Shown: piece after piece, positions 1 through 64,000 of the stretch
Numbering within the stretch: position 1 is the first letter of the stretch
Layout: each line of letters starts with the position of its first letter
NCBI RefSeq assembly: GCF_003473485.1
Contig: NC_053045.1
Coordinates: forward strand, 42,450,494 to 42,514,493
DNA length: 64,000 nt
From: Medicago truncatula
Taxonomy: Eukaryota > Streptophyta > Magnoliopsida > Fabales > Fabaceae
Reading direction: 5' to 3'
The notes under the pieces: generated by a model
What the model was told of the DNA's origin: nothing
Databases searched by the model: none
What the model saw: the letters and a program-made list of their open reading frames with translations, nothing else
Translations under genes and position numbers: made by a program

Positions 1-1118
1 TCATTGTTTTTTTTATGGTCCTAGTAGAACTTTTAGATTGTTGTTTTCTCTCTAGCATTGTATCAATAATTTCTCATCATCGTTGTTCATGAATCCAACC
101 TCTATCAACTCCGAAAAGCCAAAAGAGACTACTAAGGTCGTCTAAATTAATTGGAGTAGAGAAACGTGAGAGCAGATTGCTAGACTTGAATAGAATGAGA
201 ATATATATATATATATCCGACTAACGTCTAGTTTGAATATGACCTTCAATGATCAATCAACTAAAATATAGTTTAGAACTCGATTCGACAGTTAACTCGT
301 TGAATTTGTCTCATGATAAAATGAAATGAAATGTCGAGTTATGTTTGACTAATAAGTGTATCATGATTCCTTGAATAACTCCCATAATCGACATAGACCC
401 AATCGTCGAGCCATGAACCAAAAAATTTATGGTTTTTGCCGAACTTCCACAACTGGTTCCTTTGAAACGCCGAGCCACAGTTGATTAAGAAGTGTGTAAT
501 CATTTCTTGTGAATAACCAGTAAACTCTCCATCTTTCGACGTAGACTCAATCAGTGTTTCAAGTTCATAACCAGTAAACTCTCCACCTTAGATATCCATT
601 TGAGGTCTATAAAACATGTTGGGATTGGTTGACGGAGGTAGAAACATGATGACCTTTTTTTTTTGGTCCAGCATGATGAGCTTTATTTGTGGTTACAAAA
701 ATTGAGAATTTTAAAAGTTAAGATGTTGATAATTTTGCATGAAATTCAACAGACTATTAAAAATTACACCTTCTAGTCACTATTATGATAAAAAAAAAAT
801 ACTTTTTAAGTTTATTGAATAAATGATGTATCTAGTATGACCAGAGGAAGTATGTTGATTGAGATTAATGCCATAAAATTGAGTGAATATATTGTCCAAT
901 GAAAACCAAAGAAAGGAGATTGTGAGGTTAAAATTATGAATGCAAAACTAAGAGCAAAGAAATTGAGTTTGTTCTTATAAATTATAATTTAAAAATCCCA
1001 TGAGGTCCAACATGTGTCAAAATATGTATAGAAAATTATCAAATTATTCAAAAACTTGGAAATCAAATTTTGATCAAAGTATGCTTTAACGTTTGCTAAA
1101 GGGGGCTAGGACATAATA
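1..1118. other. Intergenic, repeat-rich, no gene seen
   Basis: AT-rich DNA without a convincing reading frame. Bases 561-768 match, with divergence, the arm sequence at 2109-2319 and its inverted copy at 3359-3619, so this is a third, isolated copy of that arm. The phrase AACCAGTAAACTCTCCA occurs twice, near 527 and near 570. The rest shows nothing recognisable. Confidence 0.6.
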
Positions 1119-1399
1119 CTCCCTTCGTCTCAAATTATATGACGTTTTGAGCATTTCACACATATTAAGAAATGTAATTAATATTGTGGGGGAAAGAGAT
1201 ATTATGAGTTGTTTTACAAAATTATCCTTAATAAATGATATGAGAAAAATAAATGAAAGAATTGAAAAACGAAAGAGTAATAAATAGTTAAGAATATAAT
1301 AGGAAAAGTAACATTAATGTTTCATTGATATTCTAAAGTGACATACAATTTGGAACAAATATTTTTTCTAAAGTGACATACAATTTGGGACGGAGGAAG
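1119..1399. mobile_element. Stowaway-like MITE (Tc1/Mariner)
   Basis: The ends are inverted repeats of the type CTCCCTTCGTCTCAAATT and its complement (...TTTGGGACGGAGGAAG), and the element is bordered by TA on both sides (1117-1118 and 1400-1401), the TSD of Stowaway MITEs. It is about 280 bp with no coding capacity. The inside closely matches the truncated copy at about 7648-7795, so the two belong to one subfamily. Confidence 0.85.
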
Positions 1400-1723
1400 T
1401 AAGGAAAAAAAATTAAAGACCCATGATTTCAATGAATAAATTAGCACAAGAGCGAAAACATTTGAACTACTCTAAGTGGACTATCTTTAAAAAATAATTT
1501 AATATATTAAACTTATTTTTTTGACAAATTGTTACCTCGAAAAAATAATTTAATATATTAAAATTGCTAACAAAATTCTTACTTTGGAAACACATTTTAG
1601 GATACTCTCATTAATCAAAAAAAGTATCATCCTAAAACTGCTACCAAAAAAAGTATGTTGCTATCCTGCTTAAACAAATAAGACGTTGGATTTAGGCCAA
1701 ATATAAAAGGGTAATGATTTCAG

Positions 1724-1915
1724 CAACGAACGAATTCCATATTTATAAGAAGGCTTTGTATGCTTCCCATACCTTTGAACGATGTGGGACTTCCCTGTCC
1801 TGCTAAAACAACCCTCAGTTTGCAACTGAAGTCCAAATTTGTTGGAACTGAGACACAAGCAACTGATTTCATCAAACATGATCTCTTGTATGCTATTAAT
1901 TAATGTCCATTTTGT
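1724..1915 (-). repeat. Repeat block with snRNA-type promoter, copy 1
   Basis: Related to the blocks at 2641-3010 and 6225-6535. Read on the minus strand it has GTCCCACATCG (1780-1790), which fits the plant snRNA upstream sequence element (USE), then TATAAATA (1740-1747) after a gap of 32 bases. That spacing is the one known for Pol II-type plant snRNA promoters. No snRNA body is recognisable downstream. It could instead be part of a non-autonomous repeat. Confidence 0.5.
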
Positions 1916-2108
1916 GAATCAATTATTCTGGAATAATGTCGATCCTGCTGCTTGAATCAAGCTTGTTGCTTATACCACGAACTAATATGGAAACGGAGTG
2001 AAAAATAAACAAGGTAGCAGTTGAAGCTTGAACATCTTGAATTAGTGCAAGGTAGCAGTTTATTGATAAGGAGGAGAAGCCAATGATTCTATTATAAAGA
2101 TGTGTTTC

Positions 2109-2319
2109 ATGTTCATAACGAATAAACTATCCACCTTAGATATCAATTTAGGTCTATAAAACATGTTGGGGTTGGTTGGTTTACGGTAGAAATGCGATGA
2201 GCTCTACTGGTGGTTATAAAAATTGGAAATTTTAAGAATTTACATATTGATAATTTTACATAAAATGCAACAAAGATTATTAAAAATTATGTTGACGGAG
2301 TTTTCTTTTAGTTGAGAAG
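2109..2319 (+). repeat. Left arm of an inverted repeat (partner 3359-3619)
   Basis: This stretch is found inverted at 3359-3619; both run from ATGTTCATAACGAATAAAC inward to the sequence around GACGGAGTTTTC. The arms enclose about 1 kb. Long arms around a gene-like core suggest a Mutator-like element, but no clean TSD was found at the outer ends, so the class stays open. A third copy without a partner lies at 561-768. Confidence 0.65.
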
Positions 2320-2640
2320 ATATTGATTGAGAGATTAATGCCATAAAATTGAGTGAAATGCATTGTGAGATTGTGAGGTAAAAGTTATGAATGCAAAACC
2401 AAGAGCAAAGAAATAGAGAGTGTATTTTGGTACAAAACTGAGTTTGTTTTTTGTTCATTTTTTTGGTTCCAATTTCATATGCTTTTTGTTCATTTTGCCT
2501 TATATATGCATCTCTTTGTACACCATTGCACTTCAATATAAGTCTTGTGGGACCTAAATAGCATGTCCTTCTTTCATTTACTAATCACGTAACATAATAG
2601 GAGACGCATTAAAACATTAAACTAACATTTATGCCAACTA

Positions 2641-3010
2641 AACACTATTCTTCCCATTCTCCAAACTCTCTTAAATTAGAAAAATTCATATTAACAAGAG
2701 AATTTCATTAAATAAAAGATGGAGCTAGAGGAATTGGAAAGAATGGTATGTTGAGCACATTCATTTCAAACATTAAGCACATGGTAATTCAAGCAACGAA
2801 TTCCATATTTATAAGAAGGCTTTGCGTGCTTCCCTTACTTTTGAACGATGTGGGACTTCCCTGTGCTGCAAAAACAATACTCAGTTTGAAACCAAAGTCT
2901 AAATTTGTTTGGTGGAACTGAGACAAGCAGGTGAGCAACTGATTTCAAACACATCAAAATCTTCCCATGAATATGATCTCTTGTATGTTATTAATTAATG
3001 TCCATATATT
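2641..3010 (-). repeat. Repeat block with snRNA-type promoter, copy 2
   Basis: Matches 6225-6535 over most of its length, and 1724-1915 over the promoter part. On the minus strand the USE-like GTCCCACATCG lies at 2846-2856 and TATAAATA at 2806-2813, again 32 bases apart. Downstream the conserved sequence runs on through GAATTCGTTG and then diverges between copies. The sequence just upstream of the block (3061-3100) also matches 1925-1965, so copies 1 and 2 share a longer history. Confidence 0.5.
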
Positions 3011-3237
3011 ATAATTTTCTTTTCCATTTTGTCAATCAATTTTTTCTTCTACTTTATCTGGAATAATGTCGATCCTGCTGCTTGAGTCAAGCTTGTTACT
3101 TAGAATTAAAATGGAAATTCTTCAAGACACATCCCTGAATGTCACTTCAACTCTTCTTTCTTCTGATCATTTCAAACACCATAGAAGAAACTACAACCAT
3201 TCTTCTCTCATCTTCCCCTCCTCTTTACACTTCTTCA

Positions 3238-3471
3238 ATGGCTTCAACCAAAAAACTCATGTCTTCAATCCTTAAACCATCTGGTTCAACCCCAAAATCG
3301 TCGGATTTAACCCCTAAATCTGTCAATGAGAAGAGAGTAGAAGCTGGAAATGTCACATCTTCTCAACCAAAAGAAAACTCCGTCAACATAATTTTTAATG
3401 GTCTTTGTTGCATTTTATGTAAAATTATCAACATCCTAATTCTTAAAATTATCAATCTTGGTAACCACTAG
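3238..3471 (+). pseudogene. Short gene-like fragment of unknown family
   Basis: A reading frame begins MASTKKLMSSILKPSGST and continues with Ser, Pro and Lys-rich sequence, after a CT-rich leader (about 3140-3235) typical of plant 5' UTRs. After about 47 codons it runs into the right arm of the surrounding inverted repeat, so its carboxyl end is repeat-derived. It looks like the 5' end of a host gene carried inside a transposon. I do not recognise the family. A chance ORF cannot be ruled out. Confidence 0.3.
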
Positions 3472-3619
3472 TAAAGCTCATCGCGTTTCTACCGTAAACC
3501 AACCAACCCCATAACCACTAGTAAAGCTCATCGCGTTTCTACCGTAAATCAACCAACCCCAACATGTTTTATAGACCTAAATGGATATCTAAGATAGATA
3601 GTTTATTCGTTATGAACAT
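3359..3619 (-). repeat. Right arm of the inverted repeat, with internal tandem duplication
   Basis: Inverted partner of 2109-2319. It is longer because a 50-bp unit, beginning TAACCACTAGTAAAGC, is present twice (3462-3511 and 3512-3561) with a single base change. The near identity of the two units says this duplication is younger than the divergence of the arms. Confidence 0.65.
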
Positions 3620-3822
3620 AGGTCTATGTCATAATGTCAAATTCCACAATTTTAGAATCAAATTGGTCAAACTATTATATTTGAAGAGAGAGAAATTTAA
3701 GATGTTCCGTTTTTAAGAAAAAAACCTTATTGGTCAAACTATTATCCTTGAAGAGGGAGAAATTAAAGATGTTCTGTTTTTCTTGAAGAGGTTTGTGGTG
3801 GAAGATTCTTAGATCATCCTAA

Positions 3823-4625
3823 GGCTCTGTTTGGATTGATGGAACGTAACGGAACGGAGCGGAGCGGAATGGAACGGAACGGAATGGAGTAGGGAGTCTA
3901 TTCCATTGTTTGAGTATTTTATGATGGAGCGGAACAAATTTACCTTTCCATTGTTTGGAAAATTAACGAAATGGAATGTGTTACAGCTTCTTATTCCAAT
4001 TTTACCCTTGTATTAAAATAATTACAAAATATACAGTTATGATAAAAAAAAATTGAAATCTTACGTTTTCTTGACTGTATTAGAGTATAATCTTACATTT
4101 TCTAAACTGTATTAGGGTATAGTAGGACGAAATGAAAAAAGCTTTCTAATATTAATAAAAGGTATTAAAATAAAAAGTGCAACAATTTTTATTTATTTCT
4201 ATAAAACAAAAGGGACGCAAGTTATTGAACTGTGACAGTTACGATGATTAAAAAAAAATGGTAGAAGAGGCCATTGTGATAATTTCTGTGAACCAACACA
4301 CTGCATGCATATTTCGAAGAAAAAGAATAGAATAGGTGAAGTGAAGAAGACTCGAAATAATAGAATTTAGAAGATATAATTAAGATAGAGAAGGCAGGAT
4401 ATATTTGTAATTAGTATTGGAAAATAAATTAATTGATGATTCCATTCCATTCCATCCAAATTGGAGGGTAAGCAAAATGAGAGTAAGTGATGGAATGTGA
4501 TGGAATACATTCCATTGAGTTCCATTTCATCCCATCCTTTTAATTACTATCCAAACAATGGAATTTTAATTTATTCCATTCCATCCCATTCCATCCCATT
4601 GCATTCCATCAATCCAAACATAGCC
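3823..4625. mobile_element. Tourist-like MITE (PIF/Harbinger)
   Basis: It opens GGCTCTGTTTGGATTGATGG and closes with the matching inverted end ...CCATCAATCCAAACATAGCC. The 3-bp TSD TAA is intact at 3820-3822 and 4626-4628, the hallmark of PIF/Harbinger elements. At 803 bp it is long for a MITE. Simple repeats of GGAACGGAGC type near the left end and CCATTCCATCC near the right end extend the palindrome. No transposase is seen. Confidence 0.85.
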
Positions 4626-4629
4626 TAAG

Positions 4630-5760
4630 TCTTTTATGATAGAAACTTATGGTCTTGAATTTTCTTTGATAATTCTCCAATCAATATCATTAATGAATGA
4701 CTTAATGAATAATTTATTCCTGGATTGGTATCTCTTCAAAGTTGATTCTTATCATTTTGATGAAGTAATGAGAATAATTTCAAGTGTAATAATCATCTTC
4801 ATCATGAGAATATTCTTTCATCAAAGTTGATAATGTTCTCATCTATATGAGAAGACAATATCTTCTTGGTCATTAACTCTGAATTATTTTGACGATGCAA
4901 TTATTCTCATAATTCATCTCGGTGATTGTACACGGTGTTTTTACTGCATTGCGTATCTTTGAGATGTTTTAGTTTAGGCATGCATGTAGTCACAAAGTTA
5001 AAATCAATCATTCTCTTGAATGAAACTTTTATGCCTTTTTCTTAAACTCTTTTAGAAACTATTTGAAGATCAATCTTGAATTTTCATATCTTGTAGATAC
5101 TCAAGATATGTAACAAAACTCAATCTGTGTTCTGTCACATGATTGTAAAAGTGATCTTGTGTACCTTTCAACTATTAACCTTCTCTTCCTTGAATTTTTA
5201 TGGCTTTGTTGAAAATCATGTGGTGACGAGGATGAATCAATTAATCATAAAAATCATCTTCTTGTAACCCATTTGTATCACTTTCATCTTAGTGGATTGG
5301 AGGGCTGCTCTCTCCCCCAGAGTAAGTCATGTTGGACCGAACTAGGTTACCATCTTGGTGTGTTTGTTTTCTTTCTTTCATTGCTTGTTTTATTGCTTTG
5401 ATTATGCTTGTGTTGATGCTTTACACTTAGTTTTGGGACTGTTTGTTGTTGTTGTTGCTTGAGGCTATTTTGTCCATTGATTACCGCTACCTTTGCTCCA
5501 CACATCTTTGTTTTCATTGGTGTGATTTTGACCGAATTCACAACAGTACTCTTCTATTGAGTATATTTATGCACTTGTAAGAGACTTCTTTCTTGTCTAC
5601 TTCTGCGAAAAGACTTAAGCGCAAACATCAGTATATCACCTTTCATAAAACTTTAGCGTTTATTCCATAAGGTTTGTTATCATTAAAATATTTATCAAAA
5701 AGATTTTTGTTTCAACAGACCCGTTCTAATAAGGTTTATTGTCTACTGAAAGCCTTGATT
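4630..5760. mobile_element. Possible LTR-retrotransposon remnant (fossil)
   Basis: The stretch about 5280-5400, with the GGACCGAACTAGGTTACC type sequence after a C-rich run, resembles the end of a legume LTR; the following leader-like DNA runs to about 5760. No second LTR, clear primer-binding site or coding domain is visible. It is at best a broken, old piece. Family undecided. Confidence 0.3.
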
Positions 5761-6037
5761 TCACTAAGAGCGAAAACATTTAAACTATTTAGGATCTATT
5801 TGGCAAGATATTTTTATGAGTTTATAACTTATAGTTTATATCTTATAAGTTTATTTAACAAAAATAGACTTTGCATGACATTTTTTGAGTTTATAATTAT
5901 AGTTTGTCTTTATAAGTATATTTAACTAGAATAGACTCCTTTGATAACCGTCAGTTTCTCAACAAGTAGCATATAATATAGGCAAATTCTATAACATAAC
6001 ATATTTTATCTCACTTACTTTAACTCTGTAATTTTAA

Positions 6038-6038
<1 letters not shown>

Positions 6039-6108
<70 letters not shown>
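6039..6108. repeat. (TA)n microsatellite
   Basis: About 35 uninterrupted TA units in an AT-rich intergenic stretch. Confidence 0.95.
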
Positions 6109-6111
<3 letters not shown>

Positions 6112-6224
6112 ACGTAGTTTCATCTAAAGTTCAATTAAGCTAAATTTACCAACCACTACATTATAAGCTATTTTTTGAATTAATACAAAAATTATAATTT
6201 TAAATCACCTAACACAATAGAACA

Positions 6225-6535
6225 TTATTCTTCCCATTCGCCAAACTCCTTTTAGTTAAACAAAATTCAAATTTACAAGTGAATCTTATTAAGCAAAAGA
6301 GGAGAACAACGATATGGAAGAACAACGAATTCGATATTTATAAAAAGGCTTTGCGTGCTTCCCATACTTTTGAACGATGTGGGACTTGCCTGTGCTGCAA
6401 AAACAACACCCAGATTGAAACTAACTCTAAATTTGTTGGAATTGAGACAAGCAACTGATTTCAAACACATCAAAATCTTCCCATCAATATGATCTCTTGT
6501 ATGCTATTAATTAATGTCCATAAATTATAAATTAA
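6225..6535 (-). repeat. Repeat block with snRNA-type promoter, copy 3
   Basis: On the minus strand the USE-like GTCCCACATCG is at 6375-6385 and TATAAATA at 6335-6342, with the same 32-base gap as in the copies at 1724 and 2641. It matches 2641-3010 both upstream and downstream of the promoter motifs, so the repeat unit is at least 300 bp. No snRNA or snoRNA body is recognised. Confidence 0.5.
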
Positions 6536-6820
6536 AATAGGTATATTTTTAATCTTCATTATTTTTTATTTTAAAATTAAAATAACACAAAAAAGAAAGA
6601 CAGGAAATTCGATTTCACACCATCATGCTTAATGTGCAATACTGATATATAAACCCTATACATTCTCTTAGATTCCTATCAAAAGGGTAACTAAGAGTAA
6701 AGGATTGAGAATGTGGGAAATGACATAATGACACTGACTTCAACAACACAATAAGAATATGTTTCAATGCTTATACTTTTTTTTTAGGGCAATCTTGCTT
6801 AAGTTATACTTAGTTACAAC

Positions 6821-7270
6821 ATGTTGGAGGCTAGAATATTACTCAAGCTGCCTAAGAGAGTAGACCTTGAAGATGAATCAATAGTAAGTGAATTTGCAAA
6901 CTTGGTCTCTTCCTTATCATATGCAGTAAGCATTACGTTCCCTCACGCTTCATTAGATTTTCAACCATTTATTAAAAACATTCTTAACTTATGCTCAAAA
7001 TTTGATGCCAGAAATCTTGTGTTGCAAGCCCTATGCACTTTGGCATCTGTGTTAGAGAATGGAAACCTATATGCCAGAAAGGAGTGGTATCAATCCTCTT
7101 GGAATCATTCTTAGCCTTTGTTTGGTTCTGCAGCAGCAGCAATCAAAATCGCGGTATAAAACCATTTCATATGCAGCCGAGGAATCTTCTAAGTTTTTTC
7201 ATAAATGAAGTGTGTGAGGTCTCAGATTTGAACTCAAAGAACAAACAACCAAAGAATCTTCTCAGTTGAA
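6821..7270 (+). pseudogene. Decayed fragment of a helical-repeat-like host gene
   Basis: A 97-codon open frame starts MLEARILLKLPKRVDLEDE and reads on as Leu- and Ala-rich helices (about residues 10-80), suggestive of ARM/HEAT-type repeats. At about 7060-7080 the sense continues in another frame, with the GVVSILLESFLAFV type sequence typical of such repeats, implying a frameshift. No further exons are recognisable. The family is a guess from composition only; it could also be a chance frame. Confidence 0.3.
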
Positions 7271-7647
7271 TTCCTTGTTTATCAGCACAGCTTCAACGAG
7301 TTTAGCTTACCAATCAAAGGATGGAATGTGAAACGCCTTCGTGATCAAATGTGTGACTGCATAAATCTTTTTCCAAACGGCTGTTTGCTATCTAAATCAT
7401 TGGCACTACGAATGGAATCCCAATCAAGACACTAAACCCGTTCTTCTTTCCTACTACTTCTTTTTTATTCCTCTCCTCTCATTTTTAAATATTGTTTTGC
7501 AAGTTCCTTCTCACAAAAATAGTTGTGCATTGAAACAAATTTTAGCTATCCGCTTTTTTTAGTGTTAACAATAGTATCTATTTGTTTTCTTCAAAAAAAA
7601 AAAAAAACAATAGTATCTATTTGTTGTGTTATATATAATACTCTCAT

Positions 7648-7795
7648 ATCAATTCTTTCATTTATCTTTCCCATATCATTTATTAAAGATAATTTTGTAA
7701 AACAACTCATAATATCTCTTTCCCATATAATATTAATTACATTTCTTAATATATGTGAAATGCCCAAAACGTCATACAATTTGAGACGGAGGGAG
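7648..7795. mobile_element. Truncated Stowaway-like MITE
   Basis: The right end TTTGAGACGGAGGGAG is followed by TA (7796-7797). The inside matches the element at 1119-1399 in opposite orientation. The other terminus is missing: beyond about 7648 the match stops. Next to the break CAATAGTATCTATTTGTT occurs twice, on either side of an A run (7569-7586 and 7607-7624), which looks like a repair scar. Confidence 0.7.
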
Positions 7796-7799
7796 TAAT

Positions 7800-8760
7800 C
7801 AATAATCATGTTGGCAGAAATAATCTACTTATTAAACAAGCACACAACAGTTATTCTCTCCCTTCTCTTCGACAAAGGCTACATGCAATTTCTTCACCAG
7901 ATTTCCTAAGCTACCATGTACACCAAATGGACTTGGAGGAATGATATCAAATTCCCCTCAAGTCAATTTAGCCCCAATTCTCTATACCGACACCTTCACC
8001 CACACAAAATAAAGTTCCCTGCCTTTCATTCAGTGATCCACTAGCACATCTACATGTGGAAGCTGGGTGCCTGTGGAATAGATTCATTCTGATTCCAAGT
8101 GATCACCACCACCCTCCAAAAGTATCATCTCAAGGCTTCATTTTCACAACTAGCATACACAAGCCGCTCATGTTTTTTTAACATTGAACCATAGATCTTT
8201 GATATGGTTTTTATAACATTCCATAGATCTTTGACTTACTACTCAAATTCATAGCAGTATCAATACAAATTAAAAAGTCGTTTTTACTGTGAAAGCGTGC
8301 AACACTTGCATTATCAAACCATTGGTCTCGTACATTTCACCTAATACTAGCATTTATTTCATGAAAATATGTTATATGTTACAAAGTAATTGTCACTTTA
8401 GAGAATGATACAAAAAGTAGTAGCTTGGTCCCTTCACTAGATATTTGAAGGACCAAACTAGCATCCAAAAGTCCTATGTCTTGACCTCGGAGGAAAAATG
8501 CAACGCGGTGTTGGCCGATCCACTCCAAATAGAAAATGGGACAGGAACCACCTCAAAAGTCATTAGTAATAGCAGCCAATAACAATCACAAGGCTTATGT
8601 TAACAACAACAAAAGAAAAAAGAAAACATTCAAAGGGTTTGATACAGAAGCCATCAACATAAAAAAATTAGAAAACAATGCAGAAACTTAAATTGCAAAC
8701 AAACAATAAGTTATTTGGCACAAAAGGTGACTTAATGGAAAAAAAGAAAATAAACTCCAA
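7800..8760. other. Intergenic, nothing recognised
   Basis: No gene, tRNA or clear transposon end was found here. The sequence is moderately AT-rich and non-repetitive within the window. Confidence 0.5.
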
Positions 8761-8770
8761 ACAATAGCAA

Positions 8771-8968
8771 ATATTTACTTATCTCCTCTAGAACCCAAAC
8801 AAAGAACACCACGTACAAATTAACCAAAAAAACTTCGAAGATATTTACTTATCTCCTCTAGAACCCAAACAAAGAACACCACGTACAAATTAACCAAAAA
8901 AACTTCGAAGATATTTACTTATCTCCTCTAGAACCCAAACAAAGAACACCACGTACAAATTAACCACA
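8771..8968. repeat. 70-bp tandem repeat, 2.8 copies
   Basis: A 70-bp unit starting ATATTTACTTATCTCCTCTA occurs at 8771-8840, 8841-8910 and, cut short, 8911-8968. The units are almost identical, so the amplification is recent. The units abut directly with no spacers, so this is not a CRISPR-like array. It lies about 1.9 kb beyond the 3' end of the UBA2C-like gene. Confidence 0.95.
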
Positions 8969-9465
8969 AAAAAATACCACGTAAACAAGTGCAGCACAGT
9001 GCAAGAACAACCAAAACATTCCCTTATGGTTTCATCTTCATATCCTACTTTTAGCTCAAGATACACATACATAACCTACTTTTAGCTCAAGAGAGACATA
9101 CATAATTAATATTTGTTAATTTGCTCTATCCCTTATCTTGCTTTCCTGTCTCACAAGCTTCATCAATCATAAATCAAATACTTCTATTGTTATACTAATG
9201 ACTTATTAACAACTTGATGTGTGTTGACAAAGCTCGCTCGCGCATTAAACAAGCCAAATAAAAATTATAAGTATCATGAACTGTGGATTTCACAAAACAT
9301 TCTCTTTGATTTTTCCCTATATTGAAAAATTGTTTTCTGAGATAATGAAGTATTTTTAGAAAATCATCAGTATATGATTATGCATAGTAAAAATTAAGGA
9401 TTTACGCACACAAAAAAATGGCATTGCAATCGGCATATCAAGTTTGAACTTTGATTCCCACAACA

Positions 9466-9817
9466 AACAAGGCTGACAATCATCAAAAGAGGTGTTTACA
9501 CAAGACTTGACTAAACTGAATTATATTACAAGACATGATGCAAAATTAGTTTCTAATCAAATCAGAAGGATATTTCAGAAAAAATAGACATAACACAAGC
9601 CCACCATTATATGCATATGCCAGCAAATAACAAGGTAAAAAGAACGAACAAGGCTGACAATCATCAAAGGAGGTGTTTAGACAAGACCTGACTAAACTGA
9701 ATTATTATAAGACTTGATGTGAAATTAGTTTCAAATCAAATCAGAAGGATATTTCAGAAAAAATAGACATGACACAAGCCCGCCATTATAAACATATACT
9801 AGCAAATAACGAGGCAA
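9466..9817. repeat. Tandem duplication of a ~180-bp segment
   Basis: The segment starting AACAAGGCTGACAATCATCA at 9466 recurs at 9647 with scattered substitutions and small indels, through to about 9817. It is older than the 70-bp array nearby, judged by the larger number of differences. No coding sense was found. Confidence 0.9.
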
Positions 9818-10887
9818 AAATATAAAACATCAAAAATAAATTGAGGTATCACCAATAATAACCATGAATAGTACATAGAAGTACATAGAAGCACATAGAA
9901 GCATAGACAACGATAACACGTTTCAAATTCAATGTATTGCACCTTGCACTTTGATCAAGAAGTTGGCAACAAAGCTAGTTTAGGAAGGAAAAAACTCCAA
10001 ATAAAAAATTCCACAAAAATTCTACATAAATACTACATTAAAAAACTACTCCAAGTTATGTAAGCTTTAACTAGCACCTAGAGCAAATAGGATCATAACA
10101 CATAGAAGCAGATGTAGTGAAGCAGCAACAAATTACAGCAGTCCATGTAACCAGGACCAAAAATTTCATTCTCTGCATGCACGAAATCAGCACAACCATT
10201 TAAAGCACTAGCGCCCAAGAAGCCATCACAAAGCTGAACGAAACACCTATTCAAAACTCAAACCAACAATTAACATTTGAAAAACAAATTGAACTGTCAA
10301 AAGTTATCACTATCACTTGAAAAATAAAGACACTCAACAAATACATATATGATTAATCGTTATTCAACGACATATTCAACAGCGAAAACTTGCAAGAAAA
10401 CAGTTTTGCACATATATTAAACCCAATTTTTATTATACATCATCTTTAATAGCAAAAACTTGCAACAAAACAGTTTTTGAATAAATGTATTGAACCCAAT
10501 TCAAACCCACCAAGGCACCAAAAGATTTAGCAAAAAAGTTAATGGGTAAGATGCAGGAGCCATTAAATAATAGGCTCTTGCATCTTACAAAAACCCACAA
10601 CAAACTTCACTTGTTTAAAAACCCATCAACTTGCAAGTTTCAGCTAATAGTAAGACACCCACACACATGTAATGATTGATAGTAGCATAGACTACTCCCA
10701 AATCAATAATGCTTTCACTTGAAAAGGGAATACAAACTATTGAAAACTTTCAACAAATCATTAACTAATAAGTGAACCTAAATCTATTTCTCCATTGAAA
10801 TCTGAATTCAAGTAAGAAACTACAACATTACAACCAAAACAATAGTGCCTACAAAACAAAAATTGAAAATCAAACACAAAAATTACC
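9818..10887 (-). other. 3' flank of the UBA2C-like gene, possible UTR with introns
   Basis: No other gene is seen. Read on the minus strand, the stop codon of the upstream gene is at once followed by G/GTAATT, a good 5' splice site, and T-rich acceptor-like sites follow. UBA2-type genes are known for spliced 3' UTRs, so part of this stretch is probably transcribed. Exact exons cannot be fixed from sequence alone. Confidence 0.35.
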
Positions 10888-11958
10888 TCAATAATAAGGC
10901 TGGTACATTCCTCCTGGGGGAGGTCTCTGCACCGGCATAGGTTGTTGCGGGTAACCATATTGTGAACCATCAGGGTATCCACCAACAGCAGTCTGAGGCC
11001 CTCTTGGTCCGGGAACAGGGCCAGGTCCAGCTACAGGCCCACCATAATGAGGAACAGGCCCAGGTCCATATCCACCAGCTGCAGGAACCTGATTACCATA
11101 AGGTTGCTGCACATAGCTATTAGGAGGAGCACCATACTGCGGCGGCATCATGGTGGGATTAGGTGGATGATAATTAACATTAGAATTATCCACCGGAAAG
11201 CCCGATGGGTTTTGACCCACGGGCTTGGGCTTTTTGTTATCAACAGCAAACTTGCAAATCACTTGATGCCCATCAACGGTTTTCATAGACTCCGCAACCG
11301 AATTCTTCGCACCCTCTTCAGTTTTGTACACAAAGAAAGCAAAACCTCTTGTTTTACCACTTGCTTTATCAAACCCTAATGGACCCTCTTCAATTTCACC
11401 ATACTTCGAAAATTCACTTAATAAACTCTCCGCTGAAACTTCAAACGGAACGTTTCCGACGAAAACCTTCCGAGATGAAACATCGCCGCCTGTGGAACCC
11501 GCCGCCGCAAGCTGTGTCACCGTCATTCTTCCATCGATTTTCTTGCTCGGCTCTTTTAGGGCTAAGACAGCGCCGTCGACATGTCGATACACAACAAAAC
11601 CGTAACCCTTAGATCTTCCGGTGGCCTTATCGAATATCACAATCGCTTCATCTAGATCACCATAGGAAGAGAAAACGGTGCGGAGTGTTTCGGTGGTGGT
11701 TTCACCGGAGAGGCCACGGACGAAGAGTTTACGGCGGGTGGTATCACGGTCGGCGACAGAGCGTACGGCGTCGAGGATGTCAGGGTGTTGGAGTGAGGCG
11801 GATTGGAGAAGGTCGAGTAGTTGTTCTTGAGTGAAAGGTTGGAGAATCTTGCGGATGTCGTCTGAGGTGAGAGCGGGGGGTATGACGGCGGCGTCGATGG
11901 ATGAGGGTGGAGAATTAGCGTCGCCGTTTTCTTCGGTTTTGCGTTTCTTGAATTCCAT
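10888..11958 (-). CDS. UBA2C: UBP1-associated protein 2C-like RNA-binding protein
   Basis: A single open exon encodes 356 residues. Two RRM domains are clear: RRM1 at about 76-150 (RNP2 KLFVRG at 77-82, RNP1 KGYGFVVY at 117-124) and RRM2 at about 163-237 (RNP2 VFVGNV from 165, RNP1 RGFAFFVY at 204-211). The amino end has a basic KKRK cluster (residues 4-7) and the helical stretch around QEQLLDLLQ seen in UBA2 proteins. The tail from about 245 is rich in Gly, Pro, Tyr and Gln. Arabidopsis UBA2 proteins are nuclear, bind U-rich 3' UTRs with UBP1, and act in stress, wounding and senescence responses. UBA2C fits better than UBA2A/B by its order of motifs and its tail. The start is the first ATG, in a good context (GCCATGG). 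A splice-donor-like GGTAATT follows the stop codon directly, suggesting an intron in the 3' UTR. Confidence 0.93.
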
Positions 11959-12059
11959 GGCGGTGGATCGTTGGGGGGATTTGGGAATTAGGGATTTGAA
12001 GCGAAAGAGATAAAGTTAACCTAGGTTTTAACAAGTGAGGCAGAACAATATCGATACTG

Positions 12060-12817
12060 TCACTAGTGTCACAAACATATATATATAATGATCCTTTAAA
12101 ATAAATTGAAATCTATAACTCAAAAAAAAAAAAAAAAAATTGAAATCTAAATTGGAGAATGCCTTTTACCACGAATACTTTTACAACGAAAAACAAGAAT
12201 AGTACTACCAACTGCCGTTTTTTCCGCCAAAAACATCTTTCTATGTTTTTTTTAATATTAAAATAGGTTTATTATGATTAAATTGCAAAGGTTCGTGAAT
12301 CCCGTAGAAAAACAATTCGTTGTAAATAGCACAACTCATCTAAATTTATTTTGTTACAAAATAAATATCTAAAATGTATATACTAGTTTTTTTTTTCAAC
12401 TAAATTTACTCATATTCTTTATTATTTACTAACGAAAAAACAGACACTCCAAGTTATAAACCACGTGTCTGTCTGTACATTTTTTTTATTAAGTTAACTT
12501 TTGAATTATTATTTTTTTAGGGATAATTTTTGAAAATTATGAACAACATTTTTTTATAAAATTTTGATTTGATTAAAACTAAAAATATAAATGTTTTGTT
12601 GTTTTATAACAAAGTAGACTAACCATAATTATCTATTATTTCAATGGCACTAACAATATGACAAAAAATATAATCAATTTTTTTTTAAATGACACCAACA
12701 ACAATCTTTACTACATGAAAAGTTGTTTGAGGGTATAATTGGGATAATAAAAAAGTAAGTATAAATATATTCATCTAGTTTGTTATACTTATTAAATAAT
12801 AAGGGAAAAAAAACAAA

Positions 12818-12875
<58 letters not shown>

Positions 12876-13285
12876 ACATTTTTTAATATTTAAATTTATT
12901 TTTATCTATTTATTATATGTATTATCTGTAAAAATTGATAGCATTTTTTGGAAGAGAAAAAGTTGGCCCAAATTAGCTGAAAGGATTTATTTTCTTTATA
13001 TATAATATAGATTTTCTTTGTGAAAGTAAAGGGCCAAGAGCAAAACAAGAAAAATAAAAATTACGCTGGAACAAAGAAATAACGTATTATATAAGATAGC
13101 ATGAATTATAAAAAAAAAAAAATGTTTCTCAAGGTAAAAGTAGAGGGTTAAGAGTGAAACAAGAAAAATAAAAATTACTTGGAAAACAAACAAATATTGT
13201 ATTAGACAAGATAGTTCGAATTATAAAAGAGAATCATTGAAGACACGTTTGATAAGGCTGAGAAACACTAATAAAATACTCCTTG
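12060..13285. other. Intergenic, AT-rich, with (TA)n and a small tandem duplication
   Basis: A (TA)n run occupies about 12825-12870. Bases about 13017-13105 recur in diverged form at about 13125-13218 (shared core AACAAGAAAAATAAAAATTA). No gene was recognised. Confidence 0.6.
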
Positions 13286-13372
13286 TGCAGTTAACTGCCG
13301 AGGAATTCATAAACCAGCTGCAGTTAACTACCGAGAAAAACTTCGGTAGTTAACTGCCGAGGAAACTCCAAG
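13286..13372. repeat. Fragment of a MULE terminal repeat
   Basis: Contains three versions of CAGTTAACTGCCGAGGAA or its complement. The same motif cluster is found in both terminal regions of the MULE at 37676-40484 (near 37736-37830 and 40370-40430). No matching second end lies nearby, so this is an isolated relic. Confidence 0.55.
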
Positions 13373-13839
13373 CTTTATTTTTTTTTATTTTTATTTTTTA
13401 CAAAAACCTTATATTTATTGACGTATTAAGGAAGATAACGCAAATTATAAAATGTTTGTTTCTCTAGAGGTTACATGGTTTTATGTTAACTCTTCAACTT
13501 TGTGGTATTCGGTCAGCATCGAGAGGAGTTTACAATATGCACAACAAAATCAAAAACTCTAATTCAATAGCGGTTTTGGAATCTCGTTTTAAGGCCCAAA
13601 AAAATCGTCCATGAGTGTAATAGTGCATAAATCGCGTGGCAACTACTAGCCTGCAAAACATAATCATCACAGTTCAATTCGATCAAATTAACTAGAGGAC
13701 GAGTCCAACAAATGAATGGCACATTGTTGCAATAAGAAAGCTTCCATTAAAAAAATATATATGTTCCATGGCTTGATAAATTACGAACATGAATTGCAAC
13801 CTAAACAAGAGAGTGATGTGTTTCTTTAAAATTCATACC

Positions 13840-14360
13840 AGTCCTATCAACTACAACTTATGAATAATAGCAACACAATATTTAGCTTCATCCCAGGCAT
13901 CCTTTACACAACCTCATGAAACTTCATCTCAAATTCAACATTTAGCTTCCTTTGAGTTTACCAATCTCATTCTTGCTGGAAGTCGTCATTAAAATATCAT
14001 CCACACATAGAAGTAGATGGGCAATGAATTTCTAACCGCTCTTCAATTTATAAACACAATTATCGTATCCATTTCACACGAATTTCGTCTTCATAGTAAC
14101 CCTTCAAACAAAATACGCCATTGTCCTTGATTATATTTTTTAACACATATAAAGGTTTTTTAAAAAAAAATCACGTAGATTGTTGCATATTGATTGACTC
14201 TTTTAGATCTTCATATAAGAAAGTGGTGTTCACGTCCATTTCTTCCAACATGATTATATTGACTAACAATCATCATAATGTATTATTCACGTCCACATCT
14301 ATAAGGAGAAAGCGATTCTATAATTCACTATCAACGAGTCCTTACGAGAGATAAAAAAAT
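13840..14360 (-). mobile_element. Ty1/copia pol remnant (fossil)
   Basis: On the minus strand, pieces resemble the reverse-transcriptase region of Ty1/copia polyproteins, including the area of the VDD active-site motif. It is heavily broken with many interruptions, has no LTRs in view, and is probably old. Confidence 0.5.
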
Positions 14361-14867
14361 ATTACAATAAACTAACCTTAAACATTTAACCTGAAACAAA
14401 CTATAATTTCTTCCTTTTCTGTTTCTCTCAACCCTTAATAATTTTAACTCAAAGTTCTTGTAAAGAAACCTCATATCCTTTCCCTAATGATTCTTAATTA
14501 CAGAAGGTATTTACAATGTGTTTCCCAACTCAAAAACTTCACCAAAAAGCTCTCAACATGAAAACCCCAACACAATTTCATGTTACCTATTTTTTGACTC
14601 GCTTAATTTGTTTATGAAATACCTTATTTATATAGGTAAAAGGGCATATTTGAGCTATTCTTCCGATCCTTCAACTGTGATTCAATCAAGCATAATTTGA
14701 ATCTCAAGGTTGCCTGATTCGAATCTCATATGACATAATGCAACATGAACTTATTTTAAGCACAATGATTTGAATCAAATATTACTCTCATAACCATGAT
14801 TTGAATCAAATAGTACTATCAAATATTAGGATTTATATATAATATTAGTTTGATTGAAATATCAAGT

Positions 14868-14940
14868 GGGGATGTAGCTCAAATGGTAGAGCGCTCGCTT
14901 TGCATGCGAGAGGTACAGGGTTCGATCCCCTGCATCTCCA
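14868..14940 (+). tRNA. tRNA-Ala (anticodon UGC)
   Basis: A 73-nt gene folding as a full cloverleaf. The acceptor stem pairs GGGGATG with CATCTCC, with A as the discriminator base. The D arm begins TAGCTCAAATGG (A box), the anticodon arm is CTCGC-TTTGCAT-GCGAG with anticodon TGC, and the T arm holds GGTTCGATCC (B box). No intron is present. TATCAA just upstream (14860-14865) resembles the CAA motif common before plant tRNA genes. A run of seven T at 14951-14957 is the Pol III terminator. It is independent of the flanking protein genes. Confidence 0.98.
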
Positions 14941-14950
14941 AAATATAATA

Positions 14951-14957
14951 TTTTTTT
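14951..14957 (+). terminator. Pol III T-run terminator of tRNA-Ala
   Basis: Seven T residues 11 bases after the mature 3' end of the tRNA. Confidence 0.85.
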
Positions 14958-15039
14958 CACTTTAGTCAATTTTTTGAAATCATTGTTCTCTGTCACCTAC
15001 CCTCCATGTGATATGAAGTCCACATATGGCACTAGTTTT

Positions 15040-15132
15040 TATAAATTTTCTATATATATACACACCAACTAGAACATATATCAGGTTAATATTCATTCTT
15101 TCACAGTTTTTGGACCACCAGAATAGGACCAT
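15040..15132 (+). promoter_or_regulatory. TBL copy 1 core promoter and 5' UTR
   Basis: A TATATATA box lies at about 15051-15059. The stretch from CCCTCCATGTGA (about 15000) to the ATG, including ACTAGAACAT and CACAGTTTTTGGACC, is conserved at 24770-24928 in front of the second TBL gene. Conservation of promoter and leader points to a segmental duplication and to shared control. Confidence 0.65.
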
Positions 15133-15899
15133 ATGGCTTTGAATGTCCATACATTGTTTTTGCTCTCTCTGTTTAGCATAGCTCTACTTGTATCCATGCA
15201 CCCAGCAACAGCACAAAAGTCAAATAATTGTAATTTGTTCTTTGGAAGCTGGGTGATTGACTCTTCATATCCTCTCTATGATTCTTCAAGCTGTCCTTTC
15301 GTTGAAGCTCAGTTTGATTGCCAACAATTTGGAAGACCTGATAATCAGTATCTTAAATACTCTTGGAAGCCTGATTCATGTGATTTACCAAGGTATTTTT
15401 AGTTTGTATAAATGTTCATGTTCATATATATATGTGACAATTATCATTTTGTAATATAATTAGTGTACTTAATATCTTCTCATAATGTATTAGTACAAAT
15501 GTAATGAGTAATTATTTTTGTGGTGTAGCAGGTTCAATGGAGAGGATTTCTTGAATAGGTGGAAGGATAAGAAGATAATGTTTGTGGGTGATTCATTGAG
15601 TCTAAACATGTGGGAATCATTGTCTTGTATGATTCATGCGTCGGTTCCGAATGTCACTACAAGCTTTTCTAGGAAAGAACCAATGTCTACTGTCTTCTTC
15701 CGGGTAATAGTTACGTTGTTCTTGTTTACTGTCTTAGACTCACACACATATAATATTACCATTTGTGTCATCATTTTGTTTGTTTCTTTTGCGGGTTCTT
15801 TCCCTTTGCTACTAAAAGTAGTGTTATTAAAAGTTGTTATATTCTGTTACATGTAAAACTTGTTACATCTAAAAACCATATTATACATGTCAAACCAAC

Positions 15900-15934
<35 letters not shown>

Positions 15935-17910
15935 AAATATAATATTATATATAATAATACTGTATTAAGGTGGGATCTAGATTGTCTTTAAAAAAGTGTG
16001 AAAAAGTTACACACAAATAATAAAACGAAATAAAGCCTTAACACTAAAATCTAGATATTTACTGTCTTAGCCTTTTTAAAATCCTTTTTTATAAATCTTA
16101 ACACAAAATATGGTTTTAATAGATTGAGCAATAATTTTAAGAAGGTCAAACTAAATTTAAAAAAATAAAATCTTTAATATGTAATAGATTAGACTCATAC
16201 TTCAATTTTTTCAAATAAATCTAAAACTAACCTATTTAAGCAAAGTTTGATTGGACTCGACCTATTATCATCCTCAAGCAAGAGGATTTCAACCTATGAT
16301 TGCAACAATTTACAAGTTGGAAGCTCTCTATTCTCTAATTTTATTTTTATTCTTTATTTTTGTGTAATCAAATCAATCATGGGTATGCTTTTGTTATTAT
16401 TTACTATATCATTATATATAGACAACTCTAAAGTTAACTATTTAATAACTAGTTTTTGTCGAATCTTTTCTTGAACAAATTTACTTTAGCAATTTATATT
16501 TTTTCAAAATTAAATTTGCATTGACATTATATAGGGGACTCAAAAACTAACTACTTATTTCAGCTGAACATTTTTATGTTATGAATTTGCTCGTAAAACA
16601 TATTTTTTTTTTTATCTTCAAATTCTTATTTTAAAAATTTAAAACATATCAACTAATCGTTAATTTATTATAACAGATGAGTTAATTCGTCTCTTGCATG
16701 AAAATATGAGACTACTTTATGTTGATTTTTTTTATGAGAAATTAGATTGAGCCGCAAGAAAATTACGAAGAAATAAATTAAATTTTCACTCTTATTTTTA
16801 TCCTTAGGGTGGTTAACAGAGAGCTACTGTATATCCATATCCGTGGATATCCGACCATTTCTATCCCTAATATAATAATATCAATGATATTATTATTATT
16901 ATTTGAAATTTAATAAATCTAAACCACCCAAAATGAAACTGTGGTAGTGATACTTGGTGACATTGCGCAGAACTATGGAGTAACCATACAACTATACCGT
17001 ACACCATATTTGGTGGATATAATTCAAGAAGATGTTGGTAGAGTGCTTACCCTGGACTCTATAAAAGCTGGTAAAGCATGGGTAGACATGGACATGTTGA
17101 TCTTCAACTCCTGGCATTGGTGGATCCACACTGGAGATTTACGAGGGTATGTTTTACGGTAGTAATACAATTTTATTAAAATTATAAATTGTAAATTTTA
17201 ACAAAATAGGTTAATTAAGTTTTTAGTCCCTATAATTAACCCTAACAAAATTAATGTGACACATTATGATTTTGTCAAACTTACCTTGATCTGAACATGC
17301 TTTACATGTAACAGGTGGGATTTTATCAGGGATGGTTCTAATCTAGTGAGGGACATGGACCGTTTGGATGCATTTTATAAGGGATTGACCACTTGGGCTG
17401 GTTGGGTTGATGCAAACGTTGACCCTACTAAAACTAAACTCTTCTTTCAAGGAATTTCCCCTACTCATAACAAGTAAGTAACTCCTATATATGCTCATTT
17501 ACACACACAAATACGTACTTTTAATTAGAGTGAAGAGCTAGTTTTCTTCGTAGTCGTTTATCATTTACATGAGATTCAAAATATTATTTTAATGATTTTC
17601 CTTTCTCCTTTAATCCAGAGGACAAGATTGGAATGAACCGAAGAAGACATGTAGCGGGGAAGTTGAACCGTTACCCGGAACAACATATCCTGCCCCTCTA
17701 CCTCCTGCAAATGATGTTGTGAACAAAGTGTTAAAGAACATGAAGAAGCAGGTTTATCTACTTGACATAACACTTCTGTCACAACTAAGAAAAGATGCAC
17801 ATCCTTCTATCTATACTAAGGATCCAACTGGCATTGATTGTAGTCATTGGTGCCTACCAGGACTGCCTGATACTTGGAACATACTCCTAAATGCAGCTCT
17901 AATCATTTGA
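15133..17910 (+). CDS. Trichome birefringence-like protein (TBL37/38 type), copy 1
   Basis: Five exons join in frame: 15133-15392, 15532-15703, 16971-17146, 17315-17473, 17619-17910, for 352 residues. Residues 1-27 form a hydrophobic signal or anchor; a PMR5N domain starts at about 33 (CNLFFGSWV). The PC-esterase domain carries the GDSL box at 106-109 ([13 protein letters not shown]) and the carboxyl-terminal DCSHWCLPG box, giving the D329/H332 pair of the DxxH motif. All three catalytic residues are present. TBL proteins work in the Golgi or cell wall and O-acetylate, or in some cases deacetylate, polysaccharides; relatives of the TBL37-43 group act on xylan, mannan or pectin. Which substrate applies here cannot be told. 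The exon 2 acceptor is a tandem TAGCAG, allowing a one-codon difference by alternative splicing. Intron 3 holds a tiny transposon relic. A polyadenylation-type AATAAA lies at 17986. Confidence 0.92.
17208..17242. mobile_element. 35-bp MULE relic with intact 9-bp TSD
   Basis: Inside TBL intron 3. The exact TSD TAACAAAAT is at 17199-17207 and 17243-17251. Between them are only 35 bases with perfect inverted ends GGTTAATTA (17209-17217) and TAATTAACC (17233-17241). The AATTAAGTTTTTAGTCCCTA core matches the ends of the larger long-TIR family seen at about 19110 and 56248. It is an extreme deletion derivative. Confidence 0.75.
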
Positions 17911-18175
17911 AATTAGAGTATTGTGATTTGTGAGTAAATGAATGCTAACTAAAGGAAGGGGGTGTTGAATTCAATTGTAATTTGTAATAAATGGCATTCT
18001 TGATTTAATAGATCACAAAAAGAAAATGCTAATGCATAGTAAATTTAATTACTATATATTGGCAATGTATTTTTCGTAAATGATTTTAAGAAGCAAAATT
18101 ACTAAAAAATTGAGTTATTTTTAAATTTGAAAAAAAAAAATACAACATTTAATAGTGTGATTAATGTTGGTCAAG

Positions 18176-18196
18176 TATTTTGCATATATGCATGCT
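18176..18196 (-). pseudogene. Trace of a Lin0512 exon 3' of TBL copy 1
   Basis: The short stretch around TATTTTGCATATATGCATGC matches the better preserved relic at 30480-30560 downstream of TBL copy 2. That relic reads as part of a Lin0512 exon. On its own this trace would not be recognisable. Confidence 0.4.
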
Positions 18197-18540
18197 CTTT
18201 AAGTTTATAAGGTTTCAGATAAGTTCTTTAAATTTCGAATTTGTTTCGGATATGTTCTTTCTGTCAACCTCCGTTAAGGCAAAGTTGTTTTGTCCGTTAA
18301 GCCAAAGTTGATATGTCCGTTAAGTAGGTAAGATGGTTCTCTCTGACACTTGGCATCAATTTTTTCCCCAATCAGATCAACTTTGGCTTAACGGACAGAT
18401 CAACTTTGACTTAACGAAGGTTGATAGAAAGGACATATCTCAAACAAACTCGAAACTTAAAGGACTTATCTGAAACCTTAAAAACTTAAAGGACCTATTC
18501 GAAACAAACTCGAAATTTAAAGGATCTATCTGAAACGACT
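18195..18540. mobile_element. Foldback (hairpin) element of unknown family
   Basis: Left arm about 18197-18330 and right arm about 18370-18485 are inverted copies sharing AAGTTTATAAGGTTTCAGAT-type ends and a CCGTTAAGCCAAAGTTGAT core; the outer part of the right arm is duplicated to about 18536. It sits exactly where the homology between the 3' flanks of the two TBL genes stops. No ORF was found. Confidence 0.6.
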
Positions 18541-19104
18541 GTGGCTACGGTACGAGACCATTATAGGTCTCTCACCCGTGCAATACCTCTTAATTTTTTT
18601 TTTTTTGTTGCAAGTTGTTTAGGTCCATTGAATTTACTTTTTATAAGAAAACGGCAGGGATGGATCTAAAAGGTCCCACAAGTTGACATGTTAAAATTTG
18701 TATTGTTGTTAAACATTATGGAATTTATAGTTTCATTTAAAAAGAGTGATTTAGTCAATGAATCAAAAATACTACTGTTGAAAAACATAGTGAAATTATG
18801 GCCTTTGGATGTTGTGGAAAGCCTTTGAAACAGATGGATTTACACCGTATATAATGAAAAAAATTACAAGACTGGATTTTAAAATCGTTATTAATAATTG
18901 TCCTTATGTTTGCCAGCGAAATGACAGACACTTACGTGTCCGTATTTTTTCTATTTTTATTGCGCTAACACATGTAAATTATGAATGATATTTTATATGA
19001 AATTTTGATTTTGATTAAAACTATGAGTACAAATATACCGAATTTATTAACAAGGAAAGCCGGTTGGTGTATTTATTAACAAGGGCTAGTAATATTTTCT
19101 AAAA

Positions 19105-19850
19105 AAAAAAGGTTAATTAAGTTTTTAGTCCCTATAAATATACCGAATTTTGTTTTTAGTCCTCATAAAAAAAACTGACAGATTTTTGTCCCTATAAAAT
19201 TTTCAGCACGTAGTTTTAGTCCCTGTTAAATTAAAATTTGTTTAATTATGCTTAAAATTTTAAATTTTTTAATGGTTTTTTACAATCTTCTTTAAAACAT
19301 TATAAAACGTTCCTCCGCAATAAGTTAGCTCAAAATTTTATTTTTAGGTCCAAATTTTCATTACTTTTATCTTGAATTTTTGGCGTTTAAAAAAAATTAT
19401 ATTTAATTCATTACATGTTAAAAAAATCTAATTTTTTATAAAAGAGATTATTATAATGTTCTTAACATGTCTGTTAAAAATCATTTAAAAATATAAAAGT
19501 TTAAGTATAATTAAACAAATTTTAATTTAACAGGGACTAACACATACTTTTAGTCCCTGTAAAATTAAAAATTGCTTAATTGTGCTTAAACTTTTAAATT
19601 TTTAACGTACTTATTTAGAACATTATACAAAATTCCTTCGAAAAAAGTAGTTCAAAATTTTATTATTAGGTCCAAATTTTCATTAATATAATATTGAAAT
19701 TTTGGCTTTTAGAAAAATTCATATTTAATTCATTACATGTTAAAAAAACTAACAAATTTTATAAAATAGTGTCTTACGATGTTATGAACATGTCTGTAAA
19801 AAATCGTTCAAAACCTATAAAATATTGATGCATCAATATTTTCTCCAAAG
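19105..19850. mobile_element. Diverged long-TIR MULE remnants
   Basis: Begins GGTTAATTAAGTTTTTAGTC and carries repeated TTTTAGTCCCTGT phrases plus the AATTTGTTTAATTATGCTTA core shared with the MULE at 21802-23225. An inverted version of the core lies at about 19500-19545 and a second partial copy follows to about 19830, so at least two fragments are joined. No TSD was found. Confidence 0.6.
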
Positions 19851-20223
19851 TCGGGTTTCCATAACTAAAGTGGTTTGATAAACATTATCTAAGAATACAG
19901 GTGGGAATATTGATGCATCATATGAATTAGGCCAACATGTTTAAAAGCCTATTTCATATGAACATCTTTAAATAAGCAATGTAATCTAAGTTTAAATAGA
20001 CTAGCGAACTAATATATCAATTAGATTAAACTCTCTTTTGATAATCAACATGAGTTTTTAGGAAATTTGACTATATATTGTATCATATTTCAATTTTAGT
20101 TTATAATAATACATTTAGGGTCCGTTTGATAGTCATGATAGAATGGAGGCAGGATATGATATAAAGCTGGTTAGAGATAGGATATGATAAAGACATGATA
20201 AGCATTATTCATATTAACAAACA

Positions 20224-21743
20224 TGAAACCGTACTTTTGGGCATTATGCTATAATTCTTGTCGACATTGATTTTTCTAAGAGAGCTTATGATGAAATACT
20301 TGTCAAAAGAGAGGGCTTCACATTCAAAGTTGAGGTGCAATATGAGAGGAGACCTTTATTTTATCATCATTGTTACTCTATTGGACACAACGCCTCCTCA
20401 TGTCGTTGGTTACATCCGCAACCACCGAAAGACAAGAATGATCATGGGAAACAGATTGTTGTTGCCGAGGCAGCCCCTATTCTTTCTACTCGGCAAAACA
20501 AAAGCAGCAATGATGTGGGTGCTTCGACGTCGGCCAATGGTAACAATGGTACATGGGTTCCAATACTGGTTGTTTCGACTGTTACTACCACTCAGAGGGT
20601 ACCAGTGTCCACAACTACTACATCTGCACCTACATCATCGATCTCAACTTCACTGGCATTACCGACTTCATTTTCTACCCCTACATCGACTATTAGTTCA
20701 CAGTTGGGGCCGATTGTTTCATCTACTATGCAATTTGATAGGTCTAATAATTTCAGCATCCCATTACACAATGTGTTTGATATAATCACTCCTAGAGAGT
20801 TGCCACTAAATATGCCAGTGCTAGAGCTTGTTTCCCCTGTAGCGCACGATGACGTGCAATCTGTAGAAGTGAGGAAGTTGCACAAGGGAGGTGTTAGAGA
20901 ACCCACGGTTGATGATGTTTCTGAACCACTTCAGGATGGTGTGGAACATGATCATGTGAGCCCACAGGAGCTAGGGGAGAGCCCCAAGGGTGCTCGTGAA
21001 AGTGTTCCAAAACCATCCCATGTTGAGCATGTTGACATGCACGAAGTGTCTGAGGAAGTTTTGATGGACACAAATGTTGAACATATAGAGGTGCTTGTTG
21101 GATCAAATCTCATGAAATCTCCTTTGTTTGCGACATCAACCATTGTTGATGGTGGTTTTCCAACAACTAATGAACAAGAGGTGGTTAGTATGCAACGACA
21201 AGAGGGTCACCCTAGAAAAAATATCCAGCATGGTCTAGATTTGTGGGAGCGAGTCTGAGAGTATGATGCAAGATCAGTAGCTGAAAAACAACTGACAACT
21301 TCATGCCTGTTCTTACAAGAGGTCAGAAATAGAAGCTTAAGGTTCAACATGTCCTTTCAAAGCAGCCTACAAAGTTCTGTGCACGGGGTGACAATCAATC
21401 CACTAACCACTGAATGTCCTCTATTGGAATGTTAGAGGTACGATAACTCTGACACTAGCTGCTTTGAGGTTTGATTTCTTTCGGGATAGATGTGGTCTCC
21501 TTAATTACAGACACCCTTGATTTTTTCGATGGTCTCTATTGTTTTTGCTGTTTTATTTTCTGTTTTTTGGAGGGTTTTGGTCTAGTCCCCCCTCCTTTTG
21601 TAATTATTTTTCCCCTTTTTTAATAAAATTTTTCGAGTTTGGCAGCGTAGAATGAAGGTCTCCCGGGGTGCCAACCTAGTTGGGATGTCGATGATGCCTC
21701 TTGATGCCTGTCCACTCTCCTGGTTTATCAAAAAAAATAAAAT
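20224..21743 (+). mobile_element. L1-type LINE, 5'-truncated and missing most of ORF2
   Basis: The TSD TTAACAAACA is found at 20214-20223 and 21744-21753, with an A-rich tail before the second copy. The inside starts within ORF1, continues to its stop at 21258, then shows only the first codons of ORF2 (LYWNVRGT, the endonuclease start, near 21425) before jumping to the 3' UTR (from about 21510). The whole reverse transcriptase is therefore absent although the true 3' end is present. It inserted into the PIF/Harbinger foldback. Confidence 0.85.
20240..21258 (+). pseudogene. LINE ORF1 fragment (DUF4283/zinc-knuckle type)
   Basis: From about 20240 the frame reads the LVDIDFSKRAYDEILV and VEVQYERRPLF type sequence of plant L1 ORF1 proteins, followed by a knuckle region HHCYSIGHNASSC. 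The family normally shows C-x2-C-x3-GH-x4-C; here the first Cys is replaced by Tyr. A Thr/Ser-rich low-complexity linker (about 20580-20720) and an acidic, His-rich tail end at the stop at 21258. The amino-terminal part is missing. Confidence 0.8.
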
Positions 21744-21801
21744 TTAACAAACAAGATATCATTATAATTAAATGAAAAAATTGCTGTCATAATTAATTAA
21801 A

Positions 21802-23225
21802 GGGTTAGTTATGTTTAAGGTCCCTACAAATAAGCGAGCTTTCAACATTGTTCCCTATTAAAATTTTATTAAATTTTTCATCCCCAATGTTTTTTTTTTT
21901 CGTTTGTAAGTTTGGTCCTTGCCGTCAAACTGTGCTGACTAGGCTAACGGAATGCTAACCCAGACATACGACATGGACATTTCAAGTGACATGGCTGCCA
22001 TGTGGTAAATGACATCATATGTTTTTTGTCCCTATTAAATTTAGTCCTTACTTAATTTTAACAGTGCTTTTAGTCCATATAAAAAAATTATGCACTTAAT
22101 TTTAGTCCCTACTAAATCTAAATTTGTTTAATTATGCTTAAACTTTTAAGATTTTGAACAATTTTTTGCATAAAATTTTCCCATAATTTTTGTCAAAGCC
22201 TATCACTCTCATTCATTCCTTTTTATTCTTCCACATCAATAAAATATTTCACCCTACAAATATTTCCGGTCATTCCCTAAATTTGCCGAAAAAAACCAGA
22301 TTTGTGTTGCTGTTTCTCTTTGTTCCTACTTCGCTCTCTTCAATCTTCTTCGCTCCCACTCTCTGTTTCGTGATCCGAACCTTGAAAATCGATTGGTTCT
22401 GCTTCTCTCTTGAAAAGGTTGCTGTTGGATATTTCAATGGTGAAGATTATTGAGTTTTTGTGTGTTGAAGTTGACGTGTGATTAAGTTGTTGAAATTGAT
22501 GTCTTGGATGAATTTGCAAGCAAAGGTTAGAAGAGCGTCGCCTGGTGAAAAAAGTAGGAGGAGAGAGTTTGGATTTTTCACCACCTCGTTCACGTTGGCG
22601 ACGCTCTCTTAAAAACTCTTAAATTTTTCATTGATTTTTTTTATACAAGTTTAGAACATTACAAGAGGTTCGTTTACTAAAATTTAGAATTATTTAGCAT
22701 GAAATAAATTAAATATGAATTTTTTTAAAAGACAAAAGTTTAAATAAAAGTAACAAAAATCTGGACGCAGAAATAAAATTTTGAGATAATTTTTTGGAGA
22801 TGAACTTTTCGTAATGTTCTTGACACTTGTGCAAAAAATTGTTCAAAATCTTAAAAGTTTAAGCATAATTAAACAAATTTAGATTTAGTAGGGACTAAAA
22901 TTGAGTGCATAATTTTTTTATATGGACTAAAAGCACTTTTAAAATTAAGTACGGACTAAACTTAAAAGGTTCCAATTTTATAGGGACAAAAAACATATGA
23001 TGTCATTTACCAAATGGCAGCCATGTCACTTGAAATGTCCATGTGGCATGTCGCCATGTGGCATGTCTGGATCAACATTCCGTTAGCCTAGTCAGCACAG
23101 TTTGACGGCAAGGACCAAACTTACAAACGGAAAAAAACGTTGGGGATGAAAAATTTAATAAAATTTTAATAGGGACCAATGTTGGAAGCTCGCTTATTTG
23201 TAGGGACCTTAAACATAATTAACCC
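21802..23225. mobile_element. Long-TIR MULE, possibly carrying a captured gene leader
   Basis: Perfect 9-bp TSD TTAATTAAA (21793-21801 and 23226-23234). The terminal inverted repeats begin GGGTTAGTTATGTTTAAGGT and extend for about 380 bp. The unique centre (about 22200-22600) has a CT-rich leader-like part, a GT/AG-like junction and GAGCGTCGCC-type sequence in inverted copies at about 22530 and 22590, resembling the 5' end of a host gene. No long ORF or transposase was found. Confidence 0.85.
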
Positions 23226-23954
23226 TTAATTAAATATTGTAAAAATGGAATGTTATTAATGAAAATACATGTTATCATTATTTTAAAAATGACAATATTT
23301 TAAAAATGGCAGAATATCAAGATAATAAATAAGAAATGATTTTCTAATCCCATCAGGATAATTTCTAACCCAGCTTATACTCAGGATAGAAATTACAAAG
23401 GAAAGTCAGGATATGATAGAAAAATGGTTTATTTTATCCTATCCATTTGGTGCATCAAACATGAGATTTAAGCAGGATATAATTAATGTATCATATCATG
23501 TTATTATCCCTTTGTAATTTCTATCTTGAGTATAAGATGAGTTAGAAATTATCCGGACGAGATTAGAAGATCATTTCTTATTTATTATCTTGATATTCTG
23601 CCATTTTTAAAATATTGTCATTTTAAAATAATGATAGCATGTATTTTCCATTATAATTAATAACATGCCATTTTTACAATATTTAATTAATATGAGATCA
23701 ATTTTTTCATTTAATTATAATGATATCCTATTTGTTATCATGTGCGCATCAAACATATGACATGATTAATGTTTATCATCTCCTTATCATATCTTATCTC
23801 TATTCAGCTTTATATCATATCCTGACCATTGAACAAACCCTTAAATATGCAAAAAAGTTATTGTATGCTAATAAGCTTAAATTACTTAAAAAGTTAACAA
23901 ATTTTTATTTTAATTCAAAGTACAAAATATAATATAATAATAAATAATATTATT

Positions 23955-24160
23955 TATATTTACTTAAATAAACCGGTCTAATAGGCCTAAGAGCTTTTTA
24001 AATGGCTTGTGTCCCGACCTTTTAAGGTAAATAGGCTTCTAAAAAAGCATACACTTCTCTATTTAAAAGAAAAGTCTGGCCTGACCTGACCTGATCTGAC
24101 CTGTCATAAACTAGGCCGTAGAGCCCTGTAGACCGACCTGACCTATTACCACCCCTACCT
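23955..24160. mobile_element. hAT-like terminal fragment
   Basis: Phrases such as CTAATAGGCCTAAGAG, CTGGCCTGACCTGACC and TATTACCACCCCTA resemble the terminal regions of the hAT element at 62403-63605 (AATAGGCCAG ... CCAACCCCTA). Only one side is present and no TSD was found. Confidence 0.5.
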
Positions 24161-24760
24161 AAGAACCTGATTTTGATTTCTCCATAAAACAATTTTTTTT
24201 AAAGCTTTACTTATCTCACGGCTTAACTTAACTTCATATTACAAGAGTTCTTCCCCTAAACACCCAAATTAAATTCTTTCCTTTAATTTTCTCTCATTTC
24301 GTCTCATAACTCTCTATCTATGTCTCAATCTCATTCTCTCTTAATTATATATATATATTCTTAATTTTTGGTGCTAAACGTCATACAATATGCAAAGGAG
24401 GGAATAAATCCTTAATTTCTTTTGTTATATATAGTAGTAATTTAATACTAATAAATCAACCCGGATCACAAGACATTACCCATAAAAGTTTAATTTAATA
24501 CGACAACATTTGCGGAAAAAATACTTCAAGCACATGGAATGTCATGTAAGTTCATTTTGTCCCGTGACATGCTGCAGAGTGCCGACGAGTGGAACACAAA
24601 ATAACAATTTAATCCACTCAATAATGTATTTTTCCCATAAACAACCCTCTAAATTTCAAACCATACCTCACATGTGACACCATATATCACTAATTTACTA
24701 TTCAGAATTGCTAATCCATCCATGAAACCCCTCATACTCAATTAAGAAAATTAAATAATT
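24161..24760. other. Intergenic, upstream region of TBL copy 2
   Basis: No gene recognised. The last part, from about 24770, is alignable with the promoter of TBL copy 1. Confidence 0.5.
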
Positions 24761-24819
24761 GTTCTCTACCACCCTCCATGTGAACCCTTTATCTGGCACT
24801 AATTTTGTTTTGATTTTTT

Positions 24820-24928
24820 CTATCCTATATATACAATACATGATCAACTAGAACATAACATAACATAACATACAAACATCAAGTTAATATTCTCTGTCAC
24901 AGTTTTTGGACCCTCAAAATAGGACAAT
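24820..24928 (+). promoter_or_regulatory. TBL copy 2 core promoter and 5' UTR
   Basis: CTATATATACAATA at about 24825-24838 is a good TATA box. ACTAGAACATA, GTTAATATTC and CACAGTTTTTGGACC are shared, in the same order, with the leader of copy 1. Confidence 0.65.
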
Positions 24929-27900
24929 ATGGGTTTCAATGTCCATAAATTGTTTTTCCTCTCTTTCTTTAGCCTAGCTCTCCTTGTATCCATGCACCTA
25001 GTAGGAGCAACAAAGTCACATAAAGTGAGTCCTTCAAAAAGGAGAAAAGAATTAAACAATTGTAATTTGTTCTCTGGTAGTTGGGTGATTGGCTCTTCAT
25101 ATACTCTCTATGATTCTTCAAGCTGCCCCTTCTTAGAAGCTCAATTTGATTGCCAAAAATTTGGAAGACTTGATAATCAGTATCTTAAATACTCTTGGAA
25201 GCCTGATTCTTGTGCTTTACCAAGGTATTTTTAGTTAGTGTTCATGTTTTTTAAACCCTTTTATGATATGTTACATAAAAATTTCTTTGTTTCTTACTAT
25301 ATATAGTGTTTGATCTTTGCTGCTAACAATTTCATGTTTCCCTAGAAACAAAAATATGTTTATTTAAGTCTATATATCTAACGATCTATGAATCACAGAC
25401 ACTCCTTGGATTAGACGTGTCCCGTGTCGGACATTCGATGTATCTGACACAACATGACACCTATGTTTACACTGAATTATGTCATTTTCTTGAATTATTA
25501 TCCGTGTCGACGTGTCAGTGTTCGTGTTGTGTCTGATGTTTGTGTCTGTGTCCGTACTGCATAGGTGACGATTAATATTTTGTAATGTAATTAGTGTACT
25601 AAATTTCTTCTCCTAATGTATAGTGCAAATGTAATGAGTAAATTATTTTTGTGGTGTAGGTTCAATGGAGAGGATTTCTTGAATAGGTGGAAGGGTAAAA
25701 AGATAATGTTTGTGGGTGATTCATTGAGTCTAAACATGTGGGAATCATTGTCTTGTATGATTCATGCATCGGTACCAAATGCCACTACAAGCTTTTCTAG
25801 GAAAGAATCAGTGTCTACTGTGATTTTCCAGGTAATAGTTGTTCTTGTTGTCTTTCTCTCTTGTTTCAAATGCAATGATTAATTTTTTTTCCATATGATT
25901 TTTGTGAATATAATATTCCCATGAATGTTTCAATTTTAATTCCATTGTTTTTTTCTTTATTATATATTTGTGCTTCTGCGAGTTCATTCCCTCTCATTCA
26001 AGTTGAATTAATTATGACACGATGGAAAATCGTGTCGATGAGCACTTAAAGGAGCCAAATTAAATTAGGATTTTATAGCAGGCCTTTATATTCCAACAAA
26101 ACTATAGAGGCCTCGAAAAGTTTGATAGAGAGAACAAATGAGTAGAGAGATTGTAATAGGTTATTAGAGTGGTGAAAGGATATTAAAAAAAAAAAACTTG
26201 TATTTTAACTCTTAGTTGTGTTGTGTGGGTAGCTAAGGGGAGTTATAAGATACACTTACACTTTAAATTTATGTATGGAATTCTATCATTAAGAAATAAG
26301 AATCTTACTTTACCGTGAAAAAGAAAAACTCATTGATGATATGGTATGAAAATGTGTTTAAAAATTGCTGGTGTTTTCAAATTTAATGATTATTTTTTTA
26401 TTCTTCATTTATTTGTGTGAATATAAGAAAAGAATCCCACGTTTATAACATGACACACAAATGTGTTTATAAGTGGTGGGTAATGATCCTTCAAAAAAAA
26501 GTGATCGGTAATGATCACTTTATAGGTTGATTTTGTAAGAATTAAGTTTTTCAACTCAAATTTTAAAATTGTATTAGAGTTTATCGAAGATCTGTTGTGC
26601 CTCCACCAGTTAGGTCATCGTTATCAAATTACTCGGACTAGACTTCACATGTCAAATCATGAGTGTTAAGAGGTGTTAAAAGTTTCACATTAAATAAAAA
26701 TATAATATGATTTTTTTTGTTTGTTTGAAATATTATGAAAATATGTTTATAAGTGCTATATAATCTCTACTTTATAAAGGGGGTTTGGAAGAGTTTGAGT
26801 TAGACTCGACTCGAGGTCTAATATATTTATAAATGGTGGGAATTTTTTTTTTTTTTACTTGTTTTGTTCAATTCAAATTCTAAAACACCATGATCGTTAG
26901 TGTTTTATTTTCTTTCTTTCAATAATAACAATTTCTTTCCTCAATCTTTCAAATAAAGATTATTCAAATCTTTATTATAATACATTATAAACAAAGATAT
27001 TCAACATAATTAACATGCTACGTACCATGGAGTAAAGTCTTTACGGTGGATTTGGATTTCTCGTAGTCTTCCCACCCTACCCCATAGTCACGGATTGAAG
27101 AGCATCCGATCAAATCAGACAACTCACGTTCATTTTCATATGGAGTGGTTGGATAATATATTTATTAATTTATTTATTATAATATACATTTATATATGTT
27201 TTTACGAAACATAATTCGCTTAATTAGTCTCAAGACTCATTTAGTGAGTAATTATCTTTCCTTAATATAGATAGTTTTTACATTAGTTTATCAATTGTAG
27301 TTCTCCTACCACCCCTAGCAAGGAGATATGAGAATTCTTCTTGCGAGTTTAAAGTACTAAGCCCCTCCTACAACAAGGAATTTTAACTTCAAAGGAACTT
27401 CTAGAGTGCATATACAATTTCATAATCGGATTTGTTAGAATAAGCGAAAATAGCTCATAAAGTTTATAAATTGAAAAATACATTATACACCTCTAAAACT
27501 GTACATGTAGATGGAAACGGTTTTTGTTTTTTACTAACTTTTACCGTTAGAAACTATAGCATAACAAATTAAATGAATATATAATCTTCCATATAGATCA
27601 CACAACAATAACAATACATCACCTCCTTAAAAAAATAACAATACATCGCTAAAGACTAAATTGCATATTAAATTTGAGGTAAATATTGTTTAACATGTTT
27701 GGATCTCCAGGTGAAGGCCTTGAAGTTGAATAGTAAATGGTCAAATTTAAGTGTTGTATATATAAGTTTATGATAATATTGTGTTGATATAATATCTACG
27801 TGGAAGACCAATAATATTTCTTTAATGTGTTATGTCATAGCTTTTAAAGATAGAAGGTAGCGAGAAACCATTTTGACCGACACTTTACAATTTCAAAAAC

Positions 27901-30061
27901 AGATTTGTCAATTAGCAAAATTTAGATGTGATTTTGATCGACGCTCATACTTTCAATAATTTGTTTATTCACTCAAAATTCTAACATAATACTCTCAATT
28001 ACGGGTCAAAATCCTCTCAATTACTTACTTTTCACACTTTTTTTAATTAATTATCAGGTGAAAATTTTTATGTCTTGGTAACGACACTTAGCGAAATCTA
28101 TTCTTGAACCAACGACACTTGCATGAATTTCATCTGATTAACAATATATTCAAAATAATATTTTAAAAAGTGTATTACTATTATATATGAATTTTTTTAT
28201 TTGAAAAATCTTAATGCTTGGTCTTGCTACTAGTATTAGCTCTTTTATTCCACCGTGATTTATGTGTATTCGAAACACATTTTAGGTTTGAACAAATAAA
28301 GTAGAATATGGAATGAAACGGGAAAAGTTAATTTCGGTTATTGAAAGTTGTTATATGCTGTTACTAAAACTTGTTACATGTAAAATGATAGGTTTGTCTT
28401 GTCATTGACATTTAATTCATTACTAATATTAAGCTAGAAATTAGAAGTCTCAATATTGAATTGCTCCATTTTTTCCATGAAGATATATTTGAATAAGACT
28501 TGACAGTCTGTGAGGGAGAGGATGCCAACCTGTGATCACAACACAACAATTTACAAGTTGCAAGCTCTCTTGCAATTATTTTCATTGGTTATTAGTGTTT
28601 AATCAACATCAGTCACGGGAACAACTTTTGTTTTTATATAATAATATGGTTGTTTAGCAATATTTATGCCAGATATGTTGTCTAGCCACATAGTGCATAA
28701 TTATATTTTTCAAACATGAAAACTAAAAACCACTAAAAAGGGAAATATAGAGTCTGCCAACAAACATTTAGAATAAAAGGTGGGAAACTAATGTAAGCAA
28801 ATTTGCTTAAATTAATAAAACATAAAGTATAAAATTTGATTCATATGTATTTGAGTAAGTCTTCAAGGTTTTTTTTTTGCATGAAATCTTACTTTTTTAA
28901 GCGAGTTCAACGTGTTTCCTTTGGTCATTCTTTATCTCTAGTGTATGTAATCATGTCATGCACTAATAGATATCCAGTTCTAAGTATCCAATATTATTTG
29001 AAATTTCATATCCACTGAACCACTCAAAAATGAAACTGTGTTAGTGATATTTGATGATATTGCGCAGGACTATGGAGTAACCATACAACTATACCGTACA
29101 CCATATTTGGTGGATATAATTCAGCAAGGTGTTGGTAGAGTGCTTACGCTGGACTCCATAAATGCTGGTAAGGCATGGATTGATATGGACATGTTGATCT
29201 TCAACTCATGGCATTGGTGGACCCACAAGGGAGATTCACAAGGGTATGCTTTCATCTACAATAATACTACCTGTTTAGTTACTATAGCGGAATTTTGTCA
29301 ATCCAAACATGCATTAAATGTAACTAAGAAGTGATGAATGCATCTTTGCATAATACTATGAAAGAGTTTTGTTTGTTAGGATTTTATTCTTGGTGAAATT
29401 TTGTTTGTTAGGATTGTTCTGTGATTACAGTAACCTCGCTGATTCATTTTCCTTTTTGTTTTTTCACTCAAACTTGATGGTTGTTGATGTTTGCTACATT
29501 CAGCTGGGATTTTATTAAAGATGGTCCCAATCTAGTGAAGGACATGGACCGTTTGGATGCATTTTATAAGGGATTGACCACTTGGGCTGGATGGGTTGAT
29601 GCTAATGTTGACCCTACCAAAACTAAAGTCTTCTTTCAAGGAATTTCCCCTACTCATTATCAGTAAGTAACTCTTATATATGCTAATTTATGTCAATATT
29701 TTTTAATTAGAATGAAGAGCAAGATTAACTTACGAAAATTTAATGATTCCCCTTTCTCCTTGAATTTAGGGGCCAGGATTGGAATGAACCAAGGAAGACA
29801 TGTAGCGGGGAAGTTGAACCAGTACCTGGGCCAAAATATCCGGCGGCACTACCTCCTGAAGCTGATGTAGTGAACAGAGTGTTAAAGAACATGAAGAAGC
29901 AGGTTTATCTACTTGACATAACATTACTCTCACAACTAAGAAAAGATGGACATCCTTCTATCTATACTAAAGATCATACAGGCAATGACTGTAGTCACTG
30001 GTGCTTACCAGGACTGCCTGATACTTGGAACATACTCCTAAATGCAGCTCTAATAATGTGA
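24929..30061 (+). CDS. Trichome birefringence-like protein (TBL37/38 type), copy 2
   Basis: Five exons at 24929-25224, 25660-25831, 29068-29243, 29504-29662 and 29770-30061 join in frame to 364 residues. Exons 2-5 have exactly the lengths of the corresponding exons of copy 1 (172, 176, 159, 292); exon 1 is 36 bases longer, adding a basic Ser/Lys/Arg stretch after the signal sequence ([13 protein letters not shown]). The GDSL box lies at 118-121 and the DCSHWCLPG box gives D341/H344, so it should be an active PC-esterase-fold enzyme of the Golgi or cell wall. Intron 2 is 3.2 kb, against 1.3 kb in copy 1, with homologous ends and an inserted middle. It is a tandem duplicate of the gene at 15133-17910. 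Substrate unknown. Confidence 0.93.
25390..25570. mobile_element. Palindromic GTGTC-rich element in TBL copy 2 intron 1
   Basis: The left part (ACAGACACTCCTTGG, GTGTCGGACATTCGATG) and the right part (GTGTCGACGTGTCAGTG, GTGTCTGTGTCCGT) form an imperfect inverted repeat of a type common in legume introns. Copy 1 lacks it at this place. Ends and TSD not resolved. Confidence 0.45.
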
Positions 30062-30479
30062 AATTAGAGTATTATTATGAGTAGATGCTTACTAATACAT
30101 TACACTCGATTCTTGAAGAATAGATCACAAAGGGAGATCAAATTGTTACAGGTGTTCTGAATAATACTATAATAATATAATTTACAATGAATCACAAAAT
30201 GCAATTGAAATTTCACATTGATTAATGCACACTTTATGTTGAATATCTCATGTTTGTTACCCTTTATAAAGTTTAGTTTAATCAATTATATTTGAAGAAG
30301 TGTTCCATAATGCATAATAAATTGCAAAAACAATGCAAATGCAAAGTAATTTAATTACAATATATTACCAATGTATTTTTCTTACAAGTTTTGAGATGCA
30401 AAATTACCTTTCACATAAAAATCGAGTGCTTCTCAAGTTATTTAAAAAATAAAATAAAAAAATACAGCTTTTCAAGAGT

Positions 30480-30560
30480 GTAGTACATGTTGGTCAAGTA
30501 TTTTGCATCTCTGCATGCTCTAATTGCAGCAGCAGCAACAGCAGCTGTTATGTCATGACT
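30480..30560 (-). pseudogene. Decayed Lin0512 exon 1 fragment
   Basis: On the minus strand this reads HDITAAVAAAAIRACRDAK, which matches the conserved HGQDITAAATRACRDAI segment of the two intact Lin0512 genes downstream. The GQ before DIT and the following SNSIPAF are lost. It lies only 420 bases past the TBL copy 2 stop codon, in tail-to-tail orientation. A fainter trace at 18176 follows TBL copy 1, so the relic predates the TBL duplication. Confidence 0.7.
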
Positions 30561-31012
30561 ATAATATATTTCAGCAATAATATCATTTGAATAAAAGCTT
30601 TGAAAGTGGCCACAAAGAATATGTAAGGAGGCAAAGTAGGCATTATAAAAATGAAATAAAAATTCAGCTTCAGTGCAGATAAAAAAGTGTGAAGCAGTAA
30701 CTAGTGACAAATGATTTTGTTGGAGGTCAAAGATAATTCACAAAACTTAAATTGTCGTCTTTACTGGAAATCATAGTCTATAAGGCTATAGAAGCATACG
30801 GACATGGGTCTGCTTTAGCTTCTATCACTATGCCATACGAATAGTGCAACACTGGCAATGGCAATGCCATTCAAATATATATGACGGCCAAACAAGAACT
30901 ATGGCATAGAAATATAGAAATGTACATTTTGGTATACAGCAGAAGCTAACAATTATTAATATCAGAAGTACATCAACAGGAGAGAAAAACTGAAATCTGC
31001 ACAAGGTGAAAG

Positions 31013-32126
31013 TTAATAACCGACATAAACAGCAGCATTCACAATGTAGCAATCCTCATTCTTGTCACCCATCTCTTCCACAAGCACCCCACTTGAGCAT
31101 ATCAAACCACCATCCACAACTTCCACATTCAAAATTTTACCGCTGCAATGTTGGTGAGGGTGAAGAAAGAAACTTCAGTACCATCATTATAAAATAGGAT
31201 TTCATATTGATAGCCACATAGGAAAAAAAAAAGCTTCTGGAAATGAAAAAAGGCACTAGTTAGTAGTTTCCACTGATGTGGGTACTCACTACGGAAATAC
31301 AGACTTGACTTTCTCAATATCCAGAGCTTGTTGGAGAGAATGAGGAACCCCTAGTTTGATCTGCAATTTCATCTGACCAAAACTGACACCAGGAATGGAA
31401 CCTAAACCAAATTCATCTCATTAGAAATTTAGAATTGAAGATACAATTTTGAACAACAATTGTCAAAATATCTGGTTTAAAAAGAGTTATCAACTATGAA
31501 ATACAAAATCTCCACTTAGATTCAAAATCAGTGGCAATTTCAGTCATATTGACCATCCGAGCATAAGATATTTTCCTGAAGTAGATATTGACTTTAATTA
31601 CAGGGGTAAGGGATCAAATCAAACTTATTACCTCATTATCAATTACTCAATTGAGAAATGGTTTTTAAGAATTACTGTACAATCAGAATCCAAGGTATGA
31701 GTTACAGTTAGAAAATCTATAAAAATAACAATGCAAAACAAGCATGGGTAAATTCAGTATGTGAATTCCAATAGTTAAACTACAAATTAATGGACAACCT
31801 TCATATTTTTATTAGTAATATAACGTGTCATGGTCAGGAAGCAGACTTCGAAATCATGATTACCTTCTCCCTCAAGTAGCCCGCATTTATAACAAAATCT
31901 CAATTCTCTATATTTAACATTTTGCAATTTAAAAATACAATACCAAGTAATTCAATTGGCAAAGTAAAATTGAACAAGCAGATGGAGAGGGAAGTTAAAA
32001 AATGATCAAAATTAACTTTGATTTTGTTTTTAGCAACACATAACCAAGAATATGAGGAAAAACAAGGAAACAAAGATATCTCAGCCCAGAAGTCACAAAA
32101 AATTGTTATCTTTCTAAACATTAGTT

Positions 32127-32181
<55 letters not shown>

Positions 32182-33271
32182 CTGCAAATGATGCTACAAC
32201 ATAGGCTTAAATCAAGCATGTCATTCCTTGATTTCTCAGTACATTGAAAAGAAAGTTCGTAGAATATAACTGATTCTTTCATTCCATCGTATCTCACCCA
32301 ACAATATATTACAGGTAGATAAATAAACATCTTTAACTCATACATACTAGAAAAATAAGATGCTTTACATATCTTCGGCACACAAATAACCCTCTATAGT
32401 TGAAGAAGTTAGAGGATCGGGATTCACACTCTGGTGAAGGAGAAAATGCTACTACACATTTTGATAGAAACTGGTACAAAAATACAACTTAACTGTAGAA
32501 ACTGACTTTTATTAATAGCAGAAACATTTACAACAAACAATTACATAAACTATAGATAATGTAGAATTCACACATAAACTAAGGAAAGAGATATTATGAC
32601 ACAATTACTATCCAAGAAATTCGAGAGTCTTGGTCTCTCCCTCCAAGAACTCGAGAGCTTTGGTCTCTCCCTTCGAAAACCATTCCAAAACTATCCCATA
32701 ATCAGTTTCGCCTTTCCTTTCTATACATAGTAAACACATAACCGCCCATAACCGCAATCATAAGAAGGCTAACACATTTGTTTTAAAAATAATAAATATC
32801 CCTATCAAAAGAAAAACAATTCAGGAAACAGATCAAAACTAGGCAAATGAAAAAATTATGTAAATGCTTCTGTTGGCTATTTATGTTGGGAAATTGACAA
32901 ACTACTTTATAGTCAGAGTTATTTTTAATAATTCTATGAAAATCAACTCTCACACAGCACAAGCAAAAACACTTTTAGTGAACCTCCTTCAAAGTTCCTA
33001 TCTTTTCTATTACTACCTATCACAAAATTCTACAAATCATTGGATTTAGACATCAAAACTACCATTGATTTAATACCACAAAAATATTATTACCTCTGCG
33101 GAAAGCAGGGATTGAATTAGAAGAAATAGCATCCCTGCATGCTCTCATTGCTGCAGAAGTGATATTTTGGCCGTGTTGATCATAGCCGACACCCATCTCT
33201 ACAAACAAGAGATGATTCATTGTTTGCGAAGATGATGAATCAGTAGACCCTTCGCTTTGTTCAGCTTCCAT
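31013..33271 (-). CDS. Lin0512-family protein, short form (copy A)
   Basis: Three exons, 33094-33271, 31290-31401 and 31013-31142, join in frame to 139 residues. The core begins MNHLLFVEMGVGYDQHGQ and continues through RACRDAI and IPAFRRGSIPGV, the signature of the Lin0512 family (small conserved proteins of bacteria and plants whose function is not established). The end is VLVEEMGDKN...VNAAVYVGY. Unlike copy B it has no targeting presequence: only 17 residues precede the core, and no in-frame upstream ATG was seen. The exon 2 donor TA/GTGAGT and all splice phases match copy B. Intron 1 (1.7 kb) contains a (TA)n run at 32129-32178. It probably acts in the cytosol, if functional. Confidence 0.88.
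32129..32178. repeat. (TA)n microsatellite in Lin0512 copy A intron 1
   Basis: About 25 TA units. Confidence 0.95.
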
Positions 33272-33477
33272 GGCCGCAGTTGTAGCTCGGGAATGATAAT
33301 CGATTATATTTGTGGTAAGGGGAAAATTGGAATTGGAATTGGAATTTTAAGTTAAAAGTGACTGAACTCTAATATTCTGCACAATTTCTCTTTCTTTCTT
33401 CTATTTACCTTTTTTTACTAAAAATTCGTTTTTGATACCGTGAGCATCTCTTTCAATTGTCACGGACATACATGCAT

Positions 33478-33565
33478 TATTATTATATGCAGGGTCTTGG
33501 TTCAAACCATGCACCCCCACTAATTCACTTTAAAAAAGATGAATTATGTCACCTCACCTACTCAA
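33478..33565. mobile_element. tRNA-derived SINE remnant
   Basis: The stretch ATATGCAGGGTCTTGGTTCA followed by AACC, then a CACCCCCACT phrase and a TTCACTTT tail, is like the B-box region of legume tRNA-derived SINEs. The A box is not recognisable. Lies upstream of Lin0512 copy A. Confidence 0.5.
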
Positions 33566-34365
33566 TATTTTTCCTATGCGATGTCCTTATCAAATTAGTT
33601 AAATTCTTATGTGCGAAATAATCAAATGCGATAAATAACATGGGACAATAGGAGTAATATATAATTATTAAAAAATATTTATATTTTCTCTTTCTTAGGA
33701 TCACGAGTTTCTTGTTCAATTCAGGACAAAATCAGATGACCTTGTACTAGTATTTTGGAAGGCAATGAATTGATGGGGAGCGGTAACGCCATATTCCTAA
33801 GGTAATTACTCACTCACTTATTATGAATATTGTAGAAGTTTACCCACATTATGCAATCAAATTAATTTTGTACTTTTATGATACAGAAAAGATTTGGAGA
33901 ATGCGAACTGATGTTAGATCCCACAAGTTGGATCTCAAATGAACCAAACCAAGTTCAAGTCAATCAACAAAAGCATCGCAATTGGACAATTGGTGTTCAT
34001 CGTTTCCCTAACCATGCACATTCCTACTTGGTTAGGAGAGTTTTCTCTTACGTTAAGAGCATAGTGCTCTGGTGAAGAGTTCTTGAACTATGGTTTATCT
34101 ATTTCAATATCATTCCACCGTTGTAGAGCCTCTGAGCTCATCTTTTTCATTTATAATACACATAATTACCTTGCTCATTTTGTGAGTCCTATCAAAATGG
34201 GTCTGCTTTAGCTTATAACAAACAATATGTCATACTACTAGTACTAAGGCAATGACATGGAAATATATACCATGACCGAACAAGAACTATGCATTGAAAT
34301 ATAGATATGTATTGTTTATTATACATCAGAAGTACATCAACAGGAGACTAAAACTGAACCCTGCA
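33566..34365. other. Space between the two Lin0512 genes
   Basis: No gene supported. A 65-codon frame at 33878-34075 was examined; it has no recognisable domain. From about 34200 the sequence matches the 3' flank of copy A (GGGTCTGCTTTAGCTT, GAACAAGAACTATG, AGTACATCAACAGGAGA), so the duplicated unit includes about 150 bases of 3' flank. Confidence 0.6.
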
Positions 34366-36359
34366 TTAATAACCGACGTAAACAGCGGCATTCACAATGT
34401 AGCATTCATCAGTCTTGTCACCCATCTCTTCCACATGCACACCACTTGAGGATATCAAACCACCATCCACAACTTCAACATTCAAAATTTTTCCACTGCA
34501 ATGTTGGTGAGGGGGAAGGAAGAAAGTTCCATAAGATTATTATAAATAATAGATAGATATGGAATATTAGATGTTATTCTATTATAAACAATAAACAACC
34601 ACTTGACATATAAGATTTCCACCGAAAAAACACGGGTTAAACCATCTATTTGGTTTGAGGCTTGAAGCAAAAATTTAAAGGAGAAAGAAATAAGGAGTGA
34701 AAGAAACATGAGATTTTTTTTGTCAGAAATTGAAAGTCTAATCATACGTCAAATAAATAAAAGATTGAAATATCACCTTAACTATGGAAGGAGGAAAAAA
34801 AACCATTCATAACATAATATTTCATATTAATAGCCGCATCATCACACAAATAAAAACATAATGGAAATGAAAAAAGGAACTAGTTTCCAATGATGCGAGA
34901 GTACTCACTAGGGAAATACAGACTTGACTTTCTCAATATCCAGAGATTTCTGGAGAGAACGAGGAACCCCTAGCTTGATTTGCAATTTCATCTGTTCAAA
35001 ACTGACACCAGGAATGGAACCTAAACCAAATTAATCACATTAGAAGTTTAGAATTGAAGAAACAATTTTGAACATCAATTGTCAAAATATATGTTATAAA
35101 AAGAGTTATCAACTATGAAATACAAAACTCCACTTGGATTCCAAATCGACGGCGATTTCAGTCATATTGACCATCCAGGGGTAAGATATGTTCCTCAACT
35201 AGATATTATCTTGAATTAGTTGGGTAGGGATCAAATCAAACATATTACCTCATTAATCATCATCAATTATTAGCTAAATGGTTTTTAAGAATTAAGACTC
35301 ACTTAATGTGCCACAATAAATTTATATATGTTGAACCCAAACATCATAAAATATCGTCAAATCACGTTCAAAGACATTAAACACACGAATAGAGACGGTC
35401 AAGAATATCGTCAACGTGAATCCAAACACTACATTGATCACAAAAAAGTCAAGAATATTGAATCAACCAATTAACTAGTGTCTTTGTCGGAAAATATCGA
35501 GGGTAATATATAGTTGCACATTTCCATAACTGCTTTGTGACAGAATCTTGAAATAATTTTTGTAACATAAAACATTATTCCAGGTAGTACTAGGATATGG
35601 GTAGTGTTATAGTGTATTAAGGTTCATATCATTACCGCAAAATTTCAATTTCAACCTATGACAAAATCCTACTGCTACATCTTACTTTAACAAACCAGAC
35701 CATGAAACCAAACAACTAACACTCTGTTGAGCTTATAGCTTATAAGATCATGCGACAAAAAAGACCTGTTTGATAACATTTTTTCTCACGAGCTTATATC
35801 TTATTTTTATTAGTTTTGGGTCTGTTTGAATTGACTTACTTTCGAGCTTATGAAAAATAGTTTATGCAAATAAATAAGCTTTTATGTTAATTCATAAGTT
35901 CTCACTATGGAAAATTGTATCTTCATAATAAACAACTTTGACAGGCTTATAAATAATGCATAAAAACTTATTTATTTACATAAGTTGTTATGCATAACCT
36001 GTCAATCCAAACTGAAAACACAAGAAAAGATGAATACCTCTGCGAAAAGCGGGAATTGAATTAGAAGTAATAGCATCCCTGCACGCTCTTGTTGCTGCAG
36101 CAGTAATATCTTGGCCGTGTTGATCGTAACCAACACCCATCTCAACAAACAAGAGATGATTCATTGGTGGGGATGAATCGGTAGACCCTTCACTTCGTTC
36201 AGCTCCATTGGGTTGAGTTTGCTGAGAAATTTGACAGGTTTGGAACTTAGATGATCGATAATTTGAGAAAGAAACAGGTTTGCTGGAAAAACTGTTTCCG
36301 GCGCGACCAGTGATGAGAGAAGTGTGTTTGGTAAAACATGGAATTTGAAGTGAACTCAT
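34366..36359 (-). CDS. Lin0512-family protein, long form with presequence (copy B)
   Basis: Exons 36038-36359, 34909-35020 and 34366-34495 join in frame to 187 residues. Exons 2 and 3 have the same lengths (112 and 130) and phases as in copy A. Residues 1-50 are rich in Ser, Thr, Lys and Arg with almost no acidic residue (MSSLQIPCFTKHTSLITGR...), as in plastid transit peptides; the conserved core starts at M66 (MNHLLFVEMGVGYDQHGQ). It is therefore probably a plastid protein. The family has no assigned reaction. The core is nearly identical to copy A, which starts directly before the core, so the pair may serve two compartments. A Tourist-like MITE sits in intron 1, close to the exon 1 donor. 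Confidence 0.88.
35818..36014. mobile_element. Tourist-like MITE in Lin0512 copy B intron 1
   Basis: Opens GGGTCTGTTTGAATTGACTT and ends ...CCTGTCAATCCAAACTG, with AAATAAATAAGCTTTTATG-type arms in inverted orientation. Its end is only about 24 bases from the exon 1 splice donor at 36037. A 3-bp TSD was not resolved. Confidence 0.65.
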
Positions 36360-36479
36360 TTCTCAACAATGTCGCTTTCTGTCTCCTCTTTCTCTACATA
36401 AAATACGACTCACTTATTATTATTCTTAAGTGGTTCATACATACAATGACTTTTAATTGTGAACGGTTTTCAATAAATG

Positions 36480-36560
36480 ATTAATAAAATGGATTTCAAT
36501 GATAAAATTACTATGCAAGGTCCGGTTCAAACCTCGACTACCACAAAAAAAAATTAATAA
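36480..36560. mobile_element. tRNA-derived SINE-like remnant
   Basis: TATGCAAGGTCCGGTTCAAA followed by CCTCGACTACCAC and an A run resembles the B-box half of legume SINEs, like 33478-33565 and 55514-55583. Only a short piece is left. Confidence 0.45.
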
Positions 36561-36954
36561 AATAGTTAAGTTAGATAAAATTTAATAAAATAATAGAAAA
36601 AATAAATAAATAATGCATTAATATTATAAAATGAAAATTATCTTAAAACAAAAAACAAATATTAAAGTGACGATTAAAATGAGAACGAACGTACAAAGTA
36701 TTTTACATTGAACGAACAAGAACTCAAGCTGACCCCTATTTGTTTGTCTTGTGTATTGAAAGGCTATTCCATATGACTTTTCTTGCACTTGTTCATAATG
36801 TATAGCAATTAGCAAGTAGCAACCGATTAAACTAGCTAGAGGGAGTCGTCCCTTGTCTCATTAGATATTATTCTATTCTGGTTGCAAGTATACCAGTATT
36901 AGTATAGACCAAGCTCATGTGATCTAATCTATCTTGCATATTTTTTGTGGGAGT

Positions 36955-37440
36955 TCAGGACAAAGAGTTAGTAGCAAAAATTCTAGAGTTTTCTTCTTTA
37001 AGAATGTGGGTTGGCATGCAAAGCAACATATTAGTTCAACTTTGGGAATTCATTCTGCAGAGGACCTTGGGAAGTATCGTGGAGTAACAATTCTTCATAA
37101 GTGAGTCTATCAAAGGACTTATCAATTTGTGATGGACAAGGTTAATCAAAGACTTAATTCTTGGAAGGCAAAATATTTACCATTTGCAGGTTTTGGTCTG
37201 AAGAAAGCAAAAGATGTTAATCATGCTTTTAGCTTTTATGATTTGTCTAATTGGAGGTTATGTTCTCAATCTCAATCGTTGTGGTCTAGTGTTACCCAAA
37301 TAAGTATAAGTGTGGCAGCCAAAATCTTTCTTCTAGGTAGTAACTTCTAGCGTGGATTGTGTGGAAGCTGGGATCCATTCCATCAGCAGTTGATTTGGAG
37401 AGATTGTTAGGTGCCTAATATTAGAGCTCTTCACCAATAT
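36955..37440 (+). pseudogene. L1-type LINE reverse-transcriptase fragment
   Basis: Conceptual pieces include NVGWHAKQHIS, TLGIHSAEDLGKY and VNQRLNSWKAKYLPFAG, which are typical of the carboxyl half of plant L1 ORF2 just after the reverse-transcriptase palm. There is an in-frame stop at 37099-37101 and frame changes occur. Both ends of the LINE are missing. Confidence 0.8.
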
Positions 37441-38242
37441 AAACAAAACAGATTGTCTACTTTGGATGTAAGTGGAGGTTGGAATGTGAATCTCCAAATA
37501 GCTCTAAAAATAGAGATGAATAAGAGACGGAGAGAAAGAAAAGAAAGAGAGATGAAAGTAGTCGCTTAATACCAAAATTTGTCTCTAAAAATAATAAATC
37601 AACTCTCAAAATATTTAGAGAAAAATACACTCTATTACGTGGCATGCCACTTTGCTGGTCACCTCATACCCCATAGAGAATTGTTGTTTATACATTACAT
37701 AAGGCTGTGCTACACGAGTACTTTACGAAAATGCCCTTCGACAGTTAACTGTCGAAGTTTTAGTAAACCGGCGGCAGTTAACCGTTGAAGAAAACATCGG
37801 TAGTTAACTGCCGAGGAAAATGTTATAAGAACATAACGGACATAGGAGTTTCCAAAACTCCATTGTTGTGTTTTTGATTATCCTTGCTGCGATTTTGAGC
37901 AATTTGAAGCCATTCCAAGCCAATTTCAATCACAAAAACAAATAAGTTTTCTGAATCCTATTGCATTGTTGTTTTGTGGTCGAATTGTTTGTTTTTTTTT
38001 TTGTTAAATTTCGATTATATAGGTTCGATTATATTGATTTTATGATATGTTAGGATAGTTTAGGTTAGAATTGTTAGAGAACTTTTATTGAATTGTTAGG
38101 TTTAGATTTTGATGAATCGTTGTAGAATTGTTTAGGTTTAGGTGTAGGTTTTGATGATAGTTTAGGTTTAGTTTTTGATTTTATGATTTTATGGCATTGT
38201 TGTTTAGTTAGGTTTTGATCGCCATTTATTTTTAATGTAGAT

Positions 38243-38488
38243 ATGTCTCAAAATCATAATCAGGGTAACGTTCAGGGTGATGAGAAGAACAAAGAAAAAT
38301 CGCCTATGACGTGGCACGAAATTGTTTGCGATGGTTCCGAAAAAAAGAAGGGTTCGAAGGTGCCGGTGTACAATCACTCGAGGTTGAGGAGGAGCGGGAG
38401 GACATGCTATTTTGGTCCTCAACCAAAACAAGGTGCCGCAGGGATTGTAGCGGGAAACCCGATTGACTTGTGTGACGAGGATGAATGA
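38243..38488 (+). CDS. Small hypothetical protein inside the MULE
   Basis: 81 residues starting MSQNHNQGNVQGDEKNKEKS, very hydrophilic and charged, with a basic central patch (SRLRRSGRT, residues 48-56) and an acidic end (DLCDEDE). A T-rich stretch and TAG just before the ATG resemble a 3' splice site, so a leader intron is possible. No known domain. It may be an accessory or remnant MULE gene; expression is unproven. Confidence 0.45.
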   Translation: MSQNHNQGNVQGDEKNKEKSPMTWHEIVCDGSEKKKGSKVPVYNHSRLRRSGRTCYFGPQPKQGAAGIVAGNPIDLCDEDE

Positions 38489-38785
38489 ATGAATGCCTAA
38501 TTGTTTTCGATTTTTTTATGTTTTATTTTTGTGTTCTGCACATTTTGTTTGACATTATGGTACTTCGAATAAAATCGCATTTGGAATAATTTCGATTAAA
38601 CTCGCGTTTTTAATAATTGCGTATTCGAATAAAAACTAATTAAATCTAACGTGAATCCAACTAATTAAAATTGCGTAATGAATAAATAAATTCGAAAAAT
38701 GAATAAATAAGATAATTATTGTTCCATTCAAAACAAAGTATATGTTATCACATTACATTGCATTGCACATTACATTACATTCCGG

Positions 38786-39036
38786 AATGTACCTTCCAAC
38801 TGCAACAATTATCTTACCACTAAATGAGGCAAATTCAAACTTGCTAAACAGCAGGACTCCAACATCCGATGAGCATCTGCAACGATGGTATTCAAGTGTC
38901 AAAAGAATGATGTGCATTCCTTAACACTTGAATACCATTGTTCAAGATGCTCATCGCATGCTAGATTCATGCCGTTTAACAAGTTTGAATTGCCCCATTC
39001 AGAGGAAGACAATTGTTGTAGTTGGACGTTTGTACC
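38786..39036. repeat. Long hairpin 1 (arms ~120 bp, 5-base loop)
   Basis: Left arm 38786-38909 and right arm 38915-39036 are inverted copies with roughly 20% mismatches, separated by only five bases. Shared blocks include CAAGTTTGAAT, ATGCTCATCG and CACTTGAATACCAT. A transcript in either direction would fold as one long imperfect stem, as in young MIRNA-like or siRNA loci. Confidence 0.85.
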
Positions 39037-39040
39037 TTCC

Positions 39041-39355
39041 AACTCCAACAATTGTGTTACCTTTGAATGAGGTAAATTCAAACTTGCCAAGCAGCAGGAC
39101 TCCAATATTCGATCGACATTCCCAATGTTCCATTCAAAAGATTAAATTCTTGTTAGGCTGGGATTAAATGACGGTATTGAAATGTCAAAAGAATGAGGTC
39201 CATTCGTTGACACTTCAATACCTTCATTTAAACCAGCCTAACAAGAATTTAATCTTTTGACAGGAACAATGGGAATGCAGGTCGAATATTGGAGACCTGC
39301 CGTTTGGCAAGTTTGAATTACCCCATTCAAAGGAAGACAATTGTGGTAGCTAAAA
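39041..39355. repeat. Long hairpin 2 (arms ~155 bp, 5-base loop)
   Basis: Left arm 39041-39195 and right arm 39201-39355 pair over their full length, with blocks AGATTAAATTCTTGTTAGGC and GGTATTGAA. It shares outer-arm sequence (CAAACTTGC, GACAATTGT) with hairpin 1, so the two arose from one unit by duplication. It ends just before the 3' end of the minus-strand ORF. Confidence 0.85.
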
Positions 39356-39373
39356 TGTGCATTCATTCCGTAC

Positions 39374-39721
39374 CTAATGACGATCTTCTGGCGGAATCAA
39401 ACTTTTGATGATATCTTCAGTTGATCTCAGCAACGTCACCCGCATATCGATCCACTGGAACATGTTGTGCTCCCAAAAAATGCTCGTCACATTTTCGTCG
39501 TTTGTTAATTCCACCCAAGTGAATGAAACTCTCCCCTTGTCGAGCGTTGGACGTTTATACCGAAGGTGTTCCACCCTTCTTGTGTCTCTGGGGTTGACTC
39601 CTTGGTTGAATTCAGTCAGTTCATCCTTGAGATCTCTTAACGTTACACCAAGGCATCGAACCTTCAACCTCTGAGGTTCTCCGCCGTTGAATTGCGCATG
39701 AACGTCGATCCACCCAGCCAT
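39374..39721 (-). CDS. MULE-associated PB1-like/N-terminal-domain protein
   Basis: 115 residues from MAGWIDVHAQFNGGEPQRLK to the stop. The arrangement with TLRDLKDELTEF, then DTRRVEHLRYKRPT, then LTNDENVTSIFWEHN resembles the amino-terminal domain of legume MULE transposase-related proteins, which often stands alone in such elements. The catalytic part is absent. The ATG at 39721 is favoured over one 39 bases upstream, because TTGCGTAG before it looks like a 3' splice site. Function inferred from context only. Confidence 0.55.
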   Translation of the reverse strand: MAGWIDVHAQFNGGEPQRLKVRCLGVTLRDLKDELTEFNQGVNPRDTRRVEHLRYKRPTLDKGRVSFTWVELTNDENVTSIFWEHNMFQWIDMRVTLLRSTEDIIKSLIPPEDRH

Positions 39722-40493
39722 TGTTTCAAATCTACGCAATAAGAAATTAAAAACAATCAATTAAAAACTCATTCAAACATTTCATCAAACACATAATGTG
39801 CACATTATACATAGACTCTAATATTCATAAAAATAACCCTAAAATTATAAATCATATACTCTTACTAAAATAAAAAAATTAATCATATAATATAACATAA
39901 ATCATTCAACTTATGTTTAATCATATAATATATCATTAATCAACTAACATGTAATATAAAAATGATTTATAACATGTATATCTAATTAAAAATTAAAATA
40001 AAAAAATAAATATAAAACAACAAAATAATAAATAATCCTAAAATTCTAAATTATAACATAAACATCATGCAAATATTTTAACAACATTAATCAAGTAACA
40101 TCCATCCTAAAAATTAATTATAACATGTAAATCTAGTCAAAAACTAAAAAATAATAAATGTACTCAAAAAATAAAAATAAAAACATTTATAACAACTAAA
40201 ATGTAAGTTAATAGCATTATTATTACTTACTTGTTGAATAAAATATGATTTTGTTGAATACATTTGGTTGGATTTGGTTGTGTTTTTTAGAGAGATTTGT
40301 GAAAGAAATTTGAAGAAGATGAGATGAATAATGGATGAGAGAGCTTCTGCCAAATTTGTAGCAGAAGATCCTCGGCAGTTAACTGCAGCCAGATTTCTAA
40401 AACTTCGACAGTTAACTGCCGAAGGACATTTAGGTAAATTATTCGTGTGGCCCAGCCTTATGCAATGTGGGAACAACAATTGTCTACCCCATA

Positions 40494-41287
40494 TCCGAAA
40501 AAATTAACTAGATGATTTGGATGGACGCACTTAATCATTTGAGAGACAAAAGTAACCGCTCAAAAAAAATTAAGAGACAAAAATAACCCAACATTGGAAT
40601 TCTATTCTTGAATTTGGCAATTTACTCACAAATTTATAACTTTTTGCTACTAACTGGATTAGCTGAATAGGTTTTATAACATCTTTTCTGCTGGTGCAAA
40701 TTCTGGTGTGCTCTGCTTTATAGACCAAATTAGAAGAGCATCTATAGCAAATACAAGCGAAACTCAAAGCCTATCAAGTCATAAGTGATTTGTGCTTTTT
40801 ATAGTCTTCTCATATGGTTCTTAAATTCTCTCCAGTTCTTTCATATTTTCTCAATTACTTGCTTGCTCATTACATTTTGATAGTCCAAATAACACAAGAA
40901 TTTTGAGAGACTAGTAGTTAACATTCTTTCACAAAACTAACAATTGTCCATGGCACATGAAAAATAAACAAAGTTCTCAACTCAAAAGAATACATTTTTA
41001 GAAAATTCACAACAGCTACAAGTGCTAGAGTTTGTTACCGTCCTGTTCCTTTATAAATGAATGAATGATTAGAGAAACAGATTTCCAGATAATTCACAAG
41101 AACAAGCGCCAAAGTGGAAACAAATTAATTTGTTTACTGATTTGTTTAACGAATGGATGAATCATAAATTAAAATGTATTCCACTTTAATGATGGCTAAT
41201 AGTACTATTGCCATTATATTCACAAACTAGTGAAAAAGGGGCTACTATACTAATTTAATTCTTTCTGGAGTTGAGTTTGCTCCTGCA
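40494..41287. other. Intergenic, 3' flank of the CHUP1-like gene
   Basis: No gene, tRNA or complete transposon recognised. Part of the right end is presumably the 3' UTR of the minus-strand gene. Confidence 0.5.
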
Positions 41288-44200
41288 TTAACATGCTGCA
41301 GGCCTGCACAAGAATTTTTGTTGCTGGTCATGGCATTGAACATGACATGACCTAGCTTTATCTCTCAATTCTTGGAATGCTCTCATTGTATCCGCATCAA
41401 AACCGCTTGCAAACTGCCAAAAATAATAGCACATTACTCAGAGTGGTCCTTTACATTGCTCAGAATGGTCCTTTTACATTAGTTGTATAGGCATCATTTT
41501 TTACTAAGTTCAAAAATGTAGACAAATTTTTACCTGATGTACACGGAAAGCAAATCTGACTCCTTGGACAATGAGCTCTTCTTCTTCAGGCCCACCTCCA
41601 ACAGTTTCAAGCTCAGCAGAAACTCTCTTCATATACTTCATAGCCAATTTTACAGATGCCAGCTTTATCTATAAGCACATTGCAAATACAAAACATAAAT
41701 AAGCTAACCAATATTTGAGATTTCACCTCACCATGATTAAATATGAAACAAAAATTGTACCAAAAAAAAAATTATGGTAATTAAAGACAAAAGTGCACGA
41801 CTTGTTTTTTCTTGTAATAATTTTAAAGATAAGCATATGGCCATTTTAATTTGTATAGTTCCCTTCAACTTCAAAGTTCCTAGCATGCAAAGAGAATCTC
41901 CTCTAAAACGACGAAGTAGACACAAGCAAATGGGTCCTAATAGATTGTGGAGATCTAGGGTCACATGTGTCAAATATATTGAAAAATGATAACACAGAAA
42001 ACAGAAGTTGAAATTTATCAGCAAAGTTAACAATTGTCTTGTCCTTTTGCTGTCAGCAGCTTTTTTTTTTTGAGCAAATGCTGTCTAATATATTGTGCAA
42101 CAAGAAACTTTATCATGGCAACTGTTGACAAGTTGGTCAATACTCAATAGAAGATTGATATTTACGAAAGGGCCCATTCAACATCAACCAATAAAATAAC
42201 ATCAATTCATTCACTTAATGATCCTAAATATAATAACTGGTGGATTCAGCCTAGATAAGCATAATTAACGTCTGCGAAAACTTATAAAAAAATACTAATA
42301 AACAGTGATAAAAGAACTCAATTCAAATTACCTTGGTGGCATAACCGCTATCAAGCAACCAATCTACAGGTATTTGGAAGACTTTGAATCTCTTTGTTGC
42401 TGACTCTCTCATTCTAGAAATGTTGTAAACCCCATGTTCTAATCTGTTGGAACATTTAAAAACAAAAGTGTTAAGTAGTTTTCTATACATTAATGTTTAA
42501 TTCACATGTTTATCTTAAATTTGAGTTTCATTTCATTTTAAATAACATACATTAACTTCTAATGAAGTTAGGTGTTATATTCTTATCAAAATTGAAGTTT
42601 CATTATTCATGTATTTACTTTTCATGCATTCATTTTTATGAAGTTAGGTGTTATCTTCATATCATACCAATATGAAACCTCAAATAAGGTACTAGCTAAA
42701 TTTATCAAGAAAGTTCACAAAATCACATACTTCTCAAAGAGAGTTTGCATCTTCTTAAGAGCTGGACCACATAGCTGCCGAGGATCGTCGCGGAAAGATG
42801 AAGCCTCAGATTCTAGCTTCTTGAGATCACAATATCCAAATGCCGCTTCACGCATAGCATCAGCCTTCTGTTCTGGCCAATCAAAGTGTTTGAGCACCGC
42901 TCTTTCATCCACCTATAACACCAAAAATAGAAAAAGACCGTAAGCATAACTTACCTCTTTTTTTGAAAATTTTGATGGAAAAAAACAAAAATGACTAATG
43001 GACACATATACCCCGCGTGACACCTGTTACTTTGGTTGAGTAGATAATTAATTCAATTCAGACCCAAAATTGTGGTTAGTTCTACCATATGTTTCTTAAA
43101 AAAAAAAACAAAAATCAACCACATGGTTAACAACAATTTTCAATGTGGTCTATACTGACGGTCTACTCAACTGAATTAACCACATTTTTTGCATATGCTT
43201 AATCAGGAGTCGTAGGTATACGAAAAAATGGGTGTCATGAAACATTAAAATGGGTGTCATGAAACATTATGATAAATAAATACGTAGACAAGATAGTTAA
43301 TTAGTAGAAACGGTACCAAATAGGAGAGTTCGTCGTCAAGCCATTTAACAAAAGGCACCACATCTTCAATGTCCGTAAATGCTGCACCTTCCACTTCTTT
43401 AATCAAGTATCTAATAAAATCTCCTTGTGTTTCTACATCAGTTTTTATCTGTAAATAAACAATGATCATTAAGCAGACAATGCCTCAAATACAGTTAATA
43501 GAAAACCCTAAATTGACGCTACCCAACCAGTTTAATACTATTAAGCTTTAATCACTGTTACCAGTAGTAAATAACTAGTACTTCCTCCTTCCCTTTCAAA
43601 ATAAGTGTCATTTTAGCTAATTGCACTCAGATTAAGGAATTGAATAAAGTAATCAAATGTCATAGCAATTTTACTAAAATAACCTCTTTTATAAGAAAAA
43701 GACAAACTTAAAAGTTGCATTGAAAATTGTGTGAAAGAGAAAACGACACTCATTTTAAAACAATTTTTTTCTAGAACGACACTCATTTTGGAATGGAGGG
43801 TGAATAAAAATGATATAAATCAAGTACTACTTTATTTAAACAATATTTATTTGACTTTATTTAGGTTTGGTATATGGAGAATCTTTTCTTACATGAATGA
43901 CCAAAATGCCATACTTTTAGGTATATTTACGATTTTGGATATTAAAATTCGAATCAGATTACTGTCTTATCTACGAAAGAAAATCAAATTCAATTAAATT
44001 CAAATTAAAGCAATTAAAGCGACTTGACATGTCAGCAGACACTGACGTAAATGACAGTGTCAAAATAGTAAATTACGCAACGAAACTCACGTGAACTTAC
44101 CGCTAGTAAGTGAGTAGAACGGTTCTCGATTTCTCCGATCATGTCACGTGCGTTCGCCGTCGCCGGAACCTCCGCTGCCGTACCGGAGTTAGATTCACGA

Positions 44201-45303
44201 CGTGTTTGTGAGTCTCTCCGCATCAACGAATGATAAAACTCTACCACCTCCGGTACTTTTCTTACCTTCGCCGGAGGCATTTTTCCTCCCTTCGGCGGTG
44301 GTGGAGGAGGCGGAGGAGCCGCTGCTGCTTTTGACGCAGGTTTACGTGGTGGTGGAGGAGGTGGAGGTGGTGCTGCTGTCTTCGCTGGTGGAATCGGTTG
44401 CAAAATTTCTTGCTCTGTTTCGCCATTGTTGTTCTCCCCAACGGAACTGCTCGACAGTGACGATGATGACGACGGTGAAGAAGACGACGGCTTGGGCGGT
44501 GGATTAGGAACCCTAGGAACTCTAGATCTGACGTTAACGTTCAAAACTGAGTCGTGACAATCGGCGAGTTCCTCCGAATTACAACGAGAGTGACGTGGCT
44601 TTTCAGTTTCAGAAAACTCTCTTTTCAAATCAACACTTTCATTCTGCTTCTGCATCACGATTCCATGATCCGACATGGTTTTCTTCAACGTTTTCATAAG
44701 ATTCGACTTCACAGAAACTTCACCAATCCCCTGAAACCTCTGTGAAGTAGAAAAATGTTCTTCACTATGTAACGACGCCGTTTTCTTAAGTACGGTAACT
44801 TCATCTTCCAACGCTTTCAGTTTCCTTTCACTATCTATTCGTTCATCTTCCATTAGCTGCTTCAGTTCCTCCAATTCTTTCTTTAGCTTCTCGTTCTGTT
44901 CTTCAGCTTCTTCCGCTCTTTTTCTGTTTCTTTGAATCTCAGTTTCCCTAACTGTTAACTCGTTTTCTAAAACCGGAACAATGGCGATGGACTCTTTAAG
45001 TAGTTTATGCTCGAGAAGTTCTGTTTTCAAACGAGACTCGCTTTCACGAAGCTCCTCCACCAGACGGAGAAGTTCTGTTCCGTCTGGTGGACGAGGCTGT
45101 ACTTGAGCGGATGAGCGCGGGAAGTGGAAGCCGATTCGCGAGAATGAGGATTTGTGAGAGGAGGATTTTGCGGAGGAGGTGGTGGTGGAAGGTGAAGGAG
45201 GTGGTGGTTGTTTCTTCTTCTGCGGTGGAGGAGTACTGTGTGCATGCGCCGGTGACGGCGACTTGGAGAATCCCATTGCTACCTTAACTTTACCGGCAAC
45301 CAT
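41288..45303 (-). CDS. CHUP1/IPGA1-like coiled-coil, proline-rich protein
   Basis: Six exons, 44101-45303, 43317-43448, 42731-42912, 42332-42443, 41534-41668 and 41288-41413, join in frame to 629 residues. Order of parts: a basic start (MVAGKVKVAMGF), a Ser/Pro-rich region, a coiled coil at about 75-175, a Ser-rich linker, two polyproline tracts (about 311-319 and 330-337), then the conserved CHUP1 carboxyl domain from about 345 (VVEFYHSLMRRD, ENRSTHLLAIKTDVETQG, FVKWLDDELSYLVDERAVLK, HFDWPEQKADAMREAAFGY). CHUP1 family proteins bind actin or microtubules; CHUP1 itself anchors chloroplasts, while the shorter IPGA1 branch controls microtubules and cell growth anisotropy. The length (IPGA1 about 640, CHUP1 about 1000) and the absence of the CHUP1 membrane anchor favour the IPGA1 type. 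Introns 1-5 all have GT-AG ends. Confidence 0.9.
43581..43801. mobile_element. Stowaway-like MITE in CHUP1-like intron 1
   Basis: Ends CTTCCTCCTTCCCTTTCAAA and ...TTTTGGAATGGAGGGT are inverted repeats, with AAGTGTCATTTT / GACACTCATTTT just inside. TA precedes the left end (43579-43580). It lies between exons 1 and 2 and is about 220 bp long, without coding capacity. Confidence 0.7.
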
Positions 45304-45337
45304 TAGAGAAGAGTGAAAAGGGTTTGTGTTGTTGTGT

Positions 45338-45346
45338 TTAGGGTTT
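45338..45346 (-). promoter_or_regulatory. telo-box in the CHUP1-like gene leader
   Basis: AAACCCTAA on the minus strand, 35 bases upstream of the ATG. Telo-boxes are common in promoters and leaders of plant genes active in dividing tissue. A single short motif; may be chance. Confidence 0.35.
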
Positions 45347-45603
45347 GTGTTTGAAACTCATGAGATGAGAGTGATGAAAGTAACAGAAGACGACGTCGTT
45401 TTCTTTGGGTTGATAAAGGAAACTGGTACTAAAATTAGAGGAGGAGAATAGGATGGTGTAAAGAGTGGAGTGAGTGAGTGAGTGAGGAGAGAAAGATATT
45501 GAAGGCACAGTTAACGAGGAACGGTCTTCTCTTTTCTTCTTAGAGAGTGAAAAAAGGGATATTAAAATATTTGGGGTATTGTTTTGAAAAAGCACACCCT
45601 TCT

Positions 45604-47693
45604 TATATTTGTATACCTTTAATTAATCGTTTTAAACTAATTTAACATCTAATTCTTCTAGATAAAAAGATATCAGATTTGGAGTTCAAAAGAAAAAGAG
45701 AGGAGAAGGAATAAGAGGTGAACAAAGGATTGTTTCATTAGAATATAACGTGTAGAATAACAACTTTATATAAAAAAAGTAAATATAAATCTATATTTAT
45801 AAGATTTAAAATATCATAAACAAAAACACAAACCATATATTAATAATAATAATAATTAATATATATCAAAGATATTTATAGGTAAATACAAGCATCTTCA
45901 GGGTTTAACGACAACTTTTAAACTTAAAACAATGTAAATTATACTAAATATTTAACCAACATAAACGAGGGAGGGGCCAATCCCATAGTGCCCCTCCTTA
46001 GATCCTGTTATTAGAAATTGAGCGATGATAAATATAATTCATATAAAAGAGTTAATTATATTTAGAGGGTGGAGACAATCATTTTGAGGGGGTTTAACGA
46101 ATGCTCTTATATGTAGAAAATATTTTGTATTTTGAATTTCTTGATTTATTTTTGCACCATTAGTCTAAGAAATTTGATAACTAAAAAGTTTGAATTTTTT
46201 AGACTAAGGTCTTGGATTAACCACCGCTATGTCAATGTCGCACACACTTCATATTTGTTTGAATAAGATTATCTCTAAGAATATTTATTTGGTTTTGATT
46301 TCCGACTTCAAATACAAGCATGACTTTGTTAAGGGTGTCTTTTTTATATATTTAGTCGGACAAGAGTATTTGTTAAAAAAATGTCTCATGTGAACTTCTT
46401 AATCAATCCACAAGAAGGAATATAAACACTTAGGCCATCAAATGTTATGGGATTAGTGACCAATGTTTTAATCGTGGGACAAACAACCCTCAAAACAACT
46501 TCAAAATAAAGTGACCAAACATGAAAAAACGTGTTATGACAATCAACATATTTTTATACTATTTGTGTTTGACGATTTTGACTTTATAGCATAAGAGACA
46601 CTTGATCTTCTACAAATAGTTCAAAGGATCGTACATAGAAATGTTGGATCACCTAAATCTATGAACTTTATTTAAAAGGGTTGTTTTACCAATCAAACAT
46701 AATTAACGACGCAGTTTGTTATCCACTCTCATTCTATCATGTGTAAAAACAATTTTGATTTATTATTGTTATATTTTTTGAAGCATTAGAGGTCATTTCA
46801 ATAGCTTGTTATTGGACTTTTCAAGTGTCGCTTATGCGCTGCACTATTGTATATGTGGTAATAACATGTATACTATAATGAATACACTTTGTAGCAAGAC
46901 AATACCGGGGTGTTTATTTTGGAACTAGAACATTGTCCAACGGTTCTTTTCTGAGACACTATTTGGTTAATTTAATTTTTGTCTGAGATTTTGCAACGGT
47001 TTGATTTTGAACGAGTCGCCGAGTACTTGTTTGTCCTTCGCATAATCTCGCGATTTATCGTAGTGGTTGCGTGTGCCGTGTGGTCTTTTGTTTGCTGTTG
47101 GCACTGCTAGTCAAAATCAGTCAAAAGGGATCATATGCAAGTGGAAAGTAAAATCCAAATGACGATAATGCAAATTATAAAATATATTTGATCTATTATA
47201 TTTGATTTATATGATTTTAAAACTTCATATTTACATAAAATAGTTTATTTATGATGCCATCAAATATAAATGTCAAATGAGTAAAAAAAAATTATATCAT
47301 AAATGGTAGATTACTAACTTTTATTTTGGTGGTGATAGATTAATAACTAAGCATTGACTAAAAATTTGAAGGATTAAGCATAAAGAACAAGTTCAAGATA
47401 AAATGATTTCTAAATTAAGAGCTTGATGACCAATATTTATAAATTGAGTTTCAACTAAAAGATAGTATTACTACCAAACAGTGGTCCTTTGAATGTCCTT
47501 ATTTTTAGAGAAATATATTTGTACAATCAATTTGATATAACTTTTGTACAACTTTCTCTCTCATACTCACATTATGTTTTTATTCTCTCTCTTCCTTTTT
47601 CTCTCTCTATTGTGTTTGACCATTGAAAAGATAGAACAACAAAGTTGTCTCAAAGGTTGTACCAAAATAGTTGTCAAAATATCACTATTCTTA
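45604..47693. other. Intergenic, nothing recognised
   Basis: AT-rich, without a supported gene, tRNA or transposon with clear ends. Confidence 0.55.
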
Positions 47694-47702
47694 TTTTTAA
47701 TA

Positions 47703-49433
47703 GGCTTAAATATGTAAAAGGTCCCGGTAAGTTAGCACGTTTTTGGTTTTAGTCCTTGTATCTTTTTTTGTTGCGAAACAACCCTTGTATTTTCTTAACT
47801 TTTTGAAACTGGTCCTCGCCGTCAGTTTCCGTAAAAAAAAAAAAAGCATTGTTGACTAACGGTCGCATACGTGGCACTTGATGAGATGGCAACTGCTCTT
47901 AGTAGAGGGACTAAAACGAAAAACGCATTTTTACATAGGGACTGAAATTAAAAAAACGTAATCATCAAATTTTTGAAATTTTAAACCCAATCTTTCCACC
48001 TTCCTCTCTTTGTTTTTTCTCTCTTCTTCATTTCTTCCATGCCCATAGCTTGCACCCTAACACCAAAAACTCATTTTCTTATACCAAATGGCATCTCATT
48101 CAATTTGTCAGGGTGTTGTTTGCTTGAGTAGCAGCTTGAACTTGAGTATCATGAACTTGGGATGCCTCGGGGTTGGGTAATTGTTTTTGAGCAAAATATT
48201 CATCTTCATCATCGCCATCATCAATCGTAACTATGTATTGCTTTAACTATACTAGCCCAAACGAAAGCATAAGTTATGACAAATTTACATAGAAATTGTG
48301 GCGCGTTGATTTCCTTATCGTTGCCATTTTTTTTCATTGATTAAGTACATATTTTTTCATCCCCTCAATTTCTTCTTTTCCAAAAACAATAATTGCCTTA
48401 ACAAAATCTTCATGTTCTTTGGTGATTTGAGTTTCAGTAATGAGTCTAGGCTTCCATGATTTTCTCATTGCAAAATAGTCACCGAAGAAAACATTCTCAA
48501 GTCCTTTTGGTCCCTCAAAACTTCTTTGTCAAAACAAGGTAGTGACTTCAATTCAACTACATTTCCTCCTTGATGGATAAAAGATCAATATTTCATGAAA
48601 TGATTGCAACTATTATCATCCATCACGGGACAATATGTGATGCCAATGCAAATACCATGGTCAGGAAAAACTGTGACTTGCAAAGCTAACAATGGAAGGA
48701 TGAATGTGTCATTTTCAATGTTATCATCAAACTTGTTTTTGTGTGTTAATTTTGGAACAAGGTGATTAGTTTATTTGAGATTTTTTAGGCGTTGTTTGGT
48801 GCAGAGAATAAACGATTTTTGTCAGGGTGGTAGAGAAATGAGATTTCCGGCAAGAGGGAAGAAATGTTGAAGAGTAAGAGAAAGAGATTTTTTGAGAGAT
48901 GGAAGTGTTGTTTTGCGAAAATGGTTGGTTGAATAAGCAAAAGGGTCGAAGAATATGCATTTAATGTAGATTGGACCAGCAAAATGCAAGTCAAAAAATA
49001 TGAGAGGAAGATAAGTTGTTGTTGTTTTTGTTGTTGCTCGAAAAACAAGAGTTTGCTCAATAAGGAAATGGATTTTTGATGAGCTTTGAGAGGGTAGACA
49101 TGGAAGGAATAAAGAAGAGAGATAGAACTGAGCAAGGAAGAAGGGGGAAAGAATGAATTTTAAATTCCAAAATTTGATGATTATGTTTTTTTTAATTTCG
49201 TCCCTATGTAAAAATGCTTTTTTGTTTTAGTCCCTCTACTAAGACCAGTTGCCAACTCATCATGTGTCACGTATGCGTCTGTTAGTCAACAATGCGTTTT
49301 TTTGACAGAAATAGACGGTAGGGACCAATTTCAAAAGGTTAAGTAAATATAAGGGTTGTTTCGCAACAAAAAAAGATACAGAGATTAAAACCAAAAACGC
49401 GCTAACTTACATGGACCTTTACTTATTTAAGCC
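47703..49433. mobile_element. Pack-MULE carrying a BAHD acyltransferase gene fragment
   Basis: Exact 9-bp TSD TTTTTAATA at 47694-47702 and 49434-49442. Terminal inverted repeats of about 300 bp (47703 to about 48020; about 49125 to 49433) begin GGCTTAAATATGTAAAAGGT and GGCTTAAATAAGTAAAGGTC. The unique centre is filled by a minus-strand piece of a host BAHD gene (see 48250-48990). No transposase. Confidence 0.9.
48250..48990 (-). pseudogene. Captured BAHD acyltransferase (flavonoid malonyltransferase-type) fragment
   Basis: On the minus strand, starting near 48980, one frame reads GPIYIKCIFFDPF and then KKSLSLTLQHFFPLAGNL, the amino-terminal half of BAHD enzymes. After a stop and a gap in homology, another frame (about 48720-48580) reads LPLLALQVTVFPDHGICIG and then ITYCPVMDDNSCNHFMKY. 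The family catalytic motif HxxxD would be HVMDD; here it is PVMDD, so the catalytic His is lost. Further pieces (VVELKSLPCFDKEVL, RKSWKPRLITETQITKEHED) continue to about 48370 with frame changes. The DFGWG region of the C-terminal half is absent. Closest in style to legume isoflavone/anthocyanin malonyltransferases. Not a working enzyme. Confidence 0.85.
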
Positions 49434-49442
49434 TTTTTAATA

Positions 49443-52400
49443 AAGGGGGAATTGTGGAAATTGATGTGATTTGTAAACCATAAAAAAAAAAAAAAATCTA
49501 TCGGTAATAAATAAAGGGAAACTAACTTTATTTTCAATTTGAATTTGTCTTAGAACACTTCCAAGATTTGTCTTTAAATCTCTTAAGTTATCTGTTCACT
49601 GTTTAGCATTAGAACGTGCAAACACGACGATACGTGGTAAAGATATACACATTAAGAAGTAACGTGTTCTTGAACGAAAGTGGATTGACATTGTAAAACT
49701 AGTTAGATGCGCTCATTATGTATTGCACTGTTGGAGACACTCTTAATTTGAGTTTGTTTTCTACGTCATCAAGATTTGACCTATTCCTTCAGCTCTTCAA
49801 AAAATATTTTTTTAAATGATTCTAACTTAAATTTCAATTATGTGAGCCATTTTTGCACAATGTACGAACTAATATTCAAATGTTTGTTGTGAGAAGTATA
49901 CATATTTAATGTTCAAAAGTTCCTTGAATATAATCCTCTCTAGTAAAAAAGTCTGAAACCAAAAAATAACACGAGCTTTCTATGTGTATCACTATTAATG
50001 ATCAGACGTGACAATATGATTTAAACTTGAGGATATTTGCTCAAACTCATCTCAATTTTGATGGAGAAAACTCGCTTTAATTAATTGGAGGTGCGTTTTT
50101 TGATTTTCTCCGATGTTCAAACTACCAAGGCGGAGATGGTGTCGAAATCTGCCTCTCATCTCTAAACACGTGATTCCTTTTATTTAGCCACCTAATAATT
50201 ATAATATTATATTTATTATCTTAAATATATTTTTTAATTTATATAGACGGAGATGGGGCGGAGCAAGAAAACCTAACTTATGGGGCAGGTGCCCCCACTT
50301 AGTTTTCGATTGCTTATACAATGGGATATGTCACATATAGATTTACCAACACCCATAGTCCTAGGTATTGATTGTAATGATATTAGAAATTTACATTTTG
50401 CAAAACATCAAGAAGAGAACATGCAATATTTTTAATGATATGTGTTAGCAACAATTAATGTGTTACATTTGCATTTTTTAACCAGGAATGTGTTACATTG
50501 ACATTATCATTATAAACCAAGTTAAAGACTTTTACTAACTTTTGTGACAAAAAATTTATTGACTTTCTCAGAAAACTAATATTTGTGAATTGGTTGATCG
50601 GTAACAGTTTTCACAAATTCAGGCATAGGCAAGAAATAAATACATTGTTTGGGGACAAAAACAGTCTATATATTTAAGTAAAGTTCTGTCGACAACAAAA
50701 AAATTTAGTGTAGTTGGTATTTGGTTAGGGGTAACGGTAATATTTTGCTATGTACGTATAGAGAAGAAATCAAAGGGAGTTGTTTTCATACTTTACTATT
50801 TTTTGTATGGATTTGCCAATTTCAGCAGCAATATTTTGGTTGGAAAATTTCATCAATCATTTTTCTTGTATAGTGCACTTGACAAAGCCAACTATGCATA
50901 TATTATATAGTAATATATGGTAATTTTGGTTATTTTCAACCACCATTAGGTGTGAGGCAGTTATATGAATCCATCATGTGAATCATTTGCTTTGGAATTA
51001 CACAGGGATGTTACATATCAATATCATTCTCATTGCATGCACCAAACAACCACCAATTAACAGACTCTGATAGATCATCCCCATGTTCTGTCTTCTTATA
51101 TAATTTGCCAGCTTCAAATTCATAGGACAGAATATGATGCACATTTGATTTTTAACTTAAAATGCTTTATAATAGTTTGTACTAGTGACCGGAACATGAA
51201 AGTAGATGAATCTAATTTGTGAAAATGGGGTATGAATAAAAAAAGACAAATAATTGTGAAGGTAAATAAAGCTAGCATGAAAGGAATGTATCGTGGTGGT
51301 GGGCTATTAATGAATAAACGGCTAGTGGTCCTCTCAAGGAGACCGAACCTTCATTTGCTACACATTTATAGATACCATGGGCATATCATGGCCAACCAAG
51401 CAAGACTTCATGTGAGACAAATTAATAATTTACCAATTTCGATAGTCTTTATCAAAGTAACAAAGTATTTGCACAACACAATACTCCCTTTTACATTATT
51501 TTTTCTTTTAAAATAAAAAAGTTTAACTGAGTTGAATTTTTGAGTTTACTATGTCAATGCATATCTTAAGCTCAACAAGTGTTAACATAAGTAGTTACAC
51601 ATAACCAATTAAAGAAATTATCATGTTAATAAACATAATTTGAATCCACAGATTGCGAGTGAATCAACTTCTCACTCTAACGAAAATGATTTTCTTTTTT
51701 AGGTTTAAGAATACGAGCCATATGAATGGTGATTTTTATTTTTTTGGTTAAACTAAAATATCTAAAATATAGCAATTTTAAAATCTCACGGATGACAATT
51801 TTCTATTTTAGTTTTGATAAATAGGCTTGAATCTCATCACAAAAGCTAACAGGAACCTGAGCAATATGGGACAAACAACAAATTACACACAATTTTAAAA
51901 TCAACTTCAACACCCACTCTCATGCCTAGCGTGGGCCTGCGTCCAATTCTCACATTATAATCTTGTATCTCATCCCAAAATCTCAAAGGATGATGATACT
52001 CAAACATATTTATACACTCAACGGTCTGGGAAACTGGATAATGTGGGACAAACAACAAACAACTTCAAAATCAACTTCAACATGTTTTATGAACCATACC
52101 GACGTGACTATATATATTACCATATATTTAAGTGTCTATAAAATGTAAAGAAAATTACAATGTAGAGTTCTATATGAGAGGATCCAAAGGTCTTAAAATA
52201 GTTATGCCAGGCAGTGATGGTGATCAGGGCTTAGGGTTGTTTCCAAGTTGGCTGCCATAGAGAAAGGGTAAGGGCCATGGCCTCACATGGAAGTTACGAA
52301 CATGAAACATAATTAATTGCATATGAGGAATAAGTACGTGATATGGTCTTATTCACCATTCACTTGTCCGCTCCTATCATTCACGCCATTCCCCCTGTTC

Positions 52401-53238
52401 CGTGCTGTCACCGTTAGAAAAAAACCGACATATATTGGTATGTTTAGATGAAATATTTTGAAAGGTCCTTGAAGAGGGTGTTAGATAGTTACTTCGTCTG
52501 GTGATAAGGAGTTGATTCATACACGTGTTCAGGAGTTAACTTTATTTTTAAACTCTAACGGAAACTTAATAGAAGAGACCAAAACAAGATTAAAAAAACA
52601 CTTAAAGTATTCAAACAATCTTTTTTTTAGTTAAGGGACCAAAGCGATACCAATTAAATACTTAAGGGACCAAAAGAGTATTTAAGAAAGAAAAGTAAGT
52701 CATTCCAACCTAACAAAATTCTTCATTCAAGCAAACTATAAAATGGTACATTAATACTCTTACGAACTCAAGTTTATGTGATCACTTCAGTATATATCTT
52801 TTTGATGGTTACCCTTCACTTCACCCCTCACCCTTTCACACTTGTCACATTCATACCCTACAATTTTTAGATATTTGATTTTATAAGCAAGCAAACTAAA
52901 AAACATGGTCTCTAAGTTATATGCTTCCCATGATCCAGACCGTACGTTAAACACATATAATTTGATTTAGGAAAATGTTGTGTACTTTTGATGCGGCTGT
53001 ATACATCTTGAAATCTTGAAATAAAGAGGAAGAAAAAGAGAGAAATAAAGAGTGAAGTGATAGATATAATAGTTTGATCACAGGATAGAAAGAAATAGAT
53101 AAAAAAAAAAAATGTTGAATGAACATGTAAAATTTACAAGGGTCTATTTATCAATGTTGTTTGCTTTAAGTGGCAAACCCACTACATTTAATACGCAAAG
53201 AGCTTTAACAAGTTATTCTTCCTATTAATATTACGTAA
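49443..53238. other. Intergenic, largely unrecognised
   Basis: No supported gene. Frames such as 51232-51516 lack domains or codon character. At 52450-52690 GGTCCTTGAAGAGG and AAGGGACCAAA phrases hint at a decayed foldback or MULE-like repeat. The duplicated phrase GGGACAAACAACAAA occurs near 51867 and 52043 in segments that match each other (a short dispersed repeat). Confidence 0.5.
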
Positions 53239-53240
53239 TA

Positions 53241-53527
53241 CTCTCTCCGTCTCAATAGGTAAGCCCAGTTTGCTTTATTCACATTTCTTAAGAAAAGTTG
53301 TCCGTGTAATTAATGTGTCTATTTTGTGTGTTAATATTACCAAATAATCCTTTGTTTGTATGTGTATTAATTTTGACTTTTCATATTTCAAGATAATTAG
53401 TTAGTAGTATTAATTATGGATAATGTTTAGGAAAAAATAATAAATGCATCTAGTAATTTGAAAAGAAGTTTACAATTAGGAACAAAAAGAAAATCAAATG
53501 GGTGCTTATATATAGGGACGAAGGGAG
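53241..53527. mobile_element. Stowaway-like MITE
   Basis: Left end CTCTCTCCGTCTCAATAGGT and right end ...TATATAGGGACGAAGGGAG are inverted repeats, flanked by TA at 53239-53240 and 53528-53529. 287 bp, no coding sequence. Different subfamily from 1119-1399, judged by the inside. Confidence 0.85.
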
Positions 53528-53673
53528 TAATGTTAAAAGAAATTTCAACTATACTAAAAACTAAGATAATCAATAGTCAAACCCTAGCATTTTAGACACA
53601 TGAAAATGGACACCATAGATGTGGACGCCGAGCCCAACAGGAAAATTAAAAGACACGAGGCTTGAGAAAAAAT

Positions 53674-54010
53674 TGTTGTGAGTAAGTGTGAGTTATATAT
53701 ATCTCACATCGAATAGAAAAGTGGAGGTTGATCACTTTATAAATGAGAGGACCCATAAACTCATTGCCTTAAGGTTTTTGGGTAAGAGTGTGGTATCTCT
53801 CTCACTTGTACGGTTGCTCCCCCAGGATGTGGGTGGTCCCCTGGCTCCCCTCGTGACCCAACATTGGTATCAGAGCCGAGGTTCAACGAAGTGTTCTCCT
53901 TGTGTCGAAAGTCTTCTTGACAAAGAGTATTCAAGCGGCGGTACAAGTATAAGTACGTGTGGATGAAAGAGCTTCCGCTTGAGGGGGTGAGCCTGATAAA
54001 TTGATGCACT
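53674..54010 (+). mobile_element. TRIM-like LTR plus primer-binding site (fossil)
   Basis: A likely LTR of about 190 bp (53674-53863) starts TG and ends CA, and is followed at once by TGGTATCAGAGC (53865-53876), the primer-binding site complementary to initiator tRNA-Met. The following leader to about 54010 has no gag or pol. A second LTR is not in view. The short LTR and lack of genes suggest a TRIM; broken, age uncertain. Confidence 0.65.
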
Positions 54011-55513
54011 GAAAAATCATATAAATATATAATGTTGATATCAAATTTCATATTAAAAAAATATTTCTCAGCTTTTTATTCTCCAAATCCTACTAATAAA
54101 TTACTAAATATACCATAAAATTAAAAGGTCCAAACTTGCATGAAATTAAGGACACAATTTAAGGATTGTGTTTTTTTTTTTTAATATTGATCTTAACTCA
54201 ATTACAAAATTAGTAGTTTGTAAGACAAAATTTGCTAATTAAAAGTTCATTTTCCAATCTTATTTAATCAAATGTAGAACTCTTAAACACATTTGTACAT
54301 CTAAAATTGACATCCGAAACATGGTCGAAGTGACTCTTTAGCCGTAACATGACCCAAATTCTAAGAGGAAGTATTCATATTTTTTTTTAAAAGCTATAAA
54401 ACATCAGAAACAAAAAAGAGCAAATTGGGGATGGCTGAAAATGAAAAGAGAAAGAGGCTGTGTATGTACACAAATCTAGATGATACTTTAAGTTGGAGTA
54501 AATCAGGTTGTTGAAGGAAGAAATTTTCTATAGGGTGGTGCCTGAGAAGGACGTATATGCTTGTATGTACCACAAACATTGATGTGGGGCGGAATTCTGT
54601 TGGAAGTGAGACAGATAGAGATTGAGAAGCAAAGAGATGAGAATTATGACCAGTTTAGATTGACTTATTTTTTAAAGCAAAACATGTTATGTAAATAAAT
54701 ATTCCTTTGTTTTTTTATCTTTTGATGTTTTAGCATTTTACACAAGTATTAATGAATCATCAAATTATATAATTATAGTTGTAAGTTTTGAACTAAAATG
54801 CCATTATTTATGTTTTTGGCTACTATATAAATTACTCCACGGCTCTTTGTTTACTTCAATTGCATTAAATATTGTAACTTTCAATCTATCTCAAACTTAC
54901 CACACAAATTGAAAGTGAACAATGAGAGTTATACCACTGCTGTTTTCTTGCTATCTCGTTCCAAAAGTTGTTTTGTGTTTAAATTCACATGTGATAAGTC
55001 AAAAATCACCGCTCTTTTAATCATCTTATGGTGTGTTTTTCAACAAGGAAAATTTGGATAAAAAATAATAAATATCCTAAAACATCAAATATTTTAAAAT
55101 AAAGTTAAAATTTTAAAACATCAAAAGATAAAAAACGGAGGGTGAAAGTTTTTATGCATTATTATTCTTAAGGAAGAGACAGATGGTTAGCTTACTAACA
55201 GATTTTACTTGTGCACAACTCAAGTGAAGTTAAGTAACATCAACTATTGATTGAAAAATTAAAAACTAATATTAGAAGTAGATTATAGAAAATTATAATT
55301 TTGTAAAAATGATTTTTTTTTTATTGTCACACATTACCCTTTCTCGTTTCAAAGTACCAAATGTTTTAGGAATAAATAATTTTTTTATCATACTTTATTT
55401 ATCTTCAGACTGAATTTAGAATTATTAGAATCATTTTCCTAAAAAACAAAGCGTTAACACAAAAATAAAATAAAAAATAAAGTATCAAATTCGTCAATAT
55501 ACTCCATATTCTA
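54011..55513. other. Intergenic, nothing recognised
   Basis: AT-rich, no supported gene or element ends. Confidence 0.5.
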
Positions 55514-55583
55514 AAGCGTAGCTCAATTGATAGGACAATGCATAATATATGCAAGGTCCAGAGATCGAACCCTGGACACCACC
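55514..55583 (+). repeat. tRNA-like sequence (SINE head or tRNA pseudogene)
   Basis: An A-box-like TAGCTCAATTGATAGG and a B-box-like GATCGAACCC are correctly spaced, and GCAT...ATGC forms an anticodon-like stem. The acceptor stem does not pair and the anticodon loop lacks the invariant T before the anticodon, so it is not a working tRNA. An A-rich stretch follows. It resembles the tRNA-derived part of legume SINEs. Confidence 0.6.
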
Positions 55584-56151
55584 AAAAAACAAACCTATGA
55601 TGTTTAAGTTTTCACCCACACTTATTGATTCATATATTTGTTTAAAAATATCCTTAGTTTCATCGTAATTGTGTTACAAATTCTCATTTTATTTGAATGC
55701 ACTAAATATAACTATGTCATAAAATCAAAACATTTTAAATAAATTTCAAAGTAAAATTGGAAAGTATTTGTCAATTATGTTTGATTTTTAAAATATCCAA
55801 TGTTTTGAAACAAAAATTGAAAAAATATACATAAAAATAGAGCAGGCATCAATGAGAACATCTACATCTGAAACAATGCAAACTATAGTCAGAAAAACTA
55901 GTCTGCTTTTGTATTATTGGAGTTCAAATTATATAATTTAAACAAAAATAAAATTAACAAAATAGAGGGTGTGCAATAGACTAAAATTTGAGAGTAACTA
56001 ATTTTTAATCCACATCAACAAATTTTATGCCATATAAAAAAAATGACACGTCTCCACTTTTAGATTCAAAAATATGAATGAAGGACTAAAAGAAATGGAT
56101 ATTCACAAGGAGATTAGTTAAGTGAAAATAAGGGTCAATTAAGTCAAGATT

Positions 56152-56727
56152 TAACTGTTTCACATCAAGTTTGATATGATGTCATGCTTGATAAATGGAA
56201 GATGAACAGAAGATGCGTGTTTGATAAATTGTCATAAAAAATAATAAGGGTTAATTAAGTTTTTGGTCCCTATAAATATCTGCAGTTTTGTTTTTACTCC
56301 CTATAAAAATAAATCATACTTTTTAGTCCCTACAAAATTTTCCGTTAGTGTTTTTAGTCCCTGTTAAATTAAAATTTGTTTAATTATGCTAAAAATTTTA
56401 AATTTTTTTATGATTTTTTACATACTTGTTTAAAACATTAACGGAGATTGTCATTAAAAGTGTGATAAATTGTCATAAAAAATAACAAATAAAGGAGATC
56501 GTGATAGTCTAGTAGATTCCTCAATTCATCAAACACGCATCTCCTATCAATCTTCAATTCATTTCTAGGGTTTTACCGTAGAACCCTGGATACCCCTTTC
56601 CTGTTCTGATTTTGTTCCCTTTTTAGGCTTCCTTTTATTTTAACCGTGTGAAAGCTACCTACATCAATTAAAATTAAACAAAAAAAAAATATAAAACATT
56701 TGGTATTAGGACATTATATCTCTTATT
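56152..56727. repeat. 335-bp foldback-like repeat, interrupted by a 241-bp insertion
   Basis: Apart from the insertion this matches 61171-61505 from end to end; 576 minus 241 gives exactly 335 bases. The unit contains an inverted pair GATGCGTGTTTGATAAATTG / CAATTCATCAAACACGCAT. The insertion carries a MULE-type end (56248 on). Confidence 0.75.
56248..56462. mobile_element. One-ended MULE fragment inserted with a long flanking duplication
   Basis: Starts GGGTTAATTAAGTTTTTGGT and has the TTTTAGTCCCTGTTAAATTA phrases of the long-TIR MULE family, but lacks the second inverted end. On both sides stands TGATAAATTGTCATAAAAAA plus TAA (56222 and 56463), at least 23 bases, far longer than the 9-bp TSD of MULEs. 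Confidence 0.65.
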
Positions 56728-57304
56728 GAGTCTTTTTCACTTACTTCTTCTATTTTACATTTGCATGCACGATGTCTCGCTTTTACATTGCACAACAAAT
56801 ACTTTAATTGAATTTGATGTCTCTATTATCATTTTTTTAAGCTAATTTTTTTTCCCTTTCAAATGTGACATTTATTTTGAAATGGATGAAATATATTCAA
56901 TCCAACCATCATTAAGAATGGATCCCCTCTAGTTGATTTTTCTCGTGTTTCTCATGTGTAACAGCAATCCACACCCTTAAATCTTATTTTTAATATTTAA
57001 ATTTCTCTACTTTTCATTTTTTATTGTCTTGATTTAATTGGACTCTCCTTTCATGGGAGAGAATCCAATCCAATCCCACCGTCATTCAATCATTTACGTG
57101 GTACAACAATAGAGTAAAAACTTCATTATCAATAGGAAATTATGATGGTAGATGGCTAATCTCTAAGTGAAGTTGTACTCAAGAGTCAACTAGATATTAG
57201 CCATACAATTCAAGGATACAAACTTGTAAAGATACATAAACACACAACAACGGCCAAACTATGGCAAATTATTTCAGAACTTTAATAAAATTCACACCAA
57301 CAAT

Positions 57305-58799
57305 TTAATGAGCACGCATGATTAGAACATCATCATTATGATCATCCATTAACTTCCAAGTACCATCAGATTGTTGAACCATACCCTTATTCTCAACTAC
57401 CCTCCAATTCTCAGGAATGTGATATTCATCTTTTAAACCATCATTACTTTTGTTTAATAGTGCAATGTCACGATTCACCTCTAAATTGAACCCTCCTTTA
57501 CTTCCTTGTGTTCCTGCAATTCCATGCAAGTAAACCTCCATGTTATGTGCACTAACCCCACTCTTCAAGTACTTAGATTCTTCGGTGTCGATTTCTAATT
57601 CCTCTCCAACTTTGTAATAGAAAAACGTGAGACTTTTTGGAACAATATCATTTTCATTTCGAACAAACAATGCACTCAAATCTTTGTGGTCAGAGAAAAT
57701 CTTTTGAAAGTAAGAATTTCCAACACGAGGTGCACCAAATGCAAATGTTGTAACTGGACATGCTTTTTGAGGTTGCTCTTTTGGCATGTTGAATTTATTA
57801 GCAACTATATCCACTGAACTTATAGTTGCAAGTGCACCACCCAAACTGTGTCCAGTTACAGTTATGCTAATTTCTTCATTCTTGTATAGCTCCACAAGTC
57901 TGCTGATCTCGTTCAGGACCTTAATATTTGTCACATTACAAATATTAGAAATCCAAACTTCCCATCATATTCATATCATATAAGAATATCATTCTCTATT
58001 ATTAGTGATTAATTAATAACACAAAAATAAATAACTACCTGTTTTCTAGCACTAGAATCAGCTGATGGTAAACCTGAGTTTTCAGATGTGTAAAGGGAGT
58101 AAAATCCGTTGTGTATTTGTACATTTGATTTAGGACCGAATATTAGTGGTGCAGGATCCAAATCAATGTTAAAATTTTGAACCCACTCAGAGCCCTGGAT
58201 TGTTCCTCTCCAAACAACGACTATGTCCCTCCTCCCCAAGGCCTCCTTAGCTGTTGCATATAATTGTAAGTTAGTTATAAGATTTACAAATTTAATTTAC
58301 ATAAAATCGTATATAAAATATGTATCTTACACTTATCATACTCAATTTTGTTTCTATTTCTATCATACATCTCAACATTACCTTCGTCAGTGGCAACTGC
58401 AACGTACCCTATCCAATTTGATTCCAAACTCCAAGCATCCTTTGAAAATATTGAAGTTAAGAGAAACGCTGCACTATCACTTGCTTTGGAAGTTGCATAC
58501 AAATATTTGGTCACAGAATACTTATAAGGATTACCTTCTTCCAAATATACTTTGGAAAAGAAATCCTTTTTAGAATAACGACAATTACCTGCATACTTAG
58601 ATGCTTTTTCAAAGTTGAAAGCATCATATGTAGCTTGAGCAAATTGTCCATAATGTAGTAAATACTTACGTAGGTCAATATGTAAAGGTTCCAATAGACC
58701 TTTCCACTTACTTTTCCCACTAAGTTCTCTCCATGTTTTTGCTATGCTACCCATATCTTTTTTTGAAGGAATGCTACCCATATCTACTTTCTTCCTCAC
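57305..58799 (-). CDS. Class II phospholipase A1 (PLA1-IIgamma/DSEL-like lipase)
   Basis: Exons 58331-58799, 58039-58250 and 57305-57919 join in frame to 431 residues, the usual size of plant cytosolic PLA1-II enzymes. It begins with helical sequence typical of the family (TWRELSGKSKWKGLL) and has no plastid presequence. SNWIGYVAVATDEG precedes intron 1; GRRDIVVVWRGT opens exon 2. The lipase class 3 box ITVTGHSLGGALA gives the nucleophile S252; D318 (NENDIVPK) and a His in SAHNMEVYLHG (H352 or H359) complete the triad. The enzyme should release sn-1 acyl groups from glycerolipids; Arabidopsis DSEL acts on storage lipids during seedling establishment. The motif DMGSI occurs twice near the start (residues 6-10 and 15-19), so translation may begin at M1, M7 or M16; M16 fits the family best. 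The exon 3 acceptor AAG is non-preferred but valid. Confidence 0.92.
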
Positions 58800-59584
58800 T
58801 CAAATAGACACAATATGTAATATAACTCAATAGTTATATCAAGCTTGCAGATGTCATGCATAGGCTTTTGCTTACTTATATACACCCATCTACACAGAAA
58901 ATGTACTTTAACTTTTGTTAATTCAAGTTTTTTTATTAATTAGTAAATAAACAGCGCATATTCTAACCCCTCAAATTAAGTATAGAACCACTTTGTTTAA
59001 TGGCTCACGAGTTTGTTGAGGTAATTCTTAATTGTCTCTTTAATGGAAAAATGTACTATACTTCACTAAAATATTATCTCATTCAAACTAGGTAATTGGA
59101 TTTATTTTGGTATATGATACTCTCAATCTCGAGATTTAATTTTTTAAAATAAAATCTCCACGTGTTTTTCTTGTTTATAAATAAAATCGTAATTATTTTC
59201 TTTTGAGGGGATAGATAAATATTTGTTGAATGTTTTTACCTGGGTCAAGTTGATATATTCAATTACACAAATAGCTGGAATGGGTTACTTTTTTGGCTTT
59301 TTTGAATGCCATAGTTGAAATGGACTTGGTCTTATCGTTACTCATGTTTCCCATGACAATTTTTTCTTAAAAAAATGACCTTATGCTGCACGCTCTTATA
59401 TTAATATTCGTTCATATATATTACTTTCTCATTCTCACAAAAATTATCATAGTAGATTATTTCACACAAAGCAAAAAGAAGTTATAATTTACAAATAAAA
59501 GAAATATAGAATAACAATTTTTAGAACCAACTCCATCAACGTTTAATATTAGTCGATTATCATTATCATAAAAGATGTAAATTT
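58800..59584. other. Intergenic, promoter side of the PLA1 gene
   Basis: No gene recognised. TTATATACACC at about 58876-58886 could be the TATA box for the minus-strand lipase gene only if read in the other direction, so it is not assigned. Confidence 0.4.
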
Positions 59585-59880
59585 TGAATGATAGGCTTCC
59601 TATCAAAAACAATTTGGTGCGTCACAATGTCATCAACTTGGATTCGTTACTGTGTTTAGGAGACTGCAAAAAGGAAGGAACTATTAATCATTTATTTATG
59701 AAGTGCGTTTTCTTTGGTAGCATTTAGGTTGATGTTATGTGTTGGTTAGTAGTTCAAAGTGTGTAGCCTCATGATCCGGGTCTGCATGCATTTCAATTTG
59801 CTGGCTCCCACTTGTTTCGTAAGGATATTCGTCATTGTTTTCACATCATATGGATGACATTTTTAAGTCATTTAGAATGA
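59585..59880 (+). pseudogene. L1-type LINE zf-RVT fragment
   Basis: The frame reads RLPIKNNLVRHNVINLDS and LCLGDCKKEGTINHLFMKC, the zinc-binding zf-RVT domain at the carboxyl end of plant L1 ORF2. The C-x3-C and H-x4-C ligands are present. A stop follows within CVFFGSI-stop, and later sense (SHLFRKDIRHCFHIIWM) shows decay. The rest of the LINE is missing. Confidence 0.8.
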
Positions 59881-60901
59881 GTGTACTCTCAGATTTTCTC
59901 CGCCAAAATCTCGTTTAAGAAACCACATTTAAATCGTGTTAAACTTTATTCATGGTAGTGGCTTAAAGTTCTGAAACCACACTTAATTTTCGGCTTTAAC
60001 ATGTGGTAGTCTTACCCTTCTATATGTATTGGGTATTTTATCATGTGAAGTTTCTTCACTTGTAATCTTTTGTCTCCTATATATTAGGCACACATGTGCT
60101 TCATAGGAGTGTTTTAATTCAAGATTACGCCCCAAAAATATTGATAAGAAAAAAAGAAGATAAAATCTAAAATTAAAGATACCAAATCTATTACGGAAAA
60201 AATCTTAAATGATATAATTTGGCAATGAATTCCACCCATATTAATTAGATATTACCTCATTACACTAAAAACACATGTTAGCTAATTTTTTTTTTTTTTT
60301 GAAACAATGTTAGCTAACTTATAAGCACAGTTGTTCTCTTCCTAAAATAAAAACTTCTAGTAACGTGAACAATTAGCTCACCAATTTTACCACCACCAAG
60401 GAATTAGTAAATGATTAGAAAAAACTTGAACTGTTACATTTGAACGATAATATATGTATAAGTGCTTAGGTTACAAGAGAAACCACCCATGAGGCACCTC
60501 TGCAATCTCTAAAAATCCTCTCACATGAAGACAATTTCCATCAGAATTGTATTTAAGCCACGGATTAGGGGGAGAAATCATATTAACCTAAATGATATCT
60601 TGAGTGAATGGAGAATGACAAGCCACCTTGAAACATTTTAAAATTTTAAATCATGTACAGAAGATTTCATAGTACATTTGGAGTTTAAAGCTGACATACT
60701 AATGGAACTATTAAGTAAGTTTTGCAATTAAACACGATTAAACACTGATTTATCAAATCTAAAATTATTCCTACATCCTCAAATAAGTGAGACTATAAGT
60801 AGACTATAAGCACAAAGTTAAGTTACAACCCTTAGACAAGAAAAAGATTAAGCCTACAGTAATTGTAGTCAAAATCAAACATGAGAGATGTCAAATTAAA
60901 C
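59881..60901. other. Intergenic, nothing recognised
   Basis: AT-rich, no supported gene or element ends. Confidence 0.5.
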
Positions 60902-61171
60902 CACCTGTATACATGAAGTTTAACCTTTTCGCTTAAAGAATTAATATCTTCCTCCTTATGTTGAAATGAGCGTCTATTCATCTTTTTTCAAATTACTCAC
61001 GACTGACAAACAAAAAAATATTAAAAGTCTTTTGAAATTGATTTGAGAGGCCTTGTACCCGATTCATTTTTTCTTTAGCTAATATTGATTCTGACATAAA
61101 AGGAAACTATGACAATTGGGACAATAGGCAATTGCTGAAAGTAATAATAGGGCAACAATGAAAGATCTACT
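60902..61171. repeat. Direct repeat unit 1 (partner 61510-61801)
   Basis: Matches 61510-61801 at roughly 90% identity from ATGAAGTTTAACCTTTTCGC to AGGGCAACAATGAAAGATCT. Unit 2 has an extra 22 bases (near 61692). The 335-bp repeat at 61171-61505 sits exactly between the units. Confidence 0.85.
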
Positions 61172-61505
61172 AACTATTTCACATCAAGTTTGATATGATG
61201 TCATGCTTGATAAATGGAAGATGAAATGAAGATGCGTGTTTGATAAATTGTCATAAAAAATAATAAATAAAGGAGATCGTGATAGTCTGGTAGATTCCTC
61301 AATTCATCAAACACGCATATCCTATCAATCTTCAATTCATTTCTAGGGTTTTACCGTAGAATCATGGATACCCCTTTCCCGTTCTGATTTTGTTCCCCTT
61401 TTTAGGCTTCCTTTTATTTTAACCGTGTGAAAGCTACCTGCATCAATTAAAATTAAACAAAAAAAAATATAAAACATTTGGTATTAGGACATTATATCTC
61501 TTATT
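61171..61505. repeat. 335-bp foldback-like repeat, uninterrupted copy
   Basis: The same sequence as 56152-56727 without the insertion, about 97% alike. Homology ends exactly at the borders with the two direct-repeat units. No ORF; contains an internal hairpin around 61220-61350. Confidence 0.8.
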
Positions 61506-61509
61506 AAGC

Positions 61510-61801
61510 CTACCGATATATATGAAGCTTAACCTTTTCGCTTAAAGAATTAATATCTTTCTCCTTATGTTGAAATGAGCGTCTATTCATCTTTTTTCAA
61601 ATTACTCACACGACTGACGAACAAAAAAATATTAAAAGCCTTTTGAAATTGATTTGAGAAGCCTTTTACTCGATTCATTTTTTCTTTAGCTAATATTGAT
61701 TCTTTACTATCAAAAATGAAAATAGACATAAAAGGAAACTATGACAATTGGGACAATAGGCAATTGCTGAAAGTAATAGGGCAACAAAGAAAGATCTACT
61801 T
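61510..61801. repeat. Direct repeat unit 2 (partner 60902-61171)
   Basis: See unit 1. The units do not begin TG and end CA, and no primer-binding site follows unit 1, so they are not treated as LTRs. Confidence 0.85.
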
Positions 61802-62394
61802 TTTTAGCTACAAATTTATTAAAAAAAGTAAAAATAAATATATTGGAGGACAATATACCTAACCCTGAAAATGAAAAATAAAAGAAAAAAATTGGGTTTT
61901 TTCTAAATTACCTTTGAAGAATGGTGGGTAATTTACCCACCAACCAATGAAAATGAGCAATTTATTTATGGTGTCAAGATAGTTCATGAATATGTGCTTA
62001 TGCGGCTAATGTGTATTGGTTGGAGTAAATTACCCATCATTCTTTCATGGGTAGCCTAGTTGTCACCAAAAAATTGTGGATCGAAGGTTATAATGTTGAG
62101 GCAAGAAGGTTCGGGGAAGTAACTACACATGTATGATGGACCGATTCTAGAACAAATAGACAACACCCACCCCACCCCACACACTCATATTTCTCTCGTA
62201 CAAATTTAACAACATAATTCAATAACGTAATATATCAACAATAATAATTGCGATAATATAATTAAACATAAACAATGAGTCAAACAATTTTTTTCATCTA
62301 GTTTGTTCATGCATGTCCTGGTTTCTTCTTATATTTTGGGTGAATCAAACTTGTCCGAATATCATTAACAAATATGATCAAGGTAATGTTTAAC
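61802..62394. other. Intergenic, nothing recognised
   Basis: The phrase TGGGTAATTTACCCACCAA at about 61924-61942 is palindromic, and AATTACCCATCATTCTTTCA follows at about 62023; possibly a small decayed MITE. No gene. Confidence 0.4.
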
Positions 62395-62402
62395 TCGACC
62401 GG

Positions 62403-63605
62403 TAGGGTTGGGAATAGGCCAGATTGGCCTACAGGGGCCTACGGTCTGGCTTGACATGTTTAGTAGATATGCTTAGGCTTTTTAGAAAGCTTGTTTCATC
62501 AAATAGGTCAGGCTTAGGCTTCCAGAAAAGCATGTTAAGCCTAATAGGCCAGCCTATTAATACTTATTTTTTTTTATTTTTTTATATTAAAATAAGAGGA
62601 GGGATATATTGACTCCAAGAGTAACTCAATGGAGTTACTCCAAATCACTACCATCCATTTCATTTTAATCTAACAGCCTTGGTTAATTATATTCTTGTGC
62701 ACCGAACAAGATTCCACACCAGATCGAACCATTAGATTTTGTTGTACAAAACTATCAAAGACATTTCTTTCTGATTCATACCTTCTGGCAAAATTCAACA
62801 AAGAGATCGAAACAATTAAATAGATTAACAATTCTTGTAAAAAAAAATAGATTAACAATTAAAATCCCAATTCAAATTGATGCAATTGAAATATATTCTC
62901 AATCAGAAACTTTGATGCAATTTAATTTTTGACGATGGATATATATTCCCAAGAGATCTCATATTTCCAATTACGAAGGATATATTACCAACCAGAATTT
63001 TGATGATGGAGATATATTCTCAATAAGCAACATTAATTTGAATCTTGTTGTTAATAGGTATGAATCGGAAAGAAAAGTCTTGATCTTTTTGTTGTTAACA
63101 AAATCCAATGTTGATATGGTGTGGAATCTTATTCGGTGCACAAGAATATAATTAATTTGGGCTGTTAGATTCAAATAAAATGGATGGTAGTGATCTCGAG
63201 TAACTCTATCGAGTTACTCTTGGAGTAAATATATCCTTCCCCTTAAAATAATTGCGTACATTTAAAATATAAACATCTTTTTCTCTATCTATTAGTCCCT
63301 TAATAGACTTTGTTGTTATAGGCATTTAAGTATGCTTTAATCTAGTTAAAATTTAGTTGTAGTGAAATAGACTTTTAAGTAGGCTTTAAGGCATGTTTAG
63401 CCTATTTAGTGGGTCAAATGAACTATTTGATGGTCTTGATGTAAAGTAGGCATGTAAGTAGGCTTTCAGGCCAGTCCAACCTTTTAAATAGGCTAGGTTA
63501 GACAAAAAAAAAAGACCTATAATAGGCCATAGGCCAGGCTTGTTAATTTTTTCGTAGGCCAGGCTCAAGCCTATCAAAGCCTGGCCTGGCCTATTCCAAC
63601 CCCTA
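62403..63605. mobile_element. hAT-type non-autonomous element with nested MULE
   Basis: 8-bp TSD TCGACCGG exact at 62395-62402 and 63606-63613. The ends TAGGGTTGGGAATAGGCCAG and ...GGCCTATTCCAACCCCTA are inverted repeats, followed inside by many AGGCTTAGGCTT / AAGTAGGCTTTAAGG-type subrepeats. TIR and TSD length fit hAT. A MULE lies inside at 62596-63242. No transposase. Confidence 0.88.
62596..63242. mobile_element. MULE-type MITE nested in the hAT element
   Basis: 9-bp TSD TTAAAATAA at 62587-62595 and 63243-63251. Ends GAGGAGGGATATATTGACTC and its counterpart GGGGAAGGATATATTTACTC (complement of the right end) extend into arms of about 130 bp that include CAAGAGTAACTC and TCTTGTGCACCGAA. No coding sequence. 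Confidence 0.88.
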
Positions 63606-63613
63606 TCGACCGG

Positions 63614-64000
63614 TTCATTCGAACTATACTCAACAAATATAGATAACATAGTTTTCACATCGTTGTTGTTTTGAAGTTTCATATGAGTAAACTGGAGGAT
63701 TCTATCTAAGTCAATCGATAGACAGTGATACCCAACACTAACCATCCTTCTTGTGTCTTTGTGCTCGAGGCAACCATTAATTTAGTCTTGTTGATCCTTG
63801 AAGTAAGATAACGTAACATAAAAAAGGATTCTAAACGTATTTGGTTTCCCCATGTTGTCGTAAATTGTTACTAGGTTAATGCTTATTTTGATCGGACAAG
63901 TGTTTGTAACACCTGAAGCTGACGAGGACGGGGAATGATCACTAGTGCACAAGACATGGAAATGAACGACTCCTAGCTAGCAACTTTTTGGCAAAATAGA
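63614..64000. other. Intergenic, nothing recognised
   Basis: No gene or repeat ends identified up to the window edge. Confidence 0.5.

Follow-up and report, generated by a model that had tools for sequence, protein, structure and literature searches.

The window, a 64,000-nt stretch of Medicago truncatula DNA, contains a 2,809-bp element (37676–40484) that is a non-autonomous MULE without a transposase. Inside it lie two tandem foldbacks that match the published microRNAs miR5554 and miR2592, so that, judging from the sequences, 'microRNAs' catalogued as separate families look like products of one transposon. Our preferred reading, to which we give a probability of roughly 0.7, is that this is a recently active element whose hairpins are diced to 21–22-nt RNAs acting mainly on the family's own transcripts and DNA.

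The limits of the element follow from an exact 9-bp target-site duplication (TSD), TACCCCATA, found on both sides at 37667–37675 and 40485–40493, and they agree with the terminal inverted repeats (TIRs) and with alignments of other copies. The TIRs are 118 nt long and 82% complementary (37674–37791 pairs with 40369–40486). Within the element, the left TIR occupies 37676–37791 on the forward strand, with TCGGCAGTTAACTGCCGA-type palindromes, and the right TIR occupies 40369–40484 on the reverse strand. A search of open full texts for TIR palindromes found no Medicago paper with these words. A preliminary description of this DNA had already noted the TSD and matching TIRs and had called the element a MULE. 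Both points hold, the class being borne out by the TSD of about 9 bp, the long TIRs and a TIR type held in common with a transposase-encoding locus. The largest open frame in the element itself is 128 aa, and it thus lacks the transposase of an autonomous MULE.

One locus taken from the list of MULE-domain matches, L054, proved to be a MULE that encodes a transposase and has TIRs homologous to those of the element. It has a 995-aa frame with the MULE transposase domain PF10551 (E 6.8e-27), its TIRs are 79–83% identical to those in the window over 113–127 bp, and it is flanked by the exact 9-bp TSD ATAGAAAAG. All matches between L054 and the element better than 1e-5 are TIR-type sequence, so neither the hairpins nor the ORFs are pieces of the L054 transposase gene. 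The shared ends suggest that L054 or a similar transposase may move the element in trans. The TIRs also resemble a catalogued microRNA precursor. The right TIR matches MIR2629 (RF04063) at 40358–40429 on the forward strand with 61.0 bits, against a gathering score of 60, and the left TIR falls short of it on either strand, with 53.6 and 43.2 bits. The L054 TIR matches MIR2629 at 66.6 and 62.3 bits; no match at the gathering score was found in L030, L031 or L032.

The M. truncatula genome (430 Mb, 42 contigs) was searched with two double-hairpin queries. When the double hairpin of the window was used, the best 40 of 418 first-look candidates were scored, the window included, and these cover at least 564 of the 570 query bases at an identity of at least 91%. 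For a sister subfamily, with a query from L030, the best 40 of 420 candidates were scored; none overlaps the first 40, and at least 19 of them, counting the query, are at least 98% identical. The two non-overlapping sets amount to at least 80 distinct full-length double-hairpin copies, a high-copy family by the count that the preliminary description had left to be made. In all 20 copies fetched by hairpin identity, the alignment goes past the hairpins and takes in more of the element, in some cases the whole of it. A TSD of 8–9 matching positions out of 9, with both terminal motifs, was present at independent sites in seven of these 20 and a 6/9 TSD in one; the other 12, in which a terminal motif was not located, are unscorable. 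The family is recently active, and the TSDs at independent sites show that it is mobile. Two copies, L043 and L046, look mosaic between subfamilies.

We also reached 25 loci through the reverse-strand ORF of the element (5 plus 20, the latter 20 from outside both hairpin lists). Both hairpins are present in 17 of the 25 loci of this non-random sample, uninterrupted in 12 and with insertions in five (L031, L032, L038, L039, and L047 as extended by L055). The remainder comprises a single hairpin in L052, partial hairpins in L033, L042, L044, L045, L050 and L053, and no hairpin within the 1 kb fetched at L048; as the case of L047 makes plain, hairpins may lie outside a short fetch.

Hairpin 1, a MIR5554-type foldback, has its outermost pair at 38785–39039 and contains 102 pairs. 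Hairpin 2, a MIR2592-type foldback, has its outermost pair at 39043–39349 and contains 135. Each closes on a 5-nt loop, and the two back-to-back long foldbacks that had been described in advance are thus confirmed. The RNA MFE of 38740–39400 is −337.9 kcal/mol; 20 dinucleotide shuffles average −147.9, and none of them folded as well (z = −21.7). A two-hairpin fold, and with it a stem-loop precursor, is found in 32 of 33 aligned full-length copies, the exception being L040, which folds as a single domain. Sub-threshold Rfam matches in the hairpins (MIR5649, mir-2513, MIR4371 and others) lay far below their gathering scores and were disregarded.

The two hairpins had been said to share their outer arms and to differ near their tips. 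The outer arms are indeed shared, but the tips are 80% alike too; the real difference is a segment of about 45 nt that is present in both arms of hairpin 2 (left half at 39114–39160, partner at about 39233–39275) and in neither arm of hairpin 1. This hairpin-2-only segment varies in both arms between hairpin-2 subtypes. The four arms are homologous to one another, and the two hairpins have small differences between left and right arm in common. The pair is therefore explained by a single inverted duplication and a later tandem duplication.

The evidence for an RNA product comes from PMC3160423, on M. truncatula Jemalong A17 shoots, whose Table 2 prints mature miRNAs with star-strand counts. 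It reports sequenced miRNA and miRNA* for the sequences considered here, and the star-strand counts for miR5554, miR2592a, miR2592bl and miR2592bm/bn are, in order, 134/3, 28/1, 43/1, 918/294 and 530/160. Of these, miR5554a-c is exact in nine fetched loci and has one mismatch in the window, at 38932–38953 (−) in hairpin 1, and miR2592bl is exact in the window at 39068–39089 (−) in hairpin 2 and in four other loci. Across the window and the fetched loci from L009 on, miR2592a is exact in three loci and miR2592bm/bn in two. None of 14 other Table 2 miRNAs tested, a set that leaves aside the conserved miR156j, 167b, 168c, 172b/c, 408 and 2111u/v of the same table, had a match at up to two mismatches, whether in the window or in a fetched locus.

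These matches are concentrated in the element throughout the genome. All 12 exact miR5554 sites lie in or beside it, nine inside scored hairpin copies and three at the hairpin position beside matches to the reverse-strand ORF. All eight exact miR2592bm/bn sites lie in hairpin 2 of the sister subfamily; at six of them, newly fetched, all 21 bases pair in the hairpin-2 fold, and L031 and L043 contain the other two. With one mismatch allowed, miR2592bm/bn has 35 sites, with placement in the element verified for the eight exact ones. Thirteen of 15 exact miR2592bl sites were placed in or beside the element (seven in scored copies, three beside matches to the reverse-strand ORF and three beside matches to the forward-strand ORF). 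The reversed-pattern control gave no site for any of the three sequences. Hairpin 1 is therefore a MIR5554-type locus and hairpin 2 a MIR2592-type locus. Since published mature sequences match many copies, this evidence applies to the family rather than to this one copy. The proposal in the preliminary description that the double foldback is a small-RNA source is upheld at that level, with miR2592 and miR5554 matching the hairpins exactly in the family and miR2592bl doing so in the window copy.

PMC4212123 counted miR2592 as the largest miRNA family of M. truncatula, with 64 genes, and dropped it with an accepted precursor stem-loop at fewer than 20% of genomic loci, regarding such cases as most probably siRNAs. 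That verdict, as given in the accessible text, fits poorly with long hairpins at exact sites, possibly because the precursor criteria differ. Its setting aside of miR2592 as probable siRNA is in keeping with a view of the element as an inert passenger, in which the foldbacks are diced merely as long dsRNA and roleless TE siRNAs have been mis-filed as miRNAs. We regard this as a real possibility, though at clearly less than even odds. The star-strand counts printed in PMC3160423 argue against it, as does the persistence of both hairpins across subfamilies in the loci chosen by ORF, including those with insertions.

Sequence change in the hairpins bears on the same question from both sides. The covariation analysis used 33 aligned copies and the 234 pairs of the window structure; its shuffles ignore relatedness, and many of the changed cells represent one subfamily split. 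In this set 92.6% of cells pair, compared with 91.0% in shuffles, two-sided changes occur at 30 of 234 pairs (21.5 shuffled) and in 113 cells (35.5 shuffled; 18–38 with partners slid), and the covariation score is 0.082 (0.060 shuffled). Further pair types showed no excess in the 33 copies, at 102 compared with 101.5 in shuffles. In the 21 closest copies, pairs are broken in 275 cells and compensated in seven, and this preponderance of pair-breaking change favors the inert view. So does the rate of change in the arms: their distance from the window to L029/L030 is 0.168–0.174, near the ORF synonymous distances of 0.119 and 0.173, so the arms look approximately neutral. An apparent conservation of the hairpins relative to their flanks (p-distance 0.056–0.083 in hairpins vs. 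0.13–0.43 in ORFs and ends) was set aside because the 20 copies had been picked by hairpin identity. Singleton changes at C/G are raised in the hairpins, with 52 transitions and 50 transversions in 4,676 site-copies; deamination-type changes pointing to methylation show no clear excess there.

Against an inert role, the arms of hairpin 2 change together. Among 10 copies chosen from the 33, the two hairpin-2 arms resemble each other (0.149, 0.142) more closely than they do their counterparts in the other subtype (0.223 left, 0.178 right). All 12 arms belonging to the second subtype form one group, with a support of 0.998. Hairpin 1 showed no such joint-arm pattern in the same 10 copies. The pattern is most simply read as arm-to-arm copying in hairpin 2; selection may act as well but need not be invoked. 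The concerted change and the extra segment found in both arms or in neither both look like such copying, and together with the mosaic-looking copies they lend something to the idea that the palindromes work at the DNA level, extruding cruciforms or aiding gap repair or copy-number increase, with RNA as a by-product. Such events explain how palindromes are kept, not why, and the published 21–22-nt RNAs show an RNA product; we consider a DNA-level role improbable.

The preliminary description had further supposed that the RNAs act on the gene from which the arms were copied. This part was not borne out, as no arm sequence was found outside the element family. For neither the arms nor the ORFs was a parent of the Pack-MULE kind found in a genome search dominated by element copies, in which a diverged parent could be missed. 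The arms have sub-threshold matches to Pfam LRR_3 (E 0.025 and 0.012), and an NBS-LRR parent was considered and rejected. What recurs in the 12 LRR_3 loci compared is a core of 14–16 residues at the LRR_3 motif, with a best E of 0.004. One longer gapped match, in L057, is weak (34 columns, 29% identity, E 0.11), and nucleotide matches to these loci are at most 17 bases, except one of 27 at 78%. At up to three mismatches miR5554 has 154 genome sites, compared with one for the reversed control; among the 100 near matches listed, one (C2:43008390) is by eye unlike the family variants.

An origin of MIRNA genes by inverted duplication is a known model (PMC10004981), and PMC3160423 predicts a miR5554 target, 'polynucleotidyl transferase, Ribonuclease H fold'; both would fit arms copied from a host gene whose 21–24-nt products regulate that gene. 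With no parent found, an LRR_3 likeness that does not extend beyond its core, and listed miR5554 near matches that by eye nearly all look like family variants, we find such regulation improbable and favor RNAs directed mainly at the element family itself.

The hairpins are flanked by the two short, facing ORFs that had been described. The forward-strand ORF, of 81 aa, lies at 38243–38488. The reverse-strand ORF has 115 aa from its first ATG (39374–39724) and sits in a 128-aa open frame (39374–39760). The latter has a dN/dS of 0.47 (95% bootstrap 0.34–0.65, 24 sequences; shifted frames 1.00 and 0.71), and the former a dN/dS of 0.34 (0.16–0.59, 21 sequences; shifted frames 1.18 and 0.66). These ratios are signs of purifying selection on both ORFs. 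In-frame stops occur in 7 of 24 reverse-strand and 10 of 21 forward-strand sequences, and gaps against the window copy in 10 of 24 and 16 of 21, so many copies have decayed; 100 of 150 scored genomic matches to the forward-strand ORF have no in-frame stop. No Pfam family was found above cut-off for either ORF and nothing in PDB for the reverse-strand one; the forward-strand ORF of one copy has a sub-threshold match to DUF7231 (E 0.031). The idea that the reverse-strand ORF is an N-terminal piece of a MULE transposase, suggested by a resemblance, was dropped, with no Pfam or PDB match and a best E of 0.49 to L054. A helper or anti-silencing role of the small proteins is speculation.

Both ORFs point at the hairpins, and the reverse-strand stop is about 25 nt from hairpin 2. 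This arrangement is what one would expect if the hairpins kept two convergent transcripts apart or brought them to an end. That the ends of plant mRNAs are formed by polyadenylation argues against such a device, and we consider it very improbable.

Maize MuDR has two convergent genes between TIRs, and Mu killer makes long-hairpin RNA against a MULE from one rearranged locus. The element resembles MuDR in its two convergent genes between TIRs, but has no transposase. It resembles Mu killer in its long hairpin, but its hairpins are present in many copies and do not derive from the L054 transposase sequence. Plant miRNAs are known to have arisen from MITE and Mutator elements, in M. truncatula as well (PMC10004981), and in those MIRNA genes, as here, the foldback of a DNA transposon is the small-RNA precursor. 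TE-derived MIRNA loci are thus a known kind, and the element is a variant with two tandem internal foldbacks, distinct from its TIRs, within 2.8 kb that also hold two constrained ORFs. Amplified MULEs with multiple TIRs (PMC3310237) likewise keep extra inverted repeats; theirs are tandem TIRs, whereas the foldbacks here are internal and of other sequence. The MuTAnTs of M. truncatula (PMC4486113) similarly comprise non-autonomous MULEs and an element with a complete transposase ORF. MuTAnTs target TA microsatellites, whereas one of eight element TSDs (ATTATATAA; window plus seven copies) is TA-rich, so the two may differ in this respect.

Elsewhere, miR2592 has been called abundant in alfalfa, with 119–1742 reads across libraries (PMC6311939), and is listed among salt-responsive miRNAs (PMC9064118); family members are mentioned under stress there and in PMC8369265, and the accessible part of PMC3707012 does not mention miR2592. 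The mature mtr-miR2592 and mtr-miR5554 sequences of PMC3160423, exact matches to hairpins 2 and 1 respectively in the element family, are presented there as separate families, and the accessible part of that paper does not describe them as neighboring hairpins within a single MULE. No link between miR2592 and a transposable element was found in the open literature searched; most subscription journals and supplements lie outside it, and the link may be published. The preliminary description knew of no element with this layout. The open literature searched likewise yielded no such layout, but the small RNAs had already been catalogued as miRNA families.

On the reading that we prefer, promoters in the TIRs would drive convergent transcription of both genes, running on through the hairpins. 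Dicer-like enzymes would cut the hairpins into 21–22-nt RNAs, which would then be loaded. The main targets would be transcripts and DNA of the same family, limiting the element rather than regulating a host gene. A bolder version, which we offer as tentative and on balance unlikely, is that the element carries a built-in, selected silencing module. Arm-copied foldbacks would feed 21–22-nt RNAs back on the element, TIR RNAs would reach the transposase partner, and the two constrained micro-proteins would serve a transposase-less parasite that would also be the source of a large share of the species' annotated 'miRNA genes'. If that were true, the element would in effect act as a self-limiting hyperparasite on a MULE.

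With miR2592, miR5554 and MIR2629 all assigned to a single MULE family, reports of miR2592 abundance and stress response have to be read differently. A further question is posed by the conservation of two small proteins in an element that has no transposase. The family offers many natural replicates for studying how the foldback of a transposon turns into a MIRNA gene or falls short of doing so.

In alignment A1, two copies of the window MULE's family, L043 and L046, appear mosaic, with hairpin 1 from one subfamily and hairpin 2 from the other, a pairing that suggests recombination or conversion between elements. Another copy, L032, carries approximately 1.2 kb inside hairpin 2 (4645-5878), flanked by the hairpin halves. 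L056, a relative of about 3.5 kb, has one hairpin; two further palindromes in it, at 641-888 and 1353-1653, do not match the window element.

Elsewhere in the window, a tRNA gene was identified at 14868-14940 (Rfam RF00005, 67.9 bits). Three long minus-strand ORFs, all named by eye, encode a putative RNA-binding protein (10888-12015), a putative proline-rich coiled-coil protein (44032-45357) and a putative lipase with a GHSLGG motif (57305-58799).

Within the window MULE, the base of one hairpin-1 arm (39004-39019, GACAATTGTTG) resembles the extreme TIR end at 40473-40488, the two being alike at 15 of 16 positions.

The subterminal TIR palindromes of these MULEs are matched on both strands by Rfam family MIR2629. 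Matches fall in the left TIR subterminal palindrome (37731-37802) and, at gathering score, in the right TIR (40358-40429) and a TIR of the transposase-encoding locus L054 (3021-3114). The MIR2629 entry looks like transposon-end sequence.
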